Part shown: positions 1-64,000 of the stretch, piece by piece | How the letters are laid out: each line of letters begins with the position of its first letter | Numbering within the stretch: the stretch's first letter is position 1 | Assembly: GCF_002161065.1 (NCBI RefSeq) | Contig: NZ_NFLV01000002.1 | Location: 1-64,000 of the forward strand | Source: Eubacterium sp. An11 | GTDB taxonomy: Bacteria; Bacillota; Clostridia; Lachnospirales; Lachnospiraceae | Direction of reading: 5' to 3' | Length of the DNA: 64,000 nucleotides | The notes under the pieces: model-generated | The model's database searches: none | Told to the model about the DNA's origin: nothing | What the model saw: only the letters and a program-made list of their open reading frames with translations | Position numbers and translations under genes: made by a program

Positions 1-3
1 AAA

Positions 4-1853
4 ATCGAGTAGGGGAGATTTTCTCTCCCCTCTCACACCACCGTACATGCCGTTCGGCATACGGCGGTTCAACATAACTTCAAAGCATGACGCTCATTGT
101 AATAGTCAAGGCAGCTTATAAGCCCTGCTCTAGCTAATACTCCTTTTGAGATTGCCCTTACAATGCATGTCTTAGTCGCCACCCAGTAATAGCGGTCTCC
201 ACAGTACGCTGTCAATCTTGCAAGGTCTTTTCCAATCCCTAGTTTCTGCAATCCCCATTGTCTCTTGCTTGGTACTTTCCACTGTTTCCAGATGATGACT
301 CTGAGTCTTGTCCTTAAGTGTGCGTCTATCTCTGTCATTACCGTTTTCATGGAACCAAGGGCATAGTAGTTGATCCACCCTCTCGTTACCTGATTGATTT
401 TCTCAATCTTGCTCTTGACTGTTCCCGGCATCTTCCTACAAGTCAGTTCTTTTAGCCTGTCTTTGAATTTCTTCACAGATTCCTGGTGAGGTCTGCTCTT
501 CCATTCTTTTGTCTTGCTGTCCTTGTAGAATCCGAAACCAAGATATTTCAGCTTCAGCGGTCTTGTGATGTGGGTCTTAGTCATATTGACCTTTAACCCC
601 AGTTTCCTCTGTATCCAATCTGATACCGTCCGCATCACTCTTTTTGCACTCGATTCGCTTTTGACCGCTATCACACAGTCATCTGCGTATCTTGTGAACC
701 GGAGCCCTCTTGTCTCCAACTCCTTATCCAGTTCATTCAGCATGATGTTTGACAGCAGCGGCGACAGGTTTCCGCCTTGTGGGGTCCCGAGTTTTGTTTC
801 CTCGTAACCCTGCGGTGTCATGACTCCTGCTTTCAGATACCTGCGGATTAGGGATTCCGTATCGCCATCGTTGATAATGTTGTGGACCAGGCTCATCAAT
901 CTATCCTGTGGTACATTATCAAAGAATTTCTCCAGGTCGATATCTACTATCCATTCATAACCCTCGTTTAGATATACGAGCAGTTGCCGGATTGCCATTT
1001 CACAGCTCCTGTTCGGTCTAAAGCCATAGCTCCATTCCGAAAACAGCGGCTCACACATGGGACTTATTACCTGCACGATACCTTGCTGAATCACCCGGTC
1101 CATTACGGTCGGGATTCCCAGTTTTCTCACTCCGCCGTTCGGTTTCGGTATTTCCGCTCTCCTGACCGGCTGGGGTTTGTACTTCCTGTTCCTGATTTGA
1201 TTCCTGATACTCTCCCAGTTCTCTTTGATATAGTCGCCGAGTTCTTCAATCGTTACCTCATCCACTCCTCCTGCACCTTTATTGGCACAGACTCTTTTGT
1301 ATGCGGTGTTCATGTTGTCTTTAGAAAGTATCTTTTCCAACAGTTCTGACATTGCCTTGTGTGCTTTCTCCTTTCCGTTTCCATGGATTCACCCTAAGTT
1401 ATGCAGTACCTGCTCATTTACGTTTTGCCCTTCCTGCTGTCAGGTATTCCATGGAGCATACATTTGATTACACGGTTACATTGTTCGGCCCTTCAGCAAC
1501 GTCCATTTCAGGGCCTTGCCTATTACGGCTTCTGCTGACTTCTCACAGTTCGTTGTTACTACAGTGGATTTCACCGTCTGTGAGACCTCGCGGGATAAGC
1601 CTGTCAGTCTTTCCTCGTCTACCTGCCTGATTTACGCACATGGGTTACGGTTGCCTTTAGGACTTCGCTACGTTTGGCTAGCTTATCCGCCATGTACGCC
1701 TTATATCAGGTTTCTGTTCGTCAGGCTACGATTTCGCTATCCCTTCTTCTCACCCACACCTCACGATGTAAACCTTGGGAGTCGCTATGGGGTTCGTCGG
1801 CAACTACGCCCCTTGTGGACTTTCACCACAGACTGACGGCATGCCCGTCATAC
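4..1853 (-). mobile_element. Group IIC intron (complete RNA with ORF)
   Basis: On the minus strand the 3' end carries a domain V hairpin, with GAACCGCCGTATGCC and GGCATGTACGGTGGT as its arms at about 30-69. A short domain VI GGGAGA/TCTCCC hairpin follows and the intron ends CTACTCGAT. This is very like the Oceanobacillus iheyensis group IIC domain V. The 5' end is placed at about 1853 (GTATGACGGGC), just after a run of six T. The reverse transcriptase lies in the domain IV position. Class C introns typically insert behind rho-independent terminators, and here the 5' exon is the terminator of a T-box leader. Boundaries are by eye, plus or minus a few bases. The 3' exon and the gene that used to follow the T-box lie beyond the left edge. 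Confidence 0.85.
69..1352 (-). CDS. ltrA: Group II intron reverse transcriptase/maturase
   Basis: This 427-residue protein is encoded inside the intron. It is expected to help the intron RNA splice and to copy it into new DNA sites. Reverse-transcriptase motifs appear in order: the N-terminal GAGGVDEVT block near residue 27, SYGFRPNRS at 108-116, DIDLEKFFDNV at 137-147, GTPQGG at 189-194 and the catalytic YADD at 222-225. A thumb/maturase X region (GWINYYALG and following) fills the rest. There is no HNH endonuclease domain at the C-terminus, as expected for class C introns. The frame is intact from ATG to stop, so the element could still be active. An AAAGGAG site lies about 15 bases upstream, rather far, so translation may be weak. 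Confidence 0.93.
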   Translation of the reverse strand: MSELLEKILSKDNMNTAYKRVCANKGAGGVDEVTIEELGDYIKENWESIRNQIRNRKYKPQPVRRAEIPKPNGGVRKLGIPTVMDRVIQQGIVQVISPMCEPLFSEWSYGFRPNRSCEMAIRQLLVYLNEGYEWIVDIDLEKFFDNVPQDRLMSLVHNIINDGDTESLIRRYLKAGVMTPQGYEETKLGTPQGGNLSPLLSNIMLNELDKELETRGLRFTRYADDCVIAVKSESSAKRVMRTVSDWIQRKLGLKVNMTKTHITRPLKLKYLGFGFYKDSKTKEWKSRPHQESVKKFKDRLKELTCRKMPGTVKSKIEKINQVTRGWINYYALGSMKTVMTEIDAHLRTRLRVIIWKQWKVPSKRQWGLQKLGIGKDLARLTAYCGDRYYWVATKTCIVRAISKGVLARAGLISCLDYYNERHALKLC

Positions 1854-1854
1854 C

Positions 1855-1891
1855 AAAAAAGCCCCGGGCTGACGTCATGTCAACCCAGGGC
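1855..1891 (-). terminator. T-box terminator hairpin, intron target
   Basis: A 13-bp GC-rich stem with one or two G-U pairs and a 5-base loop is followed by six T on the minus strand. It is the off state of the T-box and also the 5' exon recognised by the group IIC intron, which begins 1-2 bases after the T run. Confidence 0.85.
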
Positions 1892-2105
1892 GAACTATAC
1901 ATAAGTCCGTGGTACCACCTGCATTCAGATAGAATCTGCACTCTCCGGCACAGGAAATCATCCGATGCCATATCTCTGTAACGGGAGAACCCGGCAAGGC
2001 TTACTATTACTTCGGCCCACAGCTCAAAGACCGGTTGGGCATCCTTTCATTAAGGGCTCGCACCAGCCGCCCTCTCTCTGAAAATCCAGGATGCTTACTA
2101 TTTCT
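1855..2105 (-). promoter_or_regulatory. T-box leader, cut off from its gene by the intron
   Basis: The minus strand shows the T-box core AGGTGGTACCACGG at 1907-1920. It is followed by a 13-bp terminator stem (GCCCTGGGTTGAC at 1879-1891 pairing with 1861-1873) and six T. Upstream are Stem I-like blocks, CAGAGAGAGGGCGGCTGGTG and GAGCTG. The variable base after UGG in the bulge is U, which pairs with tRNAs whose discriminator base is A. A GUA triplet after GAA in the likely specifier region would fit valine, but I cannot assign the specifier with confidence. The controlled gene, probably an aminoacyl-tRNA synthetase or amino-acid gene, is off the left edge behind the intron. Confidence 0.85.
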
Positions 2106-2159
2106 TATCATAGCTTTTGTGCTCAATTTCGGAAATCATAACATAGAGACCAGGCTGTG

Positions 2160-3332
2160 TCAAGTAGCCTGATTCTTATTCCAAAGCGCCAGCCGGTACA
2201 TTTCCCCGTTCTGTACCTCCGGCAATGACAGAAAATAATTGTATAAACGAGTCTCAAATATACGGTTGGCAATCTGCAATGTTTCCTGCTCCACCTTCAC
2301 AAAACCGAACATCAGCAGCATATCTGTGGCTGAGTCATCGGCATTATAGGTGATTGTCTGTCCCTGAAAGAGAAGCTGGTATACCATTCTTTTTAAGTCC
2401 GGATAGTCATTAAGTTTCCCTATCAGAGAGTCAAACAAAGAATTCTTTTCCGCAAGCAGAAGTTTTACCGCTTCCAGAAATCCCTGTTTTGTCCAGACAG
2501 ATTGTTCGGAGGGAAATTCTTTTGTCCCTGCCAGTTTTTCATCCATCAGTTTGCAAAGTCTCGACACCAGAAAAGGGTATCCTGACGTATAATCGTAAAG
2601 AAGTCCTGCCATTTTTTGTATATCCATACCGGTATGGTAGTCCTGCTCGTATTCACGAAGCATACTGGAGATATCTTCCGTTGAAAAACTCATTTCCACA
2701 TCAAAATCAGCCGCAATATTCCAGGGACTGTTCTGCTTATGTTCCTCGTCCTCACGAAGTTTTCTTTTCATGTTTTGAATGTTGTATACGCCGGCGAGGA
2801 TGACGGACTGGAAGGTCGGCGTCAGGTCACGGGAAAGGTAGGCCGCTCGCAGCTGCGCAAGGAAATCCACGAAAACCTGATTATTGGTCGCCGTGTCCAC
2901 TTCATCAATAATGAGAACGATTGGCTTCTCTGTCCCGGCACACCACAGGGACAGGACACGGAATAACGATTGCAGCGAATTCAGTCTGGCAGTTCCTTCC
3001 GCATATGCACAGAGCCGTTTCTCAATCTCCTGCGGAAAATCCTTTACCGCATACAGCAGTTCCTCAGAAAAGGAAGCCACAAACTTCTGCTCATCCTGAA
3101 AAGAAAGGGAGCTCATTCTCTGAAAGTCAAGACTCACGACCACATATTCTTCCTGAAGAAAATGTGCCAATGCCCGCAGTATGGTTGTCTTTCCATACTG
3201 ACGCGCCTTATTTATCGTGAAATATGCTCCCTCTTCCACCATTTCTTTGATGGCGGCCAGTCTGGAAGAAAGATCGACCATGTAGTGAAGATCCGGTCTG
3301 CAGACCCCGTTCACATTAAATTTTTTTGCCAC
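2160..3332 (-). CDS. AAA-like ATP-binding protein
   Basis: This 390-residue soluble protein resembles the AAA-like (AAA_35-type) family of unknown role, often scattered in gut Firmicutes and Bacteroidetes. A P-loop variant KARQYGKTT lies at residues 42-50, where QYGKTT replaces the usual GxxGxGKT. A Walker B-like PIVLIIDEVD lies at about 138-147. The remainder is helical with no recognised effector domain. An AAAGGGGGCG ribosome site precedes the ATG. It stands alone between prmA and the T-box region. Function is not known, and nothing beside it points to a partner. Confidence 0.7.
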   Translation of the reverse strand: MAKKFNVNGVCRPDLHYMVDLSSRLAAIKEMVEEGAYFTINKARQYGKTTILRALAHFLQEEYVVVSLDFQRMSSLSFQDEQKFVASFSEELLYAVKDFPQEIEKRLCAYAEGTARLNSLQSLFRVLSLWCAGTEKPIVLIIDEVDTATNNQVFVDFLAQLRAAYLSRDLTPTFQSVILAGVYNIQNMKRKLREDEEHKQNSPWNIAADFDVEMSFSTEDISSMLREYEQDYHTGMDIQKMAGLLYDYTSGYPFLVSRLCKLMDEKLAGTKEFPSEQSVWTKQGFLEAVKLLLAEKNSLFDSLIGKLNDYPDLKRMVYQLLFQGQTITYNADDSATDMLLMFGFVKVEQETLQIANRIFETRLYNYFLSLPEVQNGEMYRLALWNKNQAT

Positions 3333-3456
3333 AAAAACGCCCCCTTTCTAAATATAGCTTCATTTTACTACTTTAGAAAAGGAGGCGCAATCTTTTAATC
3401 CGAATTTTCTACCGGACTGTCTCTTTCTTTTTTATTCTTTATCTTCTTCGTATATT

Positions 3457-4425
3457 TTATCGTTTCGGCTTTGCCGTGATGCTCACCCAGTCTTTCATGT
3501 GGTGGATCTCCAGGATCTCAAAATTGTTGGCGAGCATGGCTTCTTTCACGGCTTCCTCCATGGTATTGATGATACCGGAGGTGATAAAGACGCCGTCGTC
3601 GGTAAGGAGCGGCGTCACGATACCGGAAAGAGGGATGATGACGTCCGCGAGGATATTTGCCACCACCACATCGTAGCGTTTTCCGTGGTTGTTCTCGTAG
3701 AATTCCATGGCCTCGGATTCATCCAGGATATTGACCCGGTGTACTTCCGCCTGTTCGGTCACACCGTTGATGGCAAAGTTCTCTTCTGTGGCGCGGATGG
3801 CGTTGGGATCAATGTCCGTGGCCATGGCGTGGCGGGCACCCAGTTTCAGTCCGATGATAGAGAGGATGCCGCTGCCGGTACCCACATCCAGAAGCTCGGT
3901 GTCCGGCTTTATGTATTTTTTCAGCTGAGAAATGCACAGCTTCGTTGTCTCGTGGGAGCCGCTGCCGAAAGCCGTGCCCGGGTCGATCTCGATGACAATG
4001 TCATCGTCTTTCTGGTCCGTGAGTGTCTCCCAGGTCGGTTTGATGACGATGTTGCCGTCCAGACGGAACGGTTTGAAAAACGCCTTCCAGTTATTGATCC
4101 AGTCTTCTTCCTCTGTGGTTCCCAGGGTGATCTTTCCCGTTCCCATCGGCATAAACGCAGAGAGTTCTTCGATTTTGGCGCGGATTTTATCCAGCATCTC
4201 ATCGAGATTCTCTTTCTCGTCGATGTAACAGGAGATTTTTGCGGTGCCGTCATCCGGAGCGATCTCGTCCGGAAGAAGATCCACATACATGATCTTCCGG
4301 TCTTCTTCGGAGAGCGGCACGTGGTCTTCCACTTCCACTCCCTCGATGCCCATTTCCTGCAGCTCGTAACTTAACATGTCTTCGGCCGCCGTCGTTGTCT
4401 CGATTGTAATCTTATTCCATTTCAT
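3457..4425 (-). CDS. prmA: Ribosomal protein L11 methyltransferase
   Basis: This 322-residue enzyme transfers methyl groups from S-adenosylmethionine to lysines and the N-terminus of ribosomal protein L11. The N-terminal substrate-binding part covers about residues 1-130. The Rossmann methyltransferase part shows DPGTAFGSGSHETTK, then the SAM loop LLDVGTGSGILSI, and NILADVI. Length is normal for PrmA and the ATG has a GGAAAGAAG-like site. In many Clostridia prmA directly follows dnaJ. Here trxAB and an ABC exporter lie between them on the same strand. Confidence 0.95.
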   Translation of the reverse strand: MKWNKITIETTTAAEDMLSYELQEMGIEGVEVEDHVPLSEEDRKIMYVDLLPDEIAPDDGTAKISCYIDEKENLDEMLDKIRAKIEELSAFMPMGTGKITLGTTEEEDWINNWKAFFKPFRLDGNIVIKPTWETLTDQKDDDIVIEIDPGTAFGSGSHETTKLCISQLKKYIKPDTELLDVGTGSGILSIIGLKLGARHAMATDIDPNAIRATEENFAINGVTEQAEVHRVNILDESEAMEFYENNHGKRYDVVVANILADVIIPLSGIVTPLLTDDGVFITSGIINTMEEAVKEAMLANNFEILEIHHMKDWVSITAKPKR

Positions 4426-4531
4426 ATTTATCTTCTTTCCTATTCCTTATTTATACAAGCTTCACCATTTATCCGCCTGCTTCGCAGGCAGATTTATCTG
4501 GCTGTCCCGTTCATCAAACCGATAACGGCAG

Positions 4532-5458
4532 TTACTGTTCCTGTTCCGCCAGATATTCCTCGATGAAATGTGAGGCCACTGCCCCGTCAGCGGCGGCAGT
4601 GATCACCTGACGCATCGCTTTGGTTCGCACATCGCCTACTGCGAAAACACCCGGCAGACTGGTTTTGGTAGTCTCATCGGCAACGATGTAGCCGGCCTTA
4701 TCCATATCCACCTGTCCCCGGAACAATTCTGTGGCCGGAGAACGGCCGATGCTCACAAAGACACCGTCGCAGGCGATATCCTTTTCTTCCCCGGTCAGTT
4801 TATTTTTTACGCGGATTCCATTTACCTTATCTTCGTACAGGAATGCTTCCACGGTGCTGTTCCAGCAGAATTCCACGTTTTCTGCCTGCATCAGCGGAGT
4901 GTGATAAATCTTTTCCGCCCGGAGTGTGTCTCTTCTGTGAACAATCACAACTTTTTCACAGATTTTTGATAACAAAAGAGCGTCTCCCGCGGCTGAATTG
5001 CCGCCGCCGATGACCGCCACGGTTTTGCCTTTATAAAACATGCCGTCGCAGGCGGCGCAGTAGTTGACGCCTCTTCCCACCAGCTTCGCCTCATCCGCAA
5101 TTCCCAGCTCCCGCGGCGTTGCTCCGGTGGCGATGACCACCGTGCGGCTTTTGAATGTTCCCTCACTGGTGACAATCTCTTTCACATCGCCGGAGAGCTG
5201 CACACTCTCCACCTCTGCCAGTTCCGTCTTTGCGCCAAAGCGCTCCGCTCCCTGCTGCATTTTCTCTCCCAGCTCAAAGCCGTCGATTCCCTCATCGAAT
5301 CCCGGATAGTTGTCGATCTGGCTGGTGAGAGCCATCTGTCCGCCGGCGGACAATTTCTCGATAATCAATGTATCCATGCCGGCACGGGCACAGTAGAGGG
5401 CTGCCGTATAGCCACCCGGCCCGCCGCCGATGATCACAACGTCATAGAGATGTTCCAT
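4532..5458 (-). CDS. trxB: Thioredoxin-disulfide reductase
   Basis: This flavoenzyme passes electrons from NADPH to thioredoxin. With the chosen start it is 308 residues, normal for the bacterial low-molecular-weight type. The FAD loop GGGPGG is at about 11-16, the redox-active CAACDG at 134-139 and the nucleotide loop GGGNSA at 152-157. The C-terminal FAD motif GVFAVGDVR comes near the end. The open frame runs further upstream into trxA, but AAGGAGG sits 8 bases before the ATG at 5458, which decides the start. It lies 25 bases behind trxA and is probably cotranscribed. Confidence 0.93.
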   Translation of the reverse strand: MEHLYDVVIIGGGPGGYTAALYCARAGMDTLIIEKLSAGGQMALTSQIDNYPGFDEGIDGFELGEKMQQGAERFGAKTELAEVESVQLSGDVKEIVTSEGTFKSRTVVIATGATPRELGIADEAKLVGRGVNYCAACDGMFYKGKTVAVIGGGNSAAGDALLLSKICEKVVIVHRRDTLRAEKIYHTPLMQAENVEFCWNSTVEAFLYEDKVNGIRVKNKLTGEEKDIACDGVFVSIGRSPATELFRGQVDMDKAGYIVADETTKTSLPGVFAVGDVRTKAMRQVITAAADGAVASHFIEEYLAEQEQ

Positions 5459-5483
5459 ATGCATATCCTCCTTCTCTTTATAT

Positions 5484-5807
5484 TTATCCCAGATGCTCTG
5501 CGATAAACGCTTCGATTTTGGCCTTGGAATCCGGGGCAGTGATGCTTCCCAGCATCTTTCCATCCTTAAAAACCATCAGAGTAGGAATCACTTCCACCTT
5601 ATATTCTTCCGCCAGCGCTTCCTGCTCATCAATATTGATCTCCCCAATGATCATCCTGTCCGCGTACTGCTCCGCGATCTTTTTCATGGCCGGTCCGATG
5701 CGGCGGCAGTAAGTACACCACGGTGCGGAGAACTCCACCAGCGCCGGTTTTGCTCCTTCCAGTACATTTTCCTTAAAATTATCTGTTGTAATCTTTATCA
5801 TTGACAT
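5484..5807 (-). CDS. trxA: Thioredoxin
   Basis: This 107-residue protein has the thioredoxin fold and is the likely substrate of the trxB product directly downstream. The active site reads W30-C-T-Y-C34 instead of the classical WCGPC, so its redox potential probably differs from standard TrxA. The cis-proline segment VIPTLMVF is present at about residues 73-80. An AAGGAG site lies 8 bases before the first ATG. The trxA-trxB pairing with a non-canonical CxxC suggests a dedicated redox pair, but the client proteins cannot be seen from sequence. Confidence 0.9.
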   Translation of the reverse strand: MSMIKITTDNFKENVLEGAKPALVEFSAPWCTYCRRIGPAMKKIAEQYADRMIIGEINIDEQEALAEEYKVEVIPTLMVFKDGKMLGSITAPDSKAKIEAFIAEHLG

Positions 5808-5958
5808 ATATAAATCTCCTTCCTTGTCTTCTGTAAAATAGGATTTCCTGTTTTTTCACAAGTATACCTTATTGTAACATAAGCCTGAACGAAAATACAT
5901 TTTTTTGTGCTATAACATAAACAAGATCGCAGATATATTTTCATCGTAAAAACACTTT

Positions 5959-7734
5959 TTATTTCAATCTGCCGTGATACATGTCGCTGAAAATGCCTTC
6001 CCGCTCAATCAGTTCGCCATATTTTCCTTCCTGTACAATCTGTCCCTTATCAAATACCAAGATGGTATCGCAGTTTTTCAGGGTCGTGAGCCGGTGGGCG
6101 ATGGAGATGACCGTCATCGGCGTCTCCTTCATGAGCTTTTCGATCTCCACCTGGATATGTTTTTCCGAAGTGTTATCAAGGGCCGAGGTCGCCTCATCAA
6201 GAATCAGGATCTCCGGTTTACGGAGAAAGATCCGGGCGATGGCAATTCTCTGCCGCTGTCCTCCGGACAGATTTCCTCCGCCTTCGGCCACCAGGGTATC
6301 AAATTTCTCCGGAAGAGACTGAATAAAATCATATATGTAAGCCTTCTTTGCGGCGGCTTCCACATCCGCCAGAGGAATTTCCCCGTCCAGACCGTAACAG
6401 ATGTTATCATAAACAGTTCCGGCAATGAGGAACGGACTCTGCGGCACCAGCGCGATATCTCTGGCGATATCCTTCCTTGACAGGGCACGGATCTCTCTTC
6501 CGTTGATATAGATTTCTCCCCCGCACTGTTCCATTTTACAGAGAGCCTTGATAAAAGTCGACTTCCCACAGCCGCTGGGGCCCGCGATTCCGAGAAAGCT
6601 TCCTTTCTTCACTGCCAGATTGATATGGCAAAGCACCGGTTCCTCTTCCTTGTAAGCAAATGTGAGATTCCTCACCAGAACGCTGTCCTTCGTCTCCTGC
6701 ATCGGGGCATTTTCCTCTTCCGCCCGGGCGGGAAGCGCATAGGAAAAGTCGCAGGGCAGATCCATCATCCGGAAAAAGTCTTCTGCCAGAACCATGGATT
6801 CCGACAACTCGTCAAGAATCCGGTGCAGTTCTTTCAGCGGCGTGATCAGCTGAGTAAAACACAGATACGCCGTCAGAACGCTTCCGACGCTGATGACGCC
6901 CTCCGTGGCAAGAAAAGTGGAAGTTCCGATCATGAGTACCGTGAAGACCGCCTCGTTGATAAATTTAAAACAGTCATACTTAGCCATCTGTATATGATGG
7001 CGCATTTCTTTTTTTCTCAGATATTCTGACTTCTGCCCGAAACGTCTTTTCTCAATGTCCACACTGTCCATAATCCGTATCACTTCAATACCGTTCAGCA
7101 GCTCCACGATCGTTCCGTCCATGGCGGACTTCGTCTCCAGAAGCTCCACCCGTATGCCCCGCTGGGTGCTGATCTGCCGGAACACGATGAGTGTTCCTAT
7201 GGGAATCACCAATAACATCGGCAGCACCAGAATGACCGGCAGGGTGCAGAATATGGTCACGATTGCCGCGATACTGTTAAAAATCGCCGGAGCAAAATCC
7301 ATGAACAAAAGTTTCTCAAGCTTTACCGTACCTTCCAGACACCGGTTCAGCCTGCCGTGTATATTTCCGGTCATATTTTCTTTAAAGTAGGAAAGGGGTG
7401 CCTTTAACAATGAGACAAGAACCAGACCTCTGGCTTTCTTTTCGGTCTTTGTGGCCGTATCTTCCACCATCACTCTTCTCAAAATCTTAATAAGCTCGTT
7501 GGCGACGTTCACCACCAAAATGAACAGCAGAAACGGAATCACTTTGATAAACGCGATCCGGTCATGAAGCAGAATATCATCGGTGAGCCAGCCGATCGCT
7601 GTCGGCGTCATCTGTGACAATCCGGCTGAAATCACCATGATGCAGATGATAAACAGGAAAGTAATCTTCTGTCTTCTGTCCAGCAGTCCATATAATTTAC
7701 GAAATATTGGAAATTTCTTCTCCTTTTCTTTCAT
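5959..7734 (-). CDS. ABC exporter, fused permease and ATPase
   Basis: This 591-residue half-transporter has a type I exporter membrane domain at about residues 20-315, with six predicted helices. Its ATPase domain carries Walker A GPSGCGKST at 384-392, signature LSGGQRQR, Walker B ILILDEATSALD and the H-loop SIAHRLT. One gene suggests a homodimer. Substrate is unknown; peptides, lipids and drugs are all handled by this family. It stands alone between the heat-shock operon and trxA. Confidence 0.88.
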   Translation of the reverse strand: MKEKEKKFPIFRKLYGLLDRRQKITFLFIICIMVISAGLSQMTPTAIGWLTDDILLHDRIAFIKVIPFLLFILVVNVANELIKILRRVMVEDTATKTEKKARGLVLVSLLKAPLSYFKENMTGNIHGRLNRCLEGTVKLEKLLFMDFAPAIFNSIAAIVTIFCTLPVILVLPMLLVIPIGTLIVFRQISTQRGIRVELLETKSAMDGTIVELLNGIEVIRIMDSVDIEKRRFGQKSEYLRKKEMRHHIQMAKYDCFKFINEAVFTVLMIGTSTFLATEGVISVGSVLTAYLCFTQLITPLKELHRILDELSESMVLAEDFFRMMDLPCDFSYALPARAEEENAPMQETKDSVLVRNLTFAYKEEEPVLCHINLAVKKGSFLGIAGPSGCGKSTFIKALCKMEQCGGEIYINGREIRALSRKDIARDIALVPQSPFLIAGTVYDNICYGLDGEIPLADVEAAAKKAYIYDFIQSLPEKFDTLVAEGGGNLSGGQRQRIAIARIFLRKPEILILDEATSALDNTSEKHIQVEIEKLMKETPMTVISIAHRLTTLKNCDTILVFDKGQIVQEGKYGELIEREGIFSDMYHGRLK

Positions 7735-7796
7735 TGTTCTGTTCCTCTGTTTTCTGTAGACTGTGTTTCATTATAGCACTTTCCTGTTATAACAGT

Positions 7797-7825
7797 AAAT
7801 ACCGCCGGTCAAAAAACCGACGGTA
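7797..7825 (-). terminator. Hairpin after dnaJ
   Basis: A 9-bp stem (TACCGTCGG pairing with CCGGCGGTA) has a T-rich 8-base loop and is followed by a short ATTTA tract on the minus strand. It sits 50 bases past the dnaJ stop and probably ends the heat-shock operon, though the T tract is weak. Confidence 0.5.
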
Positions 7826-7874
7826 CCATAATCGTTATCTATTATTTTCACAGGATGCCCCTTCGGCCTTCCCG

Positions 7875-9068
7875 CTATTTCTTTTTCTTTCCGCCAAAAA
7901 AGCCCTTCCTTTCATGCTTTTCATGCTTTTCATGTTCCGGTTTTGCCGTCTCGGAAGCGGCGGAATCCGCTGCCGGCACTTCTCCCATAGCCTCCTGGAA
8001 GCGGCGCAGCGCTTCTTTCTGTGCCTCTGTCATGCGCTCCGGCACCTGTACTACGAGAGTAACAAAATGATTTCCCCGGAGATTCTTATTTCTGAGACTT
8101 GGAACACCCTTATTCTTCAGGCGGATCTTCGTATCTGTCTGAGTTCCCGGTTTGATGGTGTATTCCATCGGACCGTCCACCGTATCAATCTTGATGGTAG
8201 CGCCCAGCGCTGCCTGAGCAAAGGTAATCGGTTCCGTGGAAAAGATATCGTATTCCTGTCTCTGGAACTTCGGATGACGGGATACGTTGACATTGACAAG
8301 AAGATCTCCCCTTGGACCGCCGTTGATACCCGGCTCGCCTTTTTCACGGATTCTGACACTCTGGCCATTGTCGATACCTGCCGGAATCGGCACTTTGATC
8401 TTCTTGCGCACCTTGATGTATCCTGTACCGGAACAATCCGGACATTTATACCGGATCACCTGGCCGGTTCCGTTACAATCCGGACACGGCTGTACATTTC
8501 TTACCATACCAAACATGGACTGCTGGGTATAAACCACCTGGCCGGTTCCGTTACATTTGGAACAGGTCTCCGGACTGGTCCCCGGTTTTGCTCCCGTACC
8601 TCCACAGGTGTTACATTTCTCTTTTAATGTAATTTCCAGCTCTTTATCTACGCCGCGGATGGCCTCGTCAAAGGTAATGCGGACAGCCGCCCGCAGGTTG
8701 GCTCCCTGCCTCGGTCCGTTTCTTCTGGCGTTGCTGCGGCTACCGCCGCCAAAGAAGTCACCAAAAATATCACCGAAAATATCGCCCATATCGCCGCTGC
8801 CGAAATCGAAACCGCCAAAACCGCCGGCTCCGCCGCCCTGCTCAAAGGCTGCATGGCCAAACTGGTCATAGCGGGCTTTCTTCTCCGGATCGCTCAGCAC
8901 TTCATAAGCTTCTGAAGCTTCCTTGAACTTTTCTTCCGCATTTTTGTCACCCGGATTCATGTCAGGATGATATTTCTTTGCCACCTTACGGTAGGCATGC
9001 TTTATTTCATCTGCTGTGGCGTTTTTACTGACGCCCAGAACCTCGTAATAATCTCTTTTCTCTGCCAT
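7875..9068 (-). CDS. dnaJ: Chaperone protein DnaJ
   Basis: This 397-residue type I Hsp40 delivers unfolded clients to DnaK and stimulates its ATPase. The J domain with HPD lies in residues 1-70. A Gly/Phe-rich stretch follows at about 75-125 and then four CxxCxGxG zinc motifs. The C-terminal client-binding region completes the core. The end is unusual: a charged His/Lys-rich tail reading [10 protein letters not shown] and then KKKK. The start is the ATG at 9068 with GGAGG 5 bases upstream. A TTG slightly upstream is in frame but lacks a site. Confidence 0.96.
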
Positions 9069-9092
9069 ACTATCCTCCAAATGAACGACAAG

Positions 9093-9127
9093 GGAAGAGG
9101 GGACAGGGCAGCCCCGTCTCCTCTTCC
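9093..9127 (-). other. Strong hairpin between dnaK and dnaJ
   Basis: Twelve paired bases (GGAAGAGGAGAC with GTCCCCTCTTCC, one wobble) plus an inner GC stem lie in the 84-base gap between dnaK and dnaJ. No T run follows, so it is more likely a partial attenuator or RNA-processing/stabilising hairpin that sets DnaJ below DnaK than a full terminator. Confidence 0.6.
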
Positions 9128-9152
9128 TGTATCATTGTACTGATTTCCGGTA

Positions 9153-11018
<1,866 letters not shown>

Positions 11019-11069
11019 TCATTCCTCCTAAAATCAACTATATCTATTATCTCTGTTCGGAAACAGAAT

Positions 11070-11714
11070 CTAGTTGGCAACTTTTACCATGCTGTGCCGA
11101 AGCACGCTGTCTTTATACATATAGCCTTTCTGGAATTCTTCCACAACCTGGTTCTCGCCAAATTCTTCATCTTCCACATGCATCACTGCGTTGTGGAAAT
11201 CCGGGTTGAATTCTTTTCCGGCTGCGTCCATTGCTTTCACGCCGATCTCATCAAAGACGGTCATGAGCTGCTGGTAAATCTTTTCAATACCCTGGGCAAA
11301 TGCGCCCTCCTTCTCTTCTTCAGAGAGGGCATCGAGACCTCTTTCGAAGTTATCCACTACCGGAAGCAGCTTCGCAAGGACTTCTTTTGCGCCGATATCA
11401 TACATGCGGCTCTGCTCTTTGGCATTTCTCTTTCTGGCATTTTCAAACTCAGCCATGAGCCGCTGATATTTGTCCGTGATATCGGCAAGCTTTTCTTCAC
11501 TTTTCTTTAATTCTATCTCCAGGGCTCTGGCGGATTTCTTTTTTGTTTTGCCGCCTGCCTCATTGGATTCTTTGTCATCTTCTGCCTCCGCAGCTCCGGT
11601 TTCTTTTCCTGTGACTGCTTCCTCAGAAGTCTCCTCCTGCTGTTCTTCTGCAGAACCTTCAGAATTCGTTTCCTCTACGATACTTTCGTCGAAATTTTTT
11701 TTATTCTCTTCCAC
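11070..11714 (-). CDS. grpE: Nucleotide exchange factor GrpE
   Basis: This 214-residue cofactor releases ADP from DnaK. The first 70 or so residues are acidic and probably disordered. The long helix (ELKKSEEKLADITDKYQRL and following) gives the dimer coiled coil, and the C-terminal beta domain ends with the conserved DSVLRHSMVKVA. The start codon is GTG, with AAAGGTGG upstream. It lies between hrcA and dnaK in the usual order. Confidence 0.96.
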   Translation of the reverse strand: MEENKKNFDESIVEETNSEGSAEEQQEETSEEAVTGKETGAAEAEDDKESNEAGGKTKKKSARALEIELKKSEEKLADITDKYQRLMAEFENARKRNAKEQSRMYDIGAKEVLAKLLPVVDNFERGLDALSEEEKEGAFAQGIEKIYQQLMTVFDEIGVKAMDAAGKEFNPDFHNAVMHVEDEEFGENQVVEEFQKGYMYKDSVLRHSMVKVAN

Positions 11715-11729
11715 TTAAGTACCACCTTT

Positions 11730-12782
11730 CTATGATTTATTATTAAATATCTCATCCAGATCATTTGTCAGATTCTTCAGAGTGCTCACCACCTTCTGGT
11801 AATCCATCCGTTTCGGTCCGATGATACCGACCGTTCCGGTTCCCCCTTCTTCCAGCTCATATGTTGCTGTCACAATACTGCAGTCCTTCAAAGTCTGCAC
11901 CGGGGTCTCATTACCAATGTAAACCTGGATTCCGTGGCGCTCTTCCTGGTTTACTGTATCATCCACAAGCTTCACAAGAGCTTTTTTCTCTACCAGGGTG
12001 TCCAGAAGTGCCATGGTGTGATCCGGACTCATAAGCTCCGGATACTTGAGCATGTTCGTGGCTCCGCTGGTGTATATCTCCATATCGTCTGCTTCGTGTA
12101 TCGCCTCCACAATTCCATTAAAAACGCCTTCCAGAATGGAGGCATGCATTCCTGCCTGCACCTTCATGGTATGCACCAGTTCCAGATTGATATCCTTGAG
12201 CGTCAGCCCCTGCAGGAAAGAATTCAATAAAATGTTGAGCTTAAGAATCTCGTCATTGCCAAGAGGATCTTCAATGTTCATCAGGAGATTTCTCACTGTG
12301 TCATTGCCCAAAACAATGACAGCCAGAAGTCTTCTGCTGTCCACCATGGAAAGCTGTATGAACTTGATCTTGGACTCCTTAATCTGTGGTGTAGTGATCA
12401 GCGTGGCATAATTGGTGTTAGCCGCCAGCACATCCGCTACCTTTTTAAGGACTTCCTCCATGCGGTCCATCTTCTGCAGGAGCGCCTGGCGTTCTTTCCG
12501 CATCTCGTTCTCACGGGCGGCAAACTCGGTCTCCTTCTCCTCCATCAGATGGTCGACGTAATAACGGTATCCTAAATCAGAAGGAATTCTTCCAGCAGAT
12601 GTATGAGGCTGCAGAATATATCCCAGCTCTTCCAAATCTGCCATCTCATTACGAATGGTTGCAGAACTTAAATGTAAATCGGAATCTCTGGCAATAGTTC
12701 TGCTTCCAACAGGCTCACCAGTCTCAAGGTAAGTAGATATGATTGCCTTCAGTATTTTCATCTTCCGTTCATCCAGATCCAT
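11730..12782 (-). CDS. hrcA: Heat-inducible repressor HrcA
   Basis: This 350-residue repressor binds CIRCE operators and is kept active by GroE chaperonin in the studied Firmicutes. The N-terminal winged helix contains EPVGSRTIARDS and SSATIRNEMADLEELGYI, then HTSAGRIPSDLGYRYYVD. The GAF-like and C-terminal regions follow, with GIIGPKRMDYQKVV near the end. It is the first gene of hrcA-grpE-dnaK-dnaJ. A CIRCE lies 26 bases before its start, so the operon represses itself. Confidence 0.97.
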   Translation of the reverse strand: MDLDERKMKILKAIISTYLETGEPVGSRTIARDSDLHLSSATIRNEMADLEELGYILQPHTSAGRIPSDLGYRYYVDHLMEEKETEFAARENEMRKERQALLQKMDRMEEVLKKVADVLAANTNYATLITTPQIKESKIKFIQLSMVDSRRLLAVIVLGNDTVRNLLMNIEDPLGNDEILKLNILLNSFLQGLTLKDINLELVHTMKVQAGMHASILEGVFNGIVEAIHEADDMEIYTSGATNMLKYPELMSPDHTMALLDTLVEKKALVKLVDDTVNQEERHGIQVYIGNETPVQTLKDCSIVTATYELEEGGTGTVGIIGPKRMDYQKVVSTLKNLTNDLDEIFNNKS

Positions 12783-12807
12783 AACCGTTTCCCTTCTTTC
12801 TTAGTTA

Positions 12808-12834
12808 TTAGCACTCATTTATGTCGAGTGCTAA
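12808..12834. promoter_or_regulatory. CIRCE operator
   Basis: This is a perfect TTAGCACTC-N9-GAGTGCTAA inverted repeat, the HrcA binding site, just downstream of the hrcA promoter. Confidence 0.98.
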
Positions 12835-12847
12835 TATCTTTATAGAT

Positions 12848-12876
12848 AACTTAGCACTATATGCTTTTCTTGTCAA
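12848..12876 (-). promoter_or_regulatory. Promoter of the hrcA operon
   Basis: The minus strand shows TTGACA at 12871-12876, a 17-bp spacer and TAAGTT at 12848-12853. The CIRCE begins 13 bases after the -10, so a bound repressor would cover the start site and early transcript. Confidence 0.75.
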
Positions 12877-12900
12877 GCATTAATTTCAAATTTTTATTTT

Positions 12901-13073
12901 TAACTGTTCAGCCATGCGTCGGGGAAAGAAACAGAAGCGTCGAAAGGTTACTTTCGTAAATTCTTTTTCTTTTCCCGGCATATGGCGTTCTGCCATAATC
13001 GAGGAAACAGGCGCATTGCGCCGGGTAAGTTGCGTTAGCAACGGGTTTCCGAGATGTCATGGCTGAACTGTTA
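12901..13073. repeat. Structured inverted-repeat element (MITE or REP-like)
   Basis: Sixteen-base ends TAACTGTTCAGCCATG (12901-12916) and CATGGCTGAACTGTTA (13058-13073) are inverted repeats with one mismatch. The 141-base interior folds into further stems. One pairs a GGGGAAAGAAACAG arm with a TTCTTTTTCTTTTCCC-type arm, and small palindromes GGCGCATTGCGCC and CGTTAGCAACG are also present. No convincing gene lies inside; one 61-codon frame is a by-product. It sits between the hrcA promoter and an acetyltransferase gene. Only one copy was noticed in this window, so repeat status is inferred from form. Confidence 0.55.
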
Positions 13074-13089
13074 CTTTCAAGAAAATCCG

Positions 13090-13581
13090 TCATACTTCTA
13101 TATAATAAGGACAGATATCTTCATACCGTCCATCCTTCATCCGGAACCCGCCGGGAATCACGCCCAGCTGCGTGAAGCCAATCTTTTCGTAGAGATGACG
13201 CGCGCCTGCATTGGTTTTTACCACGGCGTTAAACTGCAGGACTTTAAATCCAAGGGCACGAGCCTGACGGATGCAGTCTCTCACCAGCCGCTCCCCGATG
13301 TGACGGCCCCGCACGTCAGAGGCCACGGCGTAGCTGGCGTTGCAGATATGGCCGCAGCGTCCCACATTGTTGGGATGCAGAATATAAAGGCCCAGCACCT
13401 TTCCTGTGTCCGTGTCTTCCGCCACGCCGCAGTAACTCTGGCTGTTGAAAAATTCTTCTCCCGTCTCTTCCGTGAGCATCTCCTCCTGAGGAAAAGCAGC
13501 GCCCTCTTCCACCACCTCATTCCAGATGGCCGTCATGGAAGAAAGGTCCTGCCTATTGTATTTTCTCACTGTGATGTTCAT
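13090..13581 (-). CDS. GNAT family N-acetyltransferase
   Basis: This 163-residue enzyme probably acetylates a small amine using acetyl-CoA. It resembles the phosphinothricin/YncA-like branch of GNAT: the N-terminus is MNITVRKYNRQDLSSMTAIWNEVVEEG. The acetyl-CoA loop DVRGRHIGERLVRDCI is followed by FNAVVKTNAGARHLYEKIGF and a C-terminal MKDGRYEDICPYYIEV. The open frame extends upstream, but the ATG at 13581 fits the family N-terminus and has GGGAGG upstream. The true substrate is unknown. Confidence 0.82.
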   Translation of the reverse strand: MNITVRKYNRQDLSSMTAIWNEVVEEGAAFPQEEMLTEETGEEFFNSQSYCGVAEDTDTGKVLGLYILHPNNVGRCGHICNASYAVASDVRGRHIGERLVRDCIRQARALGFKVLQFNAVVKTNAGARHLYEKIGFTQLGVIPGGFRMKDGRYEDICPYYIEV

Positions 13582-13657
13582 ATTATTTCTCTTCCTCCCG
13601 TCCGATATTTTATATATCTTATTTATCCTCAATATCTTGATATCTTGTTTTACGTGG

Positions 13658-13684
13658 AAAAGGACTGCCAGCAGCAGCCCTTTT
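13658..13684 (-). terminator. Terminator after the first LRR gene
   Basis: The minus strand reads AAAAGGGCTGC, a five-base loop and GCAGTCCTTTT: an 11-bp stem with T residues at its end, starting six bases past the stop of the 13690-14784 gene. Confidence 0.55.
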
Positions 13685-13689
13685 ACCAT

Positions 13690-14784
13690 TTATCCTTTTT
13701 TCTTTTTCACAACGATTTTTCCGCCAAACTCGAATTTCCGAAGCTGTTTTTTCACTTTTTTGTTCCGGACATACACCGTACATTTTTTGGAAAGATCGTA
13801 AAAGAATCCTTTTTTGATATTTTTAGTGCGGATTACTATTTTTTCAAATTTGTTCTTTTTCCAGCCGAAATCCCCGTCAAATCGCTTGATATTTTTAGGC
13901 AGGGTCAGCTTCTTTAACTTCTTTGAACCGAGGAACACACCCTCCTCCAGCTTCCGGAGGGACTTGCTCAGGCGGATAGAAGAAAGCTTCTTCATCTCCC
14001 CAAAGGCATATCTTCCAACCGTCTGCACGGAGTTCGGCATGGTCACGGACCGGATCGTATTGTTTCCATTGAAAGCATAGTCCCCGATGTGACGGACAAA
14101 ATCTTTCACCTTGTATTTTTTGGCGCTGCTGGTCACGTTATAAAGAATGGTCCCGTCTTTGGAATATACGTCGTTATCAATAACCCGGAAATATGGGTTG
14201 GACTCATCTGCGACAATCTGCACCGACGGACATCTCTTTATATCGATTCCAAACTCTGATCTGTAAACCGGTTCCCCGCAGCTGGACGGAAGAACGATTG
14301 TCTTCAGTTTCGGACAGTTAAAATAACTGACTTCATCCATATAGGAAACTTCTCCTTCAAATACGACTTCTTCCAGTTTTTTAAAGCTGATCGCTCTGCC
14401 CTGCACCGTGATGCCCGGAGCAAACGTAATCTTTCTCAGAGACTCGTGGGCGGTATTGGTTTCTTTTAAATCTGCCTGCCCCCATCCTTTGCCAAAGGAG
14501 TCATCGGAATCAACCATAAAGTCGTCCTCATCCCACCAGAACGAATCCACCGGATAGGATTTACCGAGGAATTCCACTTCATTTCTTATGTAGACTTCCG
14601 AAAGATCAGAATCCGGGTCCAGTTCTGCGTGTCCTTTCGCCTCGGAATCCCAGTCTATCAACCAGTAACGTACGCCATCCATGGTCACACTCGCCGCTTT
14701 CGCTCCAATGGAAGGCAGAAAGAACAGTCCCAGGAACAGGAATCCTCCCAGAATCATTCCCTGCAGTAACTTCATTTTTTTCAT
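13690..14784 (-). CDS. Secreted BspA-type leucine-rich-repeat protein
   Basis: This 364-residue protein starts with a clear signal peptide (MKKMKLLQ, a hydrophobic core and a cleavage region near GAKAAS). The mature part holds BspA/LRR_5-like repeats such as VRHIGDYAFNGNNTIRSVTM and VQTVGRYAFGEMKKLSSIRL. The tail is very basic and Lys-rich, with no LPxTG anchor, so it is probably released or bound to the wall by charge. Such proteins often bind host or bacterial surfaces; the ligand here is unknown. The neighbour upstream is a second LRR protein of a different repeat type. Confidence 0.8.
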   Translation of the reverse strand: MKKMKLLQGMILGGFLFLGLFFLPSIGAKAASVTMDGVRYWLIDWDSEAKGHAELDPDSDLSEVYIRNEVEFLGKSYPVDSFWWDEDDFMVDSDDSFGKGWGQADLKETNTAHESLRKITFAPGITVQGRAISFKKLEEVVFEGEVSYMDEVSYFNCPKLKTIVLPSSCGEPVYRSEFGIDIKRCPSVQIVADESNPYFRVIDNDVYSKDGTILYNVTSSAKKYKVKDFVRHIGDYAFNGNNTIRSVTMPNSVQTVGRYAFGEMKKLSSIRLSKSLRKLEEGVFLGSKKLKKLTLPKNIKRFDGDFGWKKNKFEKIVIRTKNIKKGFFYDLSKKCTVYVRNKKVKKQLRKFEFGGKIVVKKKKG

Positions 14785-14826
14785 AGGTTCCCCTCCTTAT
14801 TCTTTTTGTGATGTTCTTCCGTACAT

Positions 14827-15957
14827 TTATTTTTTTCTTGCCGCATAAGTAACATCCACTGTCTTCTCACACCGCAGTCTGCCTTCCCCCCTGATACAGG
14901 TTTTGGAAAGATCCAGCTTCTGTACTTTCGTTCCCATACAATTTAAGAATCTTAACTTTCTGTTCTTTTTGAGTTTCAGAGACGTTATTTTCGTATTTTT
15001 GCAGCCTAAGATTTCAAGCTTTTTGTTTGTTTTTACGTTGATTTTTGTCAGAGCAGTATTATGGCAGCGAAGATATCTCAGGCTGGTACATCCGGTCACA
15101 TCAAGGCTGGTTAATTTCCGGTTGTTCTGGCAATGTAAATACTTTAAATCTTTGTTTCCGCTCAGATCCAGAGAAGTAATCTGGGTATAATGACAATTCA
15201 CGTTTTTCAATTTCTTATTTTTACTCAGATCCAGGGATTCCAGGGAAGGGGCTTTTACCGTGATACCTTTCAGTTTTCTGACTCCTTTTAGCGACAATGT
15301 CTTCAGCGTATCGCTGATGATATATATGTTTTTCAGTTTGGAACAGCGATCCAGATTCAGTGTTTCCGTTTCACCGGTAAACATAACATCCTCTAACTTT
15401 TTTAACCCGGACAGATCGATCTGGTCTGTCTGACCTCCGCATATAAAGGAATCCAGATTAGTGCATCCCTGCAGATTGATACCGTCAACATAAATCATAT
15501 GCTCCGAATCAGGAATAAGCGCCAGCTGCTGCAGATTCGTACAGTCCTGCAGATTGATGGTTCCGATATGCATACTCTCAGAATATATTGTCACTTTTTC
15601 TAATTTGTCCATTCCGCTGAGATCCAAGTCCGGCGCAGCCGTCATGTCCTGCTGATACTCCGCCACCTCATAAATGAATTTTTTCAATCCAGTGAAATAT
15701 TTGACGCCCTGAAATGAATCAATATATTGCCGTGTGTCAAAACGCATCTTTTTCACTTTTGACGCTTCCTTCGAAGAAAGGAAACCGTCCTCATTGGTAT
15801 CCGCATTCTGCGCGTATTCCATCACTGCCGGCGCAAAATTCTTTTCATTGATCGCCACTTTGTCCGCGGCTTTCACGGACATACCGGCGCCCGCCATACA
15901 AGCACAGGCGGCGCCAGCAAACACAGCCATTTTGATAGATTTTCTCATACTTTTCAT
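14827..15957 (-). CDS. Secreted internalin-like LRR protein with EF-hand-like loop
   Basis: This 376-residue protein has a signal peptide (MKSMRKSIKMAVFAGAACAC..., cleavage near VKAADK). A calcium-loop-like DTNEDGFLSSKE at about residues 54-65 resembles an EF-hand or dockerin half. About ten short repeats of the form L.SLDLS.NK.LK.L follow, including SLDLSGNKDLKYLHC and SLDVTGCTSLRYLRC. The end is basic, and no sortase motif or membrane anchor is seen. It lies 42 bases upstream of the other LRR gene on the same strand, so they probably form one transcript for surface or secreted binding proteins. Confidence 0.8.
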   Translation of the reverse strand: MKSMRKSIKMAVFAGAACACMAGAGMSVKAADKVAINEKNFAPAVMEYAQNADTNEDGFLSSKEASKVKKMRFDTRQYIDSFQGVKYFTGLKKFIYEVAEYQQDMTAAPDLDLSGMDKLEKVTIYSESMHIGTINLQDCTNLQQLALIPDSEHMIYVDGINLQGCTNLDSFICGGQTDQIDLSGLKKLEDVMFTGETETLNLDRCSKLKNIYIISDTLKTLSLKGVRKLKGITVKAPSLESLDLSKNKKLKNVNCHYTQITSLDLSGNKDLKYLHCQNNRKLTSLDVTGCTSLRYLRCHNTALTKINVKTNKKLEILGCKNTKITSLKLKKNRKLRFLNCMGTKVQKLDLSKTCIRGEGRLRCEKTVDVTYAARKK

Positions 15958-16138
15958 CCTTTCTCGTCAACGTTGTAGTACACTAGCTGTTTATATTTTA
16001 CAATAACTCTGCCGGCCTGTCCATATAATCTTTGAACGCCCGTCTCTAAATACCTGTTTCCGATTTTCCTCATCCGTTTTTTATCTTCCCCCGTCAAAAA
16101 ACGGGATTGTATATATTCATTCCATGATTATATTATAA

Positions 16139-16270
16139 TTGTTATTTCAAAAGCCATAAATTGTTGTTTCCACAAAAAATATTGAGGAAAACTGTTGACA
16201 TTTATAAAATCCATGGTATTCTATACTCATAATTGTTGAAACAACAATCAACAAACTGTTATTTCAAAAG
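16139..16270 (+). promoter_or_regulatory. Promoter and repeated operator of the hexitol operon
   Basis: TTGACA at 16195-16200, a 16-bp spacer and TATTCT at 16217-16222 make a promoter. Four related boxes surround it: TTGTTATTTCAAAAG at 16139-16153, ATTGTTGTTTCC at 16160-16171, the perfect palindrome ATTGTTG-AAA-CAACAAT at 16232-16248, and CTGTTATTTCAAAAG at 16256-16270. The palindrome lies over the likely start site. The DeoR-family protein encoded in the operon is the natural candidate to bind them. The 323-base gap upstream of the kinase gene holds nothing else that I can recognise. Confidence 0.75.
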
Positions 16271-16280
16271 GAGGTATGAG

Positions 16281-17219
16281 ATGATTTACACAGTGACACT
16301 GAATCCGGCCCTTGACAAGACTGTTGAAATCCCCTCTCTGACCGTCAACGCGGTCAACCGCATCACCACCATGCGGACGGACCCGGGCGGCAAAGGGATC
16401 AACGTCTCAAAGGTCATTGCCAAACTGGGCGGAAAAAGTATTGCCACAGGAATCCTCGGCGGCGGCACCGGACGGGCGATCCTGTCGGCGCTGAAGGATC
16501 TGGAACTGACAACCAGCTTTCATTTTGTGGAAGGGGAGACCCGGACCAATATGAAAATCATTGACCCGGTACAGCACACCAACACTGACATCAATGAACC
16601 CGGCGTCACTGTCTCAGAGGAGATCCTCCATGAACTTCTCGAAGAACTTCTTGAAAACCTGACCGCCAAAGACATTGTGGTCATTTCCGGAAGCATGCCG
16701 AAAGGTTCTCCGCAGGATACCTACTACACCTGGACAAAGGCCTGCCGGGAGAAGGGCGCCAAAGTGATTCTTGACGCCGACGGAGACCTGTTAAAGGCCG
16801 GTCTTATGGCATCCCCATATCTGATCAAGCCCAATAATCATGAGCTTTCCTCTCTGGTCGGCCGTACTCTCACAACACCGGAGGAACTGGCAAAAACCGC
16901 CAGAGAACTGATGGAGCAATACGGCATTTCCAAAATCATAGTTTCTATGGGCGGTGACGGCGCATTGTATGTCACCGGGTCAGAAACCCTTTATGCGGAA
17001 GGACTGAAAGTGCCGGTGGGCAGCACCGTGGGCGCCGGAGACAGCGTCGTGGCCGCTCTGGCTGTGGCGGAGGAAGCCGGCATGAGCCTTTCAGACACCG
17101 TCTGTCTTTCCACCGCCACCGGAGCGGCGAACGTCATGTGCAGCGGCACACAGGCGGCGGAATATTCGGTCATCCAGGAACTGCTTCCTAAAGTGGTATT
17201 TCATCAGATTGAAATATAG
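16281..17219 (+). CDS. 1-phosphofructokinase family sugar kinase
   Basis: This 312-residue PfkB-fold kinase belongs to the FruK/LacC branch, which phosphorylates fructose-1-phosphate or tagatose-6-phosphate at the free end. It opens IYTVTLNPALDKTVEI and carries DPGGKGINVSKVIAKLGG. VISGSMPKG is in mid-sequence and the ATP/catalytic signature VGSTVGAGDSVVAAL, with the base Asp, is near residue 254. AAAGGAGG lies just before the ATG at 16281; the open frame upstream is ignored. First gene of the operon. With the dehydrogenase and PTS downstream, a ketose-1-phosphate substrate made from an imported hexitol is likely. Confidence 0.88.
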   Translation: MIYTVTLNPALDKTVEIPSLTVNAVNRITTMRTDPGGKGINVSKVIAKLGGKSIATGILGGGTGRAILSALKDLELTTSFHFVEGETRTNMKIIDPVQHTNTDINEPGVTVSEEILHELLEELLENLTAKDIVVISGSMPKGSPQDTYYTWTKACREKGAKVILDADGDLLKAGLMASPYLIKPNNHELSSLVGRTLTTPEELAKTARELMEQYGISKIIVSMGGDGALYVTGSETLYAEGLKVPVGSTVGAGDSVVAALAVAEEAGMSLSDTVCLSTATGAANVMCSGTQAAEYSVIQELLPKVVFHQIEI

Positions 17220-17293
17220 AACTGTTGTTTAGCAAGTCGTTTTCAGTTGCAAATTTTTAATTTTTTCACTATGATAAAGAAAGGAGTTTTATT

Positions 17294-18562
17294 ATGAAAG
17301 CAAAAGGCGTGAGACTTCACGGAGCCAATGATCTGCGTTTGGAGGAATTTAAACTTCCGGAGATTACCGATGACGAAATTTTAGTAAAGGTCGTATCTGA
17401 CAGTATCTGCATGTCCACTTACAAATGCGCGATTCTGGGAACAGAACACAAACGGGTACATGAGGACGTGGCAGACCATCCGGCGATTATGGGCCACGAG
17501 TTTGCAGGCGACATCGTAAAAGTAGGCAGAAACCACCAGGATAAGTTTAAACCGGGTATGAAATTTACTCTTCAGCCGGCCTTAAACTACAAGGGAACCA
17601 TGTGGAGCCCTGGATATTCCTATGAGTTCTTTGGCGGAGATACTACATACTGCATCATCCCGTCCGAAGTAATGGAACTGGGCTGTCTTCTTGAATACAA
17701 AGGCCGTGCTTATTATGAGGCATCTCTGGCGGAGCCAATGTCCTGCAGCATCGGCGCTTTCAATGCCGCTTATCACACAAAGATGGGCGTTTATACCCAC
17801 CAGATGGGAATTAAAGAAGGGGGTAAACTGGCCATCATGGCAGGAGCAGGCCCGATGGGACTGGGCGCTCTGACTTACGCTCTTCACCGTGATGTGCGTC
17901 CTTCCGTGGTCGTGGTCACAGACTTAAATCAGGAACGTCTTGACCGGGCAGCCTCTTTATTCCCGCCGGAAGAAGCCGCAAAAGACGGGATCGATCTTCA
18001 TTTTGTAAATACCGGAAACTTTGATGACCCGGTGGCAGAACTCATGCGCATCTCCGGAGGCACCGGTTATGACGACGTTCTGTGCTATGCGCCGGTTGCC
18101 GCTGTCGTTACACAGTCCAGCGCTATTTTAGGCCGGGACGGATGCCTGAACTTCTTCGCAGGTCCGACCGACAATCAATTCAGCGCTTCCATCAATTTCT
18201 ATGATGTGCACTACAACTCCACACATGTCATGGGAACCACCGGCGGAAATACCGCTGACATGATCGAATCTCTGAAACTGACTGCCGAAGGACGGATCAA
18301 TCCGGCAGTTATGGTCACACACATCGGAGGTCTGGATGCCGCAGCTGAGACCACTCTGAATCTTCCTAAGATTCCGGGGGGCAAGAAGCTGATCTACACG
18401 CATCTTTCCATGCCTCTGACTGCATTGACGGATCTCCGTGCCAAAGGGGAGGCCGAGGGAGACGAACGTCTTATAAAACTGGCAGATATCGTGGACGCGC
18501 ACAACGGTCTGTGGTGCCCGGACGCCGAGGAATATCTGCTGGCTAACTTCATTACAGAATAA
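17294..18562 (+). CDS. Zinc-type dehydrogenase, like L-sorbose-1-phosphate reductase
   Basis: This 422-residue protein is a medium-chain dehydrogenase that looks most like SorE, which interconverts L-sorbose-1-phosphate and D-glucitol-6-phosphate with NAD(H). Catalytic zinc ligands are visible as Cys in DSICMSTYK, His-Glu in MGHEFAGD and Glu in LAEPMSC. The nucleotide loop is AGAGPMGLGAL. The structural-zinc cysteine cluster of classical alcohol dehydrogenases is missing. Together with the hexitol-type PTS and the 1-phosphofructokinase, it probably oxidises an incoming hexitol phosphate to a 1-phosphoketose. The true substrate (mannitol, glucitol or another hexitol) cannot be fixed by eye. 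Confidence 0.8.
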   Translation: MKAKGVRLHGANDLRLEEFKLPEITDDEILVKVVSDSICMSTYKCAILGTEHKRVHEDVADHPAIMGHEFAGDIVKVGRNHQDKFKPGMKFTLQPALNYKGTMWSPGYSYEFFGGDTTYCIIPSEVMELGCLLEYKGRAYYEASLAEPMSCSIGAFNAAYHTKMGVYTHQMGIKEGGKLAIMAGAGPMGLGALTYALHRDVRPSVVVVTDLNQERLDRAASLFPPEEAAKDGIDLHFVNTGNFDDPVAELMRISGGTGYDDVLCYAPVAAVVTQSSAILGRDGCLNFFAGPTDNQFSASINFYDVHYNSTHVMGTTGGNTADMIESLKLTAEGRINPAVMVTHIGGLDAAAETTLNLPKIPGGKKLIYTHLSMPLTALTDLRAKGEAEGDERLIKLADIVDAHNGLWCPDAEEYLLANFITE

Positions 18563-18615
18563 TTTAGTGTCAGGATAACCTGTCCGTGTTATCCCGGCAC
18601 GGACAGGAGGAATAT

Positions 18616-19377
18616 ATGGATTCAATGGAAATGCGCAGAGATGCGATTGTTCAGCTGATCAACGAAAAAGGAACGGTCAGTTTTGCTCAGATTAAGAAAG
18701 AATTTCCCAATGTGTCGGAAATGACACTGCGCACGGATCTGAAACTTCTCGATCAGGAGAAAAAGATTCTCCGTATCCACGGAGGGGCAAAATCTGTGCA
18801 GGTTATCATCGGCACCGATGATTTCCTGCACCGGAAATCCGTCCGCAATATACCGGAAAAACGGGAAATCGCAAAAAAAGCTCTGTCACTGCTTCACCCG
18901 GATACCACTTTCTTTCTGGATTCAGGAAGCACAGCCACTGTGCTGGCGCGGGAGATACCCGATGACTCCTATCTGATCTACACCACAGGACTGAGCTGTG
19001 CCACAGAGCTTGCCAACCTGGAGAAACCTACAGTCATGCTCCCGGGAGGCAAATTAAACCGCTACAGTCAGAGCGTCTTTGGTTTTCTGGCGATCAAAGA
19101 ACTGGAGCGCGTAAATTTTGACCAGGCCTTTTTAGGCGTTACCGGCTTTCATCCTTCCGTGGGATTCTCCTGCGGCATCAACGATGAAGCATTCTTAAAG
19201 CAGACAGCCATCCGGCAGTCTGAGCAGGTAATCGCCCTGATGGATTCCTCAAAAATCGGTGTGAAATGCAGTTTCAGCTTTTGCGGACTCTCCGACATCG
19301 ATATCATCGTTTCCGACGGGAAACTTCCGGAGGATTTTCTGGACGAATGCAGGAAGTACGGCGTAGAAGTCCTGTAA
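18616..19377 (+). CDS. DeoR/GlpR family transcriptional regulator
   Basis: This 253-residue regulator has an N-terminal winged helix (RRDAIVQLINEKGTVSFAQI, then MTLRTDLKLLDQEKKILRIHGGA). Its C-terminal sugar-phosphate-binding domain contains FLDSGSTATVLA, TTGLSCATEL and LPGGKLNRYS. DeoR-type proteins usually repress sugar operons until a phosphorylated intermediate binds. AGGAGG lies 5 bases before the ATG at 18616. It is in the middle of the hexitol operon and is the likely ligand of the TTGTTRTTTC boxes upstream. Confidence 0.93.
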   Translation: MDSMEMRRDAIVQLINEKGTVSFAQIKKEFPNVSEMTLRTDLKLLDQEKKILRIHGGAKSVQVIIGTDDFLHRKSVRNIPEKREIAKKALSLLHPDTTFFLDSGSTATVLAREIPDDSYLIYTTGLSCATELANLEKPTVMLPGGKLNRYSQSVFGFLAIKELERVNFDQAFLGVTGFHPSVGFSCGINDEAFLKQTAIRQSEQVIALMDSSKIGVKCSFSFCGLSDIDIIVSDGKLPEDFLDECRKYGVEVL

Positions 19378-19446
19378 ATGTCCCCGCATCCATTCAGCTG
19401 AACCGTTCTCCATGGAATTAACGGGGATTTAATGGAGGAAGGTTTT

Positions 19447-21303
19447 ATGAAAAATACTGTACAACGTTTTGGTAAATTTTTATCGGCAATGGTTATGCCG
19501 AACATTGGTGCGCTGATTGCCTTCGGTTTTCTTGCCGCACTCTTCATTGACACAGGATGGATTCCAAATAAAGGGTTTAACAGCATGGTCAGCCCTATGC
19601 TCACCTACCTGATCCCTATCCTGATCGCTTCCACCGGCGGAAAGATGATCGGCGGAGACAGAGGCCGTGTTGTCGGCGCCATCGCTGTCATCGGCGCCAT
19701 TCTGAGCAACACCGATATCACCATGCTGATGGCCGCCATGGTCATGGGACCTCTGGCAGGCTTCTGCATCAAAAAGTTTGATGATTTCATGGACGGCCGT
19801 ATGCCGGCTGGTTTCGAGATGCTCATCAATAACTTTTCCGCCGGTATCATCGGTATGCTTCTGGCGATGCTCGGCTATGTGCTCATCGGCCCGATCATGA
19901 GCGCGATTCTCGCTGTCCTCTCCGCAGGAGTAAATATCCTAGTTCAGAACGGACTGCTCCCTCTGGTTTCCATCTTCATCGAACCGGCGAAGGTACTGTT
20001 CTTAAACAATGCGATCAACCATGGTATTTTCACCCCTCTTGCCACCGAACAGGCAGCAGAATTCGGAAAATCCATCATGTACATGCTGGAGCCAAACCCG
20101 GGTCCCGGACTTGGTGTTCTCTTAGCCTACATGTTCTTCTGTAAAGACAAAGTGACAAAAGACTCCGCCCCTGGCGCTGTGATCATTCACCTGCTGGGCG
20201 GTATCCACGAAATCTATTTCCCATACATCCTGATGAACCCTCTGGTTATCATCGCCCCGATCCTGGGAAATATGGCTGCCATCTTCTGGTTCTCTTTCAC
20301 CGATTGCGGACTGGTGGGACCTGCTTCACCCGGATCCATCATCGCTTATCTGATGATGACGCCAGGTTCCGACTTATTTAAAGTGATCATCGGTGTTCTG
20401 CTGGCAACCGGCATCTCCTTTGCCATCGCCTCGCCGATCGTGCGGATGGCAGGCAGCAAGAGTCTTGAGGAAGCACAGGAAGAGATGGCTGCCATGAAGT
20501 CCGGAAACGAAAAAGTGGTTCCGGGAACCATCGAGCGCTCTTCCGAAATCCGGAAAATCATCTTCGCCTGTGACGCAGGCATGGGCTCTTCCGCCATGGG
20601 CGCAACCAAATTCCGCAACCGGATCAAAAATGACCGGCCGGATATCAGCGTCACCAATACTTCTGTGGACAATATTCCGGCAGACTGTGATATTGCCATC
20701 GTACAGACCACCCTGGCAGACCGGGCAAAGAAATCCGCGCCACAGGCACAGCTGATCACCATCGGCAACTTCCTGGCGGACCCTGCTCTGGATGCCCTGT
20801 ACGTACAGCTGACCACCGGAGACGCCCCTGCGGCACCGGCCGGTGAAAACACAGATATCGTGATCCCGGATACACCGATCAAAAAACAGGTGATCGTGAA
20901 AGAAGGGATCAAACTGGGACAGAAATCCGTCACCAAAGAAGAAGCCATCCAGGCTGCGGGCGAACTTCTGGAGAAACTGGGCTACGTGGATCACACTTAT
21001 GTGGATGCCATGCAGGAACGGGAAAAACTGGTTTCCACCTACATGGGCATGGGAGTCGCCATTCCTCACGGCACCACGCAGGCAAAAGACACCGTAAAGA
21101 AAACCGGTATCGTATGTCTCCAGTATCCGGACGGCGTAGATTTCGGTTCTGAGGATGCTCAGCTCGTATTTGGTATCGCCGGCATCGGCGACGAACATCT
21201 GGATCTTCTCGGAAAACTCTGTACTCTCTTAGAGGATCCTGCCCTTCTTGAAACTCTGAAAACCACCGACGATGTGGACTGGGTTTTAAAACAGTTAGGA
21301 TAA
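19447..21303 (+). CDS. mtlA: PTS mannitol-type transporter EIICBA
   Basis: This 618-residue membrane protein imports and phosphorylates a hexitol. The mannitol-type IIC domain fills about residues 1-340, with the conserved GGIHEIYFPYILM. The IIB domain has its phospho-cysteine in ACDAGMGSSAMG (Cys375) and IIA its phospho-histidine in VAIPHGTT (His541). All three domains are fused as in E. coli MtlA. The canonical mannitol-1-phosphate dehydrogenase MtlD and activator MtlR are absent nearby. Instead the operon offers a SorE-like dehydrogenase and a 1-phosphofructokinase, so the fate of the sugar probably differs. A GGAGG site precedes the ATG at 19447. Confidence 0.88.
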   Translation: MKNTVQRFGKFLSAMVMPNIGALIAFGFLAALFIDTGWIPNKGFNSMVSPMLTYLIPILIASTGGKMIGGDRGRVVGAIAVIGAILSNTDITMLMAAMVMGPLAGFCIKKFDDFMDGRMPAGFEMLINNFSAGIIGMLLAMLGYVLIGPIMSAILAVLSAGVNILVQNGLLPLVSIFIEPAKVLFLNNAINHGIFTPLATEQAAEFGKSIMYMLEPNPGPGLGVLLAYMFFCKDKVTKDSAPGAVIIHLLGGIHEIYFPYILMNPLVIIAPILGNMAAIFWFSFTDCGLVGPASPGSIIAYLMMTPGSDLFKVIIGVLLATGISFAIASPIVRMAGSKSLEEAQEEMAAMKSGNEKVVPGTIERSSEIRKIIFACDAGMGSSAMGATKFRNRIKNDRPDISVTNTSVDNIPADCDIAIVQTTLADRAKKSAPQAQLITIGNFLADPALDALYVQLTTGDAPAAPAGENTDIVIPDTPIKKQVIVKEGIKLGQKSVTKEEAIQAAGELLEKLGYVDHTYVDAMQEREKLVSTYMGMGVAIPHGTTQAKDTVKKTGIVCLQYPDGVDFGSEDAQLVFGIAGIGDEHLDLLGKLCTLLEDPALLETLKTTDDVDWVLKQLG

Positions 21304-21312
21304 AAATGACAA

Positions 21313-21352
21313 AACGTGCGGACTGCATCATGCAGACTCCGCACGTTTTTTT
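21313..21352 (+). terminator. Terminator of the hexitol operon
   Basis: AACGTGCGGA pairs with TCCGCACGTT, with an inner CTGCAT/ATGCAG stem, and seven T follow. It starts 10 bases after the PTS stop codon. Confidence 0.92.
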
Positions 21353-21419
21353 GCCGGTCCAGCTGCCAGCCGGTTTTCTCATCACACCTTTCTGCCTTTC
21401 TGGATCCTGAAACACGATC

Positions 21420-22154
21420 CTAAAGACCCGTTACCAGTGTAATGAGCCCGGCAACGCCGATAAACCCATACACGAATGTTTTCATTTTCGCTATATCGAT
21501 CCTGTCCACAATCCGGCTTCCTGCCCAGGCGCCCACCAGCAGAGCGGCGGCTCCCACGGCCAGAGGAAGGAGGATTCCCGGATTCAGCTGTCCGGAAAAA
21601 CTTCGCATTATTGTCCCATACAGATTCGTCATCATAAAAAAGAGCTGAATGGTCCCCAGATATTTTTTCTTATCTTCAAGAACCGCCATGAAATAAATGA
21701 CCATGGTTGGTCCGCCAATACCAAAGAAGGCGTCAATGATTCCGGCCAGGGCCGCGCAGAGAAACGCAGACTTTACCCCGGCGGTCATCTGAATCTTCCC
21801 TTCTCCCACGATAAAATATACCGCAAGGATCATGAGAAAAATTCCCAGTACCGGTTTGAGACCGTCCATATTCAGCCCCATGGCCACCCGCAGGAAAATA
21901 AAATAAACCGGAAAATAAAAAAGCAGCGGCAGGACACACAGGCGGACGCACACAAAATGCCGGTAGCGCCAGACGATGGAAACACAGAGAACGGCACACA
22001 AAAACTGGCACATAAACGTCGACTGCACCATAGAAAAACAAAATGGATAGAACAGCATCAGAAGAATACCCGCGCCAAAACCGGTGACTCCCTGTATCAT
22101 TCCGGCAAGAAAAGCCGGACACACGGTCAGTATATACAGAAGCACACGCTTCAT
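21420..22154 (-). CDS. TauE/SafE family membrane permease
   Basis: This protein of about 244 residues has roughly eight hydrophobic helices and belongs to the TSUP family, which moves sulfite, sulfoacetate or other small organosulfur and carboxylate anions. Family signatures are the two glycine-rich segments GMIQGVTGFGAGILL near the start and GIIDAFFGIGGPTMV in the second half. The start is uncertain. AAGGAG abuts the ATG at 22154, while a GTG three codons later is better spaced. It lies head to head with a broken rpiR gene. Confidence 0.85.
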   Translation of the reverse strand: MKRVLLYILTVCPAFLAGMIQGVTGFGAGILLMLFYPFCFSMVQSTFMCQFLCAVLCVSIVWRYRHFVCVRLCVLPLLFYFPVYFIFLRVAMGLNMDGLKPVLGIFLMILAVYFIVGEGKIQMTAGVKSAFLCAALAGIIDAFFGIGGPTMVIYFMAVLEDKKKYLGTIQLFFMMTNLYGTIMRSFSGQLNPGILLPLAVGAAALLVGAWAGSRIVDRIDIAKMKTFVYGFIGVAGLITLVTGL

Positions 22155-22174
22155 CTCCTTTCCAAAAAACACGG

Positions 22175-22662
22175 ATGCCCCGCGGAATTCCGCAGGGCAT
22201 ACAGTGGTCACAGATGATCTGTGATTCTTTAAAAGGAATATGCAGCGCCTCGGAAAACTCGTGCTCCTGGAATCCAACAACGCCGAACAGCTCTGCACCA
22301 CCCTTTCCGCCACCCCGGAAGACTGCGCCATCATCGTCACCTACTCCGGTTCCACCGTCCGTATTCAGAATGAAGCGCAGCTTCTTCACGAAAAGGGCGT
22401 TCCCATCATTCTTCTGACCGGGCTGGGAGAAAACGCCGTCCGTCCCTACGCGGATTACATTCTCGATGTAACAACCCGGGAGCGGCTGTACTCTAAAGTC
22501 GGCAATTTCTCCACAAATGTGTCGGTGCAGCTGCTGCTGGATATCCTGTACTCCTGCTACTTTGCCGCTGATTTCGACAAAAACTGGAACACTCGTCTGG
22601 ATATTGCGCACAAGATCGAACTTCACCGTTCTTCTCAAAATGAAATCATGCGGGAGCAGTAA
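22175..22662 (+). pseudogene. Remnant of an RpiR family regulator (SIS domain only)
   Basis: From 22240 the frame reads MQRLGKLVLLESNNAEQL, CAIIVTYSGSTVRI and GVPIILLTGLG, which is the sugar-isomerase (SIS) domain of RpiR regulators. The preceding codons WSQMICDSLK fit the family but lie in another frame. One missing A in the AAAA run near 22231-22234 would explain the shift. The DNA-binding N-terminus is gone, because the DNA upstream of 22175 belongs to the TauE gene on the other strand. A 26-base near-palindrome (ATGCCC..GGGCAT, 22175-22200) lies at the break. RpiR regulators often control sugar-phosphate genes, and this one may once have served the hexitol operon. Confidence 0.75.
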
Positions 22663-22667
22663 CCCGG

Positions 22668-24554
22668 TTACTCCGCAAAGTTTCCTGTATAGAGCTGATA
22701 ATATTTGCCCTTGGCAGCGATCAGCTCATCGTGGGTACCTCTCTCAATAATGCGGCCCTGCTCCATGACCATGATACAGTCAGAGTTTTTGACTGTGGAA
22801 AGACGATGGGCGATGACAAAGGTGGTACGTCCCTTCATCAAAGCGTCCATACCATCCTGTACTAATTTCTCAGTACGGGTATCAATGGAGGAAGTGGCCT
22901 CGTCAAGAATCAGTGCCGGCGGGTCGGCCACAGCTGCACGGGCGATGGCAAGGAGCTGACGCTGGCCCTGACTCAAGTTGGCGCCGTCGCCGGTGAGCAT
23001 GGTATCGTAACCGTCCGGCAGACGCCGGATAAATCCGTCGGCGTTGGCCAGTTTGGCCGCCTTGATACATTCTTCATCGGTGGCGTCCAGTTTACCGTAA
23101 CGGATGTTGTCCATGACGGTGCCGGTGAACAGATGGGTATCCTGTAATACAATACCCAGAGACCGCCGCAGATCCTGTTTCTTTATTTTATTGATATTGA
23201 TGCCGTCGTAACGGATCTTACCGTCGGCGATATCATAGAACCGGTTTATCAGGTTGGTGATGGTCGTCTTACCTGCGCCGGTGGCTCCAACGAAGGCAAT
23301 CTTCTGGCCCGGTTTCGCCCAGAGGCTGATATTGTGGAGCACCAGTTTATCCTCGGTATAACCGAAGTCCACATCGTCAAGGACAACGGCTCCCTCCAGT
23401 TTAGTATAGGTGACGGTGCCGTCCGCTTTATGCGGATGTTTCCATGCCCACAGATTGGTTCTTTTCTCAGATTCTGTGATATTCCCGTTTTCATCTTCTT
23501 TGGCGTTGACCAGCTCCACGTATCCGTCATCCACTTCCGGAGTCTGATCCATCAGGTCAAAGACACGCTGGGCGCCGGCTGCGGCGTTGACCACGAAGTT
23601 GATCTGCTGGCTGACCTGGGTGATCGGGTTGGTAAAGCTTTTATTCAGACCCACAAAGGTGATAACGGTACCGATGGTAACACCTGCCAGACCGTTGATG
23701 CCTAAGATCGCGCCGATGATCGCTACCAGAGCATAGCTGATCCAGCCGATATTGGCGTTGACCGGCATCAGCAGGTTGGCGTAGCTGTTGGCCTTGTTGG
23801 TGCTGTTTCTCAATTTTTCGTTGACTTTATGGAAATCATCAATGGCCGCCTGTTCGTGGCAGAACACTTTGACCACTTTCTGTCCGTCAAGCATTTCCTC
23901 GATGAAGCCGTCCACCTCACCCAGATCCATCTGCTGATGGATGTAGTACTTTCCGGACATCTTCGAGAAATTGGCAGTGACCAGAAGCATGACAACGGCC
24001 GTCAGGATGGAGATCACTGTCAGCGCCGGATTTAAAATGATCATGGTCACCAGTGTGGCCGCCATGGTGATGACGGAGTTGATGATCTGCGGGATACTCT
24101 GGCTTAACAGCTGCCGCAGGGTATCCACGTCGTTGGTGTACACGGACATGATATCGCCGTGGGCGTGGGTATCAAAATATTTGATCGGGAGCGCTTCCAT
24201 GTTGTGGAACAGGTCATCCCTCAGATGGAGCATAGTTCCCTGGCTCACATTTACCATGATACGGTTATAGGAAAACGCAGTGACAACGCCTACTGCCATG
24301 ATACAGGCCAGACGGATCAGGTCGGACGCCAGTCCGTTGAAGTCACTGGAGCCGTTCTGAAGCATCGGCATGATATAATCATCCACCAGAGTCTGCGGGA
24401 AGGTCGCTCCCACTACTGTGGCGATGGCTGTAATCAAAATACAGGCAATGACAATGATAAATGGAACTTTATAGTAATGAAGCATATATTGGATGACCCT
24501 TCTGAGCAGTTTTGTGGCTGCTCTGGTCTCAAATTTCTGTTTCTTTTCACTCAT
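22668..24554 (-). CDS. ABC exporter subunit B (multidrug type)
   Basis: This 628-residue half-transporter has a six-helix membrane domain at about residues 30-330 and an ATPase with Walker A GATGAGKTT, signature LSQGQRQLL, Walker B ALILDEATSSIDTR and H-loop VIAHRLSTV. The signature has Q instead of the second G (LSQGQ). A charged insert lies between the domains (NAKEDENGNITESEKRTN and following). It follows a second half-transporter by 21 bases and a MarR gene, the layout of heterodimeric drug exporters. Substrates are not evident. Confidence 0.9.
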   Translation of the reverse strand: MSEKKQKFETRAATKLLRRVIQYMLHYYKVPFIIVIACILITAIATVVGATFPQTLVDDYIMPMLQNGSSDFNGLASDLIRLACIMAVGVVTAFSYNRIMVNVSQGTMLHLRDDLFHNMEALPIKYFDTHAHGDIMSVYTNDVDTLRQLLSQSIPQIINSVITMAATLVTMIILNPALTVISILTAVVMLLVTANFSKMSGKYYIHQQMDLGEVDGFIEEMLDGQKVVKVFCHEQAAIDDFHKVNEKLRNSTNKANSYANLLMPVNANIGWISYALVAIIGAILGINGLAGVTIGTVITFVGLNKSFTNPITQVSQQINFVVNAAAGAQRVFDLMDQTPEVDDGYVELVNAKEDENGNITESEKRTNLWAWKHPHKADGTVTYTKLEGAVVLDDVDFGYTEDKLVLHNISLWAKPGQKIAFVGATGAGKTTITNLINRFYDIADGKIRYDGININKIKKQDLRRSLGIVLQDTHLFTGTVMDNIRYGKLDATDEECIKAAKLANADGFIRRLPDGYDTMLTGDGANLSQGQRQLLAIARAAVADPPALILDEATSSIDTRTEKLVQDGMDALMKGRTTFVIAHRLSTVKNSDCIMVMEQGRIIERGTHDELIAAKGKYYQLYTGNFAE

Positions 24555-24575
24555 CTATGTATTTCCTCCTTCCCT

Positions 24576-26315
24576 CTAAGCCGGCTGGTCAAAATCACCG
24601 CCGCCCTCCATCTGGGAATTATAAATCTCCTGATAGATGGCGTTGTGGGCAAGCAGGTTTTCCGGTGTATCAAAAGCATTTATGCTGCCGTTATCCAGCA
24701 CGAGAATCCGGTCTGCGGACTCCACACTGGAGATACGCTGCGCGATAATGATCTTGGTGGTTCCAGGGATCTCTTTGGCGAAAGCCGCGCGGATCCTGGC
24801 ATCCGTGGCGGTGTCCACGGCGCTGGTGGAATCATCCAGGATCAGAACCTTCGGTTTCTTAAGAAGCGCTCTGGCGATACAAAGCCGCTGCTTCTGTCCG
24901 CCGGATACGTTGGCGCCGCCCCGGGCGATTCTCGTCTCATAGCCGCCCGGCATCCGGTCAATGAATTCATCGGCACAGGCTGCCTTGCAGGCTTCCACAC
25001 ATTCCTCATAAGTCGCGTCCGGATTACCCCAGCGCAGATTGTCAAGGATCGTACCGGAAAAGAGAGTATTTTTCTGTAAAACCACAGAAACCTGATTTCT
25101 CAGCACTTCCGTGTCATAGTTGCGGACGTCCACGCCGCCCACACAGACAGAACCTTCATCCACGTCATACAGACGGCAGATCAGGTTGACCAGACTGCTC
25201 TTGCCGGCGCCTGTGCCGCCGATGACGCCGATGGTCTCTCCGCTCCTGATATGAAGATCGATATCTAACAGCGCATTTTTTCCGCTGCCATGTTTATAGG
25301 AAAAGTTTACATGATTAAAATCAATGCTGCCGTCAGCCACTTCCATGACCGGATTCTCCGGATCATGCAGGTCGGCTTTCTCGCTTAACACCTCGCTGAT
25401 ACGGCGGATGCTGGCAAGAGACATACTGATCATGACCACTACCATGGAAAGCATCATAAGACTCATGAGCAGCGCCATGATATAACTGAATAAGCTGGTC
25501 AGATCACCGGTGGTCATGGAACCGCCCACAATAAAGTGTGCGCCAAACCAGGACACGGAGATGATACAGAAATACACAGCCACCATCATGGCCGGGTTGT
25601 TAAAAGCCAGCAGACCCTCCGCCTTTACGGAAAGATCATAGAGCATTTTTGACGCCTTGGAGAATTTGACATTTTCATAATCCTCTCTGACAAACGCCTT
25701 AACCACACGGATGGCCGTCACATTTTCCTGTACGCTGGCGTTCAGGTCATCGTACCGTCGGAATACCTGACGGAAAATCTTCAGGGTGACCACCATGATA
25801 GAACCGATCACCGCGATCAGAAAGACCACCGCGATCAAAAACATGGCGCTCAGACGCGGACTGATGATCATACACATGGCAAAACTGAAAATCAGATTCA
25901 ACGGCGCACGGACCGCCACACGGATACACATCATGAAGGCGTTCTGCACGTTGGTGATATCTGTTGTCATACGGGTAACAAGACCCGGCACACTGAATTT
26001 GTCAATGTTTGAAAAAGAAAAGGTCTGAATATTTTTATAAATGGCTTCCCGGAGATTGGCCGACAGACCGGCTGCCGCACCGGCTGCATTTTTACCTGCC
26101 ATAGCTCCAAAGAAAAGACTTAAGAAAGCCATCACAACAATGAGGGCGCCGTAACGGTAAACGGCCGGCAGATTGCTGACCTCCAACCCTCGGTCAATAA
26201 TCATGGCAGTGATAAAAGGCATCAGGATTTCCATGATTACTTCAAGCGCGGTCAAACCGATACATAGAAAGGTCTCCCGCTTATACTGTCCCAGCTGCTG
26301 TAAAACTTTTTTCAC
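24576..26315 (-). CDS. ABC exporter subunit A (multidrug type)
   Basis: This 579-residue partner half-transporter has membrane helices in residues 15-300, Walker A GGTGAGKSS, signature VSGGQKQRL, Walker B VLILDDSTSAVDT and an Ala-Gln (IIAQRIS) where the H-loop histidine normally sits. Asp also replaces the catalytic Glu after Walker B (DD instead of DE). These changes mark it as the degenerate-site subunit of a heterodimeric exporter such as BmrCD or LmrCD. Its start overlaps the end of the marR gene by 35 bases, pointing to coupled expression. Confidence 0.9.
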   Translation of the reverse strand: MKKVLQQLGQYKRETFLCIGLTALEVIMEILMPFITAMIIDRGLEVSNLPAVYRYGALIVVMAFLSLFFGAMAGKNAAGAAAGLSANLREAIYKNIQTFSFSNIDKFSVPGLVTRMTTDITNVQNAFMMCIRVAVRAPLNLIFSFAMCMIISPRLSAMFLIAVVFLIAVIGSIMVVTLKIFRQVFRRYDDLNASVQENVTAIRVVKAFVREDYENVKFSKASKMLYDLSVKAEGLLAFNNPAMMVAVYFCIISVSWFGAHFIVGGSMTTGDLTSLFSYIMALLMSLMMLSMVVVMISMSLASIRRISEVLSEKADLHDPENPVMEVADGSIDFNHVNFSYKHGSGKNALLDIDLHIRSGETIGVIGGTGAGKSSLVNLICRLYDVDEGSVCVGGVDVRNYDTEVLRNQVSVVLQKNTLFSGTILDNLRWGNPDATYEECVEACKAACADEFIDRMPGGYETRIARGGANVSGGQKQRLCIARALLKKPKVLILDDSTSAVDTATDARIRAAFAKEIPGTTKIIIAQRISSVESADRILVLDNGSINAFDTPENLLAHNAIYQEIYNSQMEGGGDFDQPA

Positions 26316-26790
26316 GGTAAATTAACCTCCTGTCCTTTTTTTCTTTGCGCTCCATCTTTATCAACTGGGCAAGAACTTTCTGTTCCAGACCCCAGAGCTG
26401 CATTTTTTCCTCCTGGCTCAAAGCGCCGCAGACTTCATCTTCCATCTGCCTTGCCTTATCAAAGAATACCTCTCTCTTTTCCAGAAGTTTTTTGGTGGGA
26501 AGCACTTCTTTTTTCCGGATATCTTCCGGATGCTCCCGAAAATAAAGATAATCTTTTTCTCTCAGCTTTTTGATCAGAGCAGACAGCGTCGCCTTGGACA
26601 TGCCTGTCTCCCGGCACAGCTCCGTAAGGTAGGTCCCCTCCGAATGATGCCGCAGAAGATACACGAGAAAATAGACCTGGATACCACTGATCTCATCATT
26701 TTTCAGGCAGCAGTCTATCTGCGCCGCCAGATCCAGACCGATCTTCTTCATCATATAGATCAGCTCTTCTGCTCTGAAATCTTCTGTCAT
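26281..26790 (-). CDS. MarR family transcriptional regulator
   Basis: This 169-residue winged-helix regulator is first in the marR-ABC-ABC operon. Its core reads EGTYLTELCRETGMSKATLS, then LIKKLREKDYLYFREHPEDIRKKEV, which is the recognition helix and wing. The long basic C-terminus (KMERKEKKDRRLIYREK) is unusual, partly because the gene runs 35 bases into the next one. AGGAGG lies 11 bases before the chosen ATG at 26790. It probably represses the exporter operon and itself until a drug-like ligand binds. Confidence 0.88.
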   Translation of the reverse strand: MTEDFRAEELIYMMKKIGLDLAAQIDCCLKNDEISGIQVYFLVYLLRHHSEGTYLTELCRETGMSKATLSALIKKLREKDYLYFREHPEDIRKKEVLPTKKLLEKREVFFDKARQMEDEVCGALSQEEKMQLWGLEQKVLAQLIKMERKEKKDRRLIYREKSFTAAGTV

Positions 26791-26832
26791 ACCTGCGAAC
26801 ACCTCCTGTATATGTTTTCATAGTTTTTCGAC

Positions 26833-26896
26833 GAACAGTTCATTACCTTACTTTCTGTCCACAGGAGATTTTACCTCGTTTCCCTTGAAATGTGAA
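26833..26896 (-). promoter_or_regulatory. Candidate promoter and operator of the marR-ABC operon
   Basis: The minus strand shows TTCACA at 26891-26896, a 17-bp spacer and TAAAAT at 26868-26873. The palindrome GAACTGTTC at 26833-26841 is a possible MarR site downstream of it. The rest of the 305-base gap up to the LysR gene is AT-rich and shows only the LysR promoter. Confidence 0.4.
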
Positions 26897-27024
26897 ATTC
26901 AAAATAATTATTATCTATAAAAAACTTTTATCGTTATTTATTTGCCGCCTCCCGCAAGTCTCTGTCGTTTCCGCATAACGCTTTAAATCCTTTGATTTTT
27001 ATTTTGTGGGAATGTCTCATTTTC

Positions 27025-27072
27025 TTGAAATGCACTATAAGAAATGTTAGAATCTATAAACACACTTTATAG
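27025..27072 (+). promoter_or_regulatory. Promoter and dyad of the LysR gene
   Basis: TTGAAA at 27025-27030, a 17-bp spacer and TAGAAT at 27048-27053 are followed directly by a perfect inverted repeat CTATAAA-CACAC-TTTATAG at 27054-27072. The repeat covers the expected start site and may be an autoregulatory operator. Confidence 0.6.
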
Positions 27073-27096
27073 ACTTCTGATCAGAAAGGAACTACC

Positions 27097-27981
27097 ATGA
27101 ACACTATACAACTGGAATGTTTTGTCACCGTGGCGGAATATCTGAATTTCTCCAAAGCTTCCCGGACATTAAAACTTACCCAGCCCGCCGTCACCCACCA
27201 GATTCAGACACTGGAAAAAGAGCTGGATGTCAAACTGTTTAACCGGACCAGCAAAAATGTCGCCCTCACTCAGGAAGGCGTTCTTTTCCTGTCCGACGCC
27301 AAACTGATTCTCAAAACCGCATTTTCCGCCAAGGAACGTCTCAGCAATCACGAGCATTTTCTTCCTTTTGAATTGGGATGCCACAACTATATGGAACTGC
27401 ATCTTTTTCCTCCGGTATTACAAAAACTCAAAGAAGAATTTCCTCTGCTCCGGCCCAATATCCACCTGATTCCCTTTCCTTCATTATTAAATATGGTGGA
27501 AAACGAGCAGGTGCACGCCGTCCTGGGCACCACCGACGGACAGAAAAAATTCTCCCTGTCTTTCAGGGAAATGTATCAGGCCCCCATCACCTGTGTCTGC
27601 ACGCCAAAACATCCCCTGGCGGCCAGCCGTTCCCTCACCACGGAACAGCTCACCGGAAGTTTCATCGCCTGTACGCCCCGGCAGATTCCGGACTCCGTTT
27701 TTGCCCTTCAAAACAACCTGCTTATCAATCTTCCTCCGGAGCAGCGCTATATCACCGAAAGCATTGAGAGCGCCATCGCCCTGGTCAAAGCACAGATCGG
27801 CTACACCTTATATCCGGATCTTCTTCCGGCAAGGGACCCGGAACTTTGCTACATCCCGGTCACCGACCTGCCGGAGATTCCCTTTGGCGTCTATTACGCC
27901 TTCGGCCAGGAACACCCGGCTCTGAAACGTTTCCTTTCCCTGATGGAAGACTATCTGCACCAGCCGCGCTTCGCTCCGTAA
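27097..27981 (+). CDS. LysR family transcriptional regulator
   Basis: This 294-residue regulator has the standard N-terminal helix-turn-helix (LECFVTVAEYLNFSKASRTL, then TQPAVTHQIQTLEKELDVKLFNR). Its periplasmic-binding-like effector domain spans residues 90-290. It is transcribed away from the marR exporter operon and convergently with hemW. No adjacent divergently transcribed metabolic gene is present to suggest its target. AGAAAGGAAC precedes the ATG. Confidence 0.92.
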   Translation: MNTIQLECFVTVAEYLNFSKASRTLKLTQPAVTHQIQTLEKELDVKLFNRTSKNVALTQEGVLFLSDAKLILKTAFSAKERLSNHEHFLPFELGCHNYMELHLFPPVLQKLKEEFPLLRPNIHLIPFPSLLNMVENEQVHAVLGTTDGQKKFSLSFREMYQAPITCVCTPKHPLAASRSLTTEQLTGSFIACTPRQIPDSVFALQNNLLINLPPEQRYITESIESAIALVKAQIGYTLYPDLLPARDPELCYIPVTDLPEIPFGVYYAFGQEHPALKRFLSLMEDYLHQPRFAP

Positions 27982-28034
27982 ACAGAACCCCTTCCGACCG
28001 TTTCACCCCATAAGAAAAATTCTCCGGCCGCCTG

Positions 28035-29276
28035 TCACTCCATGAGAAGAAAATCCTCAAAAATCCGGTTGCTCACATCAATACCCGCGTCGGTGAGCCG
28101 GAGCCTGTCTCCTTCCAGAACAAGAAGCCCCATACCCACGTACCGGTCGATGACCCCGCCGTAGATTTCTTCCGCCGCCGTCCCGAATTCTTTCTCAAAC
28201 CGGGACAAAGAGACGCCGGCCATCTTCCGCAGTCCAAAGATCATATAGTCTTCCATCCTGCTTTTTTCATCACAGCACTCGTAGTCATTCCTCCCCAAAA
28301 AAGGAACAAAGGGGTTCTCCATATAAGTCCGGATATCCGTCTCATTGGAAAATCTTGCGTTCTTATAATAAGAAGAAGCGCCAAGCCCCAGTCCCAGATA
28401 AGGGACCTCATCCCAGTAGCCGAGATTATGCCGGCAGGCAAATCCTGGTTTCGCATAATTGGATATCTCATAGCGCTCATAGCCTTTCTCATGGAGAATC
28501 TCTTTGGTCTTCTCGTACATTTCCCGGTCCGTATTTTCATCGGGCAGCTGCCGGCGGATCTCTTCCGAAGCAAAAAATGGAGTCCCCTCCTCAAGAATCA
28601 GACTGTACGATGAAATGTGTTCCGGCTCCAGGGCTGTCACCGTCTCCAGAGTCTTCACATAGTTCTCAAGACTCTGTCCCGGCAGACTGCTCATGAGATC
28701 GATATTAATATTCCGAAATCCCGCCTGTCTGGCATCCTGATAATTATAAAGAAACTGTTCCCAGGTATGGATCCGCCCCAGAGTTTGCAGCAGCCCGTCA
28801 TCAGCACTCTGAAGTCCCAGGCTCAGACGGTTGATGCCCTCCTCCCGGCAGGCGGAAAGCTTTTCCCGGTTCAGGGTGCCGGGATTGGCCTCCATGGAAA
28901 TCTCCGCGTCAGCCTCCAGAAGGAAACTTTCCCGCAGGCAGGAAAACAGGCTCCGGATCTGCTCCGGTTCCAGAACCGACGGAGTACCGCCGCCCACAAA
29001 GACCGTGGATATTTTCGGGGCAGATCCCGGTCTTACTTCCGTTTTTCCCCCTCCTGCCCGGCCATATACCGCTTCTTCCGGCCTGCCATTCTGTCCATAC
29101 ACTGTCTCTCCCGGCCTGCCATTCTGTCCATATACCGCCTCTCCCGTGCGGCGAATCTCTTCTTCCAGCGCCCGGACATACCGCTCCACGATCTCTTTCC
29201 CGGCAGGAAAGGATAAAAAATCACAATAATTACATTTTCTCACACAAAAAGGAATGTGGATATACAATTCCAGCAT
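28035..29276 (-). CDS. hemW: HemW-type radical SAM protein (heme chaperone)
   Basis: This 413-residue protein belongs to the HemN/HemW group. The radical SAM cluster CVRKCNYC is at residues 11-18 and VFVGGGTPSVL is present. HemW proteins carry heme rather than oxidising coproporphyrinogen. An insert at about residues 50-85 holds nearly three copies of an 11-residue unit (EAVYGQNGRPG), encoded by 33-base DNA repeats. It is not normal for the family. The start at 29276 has GGAGG 8 bases upstream; an ATG at 29291 is also possible. The position between lepA and hrcA in the ancestral order supports hemW. Confidence 0.88.
   Translation of the reverse strand: MLELYIHIPFCVRKCNYCDFLSFPAGKEIVERYVRALEEEIRRTGEAVYGQNGRPGETVYGQNGRPEEAVYGRAGGGKTEVRPGSAPKISTVFVGGGTPSVLEPEQIRSLFSCLRESFLLEADAEISMEANPGTLNREKLSACREEGINRLSLGLQSADDGLLQTLGRIHTWEQFLYNYQDARQAGFRNINIDLMSSLPGQSLENYVKTLETVTALEPEHISSYSLILEEGTPFFASEEIRRQLPDENTDREMYEKTKEILHEKGYERYEISNYAKPGFACRHNLGYWDEVPYLGLGLGASSYYKNARFSNETDIRTYMENPFVPFLGRNDYECCDEKSRMEDYMIFGLRKMAGVSLSRFEKEFGTAAEEIYGGVIDRYVGMGLLVLEGDRLRLTDAGIDVSNRIFEDFLLME
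29062..29150. repeat. 33-bp in-frame tandem repeat inside hemW
   Basis: CCATA-type units start at 29062, 29095 and 29128, an exact 33-base period with a few substitutions, giving about 2.7 copies. The repeat preserves the reading frame and codes for the VYGQNGRPGE unit. Confidence 0.9.
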
Positions 29277-29505
29277 GTTATCTTCCTCCATGAATCTCCT
29301 CTTATAATCATCCTGTTTATAATGATTCTGTCAGCTGCCTTTTTTGTCTTTCCGGCTGCACTGTCTGTGTCCTACTATACCATCTGTGTCCGTGAACTTC
29401 CAGCCATCTTTCATCCCCTTCTCTTTTTTTCTTTACTCTTCCTTTACATTTTTATCATTCTTTCAGATTTTTTTCCCGATTACAAAAAAATATTTGATGG
29501 ACAAA

Positions 29506-29534
29506 TTGCATTTTTTGTCCGTATTTGTTATAGT
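29506..29534 (+). promoter_or_regulatory. Promoter of the NRPS-like gene
   Basis: TTGCAT at 29506-29511, a 17-bp spacer and TATAGT at 29529-29534 predict a start near 29541. That leaves a leader of about 190 bases before the large gene. Confidence 0.6.
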
Positions 29535-29575
29535 ATTTTTGTAACATGTAAGAAACAATCGGGAGAAACTTCATT

Positions 29576-29614
29576 ATGATATTACCCATGGCCATACAGT
29601 TCATGCGCCGGTGA
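29576..29614 (+). CDS. Possible 12-residue leader peptide
   Basis: An ATG at 29576 opens a 12-codon frame ending MRR-stop. GGGAG (29561-29565) lies 10 bases ahead, and the frame starts about 35 bases after the predicted transcription start. The stop codon falls inside the loop of a CCGG-TGACG-CCGG hairpin (29608-29620), and two perfect hairpins follow. This layout resembles ribosome-controlled attenuation leaders. No amino-acid run suggests a specific signal. The case rests on position and ribosome site only. Confidence 0.4.
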   Translation: MILPMAIQFMRR

Positions 29615-29692
29615 CGCCGGATGATTTATACTGACCTTAACTGACCGATTTATACAAATCCACGCATGGATTTTCGACCTGGATGACCAGGT
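29608..29692 (+). promoter_or_regulatory. Hairpin cluster in the NRPS-like leader
   Basis: Three hairpins stand in a row: CCGG-TGACG-CCGG (29608-29620), AATCCA-CGCA-TGGATT (29657-29672) and ACCTGG-ATGA-CCAGGT (29677-29692). A repeated CTGACC lies between the first and second. No T tract follows, so control, if any, would be on translation or RNA stability. It does not match a riboswitch class I know. The rest of the 456-base gap between hemW and this gene is T-rich with no gene. Confidence 0.5.
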
Positions 29693-29732
29693 TCCCCCGG
29701 TGCCATATTCATTATTTTGAATGAGGGAGATT

Positions 29733-32700
29733 ATGATTACTTACGAGAACACAAAAACGATTTATGATCTGGTGGAACATGCCGGAAGGGATTACGACAA
29801 CAGAGTATTCCTTCGCTACGAAGAAAACGATATGGTCTTCGATATCAGCTACCGGCAGTTTATGGGAGAATGCCATGCCATCGCCGCATGGACCAAAGAA
29901 CAGGATGCATCCATCGGCCACAAAACACAGGTGGGTCTGCTGGGAAGCAGCAGTCATCATTATCTGGCTGTAATGCTGGGCGTCATGTCCAACGGCAACG
30001 CCGTCGTTCCTCTGGATATCCAGATGGACGTGGAAACTTTAGCCGACTGTTTAAACCGTTCCGATGTAGACGTTCTGTTTTATGACTGGGAACATCATCC
30101 TCTGGTGGAGGGCGTCAAAGATCTCTGCCCGAGAATCAAAGCTTACATATCTCTGCAGCACGGTAAACACGTGCCATGTTCTGACAATATCTTAAAAGAA
30201 TTCGCGGGACGCGCCGCCAGTCCGGATGTATCGGAAAACGACTGCGCCATGATCCTTTTCACCTCCGGAACCACCGGAAAAGGAAAAGGCGTCATGCTTT
30301 CCAACCGCAATCTCATTGACAATACATTCTGCAACACCGACACGGCCCTTCCGGACAGCAACGAAGTATATCTGAATATCCTGCCGATCCATCACGTATT
30401 CTGCTTACACAGTGATGTGCTGGTAACCATGCGCGACGGCAGCCTTCTGTGCCTGAACCGGGATATGAGCAAGCTGGTGGATCATCTGCGATTATTTGAA
30501 CCGACCGCTTTCAGTGTCGTTCCGATGGTGGCAAAGGCTCTGTATAACCGTTACTGTCTGCTGAAAAAACAGCATCCGGAAAAAACTCCTGATGAGCTGA
30601 AAGCGGAAGTTTACGGAAGACGTCTCCGGAAAGTAAGCTGCGGCGGCGGATATCTGACACCGGAGCTGGCAGAGAATTACCGGAATCTCGGCATGTCCAT
30701 CGCCCAGGGTTACGGCATGTCTGAATGTTCTCCTGTTATCTCCGCCGCTGACTGGGACCGTCCGGACAAAGTTGCCTCCGTGGGCAAAATCGTCAACCGT
30801 TGTCAGGTCCGCATCGTGGACGGAGAGATTCAGGTAAAGAGCCCTTCTGTCATGATGGGCTATTATAAAGATCCAGAAAACACCGCCGAAGCCATCACCG
30901 ACGACGGCTGGCTGTGCACCGGCGACATCGGTTATGTGGATGACGAGGGATTCTTATATCTGACGGGACGTAAGAAGAACCTGATCATATTAAGCAACGG
31001 TGAAAATGTGGCTCCGGAACAGATTGAAAATATGTTCACCGATGAAGCCATCATAAAAGATATTCTCGTGTTTGAAGAAAATGATACGATCACAGCAGAA
31101 ATCTATCCGAACTTCAAATATGCGGAGGCCAGCGATATCACCGATATTGAGGGTGCTGTGGGCGAGAGCATCGCCAAAATCAACCAGAAGCTTCCTACTT
31201 TCAAGAGAATCTTAAATTACCGCGTGCGCCGGGACCCGTTTGAGAAGACTACATCCAAAAAGATCAAACGTTCCAACTATTTCAGCCAGAAGAAACTGGA
31301 AGAAGAACAGCGCGCCAAGATCGTTATGCCGCAGAACGAACTGCAGCAGAAGATTTATAACAGCGTAGCCGCCGTTCTGGGACATCAGAATTTCGGTATC
31401 ACCACTGACTTCTACCGCGCCGGCATGGATTCCATGGGCAGTGTTATGCTCCTCACGGATCTGGCCGACAACATGGATTTCTCCATCACTCTGGACGATC
31501 TGATGGCTCACGCCACCGTGGAGAAACTGGAGGCTTACTATAAAGAGACACAGGGCGAAGAAAAAGTGGACTACTCCATTCGTCCGGTTTATCCTCTGAC
31601 CAACCTGCAGATTTATTTCGCCTACGTGATGCGGGGCAACACCACCGCCAATCTGCCGTCTCTGATCCGTCTGGACAGCAACGTGGATCTTGTCCGTCTG
31701 CAGACAGCGGTGGAAGACCTCTTTGACGTACACCCGGGCTTAAAGGCTGTCATCCAGATGGACGAGGGCGTGTTCAAGAGCTTCCGTCATGACGATGTGC
31801 GGGTCAGCATCCCGATCATCCGCCAGAGCGACGAAGAATTTGCCGAGACCAGAAAGAATCTGTTAGTGCCGTTTATGTATGGCAAAGATGAACCGCTCTA
31901 CCATGCGGGCATTTACCAGACCGACAGCGCCAATTTCCTCTTCCTGGATATCGCCCACATCGTAGGCGACGGCATCACCCTGCAGATTCTCTTCGAAGAT
32001 CTAAACAATCTGTATCTGGGCAATCCGGTGAAGAAAGAAAGCTATACCATGTTTGAGTACGCCCTGGATGAAAAAGCCTGGGCTGCCAAAGGCAAACGGG
32101 ATCAGGATGTGGCATATTATCTGGATCTGATGAAAGACTTCAAGGTATCCAACAGTATCCTCACCCGCAGAGATTTCCACGATCTGGATACCGGTGTCAA
32201 CGCTTCCCTGCGGGGCCGTTTCACCATCAGCCCGAATCAGCTGAATGCCTTCTGCCGGAAAAACAAAATATCAGAAAATGTCATGTTCCTGACTGCATTT
32301 AACTATTGTATCAGCATTTTTGCCAACGAAAAAGATGTGGTCAGCACCAGTATTCACAGCGGACGGACCGACAGCCGCTGGAGCAGACTGGCCGGCTGCC
32401 TGTTTACCACATACCTCTTCCGTTACACCAATGTGCCTCACGAGACTGTACCGCAGCTTCTGCATAAACATGCCCGTGAGATCATGGAGACCATGCGCTG
32501 CCATACATCCACCCTGCACGCCGATGAAATGTTCATCCAGTATCAGGGCGACATCCTGAACCTTGATGACATCGGAGGAGCGCCGGCAGAACGTGAGCCA
32601 ATCCAGCTTGACTCCCTGCCGTTCCATCTGCAGATCATGTCCAACAAAAAAGGCTTCTATTACTACGAACTTCGTTACTGGGAGAACCGTTTTGACAGAC

Positions 32701-33341
32701 AGCAGCTGGAAATTTTCATGGAATGTATGGACATCATTGTCAACGCCATGCTCACAGAACCTTCTGTGCGCCGCCTGAAAAAGCATCTGCCGGAACGTCT
32801 CTTCCCGAAACACTACTTCGTGAAGGCCGGAGACGTCAACGAAGCCGCCGGTTTCCCACTGATCCACGACGTCACTCCTGATACGGAAGTAAAGGCCTAC
32901 GTCTTTGACGAGACCTGCCGCAAGCAGCCATACGGCGCATGGGGCTCCCTGTACATCATGGATCATCCGACAAAGGGCTGGACCGACCGGATCACCAACC
33001 CATACAGCGGCGGTATGCTCTACCAGACCGGCCTCCATGCCAGAATCCTTCCGGACGGCTCCCTGGATATCATGGAACGCTGCGGACGGACCATCATGGT
33101 GGAAAATCTGACCGGCCGTGATTATCTGGATCTTGCCAAACTGGAACATACCCTGACAAGCTGCGACGGCATCGACTCCGCCCACGCTTACACCTGCTGG
33201 GGACCGGAACACCGCCTGATGCTCTGCGCCGACATCACCGGAACCAAAGAACCGGATATGGAACAGCTGAAGGCAGATCTTTCCGAGAAACTGGAAGCCT
33301 GCCTGGTGCCGAAGGAGATACACTTTACGGCGGGAGTCTAA
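29733..33341 (+). CDS. Orphan NRPS-like enzyme: adenylation, carrier, condensation, partial adenylation
   Basis: This protein of about 1202 residues begins with an adenylate-forming domain: TSGTTGKGKG at 177-186, YGMSECSP, then GDIGYVDDEGFLYLTGRKKN, and KTTSKKIKR near 506. Its TGRKKNLII motif is closer to acyl-CoA synthetases than to amino-acid-selecting A domains. A carrier domain follows with the phosphopantetheine serine in AGMDSMGS (Ser567). A condensation domain occupies about 615-1020, with H742-IVG-D746-G747. Its first HH residue is Ala. The last 150 residues resemble only the end of a second A domain (KAYVFDE, DRITNPYSGG, ARILPDGSLDI). No thioesterase, reductase or phosphopantetheinyl transferase is nearby. 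It may join an acyl group to an amine. The ATG at 29733 has GAGGGA just upstream. Confidence 0.8.
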   Translation: MITYENTKTIYDLVEHAGRDYDNRVFLRYEENDMVFDISYRQFMGECHAIAAWTKEQDASIGHKTQVGLLGSSSHHYLAVMLGVMSNGNAVVPLDIQMDVETLADCLNRSDVDVLFYDWEHHPLVEGVKDLCPRIKAYISLQHGKHVPCSDNILKEFAGRAASPDVSENDCAMILFTSGTTGKGKGVMLSNRNLIDNTFCNTDTALPDSNEVYLNILPIHHVFCLHSDVLVTMRDGSLLCLNRDMSKLVDHLRLFEPTAFSVVPMVAKALYNRYCLLKKQHPEKTPDELKAEVYGRRLRKVSCGGGYLTPELAENYRNLGMSIAQGYGMSECSPVISAADWDRPDKVASVGKIVNRCQVRIVDGEIQVKSPSVMMGYYKDPENTAEAITDDGWLCTGDIGYVDDEGFLYLTGRKKNLIILSNGENVAPEQIENMFTDEAIIKDILVFEENDTITAEIYPNFKYAEASDITDIEGAVGESIAKINQKLPTFKRILNYRVRRDPFEKTTSKKIKRSNYFSQKKLEEEQRAKIVMPQNELQQKIYNSVAAVLGHQNFGITTDFYRAGMDSMGSVMLLTDLADNMDFSITLDDLMAHATVEKLEAYYKETQGEEKVDYSIRPVYPLTNLQIYFAYVMRGNTTANLPSLIRLDSNVDLVRLQTAVEDLFDVHPGLKAVIQMDEGVFKSFRHDDVRVSIPIIRQSDEEFAETRKNLLVPFMYGKDEPLYHAGIYQTDSANFLFLDIAHIVGDGITLQILFEDLNNLYLGNPVKKESYTMFEYALDEKAWAAKGKRDQDVAYYLDLMKDFKVSNSILTRRDFHDLDTGVNASLRGRFTISPNQLNAFCRKNKISENVMFLTAFNYCISIFANEKDVVSTSIHSGRTDSRWSRLAGCLFTTYLFRYTNVPHETVPQLLHKHAREIMETMRCHTSTLHADEMFIQYQGDILNLDDIGGAPAEREPIQLDSLPFHLQIMSNKKGFYYYELRYWENRFDRQQLEIFMECMDIIVNAMLTEPSVRRLKKHLPERLFPKHYFVKAGDVNEAAGFPLIHDVTPDTEVKAYVFDETCRKQPYGAWGSLYIMDHPTKGWTDRITNPYSGGMLYQTGLHARILPDGSLDIMERCGRTIMVENLTGRDYLDLAKLEHTLTSCDGIDSAHAYTCWGPEHRLMLCADITGTKEPDMEQLKADLSEKLEACLVPKEIHFTAGV

Positions 33342-33386
33342 AATACAGAGTTTGTAACAGGAATAAATAGAATAAAAAAATGAACA

Positions 33387-33429
33387 AAAAGGACCGCTGC
33401 CAGACGTATGTTTTGGCAGCGGTCTTTTT
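33387..33429. terminator. Two-way terminator between the NRPS-like gene and crp
   Basis: GACCGCTGCCA and TGGCAGCGGTC form an 11-bp stem, with A5 on one side and T5 on the other. It can end transcription of the NRPS-like gene on the plus strand and of the pyrimidine operon on the minus strand. Confidence 0.92.
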
Positions 33430-33439
33430 GATCGCCGGT

Positions 33440-34171
33440 TCAAATGGCTTCTTTAAAGACCTCTCCGGCCCTCTCTTTCAAAAGCAGATACTGTTTCCGG
33501 TTAATTTCTATGAAATTTCCTTTTCGGGAAATGTATCCATCACCGATAAATTTCCTGATACAACGATTTACGGAACGCACACAGATTCCCGTATAATCAG
33601 AAAGTTCCTGTCTCACCAGACGGATACGCAAAATTCCGTTCTCCGCATATTTCTCATACCAGTCAGAAAAAAGGCAGGCAAGACGGCTGGAACCCTGCAG
33701 AAAGAGAAAATCTCTGCTGCTGCAGGCCTGTTCAAAAAGATATTCTCCCATCAGCTTGGATTCCCGCTTCAAAGCAGTGATATCTGTCTGTAGCCAATGT
33801 TCAAATTTATTCCGTGGAATCTTTACCAGGGTACACGCCGTAATGGTCTTTAACGTATGGCAATGTTCCCGGACCTCCATGAGAATTTCCATTCCTCCGT
33901 AGGCATAAACTTTCGCAAACGGCCGGTGACTGTAACACATGCCCTGCAGACTATTATTCGTCACCTTTACCATTCCCTCCCCGATCAGGCAAACCGTGCG
34001 GACGTCATCTCCCTCATAAAAGATTACGCTCTCTTTTTCCGCCTTTTCCACTCTCATGGATTCCAGCAGCCACTGGGGTGCTGTCTGAAAATACTTCTCA
34101 AATTGATTTCTTCTTTCGGGATCCAGTCTGGTCAGAAAAGGCAGCATTGTTGTCAAACATTTATTCTCCAT
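33440..34171 (-). CDS. Crp/Fnr family transcriptional regulator
   Basis: This 243-residue protein has a cyclic-nucleotide-like sensor domain in residues 15-135 (EKESVIFYEGDDVRTVCLIGEGMVKV) and a C-terminal winged helix (LVRQELSDYTGICVRSVNRCIRKFIGDGYISRKGN). The FNR-type N-terminal cysteine cluster is absent, so it does not look like a classical oxygen sensor. It is the last gene of the preT operon and its start overlaps the MATE gene by 11 bases. Sensing a metabolite or the redox state for this operon is an inference. Confidence 0.87.
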   Translation of the reverse strand: MENKCLTTMLPFLTRLDPERRNQFEKYFQTAPQWLLESMRVEKAEKESVIFYEGDDVRTVCLIGEGMVKVTNNSLQGMCYSHRPFAKVYAYGGMEILMEVREHCHTLKTITACTLVKIPRNKFEHWLQTDITALKRESKLMGEYLFEQACSSRDFLFLQGSSRLACLFSDWYEKYAENGILRIRLVRQELSDYTGICVRSVNRCIRKFIGDGYISRKGNFIEINRKQYLLLKERAGEVFKEAI

Positions 34172-35534
34172 CCATTTTCTCCAAAAGTCCTGTTTTTTTC
34201 ATGATGAACGCACAGCAGACACAGGTCACAATTTCCGCACACGGGAAAGAAATCCAAACCCCTGTCATACCCCAGAATTTTGTGAACATCCACATAAACG
34301 GATAAAGCGCCAGCATCTGCCGCATCAGATTGATAAAAAGACTATATTTAATCTGGTTAACCGCCTGCATATAAGACGCTGCCATGGTCGCCATACCATT
34401 GAACAGATATCCCGCAGCCATGATACGCAGTGCCGGGATCCCGAAGGAAAGCATCCTGTCCGATGCCAGAAAAATTTTAAGAATCTGTGAAGGAAATACC
34501 GACAAAAATAATTCTCCCATTCCCATGAGCAGCATGGCAATTCCGGTTCCATAAATGAATGTTTTTTTCAGCCTTTCCCGGTTTCCCGCTCCATAATTAA
34601 AACTCATGACAGGGATACAGCCCTGTATCAGACCATTCACCGTCATAACCACCATCTGCTGCGCTTTAAAGTACGCTCCGAAAAAAGCCACCGCCGTGGT
34701 GGAATATGCGGCAAGAAAACCATTGGTAAAAGTTACCATAAAGGCTCCCAGCGCATTCATGACAAAAGAAGGCAGTCCGCACCGGAAAATGTCCAGCCAG
34801 ATCAGCAGGTTCAGTTTCAGCCCTTTGATCTTCATTTGTACTTTCTGTCGGGTACACAGCAGGACATAAAAGGCAAGCACCATAGACAATGTATATCCAA
34901 GCACCGTGGACAGAGCAGCTCCTCTCACTCCCATGGCCGGAAACGGTCCGATTCCAAAAATAAGAATGGGATCAAACACAAAATTAAAAATAACACCTGC
35001 GGCCTGAAACAACATAGGTGCGATCATATTTCCTGTTCCCTGCAGAATTTTCTGTATGGCAATATGTACCATGTTGGGAATCTGCAGGAATACACACACT
35101 CTCATATAATCCATGCTGAGACTGTATATCTTTTCATCCTCAATAAAGATTCCAAAATACGGTTCCAGAATCAAAAAGAAAATCAGGTTCAGCACAATAC
35201 CGAACAAAAAAGAGAGCAGAACTCCATGTGTCACCACGGTATCCGCCTGATCATAGTCTTCTCTTCCCAGATATCTGGCCACCAGAACATTGATCCCCAC
35301 GCCGGTTCCTATGGAAAAAGCCAGCATCAGCGTGGTCAGCGGAAAAGCGAAGGACACCGCGGTCAGGGCGTCCTCACTCAGCCACGCCACGAAAAGGCAG
35401 TCCACAAAATTATAGGTATACTGCAGAAACATGGAAAACAGAGGCGGTAGTGACATTTTTATGATCAATGGCAAAACCGGCCCTGTTCCCATGACATTGG
35501 TCGTGGATGTCCTCCCGGCCGTATTATTTTGCAT
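34161..35534 (-). CDS. MATE family efflux transporter
   Basis: This 457-residue membrane protein has about 12 helices. It opens with GTGPVLPLIIKMSLPPLFSM, contains NFVDCLFVAWLSEDALTAVS, and has the paired-half architecture of MATE exporters, which use sodium or proton gradients to expel organic cations and drugs. The start overlaps the end of the carbamoylase gene by 11 bases with no clear ribosome site, so translation is probably coupled. Membership of the pyrimidine operon suggests export of a pathway-related or toxic base analogue, but this is inference. Confidence 0.88.
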   Translation of the reverse strand: MQNNTAGRTSTTNVMGTGPVLPLIIKMSLPPLFSMFLQYTYNFVDCLFVAWLSEDALTAVSFAFPLTTLMLAFSIGTGVGINVLVARYLGREDYDQADTVVTHGVLLSFLFGIVLNLIFFLILEPYFGIFIEDEKIYSLSMDYMRVCVFLQIPNMVHIAIQKILQGTGNMIAPMLFQAAGVIFNFVFDPILIFGIGPFPAMGVRGAALSTVLGYTLSMVLAFYVLLCTRQKVQMKIKGLKLNLLIWLDIFRCGLPSFVMNALGAFMVTFTNGFLAAYSTTAVAFFGAYFKAQQMVVMTVNGLIQGCIPVMSFNYGAGNRERLKKTFIYGTGIAMLLMGMGELFLSVFPSQILKIFLASDRMLSFGIPALRIMAAGYLFNGMATMAASYMQAVNQIKYSLFINLMRQMLALYPFMWMFTKFWGMTGVWISFPCAEIVTCVCCAFIMKKTGLLEKMDGE

Positions 35535-36780
35535 CACATTTTAATACCGCATTCAACAGCACGGACGCTCCCTGGGTACATTGTTTTGTGGAAGTAAATT
35601 CCGGTTCACAGTGGGAATGTCCGTCTTTGGACGGCACAAAAATCATCGTGGTCGGAATCATGTAGGCACAGAACTGAGCGTCATGTCCGGCACCGGAATT
35701 GATTCTCTGGTAAGAATATCCCAGTTCTTTTACGGATTCTTCCACATAGCCAACCAGTTCTTTATCATAATATACAGTATCACGGGTCCACGCCGGTTCA
35801 TACTCTACGCGGCAGCCGACTATTTCTTTCGGCATATTTTCGATCACTTTCACCACCTGCTCGATGACCTTCGGGTCCTCATGTCTTGCGTCGATGGAAA
35901 AATCCACATAGTCCGGGATTACGGTATGTACATTCGGATGAAGCACGATTTCTCCGGTCGTATAAACCAGCTCCGGATCCAGTTTGTCCAGTTCATCATG
36001 CAGATACTGCAGAATCTTTGCCGCTGCATAAAAAGCATCATGGCGGTATTTCATCGGAGTTGTTCCGGCATGATCCGCCTGTCCGTAAGTTTTAATACGG
36101 TAACAGAGCATTCCAAGAACGCAGGTTACCACACCTATATCATTGCCTGCCGCCTCCAGAATCGGTCCCTGTTCGATGTGAAGCTCAAACATGGCCTTAT
36201 AATCCTTTGGATTCAGTCTGTTCTCTTTCGGCCCCTTGAATCCGCAGGCATCAAGAGCTTCACCAAAAGTATGGTTCGCATCCAGAATGGATTTGGAATT
36301 CAGCATATCTTCCTGTTTAAATTTATAGCGGATATTTTCCGGAAGATAGTCATAGCAGAGAACACCGGAAGCCATCATGGACGGCGGATACAGAGAACCT
36401 TCCTCATTGGTCCAGATCATGGCCGTCAGATTATGTTTATGAGGAATCTTCTCTGCAGCCACTGTCTCCAGAACTTCCATGGCCCCCATCACACCAAGGA
36501 TTCCGTCATAGTTTCCACCGTTTTTTACAGAATCACAGTGAGAAGCCATGACGATTCCCGGCAGATCCGGCTCGGAGCCTTTCAACGTCGCATACATACA
36601 CGCCATATCATCGGTCTTGATCTCCGCTCCAATGGCCTCCATTCTTCTGATAAACTCGTTCCGGGCCTGGATATCTTCCGGGGACAGAGCATATCTTGTA
36701 ATTCCGCCATGACCGGCATCGCCAAACTGGCTGAATGTTTTAATCTTATCTTCCATACGTTTTTCGCTACATGTATACAT
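35524..36780 (-). CDS. M20 carbamoylase, probable beta-ureidopropionase
   Basis: This 418-residue amidase belongs to the hydantoinase/carbamoylase branch of M20 metal enzymes. Expected reaction: N-carbamoyl-beta-alanine to beta-alanine, CO2 and ammonia. Metal ligands are visible: His in MASHCDSV, Asp in GGNYDGILGVM, Glu-Glu in WTNEEGSLYPP, His in FELHIEQGP and His in SHCEPEF. GQADHAGTTPM marks the lid domain. Allantoate or N-carbamoyl-L-amino acids are substrates of close relatives. The neighbouring dihydropyrimidinase and PreTA favour beta-ureidopropionate. The start at 36780 has GGGAGG 7 bases before it. Confidence 0.88.
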   Translation of the reverse strand: MYTCSEKRMEDKIKTFSQFGDAGHGGITRYALSPEDIQARNEFIRRMEAIGAEIKTDDMACMYATLKGSEPDLPGIVMASHCDSVKNGGNYDGILGVMGAMEVLETVAAEKIPHKHNLTAMIWTNEEGSLYPPSMMASGVLCYDYLPENIRYKFKQEDMLNSKSILDANHTFGEALDACGFKGPKENRLNPKDYKAMFELHIEQGPILEAAGNDIGVVTCVLGMLCYRIKTYGQADHAGTTPMKYRHDAFYAAAKILQYLHDELDKLDPELVYTTGEIVLHPNVHTVIPDYVDFSIDARHEDPKVIEQVVKVIENMPKEIVGCRVEYEPAWTRDTVYYDKELVGYVEESVKELGYSYQRINSGAGHDAQFCAYMIPTTMIFVPSKDGHSHCEPEFTSTKQCTQGASVLLNAVLKCDAK

Positions 36781-36850
36781 TTTCATTCCTCCCATTTTTC
36801 AGATAGTACCGCTTCCTGCTCTCTGTGCATTGACCAGATAGTGCCGCTAT

Positions 36851-37330
36851 CTATTTCTTATACATTTGTTTTTTGTTGCTTTCTCCGTCTGCGCTATTTT
36901 TTACGTGATCGCTTCGTTTTAAAAGTTTCCATAAATCCATGGCAAAAAGCAGTCCTGCCGCGATAGCCGCCGATGTCACCAGTGCCTCTACCGCTGACGC
37001 CCGTCCTCTCTCTGTCTCTCCCTGAAAAAAGTAATACATGGTGTGATACAGGGCAGCTCCCGGAATCAGCGGAATGATACCCACCGCAATGTAAGCGGTT
37101 CTCGGCATCTTTGTGTATATTGCCATAATTTCCATATATAAACCCAGAGCAATTCCGGAAATCAGGAATTGAATCCCATAGGAAGGAAGAATCAGCCCCA
37201 CCGCCAAATAGATGGTCCAGGCGATACCTCCTCCCAGGGCCGTATAAAAAACCTGTTTCCCTTTCAAATGGAAGAACAACGCAAATCCCGCCGATCCGGC
37301 AAATCCGCCGGCAATCTGTATCCAGTCCAT
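36851..37330 (-). CDS. Threonine/serine exporter, small subunit (ThrE_2/DUF3815)
   Basis: This 159-residue membrane protein with about five helices matches the C-terminal half of ThrE exporters. It contains GIIPLIPGAALYHTMYYFFQG, the typical PG-containing loop. The N-terminal half is encoded by the gene just upstream, as in many split ThrE systems. AAGGAG lies 7 bases before the ATG at 37330. Within the uracil operon the pair may move beta-alanine or a related amino acid out of the cell; known relatives export threonine and serine. Confidence 0.86.
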   Translation of the reverse strand: MDWIQIAGGFAGSAGFALFFHLKGKQVFYTALGGGIAWTIYLAVGLILPSYGIQFLISGIALGLYMEIMAIYTKMPRTAYIAVGIIPLIPGAALYHTMYYFFQGETERGRASAVEALVTSAAIAAGLLFAMDLWKLLKRSDHVKNSADGESNKKQMYKK

Positions 37331-37396
37331 GTGTGATCTCCTTTTCTTCATCCCGATTTCCCGGGCGGATCCGGAATCCTGTCCGGCCCGTGCCTG

Positions 37397-38158
37397 TCAC
37401 AGCGCTACATTGACCAGCACAAATCCGGTGGCAATGACCAGACTGGTGATCACTGCCTCCCCCAGGCGGGTCAGCCCGGACAGCATATTATTGGAAAAAA
37501 TCTCCTGTATCGCGCAGGTAAAAATAACTCCCGGAATAAAAATCATGATATTTCCGATACTTACCAACTCTGAAGATACCCCTCTCCAGATCCCTGCCAT
37601 GGCGATAGACAAAAATCCAGCTACAGCAGAACATAAAAAGACCTGTACAAACCGGTTCATGCCCGAATCGGACAAAATCGTTTCCACCGGCGCGATCAGT
37701 ATTCCAATGAGCGCAGATACGGCCATATCCCTGATGCTTCCTCCGAAAAACAGGGTGAAAGAAAGCGAAATCAGTGCAAAAATACCCATTTTTCCAAGCA
37801 GAGAATATGATTTTCTGCTTTCAATCTCCCGCAGCTTCTCTGCCGCCTGTTCCGGCGTCACCGGCGTTTCACAAATTTCCCTGGAAAGAGCATTTAACTG
37901 GGTCAGTTTATACATGTTTCTGTCAAATGCACGAATCCTGCGTATTTCCGTCAACCCGGCCGTGTGCTCTCCCGATATGGTAACGACAATGACATAAGTG
38001 ATGGCAAAACATTCCACGGTCTCCGCTCCAAAAGCATGGCACATCCTTATGATACTGTCCTCCACCCGGCTGATCTCCGCGCCGGATGAAAGCATCTGCG
38101 CACCGATATCCAAAACTATCTGCAGTGCCTGCCTGCTCTTTCTCTCTTCCGTATCCAC
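37397..38158 (-). CDS. Threonine/serine exporter, large subunit (ThrE_1/DUF1212)
   Basis: This 253-residue protein has the ThrE_1 start region (ALQIVLDIGAQMLSSGAEISRVEDSI), a soluble N-terminal part of about 110 residues and then five hydrophobic helices. FIPGVIFTCAIQEIFSNNMLSG is family-typical. Translation begins at GTG with AAAGGAG upstream. It lies 36 bases after hydA and is encoded with its small partner as the fourth and fifth genes of the preT operon. Confidence 0.87.
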   Translation of the reverse strand: MDTEERKSRQALQIVLDIGAQMLSSGAEISRVEDSIIRMCHAFGAETVECFAITYVIVVTISGEHTAGLTEIRRIRAFDRNMYKLTQLNALSREICETPVTPEQAAEKLREIESRKSYSLLGKMGIFALISLSFTLFFGGSIRDMAVSALIGILIAPVETILSDSGMNRFVQVFLCSAVAGFLSIAMAGIWRGVSSELVSIGNIMIFIPGVIFTCAIQEIFSNNMLSGLTRLGEAVITSLVIATGFVLVNVAL

Positions 38159-38194
38159 GTTTTCTCCTTTTACACGAAAATCAACTCATATCTA

Positions 38195-39574
38195 TTATTT
38201 TTTCGGGCTTCGTTTTACATACTGTCCCATTCCCGGCTTTCCGACAAACTCTCCGTTGTCATAGACCAGCTGTCCCCGGAGATACGTCTGAACCGGATAT
38301 CCGTGAAGCTTCTTGCCTTCCCAGATGGTATGGTCATAATCGGAATGCATGTTGCTGACACTGATGGTAAAATCTTTCTCTTTGTCATAAATTACAATAT
38401 CCGCATCTTTTCCCACTACCAGGGAACCCTTATTATCACAGCCAAAAATCTTCGCCGGATTGGTAGCGCACACAGCCACTACCTGCTGGAATGTAAGCTT
38501 TCCGCTGTTGGCGGCGTCCAGCATATATGGATACAGATTTTCCACACCGGCACAGCCGTTTGGAATCTTTGTAAAGTCATCCTTGCCCCAGTCCTTCTCA
38601 TAACTCTGGAATGGACAATGATCCGTTGCCACCGTATCAATCAGTCCGGCTTTCAACGCCTGCCACAGGGCGTCCTGGCTCTCCTGTCCTTTCATTGGCG
38701 GTGAGCATACAAAGTTTCTTCCGTCTTCCCGTTTATAGACGTCACAGGTGAATTCCAGATACTGCGGACAAGTTTCTATATAAACTTCCGCGCCGGCTCT
38801 TTTGGCGTCAATGCAGGCTTCCAGTCCTTCTTTATCGGCCATATGAACGACATACAGCGGGGCATCCAGATTTTTGGCCCAGTGTACTGCTCTCTTGTCC
38901 GCCTCAGCCTCCACAAATTCCGGACGGCTCAGATAATGATACCAGGCGCTGGTCTTGCCTTCTTTTAAAAACTGTTCCGTATACATATCGATCAAATCCG
39001 GATTTTCCGCATGGATATTGATGATGGCTCCCAGCTCTCTGGCACGAAGAAGAAGGCGGGCCAGAGTTGCATCGTCAACCATCATACCTTCTTTTTTATA
39101 CACGAGGAAACATTTGAAGCTGGTAATTCCCTCTTCCACTGCCTTTTCCATCTCATCCAGGATCTCACCACCGTTTAAGTTGGTGATACAACAGTGCATG
39201 GCGTAATCCACACAGGCATCCGTTTCAAGAATTGCTTTTTTGGAATTCACAAGGCCCAGAATGGTTTCTCCCTCATGCTGTACAGGATAATCAAAAATGG
39301 TTGTCACACCGCCGCAGGCTGCCGCCCTTGTTCCGGAAAGATAGCTGTCCGCCGAAACTGTTCCTCCAAAAGGCATCTGCAGATGGGTATGTACATCAAG
39401 GGCTCCCGGCAGTACCAGTTTGCCCGATGCATCACAGATTTTTTCTGCCAGCTCCGGCTCGATATCCGCCTCCATGGCCACAATCTTTCCATCTTTCACG
39501 GCAATATCACAGGGATACATATCTGTGGTAGTCACTACCGTTCCGTTTTTGATCACCAAATCATATTGTTTCAT
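38195..39574 (-). CDS. hydA: Dihydropyrimidinase
   Basis: This 459-residue amidohydrolase opens dihydrouracil or dihydrothymine to N-carbamoyl-beta-amino acids. It has a TIM-barrel zinc site: HxH in DVHTHLQMP, the probable carboxylated lysine in SFKCFLVYK, His in INIHAENPD, His in VVHMADKEG and Asp in ATDHCPF. Length matches dihydropyrimidinases and D-hydantoinases. It lies 49 bases after preA, which makes its substrate, and upstream of the carbamoylase that uses its product. Confidence 0.94.
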   Translation of the reverse strand: MKQYDLVIKNGTVVTTTDMYPCDIAVKDGKIVAMEADIEPELAEKICDASGKLVLPGALDVHTHLQMPFGGTVSADSYLSGTRAAACGGVTTIFDYPVQHEGETILGLVNSKKAILETDACVDYAMHCCITNLNGGEILDEMEKAVEEGITSFKCFLVYKKEGMMVDDATLARLLLRARELGAIINIHAENPDLIDMYTEQFLKEGKTSAWYHYLSRPEFVEAEADKRAVHWAKNLDAPLYVVHMADKEGLEACIDAKRAGAEVYIETCPQYLEFTCDVYKREDGRNFVCSPPMKGQESQDALWQALKAGLIDTVATDHCPFQSYEKDWGKDDFTKIPNGCAGVENLYPYMLDAANSGKLTFQQVVAVCATNPAKIFGCDNKGSLVVGKDADIVIYDKEKDFTISVSNMHSDYDHTIWEGKKLHGYPVQTYLRGQLVYDNGEFVGKPGMGQYVKRSPKK

Positions 39575-39623
39575 AGCAAAACCTCCTTTACTGCTTTTCC
39601 TTTGTTCCGGCGTCCTGTCCGTC

Positions 39624-40880
39624 TTATTCGTATTTCGTTTTCAGGATGACGTCGTGTTCTTCTCTGCCTTCTTTGAATATCAGTTCACCCGGTGTAATAC
39701 AATTCATGACAGGACAGACATTCAGACACAGATGGCATCCCACACATTTATCTTCCAGAAGTTTCGGTCTTCTTGTCTCCGTATCAAACGCAATGGCCTG
39801 ATGTCCACCGTCAAAACAGGAAACATAACATCTTCCGCAGCCCACACAGGATTCCTCGTCGAATTTCGGCAGAATCTTGAAGGAACGATCCAGCTCATCG
39901 GCACCGATGATGCTAGGAAGCGCTTTTCCCACCAGATCCTGTACTCTGTCAATCCCATGTCTTTCCATATAATGGGACAGTCCGCTGATCATATCTTCCA
40001 CAATACGGTAGCCGTACTGCATGATAGCTGTAGTACACTGTACATTCTCACATCCCAGGAGAATGAATTCCAGGGCATCTTTCCAGGTTTCCACACCTCC
40101 CATGCCGGAGAGAGGAATATTGACCAGTTTTGGATCATGCTTCAGATCAGATACAAACCGAAGAGCGATCGGCTTCACAGCCGCCCCTGAATATCCGGAA
40201 ACAGAAGACTTGCCATTGACAACCGGCATACCGACATTTAAGTCCACATCCACGTTGGTGATGGATTTTACAGTATTGATGGCTGCCAGTCCTCTGGCGC
40301 CTCCTTCCACAGCCGCGATGGCCGGAATCTCCATGTTTGTGATGTTCGGCGTCATCTTTGCGATAACCGGAAGATGCGTGTTCGCTGTGACAACTTCACA
40401 GTAATGTTTAACCAGCTCCGGCCTGGTTCCCACATCGGAACCCATGGTAGAGGACGTCATCTGCGGACAGGAAAAATTACATTCAATAAGATCCACACCG
40501 GTCTCTGTCACTGCCTTCGCCAGGTAAGCCCATTCTTCATCATTACTTCCCATGATACTGGCCACGAGAACCTTATTCGGATAATCCTGTTTTAAGCGTC
40601 TCATATAGTCCAGATTCACTTCAATTGGTTTATCGGAAGTCTGCTCCATATTTTTAAATCCCAGCCAAGGGGTGTCCTCTTTTGTGACAATATCAAAACG
40701 AGGAGAACATTCATCCGGAATATATACGCTGATGGACTTGTAATAAATGCCTCCCCAGCCAGCTTCCAGAGCTTTCGCACACATTTCATAGTTACTTCCC
40801 ACCGGTGAAGAAGAAAGGAAAAATGGATTCTCGCATTTCACTCCCAAAAAGTCTATTGATAAATCTTTCTTTAATGCCAT
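39624..40880 (-). CDS. preA: Dihydropyrimidine dehydrogenase subunit PreA
   Basis: This 418-residue subunit reduces uracil or thymine to the dihydro form, together with PreT. The FMN-binding barrel fills residues 1-320 ([48 protein letters not shown]). Two 4Fe-4S motifs end the protein, [11 protein letters not shown] and [12 protein letters not shown]. The loop that carries the active-site cysteine in animal DPD reads [13 protein letters not shown] here, without Cys. Bacterial PreA may differ at that point, so this should be aligned. It follows preT by 13 bases. PreTA also reduces the drug 5-fluorouracil in characterised gut bacteria. Confidence 0.95.
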
Positions 40881-40893
40881 AATTTCGTTCCCC

Positions 40894-42102
40894 CTATTTT
40901 AAATATTCCGCAATGTCAGCTGCTGCCTGCTTGCCGTCTGCCACCGCTTCCACCACGGTGCGTCCTCTTCCGTACAGCATATCTCCGCCGGTAAATACGC
41001 CCGCTTCTTTCTCCAGACCGGCAAATTCATCTGTCTGTTCCTGTCCGATGGCGAAAACGATCTGGTCTGCTTTTAATATCAGGGAGGAGTATCCATCTCT
41101 TCCCGCTGCTTTTAAACCAGTTACCTTTCCATTTTCTCCAAGGATTTCTTCAGGGGCAAATTGTGTAAAAATAGGAATTCCCATTTTCTGTACGGCTGCC
41201 ACTTCTTCCATATTAGCCGGTGCCTCCTCGATGGTACGGCGATAGACGATCACTGCATTGGCACCCAGCTGCTTCGCTGTGGATACGCAGTCCATGGCCA
41301 CATCACCGCCTCCGATGACAATCACATTTTCTCCCACCTTGAAATCCTGATCCTGATTTCTGGCTGCTTTGAGATAGGACAGGGCATTTTCCACACCGGA
41401 AAGCTCCGCTCCCGGGATAGTAACGTCTTTCGCCTTCCACAGTCCCACACCCACATAGACAGCGTCATATTCTTTTTTCAGCCGCTCCAGTTCATCCCTG
41501 TCTACTTTGTGATTGAATTCAAACTGAACGCCGGCCTGACGGATAGTTTCAATATCAAAATCCACCACTTTCTGTGGAAGTCTGGATGGAAGGATTCCGT
41601 AGGTGAGCATGCCGCCGGCCTTCTCATTGGCCTCAAAGATTGTCACCGCATATCCGTTCCGGGCCAGTTCTCTGGCACATGCCAGGGAAGAAGGGCCTGC
41701 TCCGATACAGGCAATCCTTTTGCCATTCGGCTCGCCTGGTTTCATGAAGTTCATGTTTTCTTCTTTTTCCTGTTCCACAAGGAATTTCTGAAGTTTTCCA
41801 ATATGGATCGGCCTGTCAATGCCGCTTCTGCTGCAGGCTTTCTCACACATATTGTCATACGGACAGACATCCGCACAGCAGCCGGCCAGAGGATTATTTT
41901 CCCGAATAGTCTCCGCCGCTCCCCATACATTTTTAAAGCGCAGAGAACGGATAAATTTTGCCGGGTCTGTTCCTGCCGGACATCCCTCACTGCACGGTGC
42001 GTCATAGCAGAGAAGACAACGGGATGCTTCCTCCATTGCTCTTCTGAAATCATACCCTTTTTCCGCTTCCTGGGCATACGGTGTCATGATTGTTTTACTC
42101 AT
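40894..42102 (-). CDS. preT: Dihydropyrimidine dehydrogenase subunit PreT
   Basis: This 402-residue partner of PreA takes electrons from NADH through FAD and iron-sulfur centres. N-terminal cysteine groups are [14 protein letters not shown] and [16 protein letters not shown]. The FAD loop is [16 protein letters not shown] and the NAD loop [15 protein letters not shown]. The C-terminus contains [20 protein letters not shown] precedes the ATG. It is the first gene of the eight-gene operon preT-preA-hydA-thrE-thrE-carbamoylase-MATE-crp, behind a MerR-type promoter. Confidence 0.95.
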
Positions 42103-42193
42103 AATGTAAAAACCGCCTTTCTCCTTTTTCCTGTTGCTTCCGCTTCACGCTTCCACATTATTAAAATTTTAACAAGCAACTTTTGATAATCTT

Positions 42194-42224
42194 ATTTTAA
42201 TTCATACAGTTTTGGGCAAGTAAA
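42194..42224 (-). promoter_or_regulatory. MerR-type promoter of the preT operon
   Basis: The minus strand shows TTTACT at 42219-42224, a 19-bp spacer and TAAAAT at 42194-42199. The long spacer is the mark of promoters twisted into action by MerR activators. The segment TATGAATTAAAAT matches TATGACTTAAAAT in the promoter of the ammonia-lyase operon at the same spacing from its own TTGACT. An alternative TTGCCC-19-TAAGAT lies five bases away. Apart from the merR terminator, the 332-base gap shows only AT-rich DNA. Confidence 0.55.
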
Positions 42225-42358
42225 GTGGTTTTTTTATTTTTTTCAATTTATATTTGTGCATTTTTTATAAAACTCTCCACCTGTCGAGGGTTTTGTCCCG
42301 TCAATTCTTCTGCTTATTTTTATTAAGAAATTAACATGTTTTTCACATATTTCTTCCA

Positions 42359-42431
42359 CAAAAAAAGAAAGAAAGCCAATTTTATGAAACTGAATCTTTT
42401 CTTCCTTTAAGTATAAAACTGTCTTTCTTTC
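42359..42431 (-). terminator. Terminator after merR
   Basis: On the minus strand AAAGAAAGACAGTTTTAT pairs with ATAAAATTGGCTTTCTTT (one mismatch, one wobble) around a 27-base loop, followed by a T run. It starts only a few bases past the merR stop and separates merR from the preT operon. Confidence 0.7.
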
Positions 42432-42434
42432 TCT

Positions 42435-43286
42435 CTATTTTTTCTTATCTGTAATTTTGACCGGAACAATAATTTTTGTGACGTGCTCATTCATATTGGC
42501 AGTATCCAGAGGAGAGATCAGAAATTCTTCCGTGACTTTTCCGCAGATTTCGTAACCGTTTTCATCGATCCATCGTTTCAATGCGATGTATCTCTTGAAA
42601 ATATCTTCATATCTTCCCCGGTAAACAGTGGTTGCCGCCTGAAACCCTCCAAAAGAATGAATCTCTTTATTCTCCGATGGCGTTTCCGCCACCTGCACGG
42701 CAAACTCAATATCGCAGTCTTTGGAAATAAACTGTCCGAACATCTCTGTGAAAAAGGTCACAAAGACAGGGCCTGTAATCTCCATTCCCTGGCTTTTCGC
42801 CTTCTCCAGCACGGAAATCCAACGCTCCAGATTGACCTCCTCATTATGATAGGATTTGATGATGGAGCGGGATGTCAGCAGATAAATCTCCGGTATATTT
42901 TCTATGCGGTACTTTTCTTCATCCTCATAACGTTTTCCTTCCGAAAATCGGGACAGGATACAGAGATTCTCCCGCCGTTTCTTTTCCAGGCTGGCAATCT
43001 CCGCATCAATCTCCCGGATTCTCTCATGAATGCTGTCCATGTAGCTGTCCATTTTGTCATTTCGGATAATCTCCTTGATATCCTTGAGATTAAAACCCAG
43101 AGCGCGCAACTGGCGTATGATAACAGCGGTGATCAGCTGCTCCTTACTGTAATACCGGTACTTGCTGGTTTCCTTCCGTATTTTAGGGACAAGCAGCTCT
43201 ATTTCATCATAATACCGCAGAGTTTTTATGGGAATTTTACATATATTTGATACCTGTCCAATTGAATAATACCTTTTTTCTTCCAT
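42435..43286 (-). CDS. MerR family regulator with effector-binding domain
   Basis: This 283-residue regulator has an N-terminal MerR helix-turn-helix (YYSIGQVSNICKIPIKTLRY, then YDEIELLVP and YRYYSKEQL). A coiled-coil dimer helix at about 85-120 follows, then a GyrI/BmrR-like small-molecule domain. It lies between the two operons of the proposed uracil-to-propionate pathway, and both have 19-bp-spacer promoters of the kind MerR proteins activate. It has its own promoter and terminator. A pyrimidine, beta-alanine or a CoA-linked intermediate is a plausible ligand. The start at 43286 follows GGAG by 8 bases. Confidence 0.88.
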   Translation of the reverse strand: MEEKRYYSIGQVSNICKIPIKTLRYYDEIELLVPKIRKETSKYRYYSKEQLITAVIIRQLRALGFNLKDIKEIIRNDKMDSYMDSIHERIREIDAEIASLEKKRRENLCILSRFSEGKRYEDEEKYRIENIPEIYLLTSRSIIKSYHNEEVNLERWISVLEKAKSQGMEITGPVFVTFFTEMFGQFISKDCDIEFAVQVAETPSENKEIHSFGGFQAATTVYRGRYEDIFKRYIALKRWIDENGYEICGKVTEEFLISPLDTANMNEHVTKIIVPVKITDKKK

Positions 43287-43363
43287 TTCACTCACTCCAT
43301 TGTCAAATTATTGCTCTACAAAACGCTATTTCGTGTAGACAATTTATTTTCACGATAAAATTT

Positions 43364-43392
43364 ATTATAGCAAAATATATTGACAATGACAA
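43364..43392 (-). promoter_or_regulatory. Promoter of merR
   Basis: The minus strand shows TTGTCA at 43387-43392, a 17-bp spacer and a consensus TATAAT at 43364-43369. Just downstream are inverted segments TCTACA..TGTAGA and ATTGTC..GACAAT, which might serve autoregulation. Confidence 0.75.
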
Positions 43393-43412
43393 GTTGCAGG
43401 AAAATTTCCTCT

Positions 43413-44453
43413 TTATCTGAGTTCAAATGTTTTTTTCGATTTGATCTCCTCAATCATGGCCGGCAGAACTTTATGCAGATCTCCCACAATACCATAGTCA
43501 CATACTTCAAAAATCGGCGCTTTCGGATCCTTATTGATAGCCACAATGTATTTTGATTCGCTCATACCTGCCAGGTGCTGAATTGCTCCGGATATACCGC
43601 AGGCAATATAAAGATCCGGGCGCACGGTGGTTCCCGTCTGCCCCACCTGATGGCTGGCGTCAATCCAGCCGGCTTCCACACAGGCTCTTGACGAACCGAC
43701 CACGCCTCCTACTGTATCCGCCAGCTCACGGACCAGAGCAAAGCCCTCTGCCGTTTTTAGCCCCCGGCCGCCGGATACCACGATTTTTGCATCTGTGAGA
43801 TTCACCTTTTTCTTCTCATCCGGAATGATCATTTCCAGATGGGTGCGGATATCTGCTTCCTCCAGCTCCGGTACGATTTTCTCTACCTCTCCGGAAATCT
43901 CTTCCTGATATACCGCTCTTTCCATTACCCCAGGGCGGACTGTGGACATCTGAGGGCGATTTTTCGGACACACGATAGTGGCCATAAGATTTCCTCCAAA
44001 AGCCGGCCGGGTCATCAGCAGCTTGGAATCCTCTACATCAATCTCCAACTTTGTACAATCGGCGGTAAGCCCTGTCCCAAGTCTTGCCGCCAGCCTCGGC
44101 CCGATATCCCTTCCCAGAGAAGTGGCACCCACCAGCACGATCTCCGGTTTTCTCGCCCGGATCAAATCCGCAAATACTTTCACATATCCATCTGTGGAAA
44201 AATATTTTAATAACGGACTTTCCACATAGAGAACCCGATCCACGCCGTAATGAAGCAGCTTTTCTGCCTCTCTCTCCATTTGATATCCGTTTACCACGAC
44301 AACGAGAGCTCTGCCAAGACAATCTGCCAGTTTTCTGCCCTCGCCAATCAGTTCTATCGTCACAGAAGCGATTTCTCCCTCTCTTTGTTCCGCCAGAACC
44401 CAGACATCTTTATAATCGCTCAGAGAAATATTCTGATTTACTTTTGCCCGCAC
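43413..44453 (-). CDS. etfA: Electron transfer flavoprotein alpha subunit
   Basis: This 346-residue protein forms a heterodimer with EtfB and carries FAD. The FAD region near the C-terminus reads VVSGGRGLKTAEGF, VGSSRACVEAGWI, QVGQTGTTVRPDLYIACGISGAIQHLAGM and INKDPKAPIFEVCDYGIVGD. The start is GTG with AGGAGG 9 bases upstream. It is the last gene of its operon. The partner is expected to be the acyl-CoA dehydrogenase upstream; in propionate formation from acryloyl-CoA such a trio works as an NADH-dependent reductase. Confidence 0.95.
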   Translation of the reverse strand: MRAKVNQNISLSDYKDVWVLAEQREGEIASVTIELIGEGRKLADCLGRALVVVVNGYQMEREAEKLLHYGVDRVLYVESPLLKYFSTDGYVKVFADLIRARKPEIVLVGATSLGRDIGPRLAARLGTGLTADCTKLEIDVEDSKLLMTRPAFGGNLMATIVCPKNRPQMSTVRPGVMERAVYQEEISGEVEKIVPELEEADIRTHLEMIIPDEKKKVNLTDAKIVVSGGRGLKTAEGFALVRELADTVGGVVGSSRACVEAGWIDASHQVGQTGTTVRPDLYIACGISGAIQHLAGMSESKYIVAINKDPKAPIFEVCDYGIVGDLHKVLPAMIEEIKSKKTFELR

Positions 44454-44466
44454 GCTGCCTCACCTC

Positions 44467-45261
44467 CTAAAATAATTTCAGCGCCATCAACTTCTCTGTC
44501 AAAACCGCGGCCTTTTCTTTTTCACTGATTCCCTCGATAATCTCTGTCTTCTTTTCTTTCACAGGTACAAAGGAACGCTTCACATTGGTCGGCGAACCTT
44601 TTAATCCAATCTGTGTCGGATCTACATTGAGATCATCAAAGGTCAGCACATGAATCGGGTCTTCTTCTCCATCATAGACTTCAAAAATCCGGGATACTGT
44701 CGGGAATCTCGGCTCATTGAGTTCCTTTATCGCCGTGAGAAGACACGGTGTCTGCACAGTCATTACATAATCGGCATTTTCTGCAAGCCGGGTCACACGA
44801 AGCTTTCCTTCCTCCACGGCAATTTCTTTGGCATAGGTAATCTGAGGAATTCCCAGAAATTCCGCGATTTCCGGCCCCACCTGAGCCGTATCCCCGTCAA
44901 TGGCCTGTCTGCCGCACAAGATCAGATCATAGTTTCCTATTTTTTCTATGGCTGCCGCCAGAATGGTGGCAGTCGCCCAGGTATCGGAACCGCCGAAGGC
45001 TCTGTCAGAGAGAAGCCAGGCCTCATCGGCGCCCATGGCAAGCCCCTCTTTCAGTGCGTCTTTTGCCTGGAACGGTCCCATGGAAAGAAGGATTACCTTT
45101 CCGCCTGCCTGTTCCCGCAGGGAAAGCGCTTCTTCCAGCGCGTTTTTATCATCAGGATTGATGATGCTCTGCACTCCCTCACGAATCAGTGTGCCTGTCT
45201 CCTGGTTGATTTTTACCTCATTTGTATCCGGCACCTGTTTTATACATACAATAATATTCAT
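44467..45261 (-). CDS. etfB: Electron transfer flavoprotein beta subunit
   Basis: This 264-residue subunit starts IIVCIKQVPDTNEVKIN and contains NPDDKNALEEALSLRE, LLSDRAFGGSDTWATA, LILCGRQAIDGDTAQVGP and the C-terminal LNVDPTQIGLKGSPT. It binds AMP, or a second FAD in electron-bifurcating forms. I cannot tell by eye which type this is. It sits between the acyl-CoA dehydrogenase (42-base gap) and etfA (13-base gap). Confidence 0.95.
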   Translation of the reverse strand: MNIIVCIKQVPDTNEVKINQETGTLIREGVQSIINPDDKNALEEALSLREQAGGKVILLSMGPFQAKDALKEGLAMGADEAWLLSDRAFGGSDTWATATILAAAIEKIGNYDLILCGRQAIDGDTAQVGPEIAEFLGIPQITYAKEIAVEEGKLRVTRLAENADYVMTVQTPCLLTAIKELNEPRFPTVSRIFEVYDGEEDPIHVLTFDDLNVDPTQIGLKGSPTNVKRSFVPVKEKKTEIIEGISEKEKAAVLTEKLMALKLF

Positions 45262-45303
45262 CTTTTTTTCCTCCCGGTATTACCGATGGTCTCATCCATC
45301 CGC

Positions 45304-46446
45304 TTATTTCAGCATGGCTCTTGAAATGACCACCTTATGAATTTCGGACGTGCCTTCATAAATTTCGGTTATCTTTGCATCACGGTACATTCTCTCCAGC
45401 GGATAATCTTTCATATATCCATATCCGCCATGAATCTGTAATGCCAGATTCGTCACGAAAGTTGCCGTCTCCGATGCATTAAGCTTTGCAATGGCAGCCT
45501 CTTTTGTATATGGTTGTCCGCTGACTTTCAGCCATGCCGCACGGAAAATCATCCATCTGGCACACTCCACTCTCACTGTCATATCAGAAATATACCACTG
45601 CAGTCCCTGCAGCGCTGCAATAGGTTTTCCAAACTGAACCCTTTCCTTCATATATTTTATGCTTTCCTGCAGTGCCCGTTCCGCAATACCAAGAGCCTGA
45701 GCCGCCACTCCGATCCTGGCGCCGTCCAGAGCTGTCATGGCAATTTTAAATCCCTGTCCTTCTTTTCCGATGAGATTTTCCTTCGGAACCCGGCAGTCCT
45801 CAAAAATCAGCTCCGCTGTCTCAGAACCATGGATTCCCATTTTTTCTTCAATCTTTCCCACAGAAAATCCCGGCGTATCTTTCTCCACCAAAATACAGGA
45901 CAATCCCTTTGTTCCTCTGGAAGGATCCGTCAGAGCAAAAATCAAAAGATTTTTTGCCTGACTTCCCCCGGAAATAAAACATTTCGTTCCATTGATCACA
46001 TATTCCCCGGTCTTCTCATCCAGAATAGCCGTGGTCTTCGCATTGCCGGCATCAGAACCTGCATTGGGTTCCGTCAGGGCAAAGGCTCCGAGAGCTCCCC
46101 CATTGGTAGTCTCCGGCAGATATTTCTGCTTTTGTTCTTCTGTGCCAAATTTATTTAAAACCGAAGCAAAAATGGTGTGGATAGAGAGAATCGCCGCGCA
46201 GGACGCATCCTTTTTGGCAATTTCAGTTACAGCCAGCACTTTATCAATGTCTGTTCCGCCGCTGCCACCGTATTTTTCCGGCGTCCCGATACCCGCAAAT
46301 CCCACCTGACACATTTTTTCGAAAATATCTCTGGGGAACTCTCCGGTACGGTCGATCTCCTCAGCACGCGGCTCCACATATTTTTCCGCAAATTCCGCCG
46401 CTGTTTTCTGCAGCATTTTTTGTCCTTCTGTTAACGTAAAATCCAT
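45304..46446 (-). CDS. Acyl-CoA dehydrogenase, probable acryloyl-CoA reductase
   Basis: This 380-residue FAD enzyme of the short/medium-chain family has FALTEPNAGSDAGN, KCFISGGSQA, GFKIAMTALDGARIGVAAQALG, LQIHGGYGYMKDYPLERMYRD and the catalytic Glu in IYEGTSEIHK near the end. Next to EtfBA, two ammonia-lyase-like proteins and a CoA-transferase, the most coherent role is reduction of acryloyl-CoA to propionyl-CoA, as in Clostridium (Anaerotignum) propionicum. Chain-length preference cannot be read directly. The start at 46446 has AGGAGG 6 bases before it; the longer open frame is not supported. Confidence 0.88.
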   Translation of the reverse strand: MDFTLTEGQKMLQKTAAEFAEKYVEPRAEEIDRTGEFPRDIFEKMCQVGFAGIGTPEKYGGSGGTDIDKVLAVTEIAKKDASCAAILSIHTIFASVLNKFGTEEQKQKYLPETTNGGALGAFALTEPNAGSDAGNAKTTAILDEKTGEYVINGTKCFISGGSQAKNLLIFALTDPSRGTKGLSCILVEKDTPGFSVGKIEEKMGIHGSETAELIFEDCRVPKENLIGKEGQGFKIAMTALDGARIGVAAQALGIAERALQESIKYMKERVQFGKPIAALQGLQWYISDMTVRVECARWMIFRAAWLKVSGQPYTKEAAIAKLNASETATFVTNLALQIHGGYGYMKDYPLERMYRDAKITEIYEGTSEIHKVVISRAMLK

Positions 46447-46462
46447 AACACTCCTCCTGCTA

Positions 46463-47641
46463 TTATAAAACACCTTCCTCTTTCAGCTTCTCACAGGTCT
46501 CCTCATCCAGATGAAACACTTCCTGGTTGTGCTGTCCCAGCAGAGGCGCAGGCGTATCGATACTCGGCGGCGTCGCGCTGAGTTTCACCGGACATCCCTG
46601 AAAATACATATCTCCAATGGTCGGATGTTCCATATGCACCATCATTTCCCGGGCCTGAATCTGCGGATGTTCAATGGCCTCCTTCATATCAAGCACCGGT
46701 CCGCACGGAATACCAGCCTCGTCAAAAATTTCTTCCAGCTCTGCCTTTGTATATTGTCTGGTCCAATCCGCAATGATCTGCTGCAGTCCTTTTTCGTAAT
46801 TCTGACAGCGCAGATCATTGGTCAGATACATTGGATCATCCACCAGTTCCGGATGACCGATCACATCACAAAACTTCTGAAACAGCCGGTCATTACCGAC
46901 ACCCAGAGCCACGTAGCCGTCTGAAGTCTCATAAATGTCAAAAGGCGCAATGGACGGATCAATATTTCCCTGCCGCTGTGGAATGATCCCCTGCATGGTT
47001 GTTTTTACGATGGAATTCTCCAGCAGTGTAAAAATGGTATCCATCATGGATACATCCACCTGCTGCCCTTCCCCTGTTTTTTCCCGGTGATAGAGGGCAA
47101 GAAGAAATCCCACGCACAGATAAATCCCCGCCACATGATCGGCGATAGACGGCCCCACCTTCACCGGCGGCGTATCTTTAAATCCTGTCAGATTCACAAT
47201 ACCTCCCATGGACTGCGCCACCACATCATAGCAGGCTCTGTGGGAAATCGGACCATACTGACCAAATCCGGAACCGGAAGCATAGATGATCCTTGGATTG
47301 ATCTTTTTCAAAGTCTCATAATCCACACCCAGCTTCTTAGTCACACCCGGACGATAATTTTCCACCACCGCATCGGCGTCTTTGACCAGCTCATAAAACA
47401 TTTCCCGGGCCTTTTCATTCTTCAGATTCAGTGTACATCCTTTTTTATTTCTGTTTAAAAAAGCATAAAATCCGCTTTCTCCGCTTTTCTCATCAATGGG
47501 TCCCCAGGTTCTGCACTGTTCTCCTGCCGGCGGCTCAAATTTGATGACTTCCGCTCCGTGATCAGCCAGCATGGTCGTACAGAAAGGTCCGTTCAGCGCA
47601 CTGGTCAGATCCAGCACTTTAAGCCCCTCTAATGCCTTCAT
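46463..47641 (-). CDS. Family III CoA-transferase (CaiB/BaiF), probable beta-alanine CoA-transferase
   Basis: This 392-residue enzyme opens LEGLKVLDLTSALNGPFCTTMLADHGAEVIKFEPP. It contains NRNKKGCTLNLK and the catalytic Asp in GPSIADHVAGIYLC, followed by GEGQQVDVSMMDT. Such enzymes move CoA between carboxylic acids. In this operon it would charge beta-alanine from propionyl-CoA or acetyl-CoA to start the route, and free propionate at its end. Its ATG lies one base after the stop of the second hotdog gene, indicating tight coupling. The acid specificity is inferred from the neighbours. Confidence 0.88.
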   Translation of the reverse strand: MKALEGLKVLDLTSALNGPFCTTMLADHGAEVIKFEPPAGEQCRTWGPIDEKSGESGFYAFLNRNKKGCTLNLKNEKAREMFYELVKDADAVVENYRPGVTKKLGVDYETLKKINPRIIYASGSGFGQYGPISHRACYDVVAQSMGGIVNLTGFKDTPPVKVGPSIADHVAGIYLCVGFLLALYHREKTGEGQQVDVSMMDTIFTLLENSIVKTTMQGIIPQRQGNIDPSIAPFDIYETSDGYVALGVGNDRLFQKFCDVIGHPELVDDPMYLTNDLRCQNYEKGLQQIIADWTRQYTKAELEEIFDEAGIPCGPVLDMKEAIEHPQIQAREMMVHMEHPTIGDMYFQGCPVKLSATPPSIDTPAPLLGQHNQEVFHLDEETCEKLKEEGVL

Positions 47642-47642
47642 A

Positions 47643-48047
47643 TCATTTCTCTCCTTCTGTCTCTTCTTCTCTTCGCTCCGGAATCTCATACTCAAAAATT
47701 CCCACAGTAGATATCGGCGGATCAACCATCATATCAATAGAACTTGGAAACGGTGGATTCTCCGGCAATTCACAGACCTTAAAGGAACGGACCTCTATGA
47801 CCGCTTTTCCACCGGCTTCCTCGTTCAGCCTTGCCTTAAATTCCATATAATCTCCGGCATGACAAGGCACAAACAGGCGAATTTTTCTTACTTTGCTGCA
47901 TCTTCCTACATTTCCGTATAATTTTGCCATCAGCCTCTCTGCCACATCTCCCATATATGTAATAGAACGGGCGCCATTGACCACTCCGCCTCCATAAAAT
48001 ACATCTCTGTCAGACATCCTGTACCGCATTGTTACTTCTTTTGACAT
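47643..48047 (-). CDS. Hotdog protein like beta-alanyl-CoA ammonia-lyase, second copy
   Basis: This 134-residue single hotdog domain resembles beta-alanyl-CoA and 3-aminobutyryl-CoA ammonia-lyases. It keeps the N-terminal family block DVFYGGGVVNGARSITYMGDVAERLM but has lost much of the later block that its neighbour retains (DGDxSLxLGYxDxE and KVGNxSxTC). The two proteins are therefore complementary, which hints at a mixed complex with shared active sites, or at one catalytic and one regulatory or different-substrate form. It lies between the first copy and the CoA-transferase. Confidence 0.75.
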   Translation of the reverse strand: MSKEVTMRYRMSDRDVFYGGGVVNGARSITYMGDVAERLMAKLYGNVGRCSKVRKIRLFVPCHAGDYMEFKARLNEEAGGKAVIEVRSFKVCELPENPPFPSSIDMMVDPPISTVGIFEYEIPERREEETEGEK

Positions 48048-48180
48048 CTCTCATCTTCCTTTCTGTCGTTTTTGTCTTATCTTTTCATTTCCTCAGCTCA
48101 TCTGATTTAATGCTGCAACTCACTTTTTTGCTGCTCCGCTTTTTTCTGTCTTCTCCGACATAACATCTGTCATCCCGCAT

Positions 48181-48636
48181 TTACAGATCCAGTTCTCTCC
48201 ACGGATCGATGACCGCGCCGTCCGGCTGTTCGCCCCGCTGTAATTCTTTTTTCACCACCAGGACAACCGTACCCTCAGAAATCAGCTTCGGTTCCTCAAA
48301 GTAATACATGTCTCCCGGTTTCGCATCCTTCTTTCCCATTCTCGACGCCAGCGTCGCTACTTTATAGGTAGCAATCCGGCAGGTCCTCGACGTATTGCCT
48401 ACCTTTACCATCTCTGCCACAAAATCCAGCTGATCGCCGATATAAGCATCCTCATAAAGTTCCACGTCCGTATAACCAAGACACAAAGACTCATCTCCGT
48501 CATTTAATATCATCAGTTCTGTCTCCACATCTCCGATAAAATCAAACTGGCGGCCAAAAGGAATTCTTCCTTCCGGATCATTGGCATCCGCCGTTGTCAT
48601 CTTGTAACTTAATACCGCTTTTCTTCTTGTACTCAC
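48181..48636 (-). CDS. acl: Beta-alanyl-CoA ammonia-lyase-like hotdog protein
   Basis: This 151-residue hotdog protein is strongly like Acl of Clostridium propionicum and Kal of lysine fermenters as I remember them: GDVETELMILNDGDESLCLG, YTDVELYEDAYIGD, then KVGNTSRTC and YKVATLASR. Expected reaction: beta-alanyl-CoA to acryloyl-CoA and ammonia. The N-terminal block reads PFGRQFDFIGDV where the family usually has VNGAR, and that block is kept by the next gene. Translation starts at GTG with AGGAGG 7 bases upstream. First gene of the operon. Lysine-fermentation genes (kamA, kdd, kce) are absent here, so beta-alanine is the favoured substrate. Confidence 0.82.
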   Translation of the reverse strand: MSTRRKAVLSYKMTTADANDPEGRIPFGRQFDFIGDVETELMILNDGDESLCLGYTDVELYEDAYIGDQLDFVAEMVKVGNTSRTCRIATYKVATLASRMGKKDAKPGDMYYFEEPKLISEGTVVLVVKKELQRGEQPDGAVIDPWRELDL

Positions 48637-48675
48637 TGTCTTACCTCCTGTATTTTTTCTTTTTTATTTTTACGC

Positions 48676-48728
48676 ACACATTGATGTGTTACTGAGAATT
48701 TTAAGTCATACCGCAAATGCACAGTCAA
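48676..48728 (-). promoter_or_regulatory. MerR-type promoter and palindrome before the acl operon
   Basis: The minus strand shows TTGACT at 48723-48728, a 19-bp spacer and TAAAAT at 48698-48703. The spacer contains CAT-N7-ATG centred on its middle, and TATGACTTAAAAT is shared with the preT promoter (12 of 13 bases). Downstream lies the perfect palindrome ACACAT-TG-ATGTGT at 48676-48689. The 19-bp spacing points to activation by the MerR protein encoded between the two operons. Confidence 0.6.
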
Positions 48729-48812
48729 CCATTCCAAGAAAATATTTTTAAAAAAAATTTCCTGATTTTTCAAAAACCCTCCCGTCTTCGATACTTTCCA
48801 ATCTCTAAACAC

Positions 48813-49766
48813 CTATATTTTTTCGACAAACACTGCAAACACCGGCAGAGTAAGAAAACAAAAAAGTGTGGACAGCAGCACAGTTCTCACTGCAAACTCG
48901 CTGTCCGTCCGGTATTGCCGGCTGAAAATAGCCGCCACTGACCCCACTGGCATAGCAAAACTCAGCACCACAACTTTATCCATAAGAGAAAGTGCGCTTT
49001 CTCCGGGCAAAAGAACTCGTTTTATCACCAGAACTGCCGCCAGACAGAGAGCCGGCACCAAAATCAGCTTGCAGATACTTATGATATAATTCTGCCACCG
49101 GGAAAAAATCTCTCTTCCCTTCAGGCCTCCCAGCTGAAAGCCGATCATAAACATGGTCAGAGGCGTTGTGGCGTTTCCCAGTATCTCCACCGCCCCTCCC
49201 AAAGCTGCCGGCAGAGTAATGCCTCCGATAAACAGAACCATCCCCGCCAGGACTCCGGCCATTCCCGGGCTCAGCATTTTCTTCCACTCTGCCTTTATAT
49301 GCTTTCCCGCAGACAGCTGGATCAGAAAAATTCCCACTGTAAAAATGAGGATGTCATTGACCATCTCGACAATGGCCATGAAAAATACAGCTGTTTCTCC
49401 ATACAAAACCCTTGCCACAGGAATTCCGATAAATCCGGTATTGCCAAATAGTAACATAAAGGCTGTGAGATATTGCCTTTGTCTGGAAAATTTCAGACAC
49501 CGGGCAAGGGGAACACTCAAGAGAAGCAGCAGGATAAAAACGATCATACAGATGATAAAAATGCATCCGCTCTTTTTAAGAATATCCATAGAAAATTCCA
49601 TCTGCATGGCGTCGATCACCAGACAGGGCCAGGTGAGATTGACAATAATGCTGTTGACCGCATCCCCCTGTTCTTCCGTGATCATCCGGCCTCTGCGAAA
49701 TATCACGCCGGGAATCACCATAAGAAAGATCATCAGCATCGAGGACAACACCGATCGTATTACCAT
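48813..49766 (-). CDS. AEC family transporter (auxin efflux carrier type)
   Basis: This 317-residue membrane protein has about ten helices in two halves. Features are the N-terminal VIPGVIFRRGRMITEEQGDAVN, LLFGNTGFIGIPVARVLYG in the first half and TPLTMFMIGFQLGG in the second. Relatives move malate, malonate, other organic acids or amino acids. It is upstream of the acl operon on the same strand, separated by that operon's promoter. Export of propionate or uptake of a pathway acid is possible but unproven. AAAGGAG lies 7 bases before the ATG at 49766. Confidence 0.87.
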   Translation of the reverse strand: MVIRSVLSSMLMIFLMVIPGVIFRRGRMITEEQGDAVNSIIVNLTWPCLVIDAMQMEFSMDILKKSGCIFIICMIVFILLLLLSVPLARCLKFSRQRQYLTAFMLLFGNTGFIGIPVARVLYGETAVFFMAIVEMVNDILIFTVGIFLIQLSAGKHIKAEWKKMLSPGMAGVLAGMVLFIGGITLPAALGGAVEILGNATTPLTMFMIGFQLGGLKGREIFSRWQNYIISICKLILVPALCLAAVLVIKRVLLPGESALSLMDKVVVLSFAMPVGSVAAIFSRQYRTDSEFAVRTVLLSTLFCFLTLPVFAVFVEKI

Positions 49767-49824
49767 TTCTTTTCTCCTTTCCTTCTCGAACCCTGCGAAT
49801 AACAGCAGAACATGCTGAGTAAAC

Positions 49825-49879
49825 AAAAAGAGCTGCAAATTCCTGATTTTTAAATCATGAATTCACAGCTCTTTTTTTG
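49825..49879. terminator. Two-way terminator between DUF1097 gene and AEC gene
   Basis: AAAAAGAGCTG and CAGCTCTTTTTTT flank an extended stem (AATTC.TGATTT with AAATCA.GAATT). It has A/T runs on both sides and lies just after the stop of the 49886-50368 gene. Confidence 0.85.
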
Positions 49880-49885
49880 CTTGTT

Positions 49886-50368
49886 TTAATCCAGCTCTTC
49901 TTTTCCATTTCCGGATACTATCCGATACAGCCATGCGCCGCTGGTATCACAGGCCCATCCTAAAAATGCCCCTATTATAATAGAAGGAACTAAAAGTTTC
50001 CAATCACCGCCTGCTGCAAAAGTCACAAAACATCCAAGAAACGTTCCAGGCGTGAAACTGAATAACTTGAATTTTGTGATAATGCAGATGACAAAAGAAA
50101 TGATTCCACTCCATATGCCAATATTTCCCCAGACAGGGAAGAAATTTCCCAGAGTGATGATTGTCATACCGCAGATAACTCCTGCCAAATTCGGAATAAT
50201 GGCATTCTTCAATCCGGCCACGCCATGCTTTCCTGTGGCAAAATAGGTGGTGCATCCTGCGAAACCGGCCCAGCCGAGAAGTCCCACAGCTCCGGAAACT
50301 CCGGTCCAGACGCCGCACAAAATACCTGTTGTAATACTAAGTGCCAATAAAGAACTTATTTTCTTCAT
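49886..50368 (-). CDS. DUF1097 membrane protein
   Basis: This 160-residue hydrophobic protein with about five helices has the DUF1097 look: SGAVGLLGWAGFAGCTTYFA, NLAGVICGMTIITLG and a C-terminal LGWACDTSGAWLYR. The function of the family is not established. GGAGG lies 7 bases before the ATG at 50368. It is followed by a strong terminator and sits alone between lepA and the AEC gene. Confidence 0.8.
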   Translation of the reverse strand: MKKISSLLALSITTGILCGVWTGVSGAVGLLGWAGFAGCTTYFATGKHGVAGLKNAIIPNLAGVICGMTIITLGNFFPVWGNIGIWSGIISFVICIITKFKLFSFTPGTFLGCFVTFAAGGDWKLLVPSIIIGAFLGWACDTSGAWLYRIVSGNGKEELD

Positions 50369-50469
50369 CCTGTCTCCTCCATGATTTTGATGGTTGTATC
50401 CTATCATGGAGAAAATTTTTCAACAAGGACATCTGTCCCACTCTACCAAAAATCCAGATTAAAAACATC

Positions 50470-52284
50470 CTAATCCTCATCCAGCTTCAGCACGCTCATG
50501 AACGCTTTCTGAGGAATCTCTACATTGCCGATCTGACGCATCCGCTTCTTTCCTTCTTTCTGTTTCTCAAGAAGCTTCTTCTTCCGGCTGATATCGCCGC
50601 CGTAACATTTGGCAAGGACGTCTTTCCGGACGGCCTTCACCGTCTCTCTGGCGATGATCTTGCTGCCGATGGCCGCCTGAATCGGAATCTCGAAGAGGTG
50701 TCTTGGAATCTCTTCTTTTAATTTCTCGCACATCTTTCTGCCGCGCTCGTAAGCGGAAGATGCATGGACGATGAAAGAAAGGGCGTCCACAGTCTCCCGG
50801 TTGATAAGGATATCCAGTTTCACCAGATCCGACTGCACATAACCTTTCATCTCGTAATCAAAGGAAGCATAGCCTCTGGAACGGGATTTTAACGCGTCAA
50901 AGAAATCATAGATGATCTCATTGAGCGGCAGATCATATTTTAAGAGAGCTCTCGTCTCTTCCATATATTCCATGGAAACATAAGTGCCCCGGCGCTCCTG
51001 GCAGAGCTTCATGATGGATCCCACGTATTCTTTGGTCACCATGATCTCGGCAGAGACGATCGGCTCCTCCATGTACTCGATGGTGGACGGGTCCGGCAGG
51101 TTGGTCGGGTTGGTCAGATCAAACACTGTGCCGTCGGTGAGATGAACCTTATAGATAACGCTCGGTGCGGTGGTCACCAGATCCAGGTTATACTCCCTCT
51201 CCAGACGCTCCTGTACGATCTCCAGATGGAGAAGTCCCAGGAAACCGCAGCGGAAACCGAAGCCCAGTGCCACGGAGGTCTCCGGCTCATACTGCAGTGC
51301 CGCGTCATTCAGCTGCAGTTTCTCCAGAGCATCCCGCAGGTCCGGATATTTGGCGCCGTCGGCCGGGTACAGACCGCAGTACACCATCGGGTTTACCTTT
51401 TTGTATCCCGGCAGCGGCTCAGCACACGGGTTGTCCGCATCGGTGACCGTGTCGCCCACCCGGGTTTCTTTTACATTTTTCAGGCTGGCGGTGATGTAGC
51501 CTACCATGCCTGCAGAAAGTTCATCACATGGAATAAACTGTCCGGCGCCGAAGGTTCCCACTTCCACCACATCGGCTTTGGCGCCGGTGGCCATCATGAG
51601 CATGTTGGTACCTTTCCGGATCGTTCCCTCCATGATACGGGCGAAAATAATGACGCCTTTATAAGAATCATAAAGACTGTCAAAAATCAATGCCTGCAGC
51701 GGATGATCCGGACTTCCTCCCGGAGCCGGGATCTTCTTCACAATCTGCTCCAGCACCTGATCGATGTTGATACCGTTTTTGGCCGAAATCCGCGGCGCAT
51801 CCTCCGCCTCAATGCCGATGACATCCTCGATCTCCGCCACCACCCGGTCCGGATCGGCGCTCGGCAGATCGATCTTGTTGATCACCGGCATGATCTCCAG
51901 ATCATGGTCAATGGCAAGATAGACGTTGGCAAGGGTCTGAGCCTCAATGCCCTGGGCCGCATCCACCACCAGGATGGCGCCCTCGCAGGCTGCCAGGCTG
52001 CGGCTCACTTCATAGTTAAAGTCCACGTGGCCCGGTGTGTCAATCAAATTGAAAATGTATTCCTCTCCGTCTTCTGCTTTATATATGGTACGCACGGCCT
52101 GAGACTTAATGGTAATGCCGCGCTCTCTTTCCAAATCCATATTGTCAAGAACCTGGTCCTGCATCTCCCGGTCAGTGAGCAGACCGGTCTTTTCGATGAT
52201 ACGGTCTGCCAGGGTAGACTTTCCATGGTCAATATGGGCGATAATACAAAAATTCCGAATTTTACTCTGGTCAATTCCAGCCAA
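50470..52284 (-). CDS. lepA: Elongation factor 4 (LepA)
   Basis: This 604-residue translational GTPase acts on the ribosome and can back-translocate stalled complexes. It has [15 protein letters not shown] (G1), ERERGITI (G2), DTPGHVDF (G3) and [10 protein letters not shown] (G4). The LepA-specific C-terminus includes [20 protein letters not shown] and [15 protein letters not shown]. The start codon is TTG, with AGGAGG 8 bases before it. It belongs to the conserved lepA-hemW-hrcA backbone, which is interrupted here by 21 kb of accessory genes before hemW. Confidence 0.98.
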
Positions 52285-52373
52285 AATTGCTCCCTCCTGT
52301 TATTTCACTCTCACCGCCATGTGGGCGGGAATTTTCTATATTTTATCTAACAAACTACATCCAGCTTACTATA

Positions 52374-53744
52374 TCATGAATTTTCCGGAACTTCCACATC
52401 TGTTTTTTCAGACAGAATCTTTTCTACCTTTTTCAGGCAGTAAAGACAGGTCGGCACCACATACATGGCCGCTGTCACCCAGGCAGCCTGGTCCGTAAAA
52501 CAGATGGCGGTAAATCCCCATACCGGAACAAAGATAAGACTCACCGCTGTCCGGGCGATCATCTCCACCACGCCGGACAATACCGCCCGGCCGGAATATC
52601 CCAGTCCCTGTACACAGAGGCGGACAATGATAAGAATACCGAGAATCCAGTAGAAAAATCCCGAGTAAAAAAGCATTTCCCTGGAGGCATCTAACACCGC
52701 TGTCTCACCCGCGTCCACAAAGATCATAGACATCTCTCTTCCAAAGAAAATCAGCACCAGACCGATGAGGATACCGTAGAGAATGCCGGCCAGCGTTCCC
52801 TGCCGCAGCCCCTGCCTGATCCGGTCCACTTTTTTTGCGCCGTAGTTCTGACTGCAGAAGGTGGAAACCGCCGCCGCCATGGCGTCAAACGGACACATGG
52901 TAAAGTTCTTCAGGCGGGAAGCCGCCGTGTTGGCGGAGACGTAAATACTTCCCAGATTGTTGGTGGCCGCCTGCATGACCATGCTGCCGATGGCCGTGAT
53001 GGAAAACTGCAGTCCCATGGGAAAGCCCATGACCATCAGCGTTTTCATCAGATCTCCCCGGATGGCGCACTCTTCTTTTTCCATGTGCAGCACCGGATAT
53101 TTCTTTATGATATAGATTAAACAGAGCACACCGCTCATGAGCTGGGACGTGATCGTCGCGATGGCGGCGCCTGCCACACCCCAGTGAAGGGTGGTGATAC
53201 AGAAAATATCCAGGAAAATGTTGGCAACACAGGCAAAAGCCAGGAACAGAAACGGTGTCCGGCTGTCTCCCACCGCCCGCATGATACTGGAGGTCAGATT
53301 ATAAAGCAGGGTAAACGGGATTCCCAGCAGAATAATCAGAAGATAAATGTATGCGTCCGAAAATATATCATCCGGCGTTGCAAGAAGTTCCACGATCTGC
53401 GTGCAGAATACCCCGCAGAGGATGGTCAGCACCACGGCCATCACCGCCGTGATAATAAAACTGTTGAACACAAACCGCCGCATGGTACTGTAGTCTCCCG
53501 CGCCAAAACGCTGGGCCACGGGTACGCAGAAACCAGTGCAGGTTCCGATGCAGAATCCCAGAATTAAGAACTGCACACTGCTGGAAGCGCCGACTCCGGC
53601 CAGCGCGTTGGTTCCAAGAAAACGCCCCACGATGGCGGCGTCCGCCACATTGTATCCCTGCTGCAGCAGATTTCCCGCCAGCAAAGGCAGGGCAAATTTC
53701 AGAATCAAGAGGAGAGGATTGCCCTCTGTCATATCTTTTGTCAT
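52374..53744 (-). CDS. MATE family efflux transporter
   Basis: This 456-residue protein with about 12 helices opens MTEGNPLLLILKFALPLLAGN and contains YNVADAAIVGRFLGTNALAGV, both typical of the DinF/NorM-like MATE group in Firmicutes. It lies 63 bases after trpD on the same strand with no clear terminator between them, so the T-box upstream of trpD may control both. It is not closely like the other MATE gene in the window (34161-35534). Confidence 0.9.
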   Translation of the reverse strand: MTKDMTEGNPLLLILKFALPLLAGNLLQQGYNVADAAIVGRFLGTNALAGVGASSSVQFLILGFCIGTCTGFCVPVAQRFGAGDYSTMRRFVFNSFIITAVMAVVLTILCGVFCTQIVELLATPDDIFSDAYIYLLIILLGIPFTLLYNLTSSIMRAVGDSRTPFLFLAFACVANIFLDIFCITTLHWGVAGAAIATITSQLMSGVLCLIYIIKKYPVLHMEKEECAIRGDLMKTLMVMGFPMGLQFSITAIGSMVMQAATNNLGSIYVSANTAASRLKNFTMCPFDAMAAAVSTFCSQNYGAKKVDRIRQGLRQGTLAGILYGILIGLVLIFFGREMSMIFVDAGETAVLDASREMLFYSGFFYWILGILIIVRLCVQGLGYSGRAVLSGVVEMIARTAVSLIFVPVWGFTAICFTDQAAWVTAAMYVVPTCLYCLKKVEKILSEKTDVEVPENS

Positions 53745-53807
53745 AAAAAATCTCCCTTCCTGCCGTCTGCAGAACCTGCCTGCGGCAAAAAGGGAGCATA
53801 TTTTCTC

Positions 53808-54818
53808 TTATTCTTCGTTGGACAAACGGATGAATTCTTCCAGTCTCGCCTTCGCGGCGCCGCTGTCGATCAATTCTCCTGCCATACGAATTCCATCTTT
53901 GAGAGTCTCCGCCTTCCCGGCCACATAGAGTCCTGCACCTGCATTCATTAATACTGCATTTCTTTTCGGGCCTTTTTCTCCGTCCAGAATGGACAGCGTG
54001 ATCTGTGCATTCTCCTGCGGAGTTCCTCCGGCCAGCTCTTCTTTCTTACATTTTTCAAAGCCGAACTGTTCCGGCTCAATCTCGTAAGACTGGAAACTTC
54101 CGTCCCTGATCTCACACACGGAAGTCTTCGCGCTCATGGATATCTCATCGAGACAATCCTGACCGTATACCACCAGGGCATTCTTTACACCCAGATTGGC
54201 AAGCACTTTTGCCAGAGGCTCCACCAGTTCCTTTTCATAAACGCCCATGACCTGCATGCTGGCTCCCGCCGGATTGGAAAGTGGTCCAAGAATGTTGAAA
54301 ACCGTGCGGATTCCCAATTCTTTCCGCACATTGGCCACATAGCGCATGGCTGTGTGGTACTTCTGCGCAAAGAGGAAGCAGATATTGATATCCTTTAACA
54401 TCTGTGCGCTTTTTGCCGGTGATACCATGATATTCACGCCCAGAGCCTCCAGCACATCGGCAGCGCCGCATTTGCTGGAAGCGGCCCGGTTGCCGTGTTT
54501 TGCCACCGGCACTCCGCCGGCCGCGATGACCAGGGCCGAGGTGGTGGAAATGTTAAAAGAATTGGACCGGTCTCCGCCGGTTCCCACAATCTCCAGCACA
54601 TCCATATCATTTAACAGACGCACACAGTGGGCGCGCATGCCCGCCGCTGAGGCGGTGATCTCATCAATGGTCTCGCCTTTCATGGCAAGGGCCGTCAGAT
54701 AGGCGCTCATCTGAATATCGCTGGCCTCTCCGGTCATAATCTCATTCATGACAGCCTCTGCAGTCTCGTAACTTAAATCCTGTTTTCTGCTCAAACTCAT
54801 AATCGCTTCCCGAATCAT
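53808..54818 (-). CDS. trpD: Anthranilate phosphoribosyltransferase
   Basis: This 336-residue enzyme joins anthranilate and phosphoribosyl pyrophosphate in tryptophan synthesis. Motifs are [18 protein letters not shown] (the PRPP-binding GTGGD), [21 protein letters not shown] and [14 protein letters not shown], then [14 protein letters not shown]. Length is normal and GGAGG precedes the ATG. No other trp gene is nearby, so this is a separate unit behind a T-box leader. Distant trpD-like paralogues exist, but the anthranilate-site residues look canonical. Confidence 0.92.
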
Positions 54819-54909
54819 CTTTCATTCCTCCAATCATATTGCTCTGATTCGCATTCCTCTATCATGGAAAAATGTATGATCCGCAGCAGTCAAAAAGTTC
54901 TTATGCGCG

Positions 54910-54960
54910 AAAAAACACCTGTCCATGACAATGTAACAGTTACTTTGTCAAGGACGGGTG
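54910..54960 (-). terminator. T-box terminator before trpD
   Basis: CACCCGTCCTTGACAAAGTAAC pairs almost fully with the following GTTACATTGTCATGGACAGG arm and ends in six T. Uncharged tRNA binding would favour the alternative antiterminator. Confidence 0.88.
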
Positions 54961-55320
54961 TATACTAATCCAGAAAATGTATCCCGGTTCCTCCGCCTCA
55001 AAAGGAACAGTCCCCGAAATACGGTTCCGGCACTACATCCGCGGTGCCACCTTGTTTCACAATCTCTTGTGCTCTTTATGAGATACCATCATATCTCTGA
55101 CAACTGACGTATGTCTTACGTCGCAGTATACTCAACCTGCCTGCAGCTTCATTTCTCTGCGAATGTTTATGCAGATCAATTCTGCCTGATGGCCTTCGCC
55201 CTTCTGCAAATCCCGGCATTGGTCTTTGACTGCGCCCTCAGTGGGCCATTATGATAATCTGCGTTCGGCCCGGCTCTCACCTCCCCGGACTCTCTGTGCG
55301 CGCACAACTATTTTTACTTC
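54910..55320 (-). promoter_or_regulatory. T-box leader of trpD
   Basis: The minus strand carries a Stem I region (GCACAGAGAGTCCGGGGAGG), the T-box core AGGTGGCACCGCGG at 55039-55052 and a 22-bp terminator stem (54916-54960) followed by six T. The bulge base after UGG is C, which pairs with tRNAs having discriminator G, including tRNA-Trp, Asp and Asn. A UGG specifier is not obvious by eye, so tryptophan is inferred from the gene. It fills most of the 592-base gap between trpD and spoIIP; nothing else is seen in that gap. Confidence 0.88.
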
Positions 55321-55410
55321 CACTTCAACGGTTTATGAACAAACGAAATCAATATTTTTCTATTCCTGTTAATTAAAACACAGAATCCTTTCTTTGTCAA
55401 TTCTGAATTT

Positions 55411-56724
55411 CTATTGTCTGTAGGCTTTCTCCCCGCTTAACAGACGATACAGCATTTCCGCCAGGGGCTTCATGGCGTTCTTCGCCTCGGAAACCGTATT
55501 GTTCTGCGCTCCTACCTCAATGAGCACCGCCCGCCTGGCCAGATGCAAATTATAACGGTATCCCTTTATGTATATTTTCCGGGTAAAATCCGGATAATAT
55601 TTGGCTGCCAGCAGCTGCATCTGCAGGCTGAACGCCAGATTCGCGGATTTGTTTGGATTTTTCAGATACGTGAGCTCTCCGCTTTTTAACCGGCTCACTC
55701 CATTGAAAAACATAATCTGCGCCGTGTCTTTTCCATCCACTTCTGTCACCAGATGAATAGAATCCTCCACCGAGTCCCGGTGCAGGTCAAGAACCACCTG
55801 AATGGACGGATTCTTTTTGAGCGTCGCCTCCACGCTGTCCCCGGCATAATCATAGGCTGCGTTTCTGTCCAGCTCCCCGTTGACCTGGTCATAAATGGAA
55901 GTATCATGGATAGAAGCGATACCGTAAGAAGCCAGCTCTTTTTTCAGAGCTTTTCCCACATCCAGCACGCTGCCGCTTTTCCCCTTCTCTTCTTTGTAAG
56001 TCTCGCTGCCATGGGTATGATAGATCAGCACCAGCGGTTCTTTCCCGCTGTCCCCATCCAGATCCACAGACAAATCTTCCGTGACAAGCTTCTTTCCGTT
56101 CAGATCCTCTCTGGTCATTGTCGTGGTACTGTCCACAATATAAAAATGACTTAGCAGGAAATCATAATCTGACAATTCTTTTATGGTATAACTGGCTCCC
56201 TCACCTGTGGTTTCCATGGTTCCGGCATCTTTTTTCTTTTTTTCCACCGACTCATCGTCAGATTCCGTAAAATAATCCGGCACAGCGTCGCTATACAGGG
56301 AAGAAAAATTATCCACGCCCTCCCAGTAATCCACACTGTACTGCTGCAGGGGAAACATTTCTGTCTGAAGCGCATAGCGAAACAACGGCAGAAACAAGCT
56401 GTCCTCTTCCAGATAATTCTCGTAGGAAAGGATGGGCACCAGCTCATTTCTTGCGTTGCGGATACCGTTGATGCCTGCATCTTTGATGATCTCCGCGCGA
56501 AGCGGGATCCTCTCTTTCAGTTCTTCCCAGAGGCCGCTCCGCCCCGGTTTGCTGTCTGATACCATCGCCATCCAGAGAATGACGAACACCACAATCAATA
56601 TCATTTCCACCATCCGCCCAACGCGGCCAAAACTCTGCTCCATCCTGTCACGGCTCCTTTTTGACTGTCTTCCCGCAGACCATCTTATCCATCGCCCTCT
56701 TCGGCGCATTTTCCAGTCTTCCAT
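55411..56724 (-). CDS. spoIIP: Stage II sporulation protein P
   Basis: This 437-residue protein is an amidase/endopeptidase that trims peptidoglycan during engulfment of the forespore, working with SpoIID and SpoIIM. A basic N-terminus leads to one membrane helix at about residues 38-54. The catalytic domain shows LVLIYHTHGSETY, VLDLHRDSV and AVLIEVGAQNNT. It follows gpr by 42 bases, the usual pairing. The exact start is uncertain because no strong ribosome site precedes the first ATG. Confidence 0.93.
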   Translation of the reverse strand: MEDWKMRRRGRWIRWSAGRQSKRSRDRMEQSFGRVGRMVEMILIVVFVILWMAMVSDSKPGRSGLWEELKERIPLRAEIIKDAGINGIRNARNELVPILSYENYLEEDSLFLPLFRYALQTEMFPLQQYSVDYWEGVDNFSSLYSDAVPDYFTESDDESVEKKKKDAGTMETTGEGASYTIKELSDYDFLLSHFYIVDSTTTMTREDLNGKKLVTEDLSVDLDGDSGKEPLVLIYHTHGSETYKEEKGKSGSVLDVGKALKKELASYGIASIHDTSIYDQVNGELDRNAAYDYAGDSVEATLKKNPSIQVVLDLHRDSVEDSIHLVTEVDGKDTAQIMFFNGVSRLKSGELTYLKNPNKSANLAFSLQMQLLAAKYYPDFTRKIYIKGYRYNLHLARRAVLIEVGAQNNTVSEAKNAMKPLAEMLYRLLSGEKAYRQ

Positions 56725-56766
56725 AAATCCAGTGTATGCCTGTCCGTGAAAAATATGACCCGCATT

Positions 56767-57786
56767 TTAATTGCCTTCATCCCGATGGTTCTTCGGCTTC
56801 CGGGCAATCACCCGGTTGATGCCCTCGGATATGGTGTAGCTGATTCTCCTGACCGATTCATCAATCTCCTTTGGTGTCACAAACAGCCCGAATAATTCTT
56901 CACGGAGAGAGTTTGCCATAAAACTGTACTTTTCCTGATCGGACCAGGATTCATAGAGCGCAAGCATTCTTTTGTCCCCCAGAGATTCCAGAAAACACTG
57001 CATAATATCCCCTGCTATGGCGGGAACCGAGATTACCGTGGGAACCCCGACGGCAATAACCGGAATTCCCATGGTTTTTTCTGAGATTTCTTTCCGCTCA
57101 TTTCCCACACCGGCGCCGGGCGCGATGCCCGTGTCACAGATCTGAATAGTTTTGTTGAGCCGGGCCGAAGTCTTTGCCGCCAGGGCATCGATGACCAGCA
57201 GCGCTTCCGGCTTTGTCTGATCAATGACCCCCTTCAGAACCTCCCCGGTCTCCATGCCGGTTTGGGCCATGACCCCCGGAGCGATGGCCATGGAAGCCCG
57301 CATTTTCCCGGAAAATGCATATTCTTCCAGATGCCCTGTGATAAAAAGATTTTTTATGACCAGAGGCCCCAGCGCATCGGGCGTCACTTCCCGGTTGCCA
57401 AGACCGGCCACCAGAATTTTCTTCCGGCTGCCCAGCAGTTTTTCCAGATGCTGCGCCAGAAGAGCGCTCATCTCTTCGTGGAACGCTCCGTCATTGTCCG
57501 CCAGGTCCACGCCCTCCAACGTAATGTAAACTCCCTTCGGTTTGCCGAGAATCCGTTCCCCCTCCTCGTTGGTCACGGTGATGATGGCCTCCTTCAGTCT
57601 GCCGCCCTCCCGCTTTCTTTTCTCCACGTGAATGCCGCTGCCAAAGGAACGGGAATCCCGCTGCTCCCTCTGATCTCTCATCCCGTCTGATTCCAGCTCT
57701 TCCTGAAGCTCCAGAGCCAGATCCGTGTGCGCTGTATGTCTTATTGTGCGCGCTGTATTGTTATCTTTCATATGATCGTATCCCAT
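56767..57786 (-). CDS. gpr: GPR spore protease
   Basis: This 339-residue aspartic-type protease degrades small acid-soluble spore proteins at germination. It begins with a removable propeptide (TAHTDLALELQEEL) and shows VAGLGNREVTPDALGPLV, APGVMAQTGMET and VIDALAAKTSARLNKTIQIC, then DTGIAPGAGVGN. AGGAGG lies 7 bases before the ATG. Together with spoIIP it marks the organism as a spore former. Confidence 0.96.
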   Translation of the reverse strand: MGYDHMKDNNTARTIRHTAHTDLALELQEELESDGMRDQREQRDSRSFGSGIHVEKRKREGGRLKEAIITVTNEEGERILGKPKGVYITLEGVDLADNDGAFHEEMSALLAQHLEKLLGSRKKILVAGLGNREVTPDALGPLVIKNLFITGHLEEYAFSGKMRASMAIAPGVMAQTGMETGEVLKGVIDQTKPEALLVIDALAAKTSARLNKTIQICDTGIAPGAGVGNERKEISEKTMGIPVIAVGVPTVISVPAIAGDIMQCFLESLGDKRMLALYESWSDQEKYSFMANSLREELFGLFVTPKEIDESVRRISYTISEGINRVIARKPKNHRDEGN

Positions 57787-57899
57787 GACATTTCCTCCTG
57801 CTTTAAAAAGCAGTATGCCCTCACCAGCAGGAAGTTATCCGTTTTTTACATACAGCACAAAAAATCAGAATTTTTTGCAAAATTTTTTTAAATTCCCTA

Positions 57900-57928
57900 T
57901 TGACAAAAACAAAGCTTATCACTAAAAT
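57900..57928 (+). promoter_or_regulatory. Promoter of rpsT
   Basis: A consensus TTGACA at 57900-57905, a 17-bp spacer and TAAAAT at 57923-57928 lie about 80 bases before the rpsT start. Confidence 0.8.
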
Positions 57929-58009
57929 GTAATAGTATGTTTACATTACCGTGTCCAGTATGAATGTAAGGCAAAACATAGAAGTGAATATATTTTGGAG
58001 GTGTACAGA

Positions 58010-58273
58010 TTGGCTAATATCAAATCTGCAAAAAAAAGAATTTCAGTAATCGAGAAAAAAACATTAAGAAATAAGATGATCAAATCTAAAGTAAAAACAT
58101 GCGTGAAAAAAGTAGAAGCTGCCATCGCACAGAACGACAAGGAAGCAGCTAACGCAGCATTACAGGTTGCCATTTCTGAAATCAGCAAGGCAACATCCAA
58201 GGGAATCTTCCACAAGAACACATCTGCAAGAAAGATTTCCCGTCTGACAAAAGCTGTCAACAAGATCGCCTAG
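58010..58273 (+). CDS. rpsT: 30S ribosomal protein S20
   Basis: This 87-residue basic ribosomal protein binds 16S rRNA. It begins ANIKSAKKRISVIEKKTLRN and ends SARKISRLTKAVNKIA. The start codon is TTG at 58010, with GGAGG 8 bases upstream; the longer upstream frame is not used. S20 is often autoregulated and poorly initiated, and the TTG fits that. It is the only plus-strand gene in the backbone segment and has its own promoter and terminator. Confidence 0.97.
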   Translation: MANIKSAKKRISVIEKKTLRNKMIKSKVKTCVKKVEAAIAQNDKEAANAALQVAISEISKATSKGIFHKNTSARKISRLTKAVNKIA

Positions 58274-58306
58274 TTTTTACTGTCGAGAGAATATTTTATA
58301 AATAGA

Positions 58307-58342
58307 AACCCGGAAAGAGCGGCTGCTTTCCGGGTCTTTTTT
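58307..58342 (+). terminator. Terminator of rpsT
   Basis: ACCCGGAAAG and CTTTCCGGGT form a 10-bp stem with a 7-base loop, followed by a T-rich tract, 34 bases past the rpsT stop. Confidence 0.93.
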
Positions 58343-58367
58343 GTGTCAGATCTTCTGTTATCCCGAT

Positions 58368-59360
58368 TCAGGCAATCCGCTCCGACAGTCCCACGATCAG
58401 CGTCTCAAGACCAATCTGGTCACTGATCCGGCCGGTCTTGATCTCCTCCTCAATCTGGATACAGGAAGAAATGCAGTGTTCCAGCGTCTTTACCGTGTAG
58501 CCTCTGAGCTGCGCCGCATTTTTCCGGATGGCAAACACAGGGATTCCCGCCGCCTGGGCGATGTCTTTGTCCGGTTTATGCCGCCCTCTCATATCGGCGA
58601 TCAACAACAAAATCCTGTACTGCCGCGCGATGAGAAACAGAATCCGCATGGACGGTTCCTTTAACAACAGCAGGTCATCATAATACGAGAGTGCCCGGCG
58701 CTTATCTCCCTCAGCAATAGCCGCCACCAGATCAAAAATCTTATTCTGCACTTCCCCGGAAGTAATCTCTTCGATGTCCTCCCTGGTAATCTCCGGCCGC
58801 TCTCCCACATAGGAAATGAGCTTATCCGTCTCATTTTTGATCTGAAACATATCGTCTCCCACCCGCTCCAGAAAGAAACGTACATCGCTCTCCCGGATTC
58901 GTTTCTTCTCCTTGGCCAGAAGTGCCGCCACCCAGCGCATGAGTACTTTCTCCGTCTGATCTTTTTTTAAAAACTCTCCCACATAGCCGTTCTTTTTGAT
59001 CCATTTATAGGCTTTGGAGCGCTTATCCACCTCCGGCTCACAGATGATCATGCAAGTGGTCTCCGGCAATGACTGAAAGATCTCAATGAGCGCATCCTTT
59101 CCGCTTTTCAGGATTCCCGTCCGGTCCAGGAGAATCACCCGCTTTGCGGCAAAGAGAGGATAGGTCATGGCCAGCTCCCCAAGCTGCTGCATATCAATCT
59201 TGCTCTCCTCGAACACCGCATAATTCATCTCATCCCCTTCTGCCACCAGAGCATGGATCAGAAGCTCCTTCGCCTGGAGAATGAGATAGCTCTCATCACC
59301 CGTCAGCAGATATACTTTATGAAATTCCTGTTCTTTGATTTGTCGTCTGATTTCTTTCAT
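58368..59360 (-). CDS. holA: DNA polymerase III subunit delta
   Basis: This 330-residue clamp-loader subunit opens the beta sliding clamp. The N-terminus VYLLTGDESYLILQAKELLI is typical, with RVILLDRTG and the C-terminal collar helices (AAGIPVFAIRKNAAQLRGY). The ATG at 59360 has AAAAGGGAA upstream. It lies after comEC on the same strand and converges with rpsT, the common Clostridia arrangement. Confidence 0.93.
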   Translation of the reverse strand: MKEIRRQIKEQEFHKVYLLTGDESYLILQAKELLIHALVAEGDEMNYAVFEESKIDMQQLGELAMTYPLFAAKRVILLDRTGILKSGKDALIEIFQSLPETTCMIICEPEVDKRSKAYKWIKKNGYVGEFLKKDQTEKVLMRWVAALLAKEKKRIRESDVRFFLERVGDDMFQIKNETDKLISYVGERPEITREDIEEITSGEVQNKIFDLVAAIAEGDKRRALSYYDDLLLLKEPSMRILFLIARQYRILLLIADMRGRHKPDKDIAQAAGIPVFAIRKNAAQLRGYTVKTLEHCISSCIQIEEEIKTGRISDQIGLETLIVGLSERIA

Positions 59361-59501
59361 GTTCCCTTTTCCATCCATATATACTGTCCCGCATCGTTCA
59401 TCCGTGCTTCCTCAGACACCCGTAAAAATGCAGGGCCATTTTTACTTGTTTCCCCGCCATTTTACCATGTATTGAAATGCCCGTCAATTTTCATGCCGGC
59501 T

Positions 59502-62117
59502 TCAGCGGCCTCCACAAAACGTCCGGGTCTTCCACCGCTCTCCGTCCGTCTCCACAAAGATAGCGCCGCTTTCCGCAGTCATCAGGATCTTCGCTCCGCA
59601 TCCTTCCAGACGTTCCAGGGTTTCCTTATGAGGATGTCCATACCGGTTATTTTTCCCAGCGGAGATGAGCGCCGCCTGCGGCGATACTCTCTCAAGAAAT
59701 GCGTCGCCTGTGGAATATTTTGAACCGTGATGGGCCACCTTTAAAACTTCCCATATGGTTTCTTCCGGCATCGCTGTGCCATCGGATTTCTTTTCATCGC
59801 CAGTGTTCTCTCCGGCACCGGATTTCCCGGCGTCATCCGCTCCGTTCTGTTCCCCGGATTGCGGCCATTTCCCGGCTTTTCCTTTCCCATCAAAGAACTG
59901 ACACAGCGCTTTCTCACCGGATGCTTCCAGGTCACCGGTGAAGAGGGCGTCAAATTCTCCATACTCCAGATGAAATACCAGAGAAGCGGTATTTTTATCT
60001 TCCGTCTCAAAACCGTCAAAGGGATGCAGGCACTCAAGGCCGGCCCCATCCGGGAACCGGATACGGTCTCCCCGCTGGAAATATACCACCTCCGCTCCGG
60101 CCTTTTCCGCCCTGCCGGCAAATGCAATCAGATCATCAGTCTCCTGCCCGCCCGGCAGCAGCAGATGCCCCACGGGATATCCGGCTTCCAGAAGCTCCCC
60201 GATGCCGGAAATATGGTCGGCGTCCATGTGGGTGGCAACCACGTAATCAATCTCCGCGATTCCATAGTACTGGAGTGCCGGTGTGATCACGTACTGTCCG
60301 ACACCGGAGCGGGAAGTGCTGCCGCCATCAATGAGTACCGATTCCCCGCCGGGCATCTGAAGAAGAATACTGTCGCCCTGCCCCACATCGAGCATAGTGA
60401 TCTGAAGCCGACGGCCGGACGGCGCCGCCAGGCACCAGAGTCCAAAGAGCAGCACGGCCCGCAGCCCCGTTTTCCAGCGGCGCCGGTACCAGATGTAGAG
60501 AAGAAAACCTTCCAGCAGATAGAGACCCGCCATCTCCGGCAGCGACGGACATCCCGGCATCCACACAGCTCCGGGCAGCTGACGCATGTGTTCCAGAAAG
60601 AAATCAAAGAAAGTCAGTACCATCTCCGCCGGAAGGATGAGGATATTTCCCAGTACAGCTCCAGCTGTGTCTGCAAATCCTCCAGAAAACACCTCCAGCC
60701 CGCCGGTTCCTCCCGCAGACAAGAAGAGGCTGCCGGCAATCCCCGCCACGATAGCGCTGACCATCATGGGCGTCATGCAGGGGATGACCAGAAGATTGAT
60801 AAAAACACTGTAAGGTGAGAATGTAAAAAACACCCGGAGCACAATGGGCAGCGTCACCGCGCTGATGACCGTGCTGGATAGCAGCGCATCGCCACACTTC
60901 TTTCGCAGCCGGGGCAGACGGTATATCCGTCCGTCTTCCTCCCCTCTTCTTTTTTGAGCCAGCTCTTTTACCCGGGGCAGCACGCAGCCGATGGCAAAGA
61001 TAGCGGCAAAGGACATCTGGCATCCGCCTTCCAGCAGTCTCCAGGGGGATTCCAGAAGCATCAGGAGGCCGGCCAGACTCATGGAGGAAGCCATATCGTA
61101 ACAGGCGCCAAAATATTCCGCTCCCAGATAGACGGCATACATGATGACTGCCCGGACAATGGAATTACCGAAGCCTGTCATACATCCATAAAATAACAGC
61201 AGAACCAGTCCCCCGGCACAGGCGGGCGCATAACCGATTTTTCGCTTCCGAAGGAAGCGGAACCAGCTTCCCGCCAAAATGGATACATGGAGTCCCGACA
61301 CAGAAAGCAGATGAGCCACGCCGTTCTCCTCATATCTTTGTTTCTGTTCCTCAGAAAGCGCAGATTTATCTCCCAGCACCATGGCGTCCAGAAGAGCTGC
61401 GTGATCCCCGCCCAGAGTCTGAGCATACACCGCATCCATCCGCCTCTTGATTCTGCAAGCGATCCTTGCCAGGGAAAAACGTTCCCTGGCCTCCCTCCAT
61501 CCGCTGTCAGCAAAAAACTGACAGGAAATCCCCCGGGACTGATAGTAAACCTCACTGTTAAACTCCCCGGGGTTGGTGGGTACCGACAGAGCCGTCAGAT
61601 CTCCCTGGCAGCAAATCCAGTCTCCCGGCCACAGGACGATCCCGCCTTCTTTTAAATGAAACACCCGGCATTTTCCCCGGATCTGCTTCCATGCAGCCTC
61701 ACCGGCATTTCTTTTTCCTTTCAAAGAAGAATCCTGTTGGGGATTATTCTTCTCTTTTCCAATATAGCCCGATAAAAACTGCGCCTTTTCCAGAGTAATA
61801 TCATACTCTCCCTCCTCATCCACGTTTAAAAACGCGATTCTTCCGCGGATCGTACCATGCATGGGAAGTGTCTCCCCGGGCAACGGCTCTTTGTTGGCCT
61901 GCGCCCCCATAAACAGCAGAAAACCTGCCAGCGCAAAAATTGATACCAGAAGAATATACATAAAAAAACAGCCCTGCCGTTTCCGCCATACCAGAAAACA
62001 GATTCCTGTCAGCAAAAAAAGCAGAGCCGGAAAAGCTCCTCCCTTAAAACCGAATGATATGGCGGCGGCCTCTCCAAGCACAAGTCCGGTCACACACGGA
62101 AATAAAGGTCTTTTCAT
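59502..62117 (-). CDS. comEC: DNA internalisation protein ComEC/Rec2
   Basis: This 871-residue membrane protein forms the channel that takes up single-stranded DNA in natural transformation. An N-terminal soluble OB-like region (about 60-215) is followed by the competence membrane domain, with HLLSVSGLHVSILAG and FGNSIVRAVIMY. A C-terminal metallo-beta-lactamase-like domain has DVGQGDSILLQ, THMDADHISG and VAHHGSKYST. A low-complexity insert rich in Gly, Ala, Asp and Lys (about 735-775) interrupts the last domain just before VAHHGSKYST. The frame is complete, so transformation ability is possible, though other com genes lie elsewhere. Confidence 0.94.
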   Translation of the reverse strand: MKRPLFPCVTGLVLGEAAAISFGFKGGAFPALLFLLTGICFLVWRKRQGCFFMYILLVSIFALAGFLLFMGAQANKEPLPGETLPMHGTIRGRIAFLNVDEEGEYDITLEKAQFLSGYIGKEKNNPQQDSSLKGKRNAGEAAWKQIRGKCRVFHLKEGGIVLWPGDWICCQGDLTALSVPTNPGEFNSEVYYQSRGISCQFFADSGWREARERFSLARIACRIKRRMDAVYAQTLGGDHAALLDAMVLGDKSALSEEQKQRYEENGVAHLLSVSGLHVSILAGSWFRFLRKRKIGYAPACAGGLVLLLFYGCMTGFGNSIVRAVIMYAVYLGAEYFGACYDMASSMSLAGLLMLLESPWRLLEGGCQMSFAAIFAIGCVLPRVKELAQKRRGEEDGRIYRLPRLRKKCGDALLSSTVISAVTLPIVLRVFFTFSPYSVFINLLVIPCMTPMMVSAIVAGIAGSLFLSAGGTGGLEVFSGGFADTAGAVLGNILILPAEMVLTFFDFFLEHMRQLPGAVWMPGCPSLPEMAGLYLLEGFLLYIWYRRRWKTGLRAVLLFGLWCLAAPSGRRLQITMLDVGQGDSILLQMPGGESVLIDGGSTSRSGVGQYVITPALQYYGIAEIDYVVATHMDADHISGIGELLEAGYPVGHLLLPGGQETDDLIAFAGRAEKAGAEVVYFQRGDRIRFPDGAGLECLHPFDGFETEDKNTASLVFHLEYGEFDALFTGDLEASGEKALCQFFDGKGKAGKWPQSGEQNGADDAGKSGAGENTGDEKKSDGTAMPEETIWEVLKVAHHGSKYSTGDAFLERVSPQAALISAGKNNRYGHPHKETLERLEGCGAKILMTAESGAIFVETDGERWKTRTFCGGR

Positions 62118-62161
62118 TATTCCTCCAAAGGGAGACGGCAGCTGCCGCCTCCGGATTTTAT

Positions 62162-63136
62162 TTAATTTTTGATACTTTCTACCAGAGAATAATTATTGGT
62201 CATCATCAGATGAAATGAATCAAAATCTCTGAGAGACTTCATTTTCTCCCCTTCCACCGTAAACTGCACGGAAGTGGCATTTCCCAGGGAAGTGATCGTA
62301 TTTACCATGGCGTATACCATCACCTTTTCTTCCACCCCGGGAAGAACATTTTCAATATCTTTGCTCAAATCCACATAACAGACACCGTTGTGGATCTGCG
62401 TCTGATTGATGAGCAGATCAGATGGCAGAGGGCTCTGCGCCTCCAGTCCGTCCGGCACTTTCATAAGCTCCAGAAGAACCCTCGTCTCCATGGGCATATT
62501 ATCTGTGGATTCCAGATTGGTTTTGTATTCCACCAGATTATCCCCATCCATATCCGCATAGTAAAGGGTTACCTTTTCGTCATTGCCAAACAGCTTCCCT
62601 GCCTCTTCTTCCAGTATAAACGTATCTGCGTTCATGGCCCCGATCGGATTATCGTCGCTGCCTAAAAGACTGTCCCCGTTGATGGTAAAACGAACGGAAT
62701 CCACTCCTTTGATCTGCACCAGGGACTTCACCACCGCGGCCCGGAGAAGAATCTCTTCCGAATCTTTCAGCTGTCGGTATCCGGCTCCCATATCCACGGT
62801 TTCTTCCACCCCGTCAAGCACGATGGAATTCACAGCCACCCCGGCAGATATTGCCGGTTTATAGGTATCTGTACGGTTATTCTCCGTATCGGACAACCGC
62901 GATACCACCTCATAGGACGCCATGAGTGCGTCGTCGGTGTTCTCCAGCGTATATTCCTCCGTATGGAAACCGTCGCCGCTGGCGTTCAGATAGTAAAGCA
63001 GAATGGTTTTGTCATCCGCTGTCGTCTCTTTCTTTGTCTCAGTGGAAGTATTCTCCGCCGATGCGCATCCGCCGCCGGCAGCTGCCAGCATCAGGACCAG
63101 AAGAAGCAGAGATATCTTTTTCAAACATGTAATCAT
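62162..63136 (-). CDS. GerMN-domain lipoprotein
   Basis: This 324-residue protein has a lipoprotein signal peptide ending LAAAGGGC and two repeated GerMN (sporulation/spore-germination) domains, around residues 90-180 and 220-310. LLRAAVVKSLVQIKGVDSVRF and VMVYAMVNTITSLGNATSVQF are the matching segments. It lies 19 bases after the histidine kinase gene, an arrangement common in Clostridia. It may act at the envelope during spore formation or as an accessory to the kinase; neither is shown by sequence. Confidence 0.85.
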   Translation of the reverse strand: MITCLKKISLLLLVLMLAAAGGGCASAENTSTETKKETTADDKTILLYYLNASGDGFHTEEYTLENTDDALMASYEVVSRLSDTENNRTDTYKPAISAGVAVNSIVLDGVEETVDMGAGYRQLKDSEEILLRAAVVKSLVQIKGVDSVRFTINGDSLLGSDDNPIGAMNADTFILEEEAGKLFGNDEKVTLYYADMDGDNLVEYKTNLESTDNMPMETRVLLELMKVPDGLEAQSPLPSDLLINQTQIHNGVCYVDLSKDIENVLPGVEEKVMVYAMVNTITSLGNATSVQFTVEGEKMKSLRDFDSFHLMMTNNYSLVESIKN

Positions 63137-63155
63137 AACTTCATCTCCTCCTCAT

Positions 63156-64000
63156 CTAGCCCAGATAATTTAACGGAATACGGATAATAAAGGTTGCCCC
63201 TTCCCCTTCCTTGCTGTGTACACGTATGGAACCTTTGTGAAGCAGAATCACATTTCTTGAAATAGCAAGTCCGAGGCCAGTGCCGCCGGTCTCTCTGGAA
63301 CGGGCCTTATCCACCCGGTAGAACCGCTCAAAAATCTGCTCCTGGCAATCTTCCGGAATACCTACTCCGGTATCTTTCACCCGGATATAGAAAAACTTAT
63401 GGTCACCGTTCAGGGAAACGTCCACCTTGCCGCCGTCATGATTATATTTCACGGCGTTCTCTATGATATTATTGCAGGCCAGGGATAGCTTCACTTCATC
63501 TACTTCCGCCACCACCTGACGCATGGTCTCCAGACGGATCGTGATATTCCGCTGTTCGGCGATCGGTGAAATTCTCTTTAGGAGAACTTCCAGCAGTTCG
63601 TTGATATTGGTCGGCGCGATATTCAGATCCGCCGAGGTCTTGTCCATCTTGACCAGTGTCAGCAGGTCGTTGATAATCTGATTCTCCCGGTCAATCTCAT
63701 GGACGATATCATTCATAAAATCTTCATAAATCTCTGTCGGCACGTTCTCCTGCATGAGAAGGGAATCCGCCAGAATCTTCATGGACGTAATCGGAGTCTT
63801 CAGCTCATGGGAGACATTGGAGACAAATTCCTGCCGGGAATTCTCCAGCTCTTTGTAGCGGTTGACAATCCTGTTGAAAGATACCGCCATCCTGTTAAAC
63901 TCCTGAAATCCGACTTCCGACATATTGTCTTCCTGGTGTCCCTCGGCAATGATGTCCAGCTCTCCCTGCATGGTCTTAAAGGACTTTCTCATGAACATTA
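63156..64000 (-). CDS. Sensor histidine kinase (partial, cut by the window edge)
   Basis: About 280 C-terminal residues are visible. They hold the end of a HAMP linker, the phospho-acceptor box FVSNVSHELKTPITSMKILA (His at about visible residue 64), the N box ACNNIIENAVKYN, the G1 box VKDTGVGIP, the F box and GGTGLGLAISRNVILLHKG. The sensor and membrane part lies beyond the right edge, where a response regulator gene may also be. Overall it is like WalK/PhoR-type kinases. The signal is unknown. Confidence 0.93.
   Translation of the reverse strand, partial: MFMRKSFKTMQGELDIIAEGHQEDNMSEVGFQEFNRMAVSFNRIVNRYKELENSRQEFVSNVSHELKTPITSMKILADSLLMQENVPTEIYEDFMNDIVHEIDRENQIINDLLTLVKMDKTSADLNIAPTNINELLEVLLKRISPIAEQRNITIRLETMRQVVAEVDEVKLSLACNNIIENAVKYNHDGGKVDVSLNGDHKFFYIRVKDTGVGIPEDCQEQIFERFYRVDKARSRETGGTGLGLAISRNVILLHKGSIRVHSKEGEGATFIIRIPLNYLG

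Follow-up and report, generated by a model that had tools for sequence, protein, structure and literature searches.

A free-standing fatty acid amide system has been described in Coprococcus eutactus, where OaaA, OaaACP and OaaC are three discrete adenylation (A), carrier and condensation (C) proteins (Chang et al. 2021, as reported in the available excerpts of PMC13142362). According to the same excerpts, the published free-standing fatty-acid-amide C domains carry the motif (D/H)HxxxDS/A, with Gly at the last motif position in 17%, and N-acyl amides of gut Clostridia act on human GPCRs (PMC13142362). The network in that preprint was limited to C proteins of 300–520 residues, a filter that would leave out a single-chain enzyme such as the one described below. 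Truncated A domains following a C domain are also on record: in module 2 of the fungal SidD/Nps6 synthetases, a "dA" without ~290 N-terminal residues comes after the C domain, and in SidD the module keeps a carrier (T) domain that is loaded by A1 (available part of PMC10192304).

The window analysed here, 64,000 nucleotides of Eubacterium sp. An11, encodes an enzyme that touches on each of these systems. With the Oaa type it shares a related acyl-activating A domain, one carrier, one C domain, the lack of both an acceptor carrier and a release domain, and host bacteria of the same kind. It differs in being one frame of 1206 codons instead of three proteins, in drawing its C domain from another branch and adding an A-domain remnant to it, and in an AHxxxDG motif where the excerpts of PMC13142362 give (D/H)HxxxDS/A; the missing acceptor carrier would be consistent with a free small amine as acceptor. 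The likeness to SidD/Nps6 is one of architecture, taken from the description in the available part of PMC10192304: a C domain precedes an A domain without its N-terminal part, but here nothing follows the remnant, from which A10 is missing as well, and the enzyme is of bacterial origin and of the acyl-loading type, whereas SidD keeps its T domain. Since such a dA is already described there, the remnant by itself is less novel. With the C–A platform of nonribosomal peptide synthetases (NRPSs) such as LgrA, SrfA-C and Txo2 the enzyme shares the predicted folds of C domain and remnant and the way in which the two are placed, whereas ~330 residues of the A core (A1–A5) are absent, as are the Asp of A7, the Lys of A10 and a T domain downstream. 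The motif names A1–A10, and the roles ascribed to single residues of this enzyme, follow common usage for such domains.

Altogether, we consider it probable that the protein is a self-contained, single-gene N-acyl amide synthase whose remnant acts as a retained C–A platform without catalysis. A literature search found no acyl A-T-C-remnant enzyme in a gut bacterium, nor an earlier description of one as a conserved family, which is weak evidence given that subscription journals were thinly covered.

Gene Architecture and Relatives

The enzyme is encoded by a single uninterrupted plus-strand frame (29721–33341) in which Pfam recognizes an A domain, a carrier and a C domain (Table 1). A sequence-only reading of the same DNA had proposed the order A-T-C-partial A, a start at 29733 and the absence of a release domain. 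The order is borne out by Pfam and by the remnant profile, and a Pfam scan of the 1206-residue frame found no release domain. The start at 29733 is preferred over 29721 because a GAGGGAG lies just 5′ of it and the starts of relatives (MITYEN/MLTYES) fall at the corresponding position. Residues are counted throughout from 29721, not from 29733, and the H742, D746 and G747 of that reading thus become H746, D750 and G751, preceded by the Ala (A745) that it had correctly seen in place of the first His. Its statement that the second A domain lost the ATP-binding core while staying in frame also holds: the remnant has no A1–A5 and the frame is uninterrupted.

Table 1. Features of the synthetase gene and its flanks (window positions; residues counted from 29721)
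Feature	Position	Strand	Basis or remark
Likely ribosome-binding site GAGGGAG	29723–29729	+	Sequence, by eye
Whole gene, A(acyl)-T-C-truncated A	29733–33341	+	1202 codons from 29733; frame open from 29721
First A domain, acyl-ligase type, residues 20–520, motifs intact	29778–31280	+	Pfam (AMP-binding 20–382, AMP-binding_C_3 420–520), tree, residue counts
Carrier (T) domain, residues 543–606	31347–31538	+	Pfam (PP-binding 543–606)
S571, expected phosphopantetheine attachment serine	31431–31433	+	Alignment of relatives
Condensation domain, residues 615–1035	31563–32825	+	Pfam (Condensation 623–926), model, tree
AHIVGDG catalytic motif, residues 745–751, Ala replacing first His	31953–31973	+	Alignment of relatives
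Second-A-domain remnant, residues 1036–1206: C–A linker, barrel (A6, altered A7), hinge, A-sub (A9-like Pro)	32826–33338	+	Profile, model, alignment
A7-like stretch YQTGLHARILPDG	33021–33059	+	Alignment; Asp position = 1105
Likely terminator, hairpin with 11-bp arms, then T5	33392–33429	+	Folding, −28.9 kcal/mol, z −6.8

The gene is preceded by a LysR gene and a HemN-like gene and followed by convergent Crp-like and MATE genes, and no operon partner was found beside it in the window. The hairpin of Table 1 sits between the synthetase gene and the convergent Crp-like gene; a consensus terminator scan did not list it because the loop limit of the scan is 8. Downstream, the minus strand (34161–39574) encodes the MATE exporter, an M20-type peptidase, two ThrE-type exporter halves and an amidohydrolase, and the closeness of an amide-cleaving enzyme to a presumed amide-forming one may be due to chance.

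A species-level scan, for which two peptide patterns were taken out of the C domain, reported 177 relatives, whose best 80 loci, 47–94% identical, were examined. The relatives include Catenibacillus scindens (78% identity for the relative in strain DSM 106146), Brotaphodocola catenula and many Lachnospiraceae MAGs whose titles name the guts of chicken, pig, ruminant and other hosts as sources. Among the best 80 of the 177, the protein starts at or before residue 11 in 74, and 72 of these also reach residue 1170. The gene had been called an orphan, a term that fits its neighbourhood but not the enzyme itself, in view of the 177 relatives. Matches occur in 9 of 24 genomes of the genus, near full-length matches in 7 of a family draw of 200 genomes (own included), where the first A domain alone is found in many more, and matches in 3 of a class draw of 391, again with the own genome included.

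An Acyl-Activating Domain and Its Carrier

The residues taken as catalytic in these two domains are invariant among the best 80 of the 177 relatives: K514 of the first A domain in all 78 rows with a letter, and Ser at position 571 of the carrier in 79 of 79. In an A-domain tree (n = 35), a 100/100 branch divides the fused, operon-type, reductase-type and acyl-ligase A domains from five NRPS A domains; which of the former stands closest to the fused A domain is not fixed by this tree, and no named OaaA sequence is among the 35. By this tree the first A domain is of the acyl-activating and not the amino-acid type, in agreement with the acyl loading proposed earlier, and amino-acid loading is ruled out. 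The sole pointer to the kind of acid comes from the nearest A domains, which are those of fatty-acid-amide-like operons and suggest a fatty rather than an aryl acid; the identity to the A proteins of C-ACP-A operons is 36–43%. Such operons (L009–L031, L127–L138) occur in many genomes of the family, have DHxxxDS or xHxxxDA motifs and resemble the published fatty acid amide systems. Two further A-T proteins (L116 and L117, 992 and 988 residues) have A domains clustering with acyl ligases and a C-terminal part that by eye looks thioester-reductase-like.

A Condensation Domain of the Elongation Type

Pfam, the structural model and the alignment all give the C domain a CAT fold with HxxxDG, as in NRPS elongation modules. 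H746, D750 and G751 are each present in 79 of 79 rows, and position 745 is Ala in 76, Gly in 2 and Ser in 1 (best 80 of 177 relatives). In a C-domain tree (n = 41), the fused enzymes (16 rows) come out as a single clade (100/100) on the side of 11 NRPS C domains, apart from the C domains of the C-ACP-A operons (12 rows), which join two first-module NRPS C domains; fused and operon-type rows lie on opposite sides of the starred branches. Forcing the fused and operon C domains together brings a penalty of 37.3 log units (p-AU 0.0015), in a tree that carries long-branch warnings and whose operon rows were labelled fatty-acid-amide-like from gene order and motif. The phylogeny thereby places the fused C domain outside the fatty-acid-amide clade of free-standing C domains. 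A direct fusion of an Oaa-type operon is ruled out for the C domain by the tree and the AU test, an exclusion that does not extend to the A domain. Two A-T-C proteins without a remnant, L119 (1732–4719, +; 996 residues) and L120 (77–3220, −; 1048 residues), have C domains that adjoin the fused ones in the C tree with weak support (89/77).

The Remnant of a Second Adenylation Domain

The last ~170 residues gave no significant Pfam match, apart from one chance-level line (E 0.19). As a single sequence, the remnant hits NRPS A domains in their C-terminal part (SrfA-C, E 1.2e-5; LgrA, E 9.3e-6), and the family profile has its best match in SrfA-C residues 787–934 (E 1.8e-16). Among ORFs of loci L113–L138, the profile scores highest on A domains that follow a C domain in ~3000-residue NRPSs. 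Judged from these matches, the tail is the C-terminal third of a second A domain, followed by a stop. It lacks the ATP-binding motifs A1–A5 as well as A10, the protein ending past the A9-like proline, and the position of the A7 Asp is occupied by Asp in 0 of 80 rows (best 80 of 177 relatives). Both the catalytic A domain and the downstream T of an NRPS elongation module are thus missing from the enzyme. Taken together, the A tree, the C tree and the profile matches describe a mosaic, in which an acyl-ligase A-T unit stands ahead of half an amino-acid NRPS module.

AlphaFold2 models were made for the C domain plus remnant and for the remnant alone. The former (pLDDT 88.7, pTM 0.87) finds its best Foldseek match in the C-A didomain of Txo2 (E 1.9e-32). 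In VIA-align, the C domain and the A-domain barrel overlay jointly on LgrA (6mfy; Z 23.5, 4.3 Å over 485 residues, model 11–521, chain 772–1615), with the C domain by itself aligning at 3.0–3.5 Å over ~400 residues; alignments extending into A-sub rise to an rmsd near 6 Å. This pattern puts the predicted barrel where an A domain would sit on C, with A-sub hinged differently. The remnant alone (pLDDT 89.7, pTM 0.57) has A domains as its best Foldseek matches (PheA 1amu, E 7.7e-11), and an unrelated fold at the C-terminus, which would have spoken against the earlier reading, is ruled out by these matches. VIA-align of this model gave Z 10.5–12.8, with 6.0 Å over 147 residues for the two subdomains on 1amu_B and 1.7 Å over 80 residues for the A-sub part on EntF, a difference expected if the hinge angle differs. 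In this regard, the remnant is most likely a retained C–A platform, predicted to occupy its ancestral position against the C domain. A new structural role had been suggested for it; the structural part of that idea stands, given the conservation and predicted fold of the remnant, but the predicted ancestral placement makes a retained old role simpler than a new one.

Proposed Chemistry and the Nature of the Acceptor

In the proposed mechanism, a phosphopantetheinyl transferase (PPTase) of the host would arm the T domain, and the first A domain would turn a carboxylic acid, most likely a fatty acid, into acyl-AMP and then load the adjacent T. A small free amine would attack the acyl thioester in the C domain, forming the amide and freeing the product in one step; since amide formation itself would release the product, a release domain would be unnecessary. 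An N-acyl product made from a free amine, as the sequence-only reading had proposed, would be the most parsimonious chemistry. The remnant, which keeps the part that packs on C together with A-sub, would most likely stabilize the C domain and shape or close the acceptor side that formerly took an aminoacyl carrier.

A point against a synthase of this kind is the Ala in place of the first motif His, which departs from canonical C domains as well as from the (D/H)HxxxDS/A of the published free-standing fatty-acid-amide ones. The same unusual residue would fit an acceptor other than a small amine, be it an alcohol (giving an ester), a polyamine or protein amine, or water, and ester-making relatives of C domains are indeed known. 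Amide formation, on the other hand, is the usual chemistry of the C domains with which this one clusters, and we regard a different acceptor as unlikely.

Search for Partner Genes

An elongation-type C domain and a remnant that keeps the predicted geometry of the C–A platform would in principle allow an acceptor carrier to dock. The enzyme might then be a lipo-initiation subunit working in trans, whose C domain hands the acyl group over to the aminoacyl-carrier of another NRPS, with the remnant as docking surface. The genome of the organism (listed 100% complete) offers little for such a subunit to work with: its one Condensation hit is this gene, with no second one. Its three carrier hits are this enzyme and two small free-standing proteins. 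There are likewise three AMP-binding hits, and the two outside this gene, with best matches to acyl-CoA ligase and PaaK models below curated cut-offs, look like acyl-CoA and phenylacetate ligases. Nor did clustering of the neighbours in the window and 78 related loci (L041 and L044 left out) reveal a recurrent partner gene: the commonest neighbour family occurs in 10 loci at scattered positions, the minus-strand gene just upstream (or its like) in 9, and a plus-strand ABC-type gene downstream in 7. The earlier statement that no biosynthetic partner is near can thus be widened to the whole genome as far as a second C domain is concerned, and a function in trans seems quite improbable. For a self-contained synthase, the carrier could be armed by the one PPTase hit of the genome, a 226-residue protein of Sfp/AusB type that scores below the cut-off.

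Conservation of the Remnant

The architecture recurs in other genomes, with the remnant kept in 78 of the best 80 of 177 loci; the two exceptions are cut by the contig end (L107) or stop early (L085). As the scan patterns came from a remnant-bearing alignment, low-scoring members without the remnant could have been dropped, and the count applies to the best 80 of the 177. It rules out decay in one genome. Of the 78 remnant-bearing loci, 77 end 3–18 residues past position 1198, and by length none of the 78 has an in-frame carrier or release domain after the remnant, no residues being left for a carrier. The one longer tail (L101, the same gene as L004, 1144–5073, −) holds an SCP2 domain (E 3e-9), a sterol-carrier-type, lipid-binding domain that hints at a lipid product or substrate.

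Selection was estimated as dN/dS by the NG86 method, with saturated dS in several pairs and a remnant value for 11 of 12 pairs. The remnant gave 0.06–0.28 in these 11 (0.058–0.131 in ten, 0.275 in one), and the C domain 0.026–0.137 in twelve. Within the remnant, the barrel part (0.00–0.18 in 11 pairs) matches the constraint on the catalytic domains in most pairs, and the A-sub part reaches 0.33. The remnant thus appears constrained, somewhat less than the catalytic domains. Moreover, A-sub is the least conserved stretch (mean 0.49), so that its function may be loose. That the remnant is a functionless, decaying relic on a working A-T-C enzyme could account for its standing as the least conserved domain (identity between distant members 0.35–0.41 against 0.44–0.54 for A and C) and for an A-sub without any position conserved at 95% or more, but its retention with a near-constant end point, the dN/dS values and the confident predicted fold make this very unlikely.

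Origin and Biological Meaning

For the N-acyl amide synthase preferred here, a more specific history can be put forward only tentatively, and we hold it to be possible but on the doubtful side. Gut fatty-acid-amide synthesis would have had a second, independent origin, in which an acyl-loading A-T unit became fused to a degraded amino-acid module. Once the A core and the acceptor carrier had gone, and through this loss, an elongation C domain would have come to accept free amines, with the remnant as a fixed cap that closes the acceptor side.

If the synthase reading is true, gut bacteria of the Lachnospiraceae type would have a second, single-gene route to N-acyl amides, one missed by length-filtered surveys of free-standing C domains. 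The remnant also provides a natural, conserved deletion series for studying how an A domain serves its C domain apart from its own catalysis, a matter of relevance to NRPS engineering.
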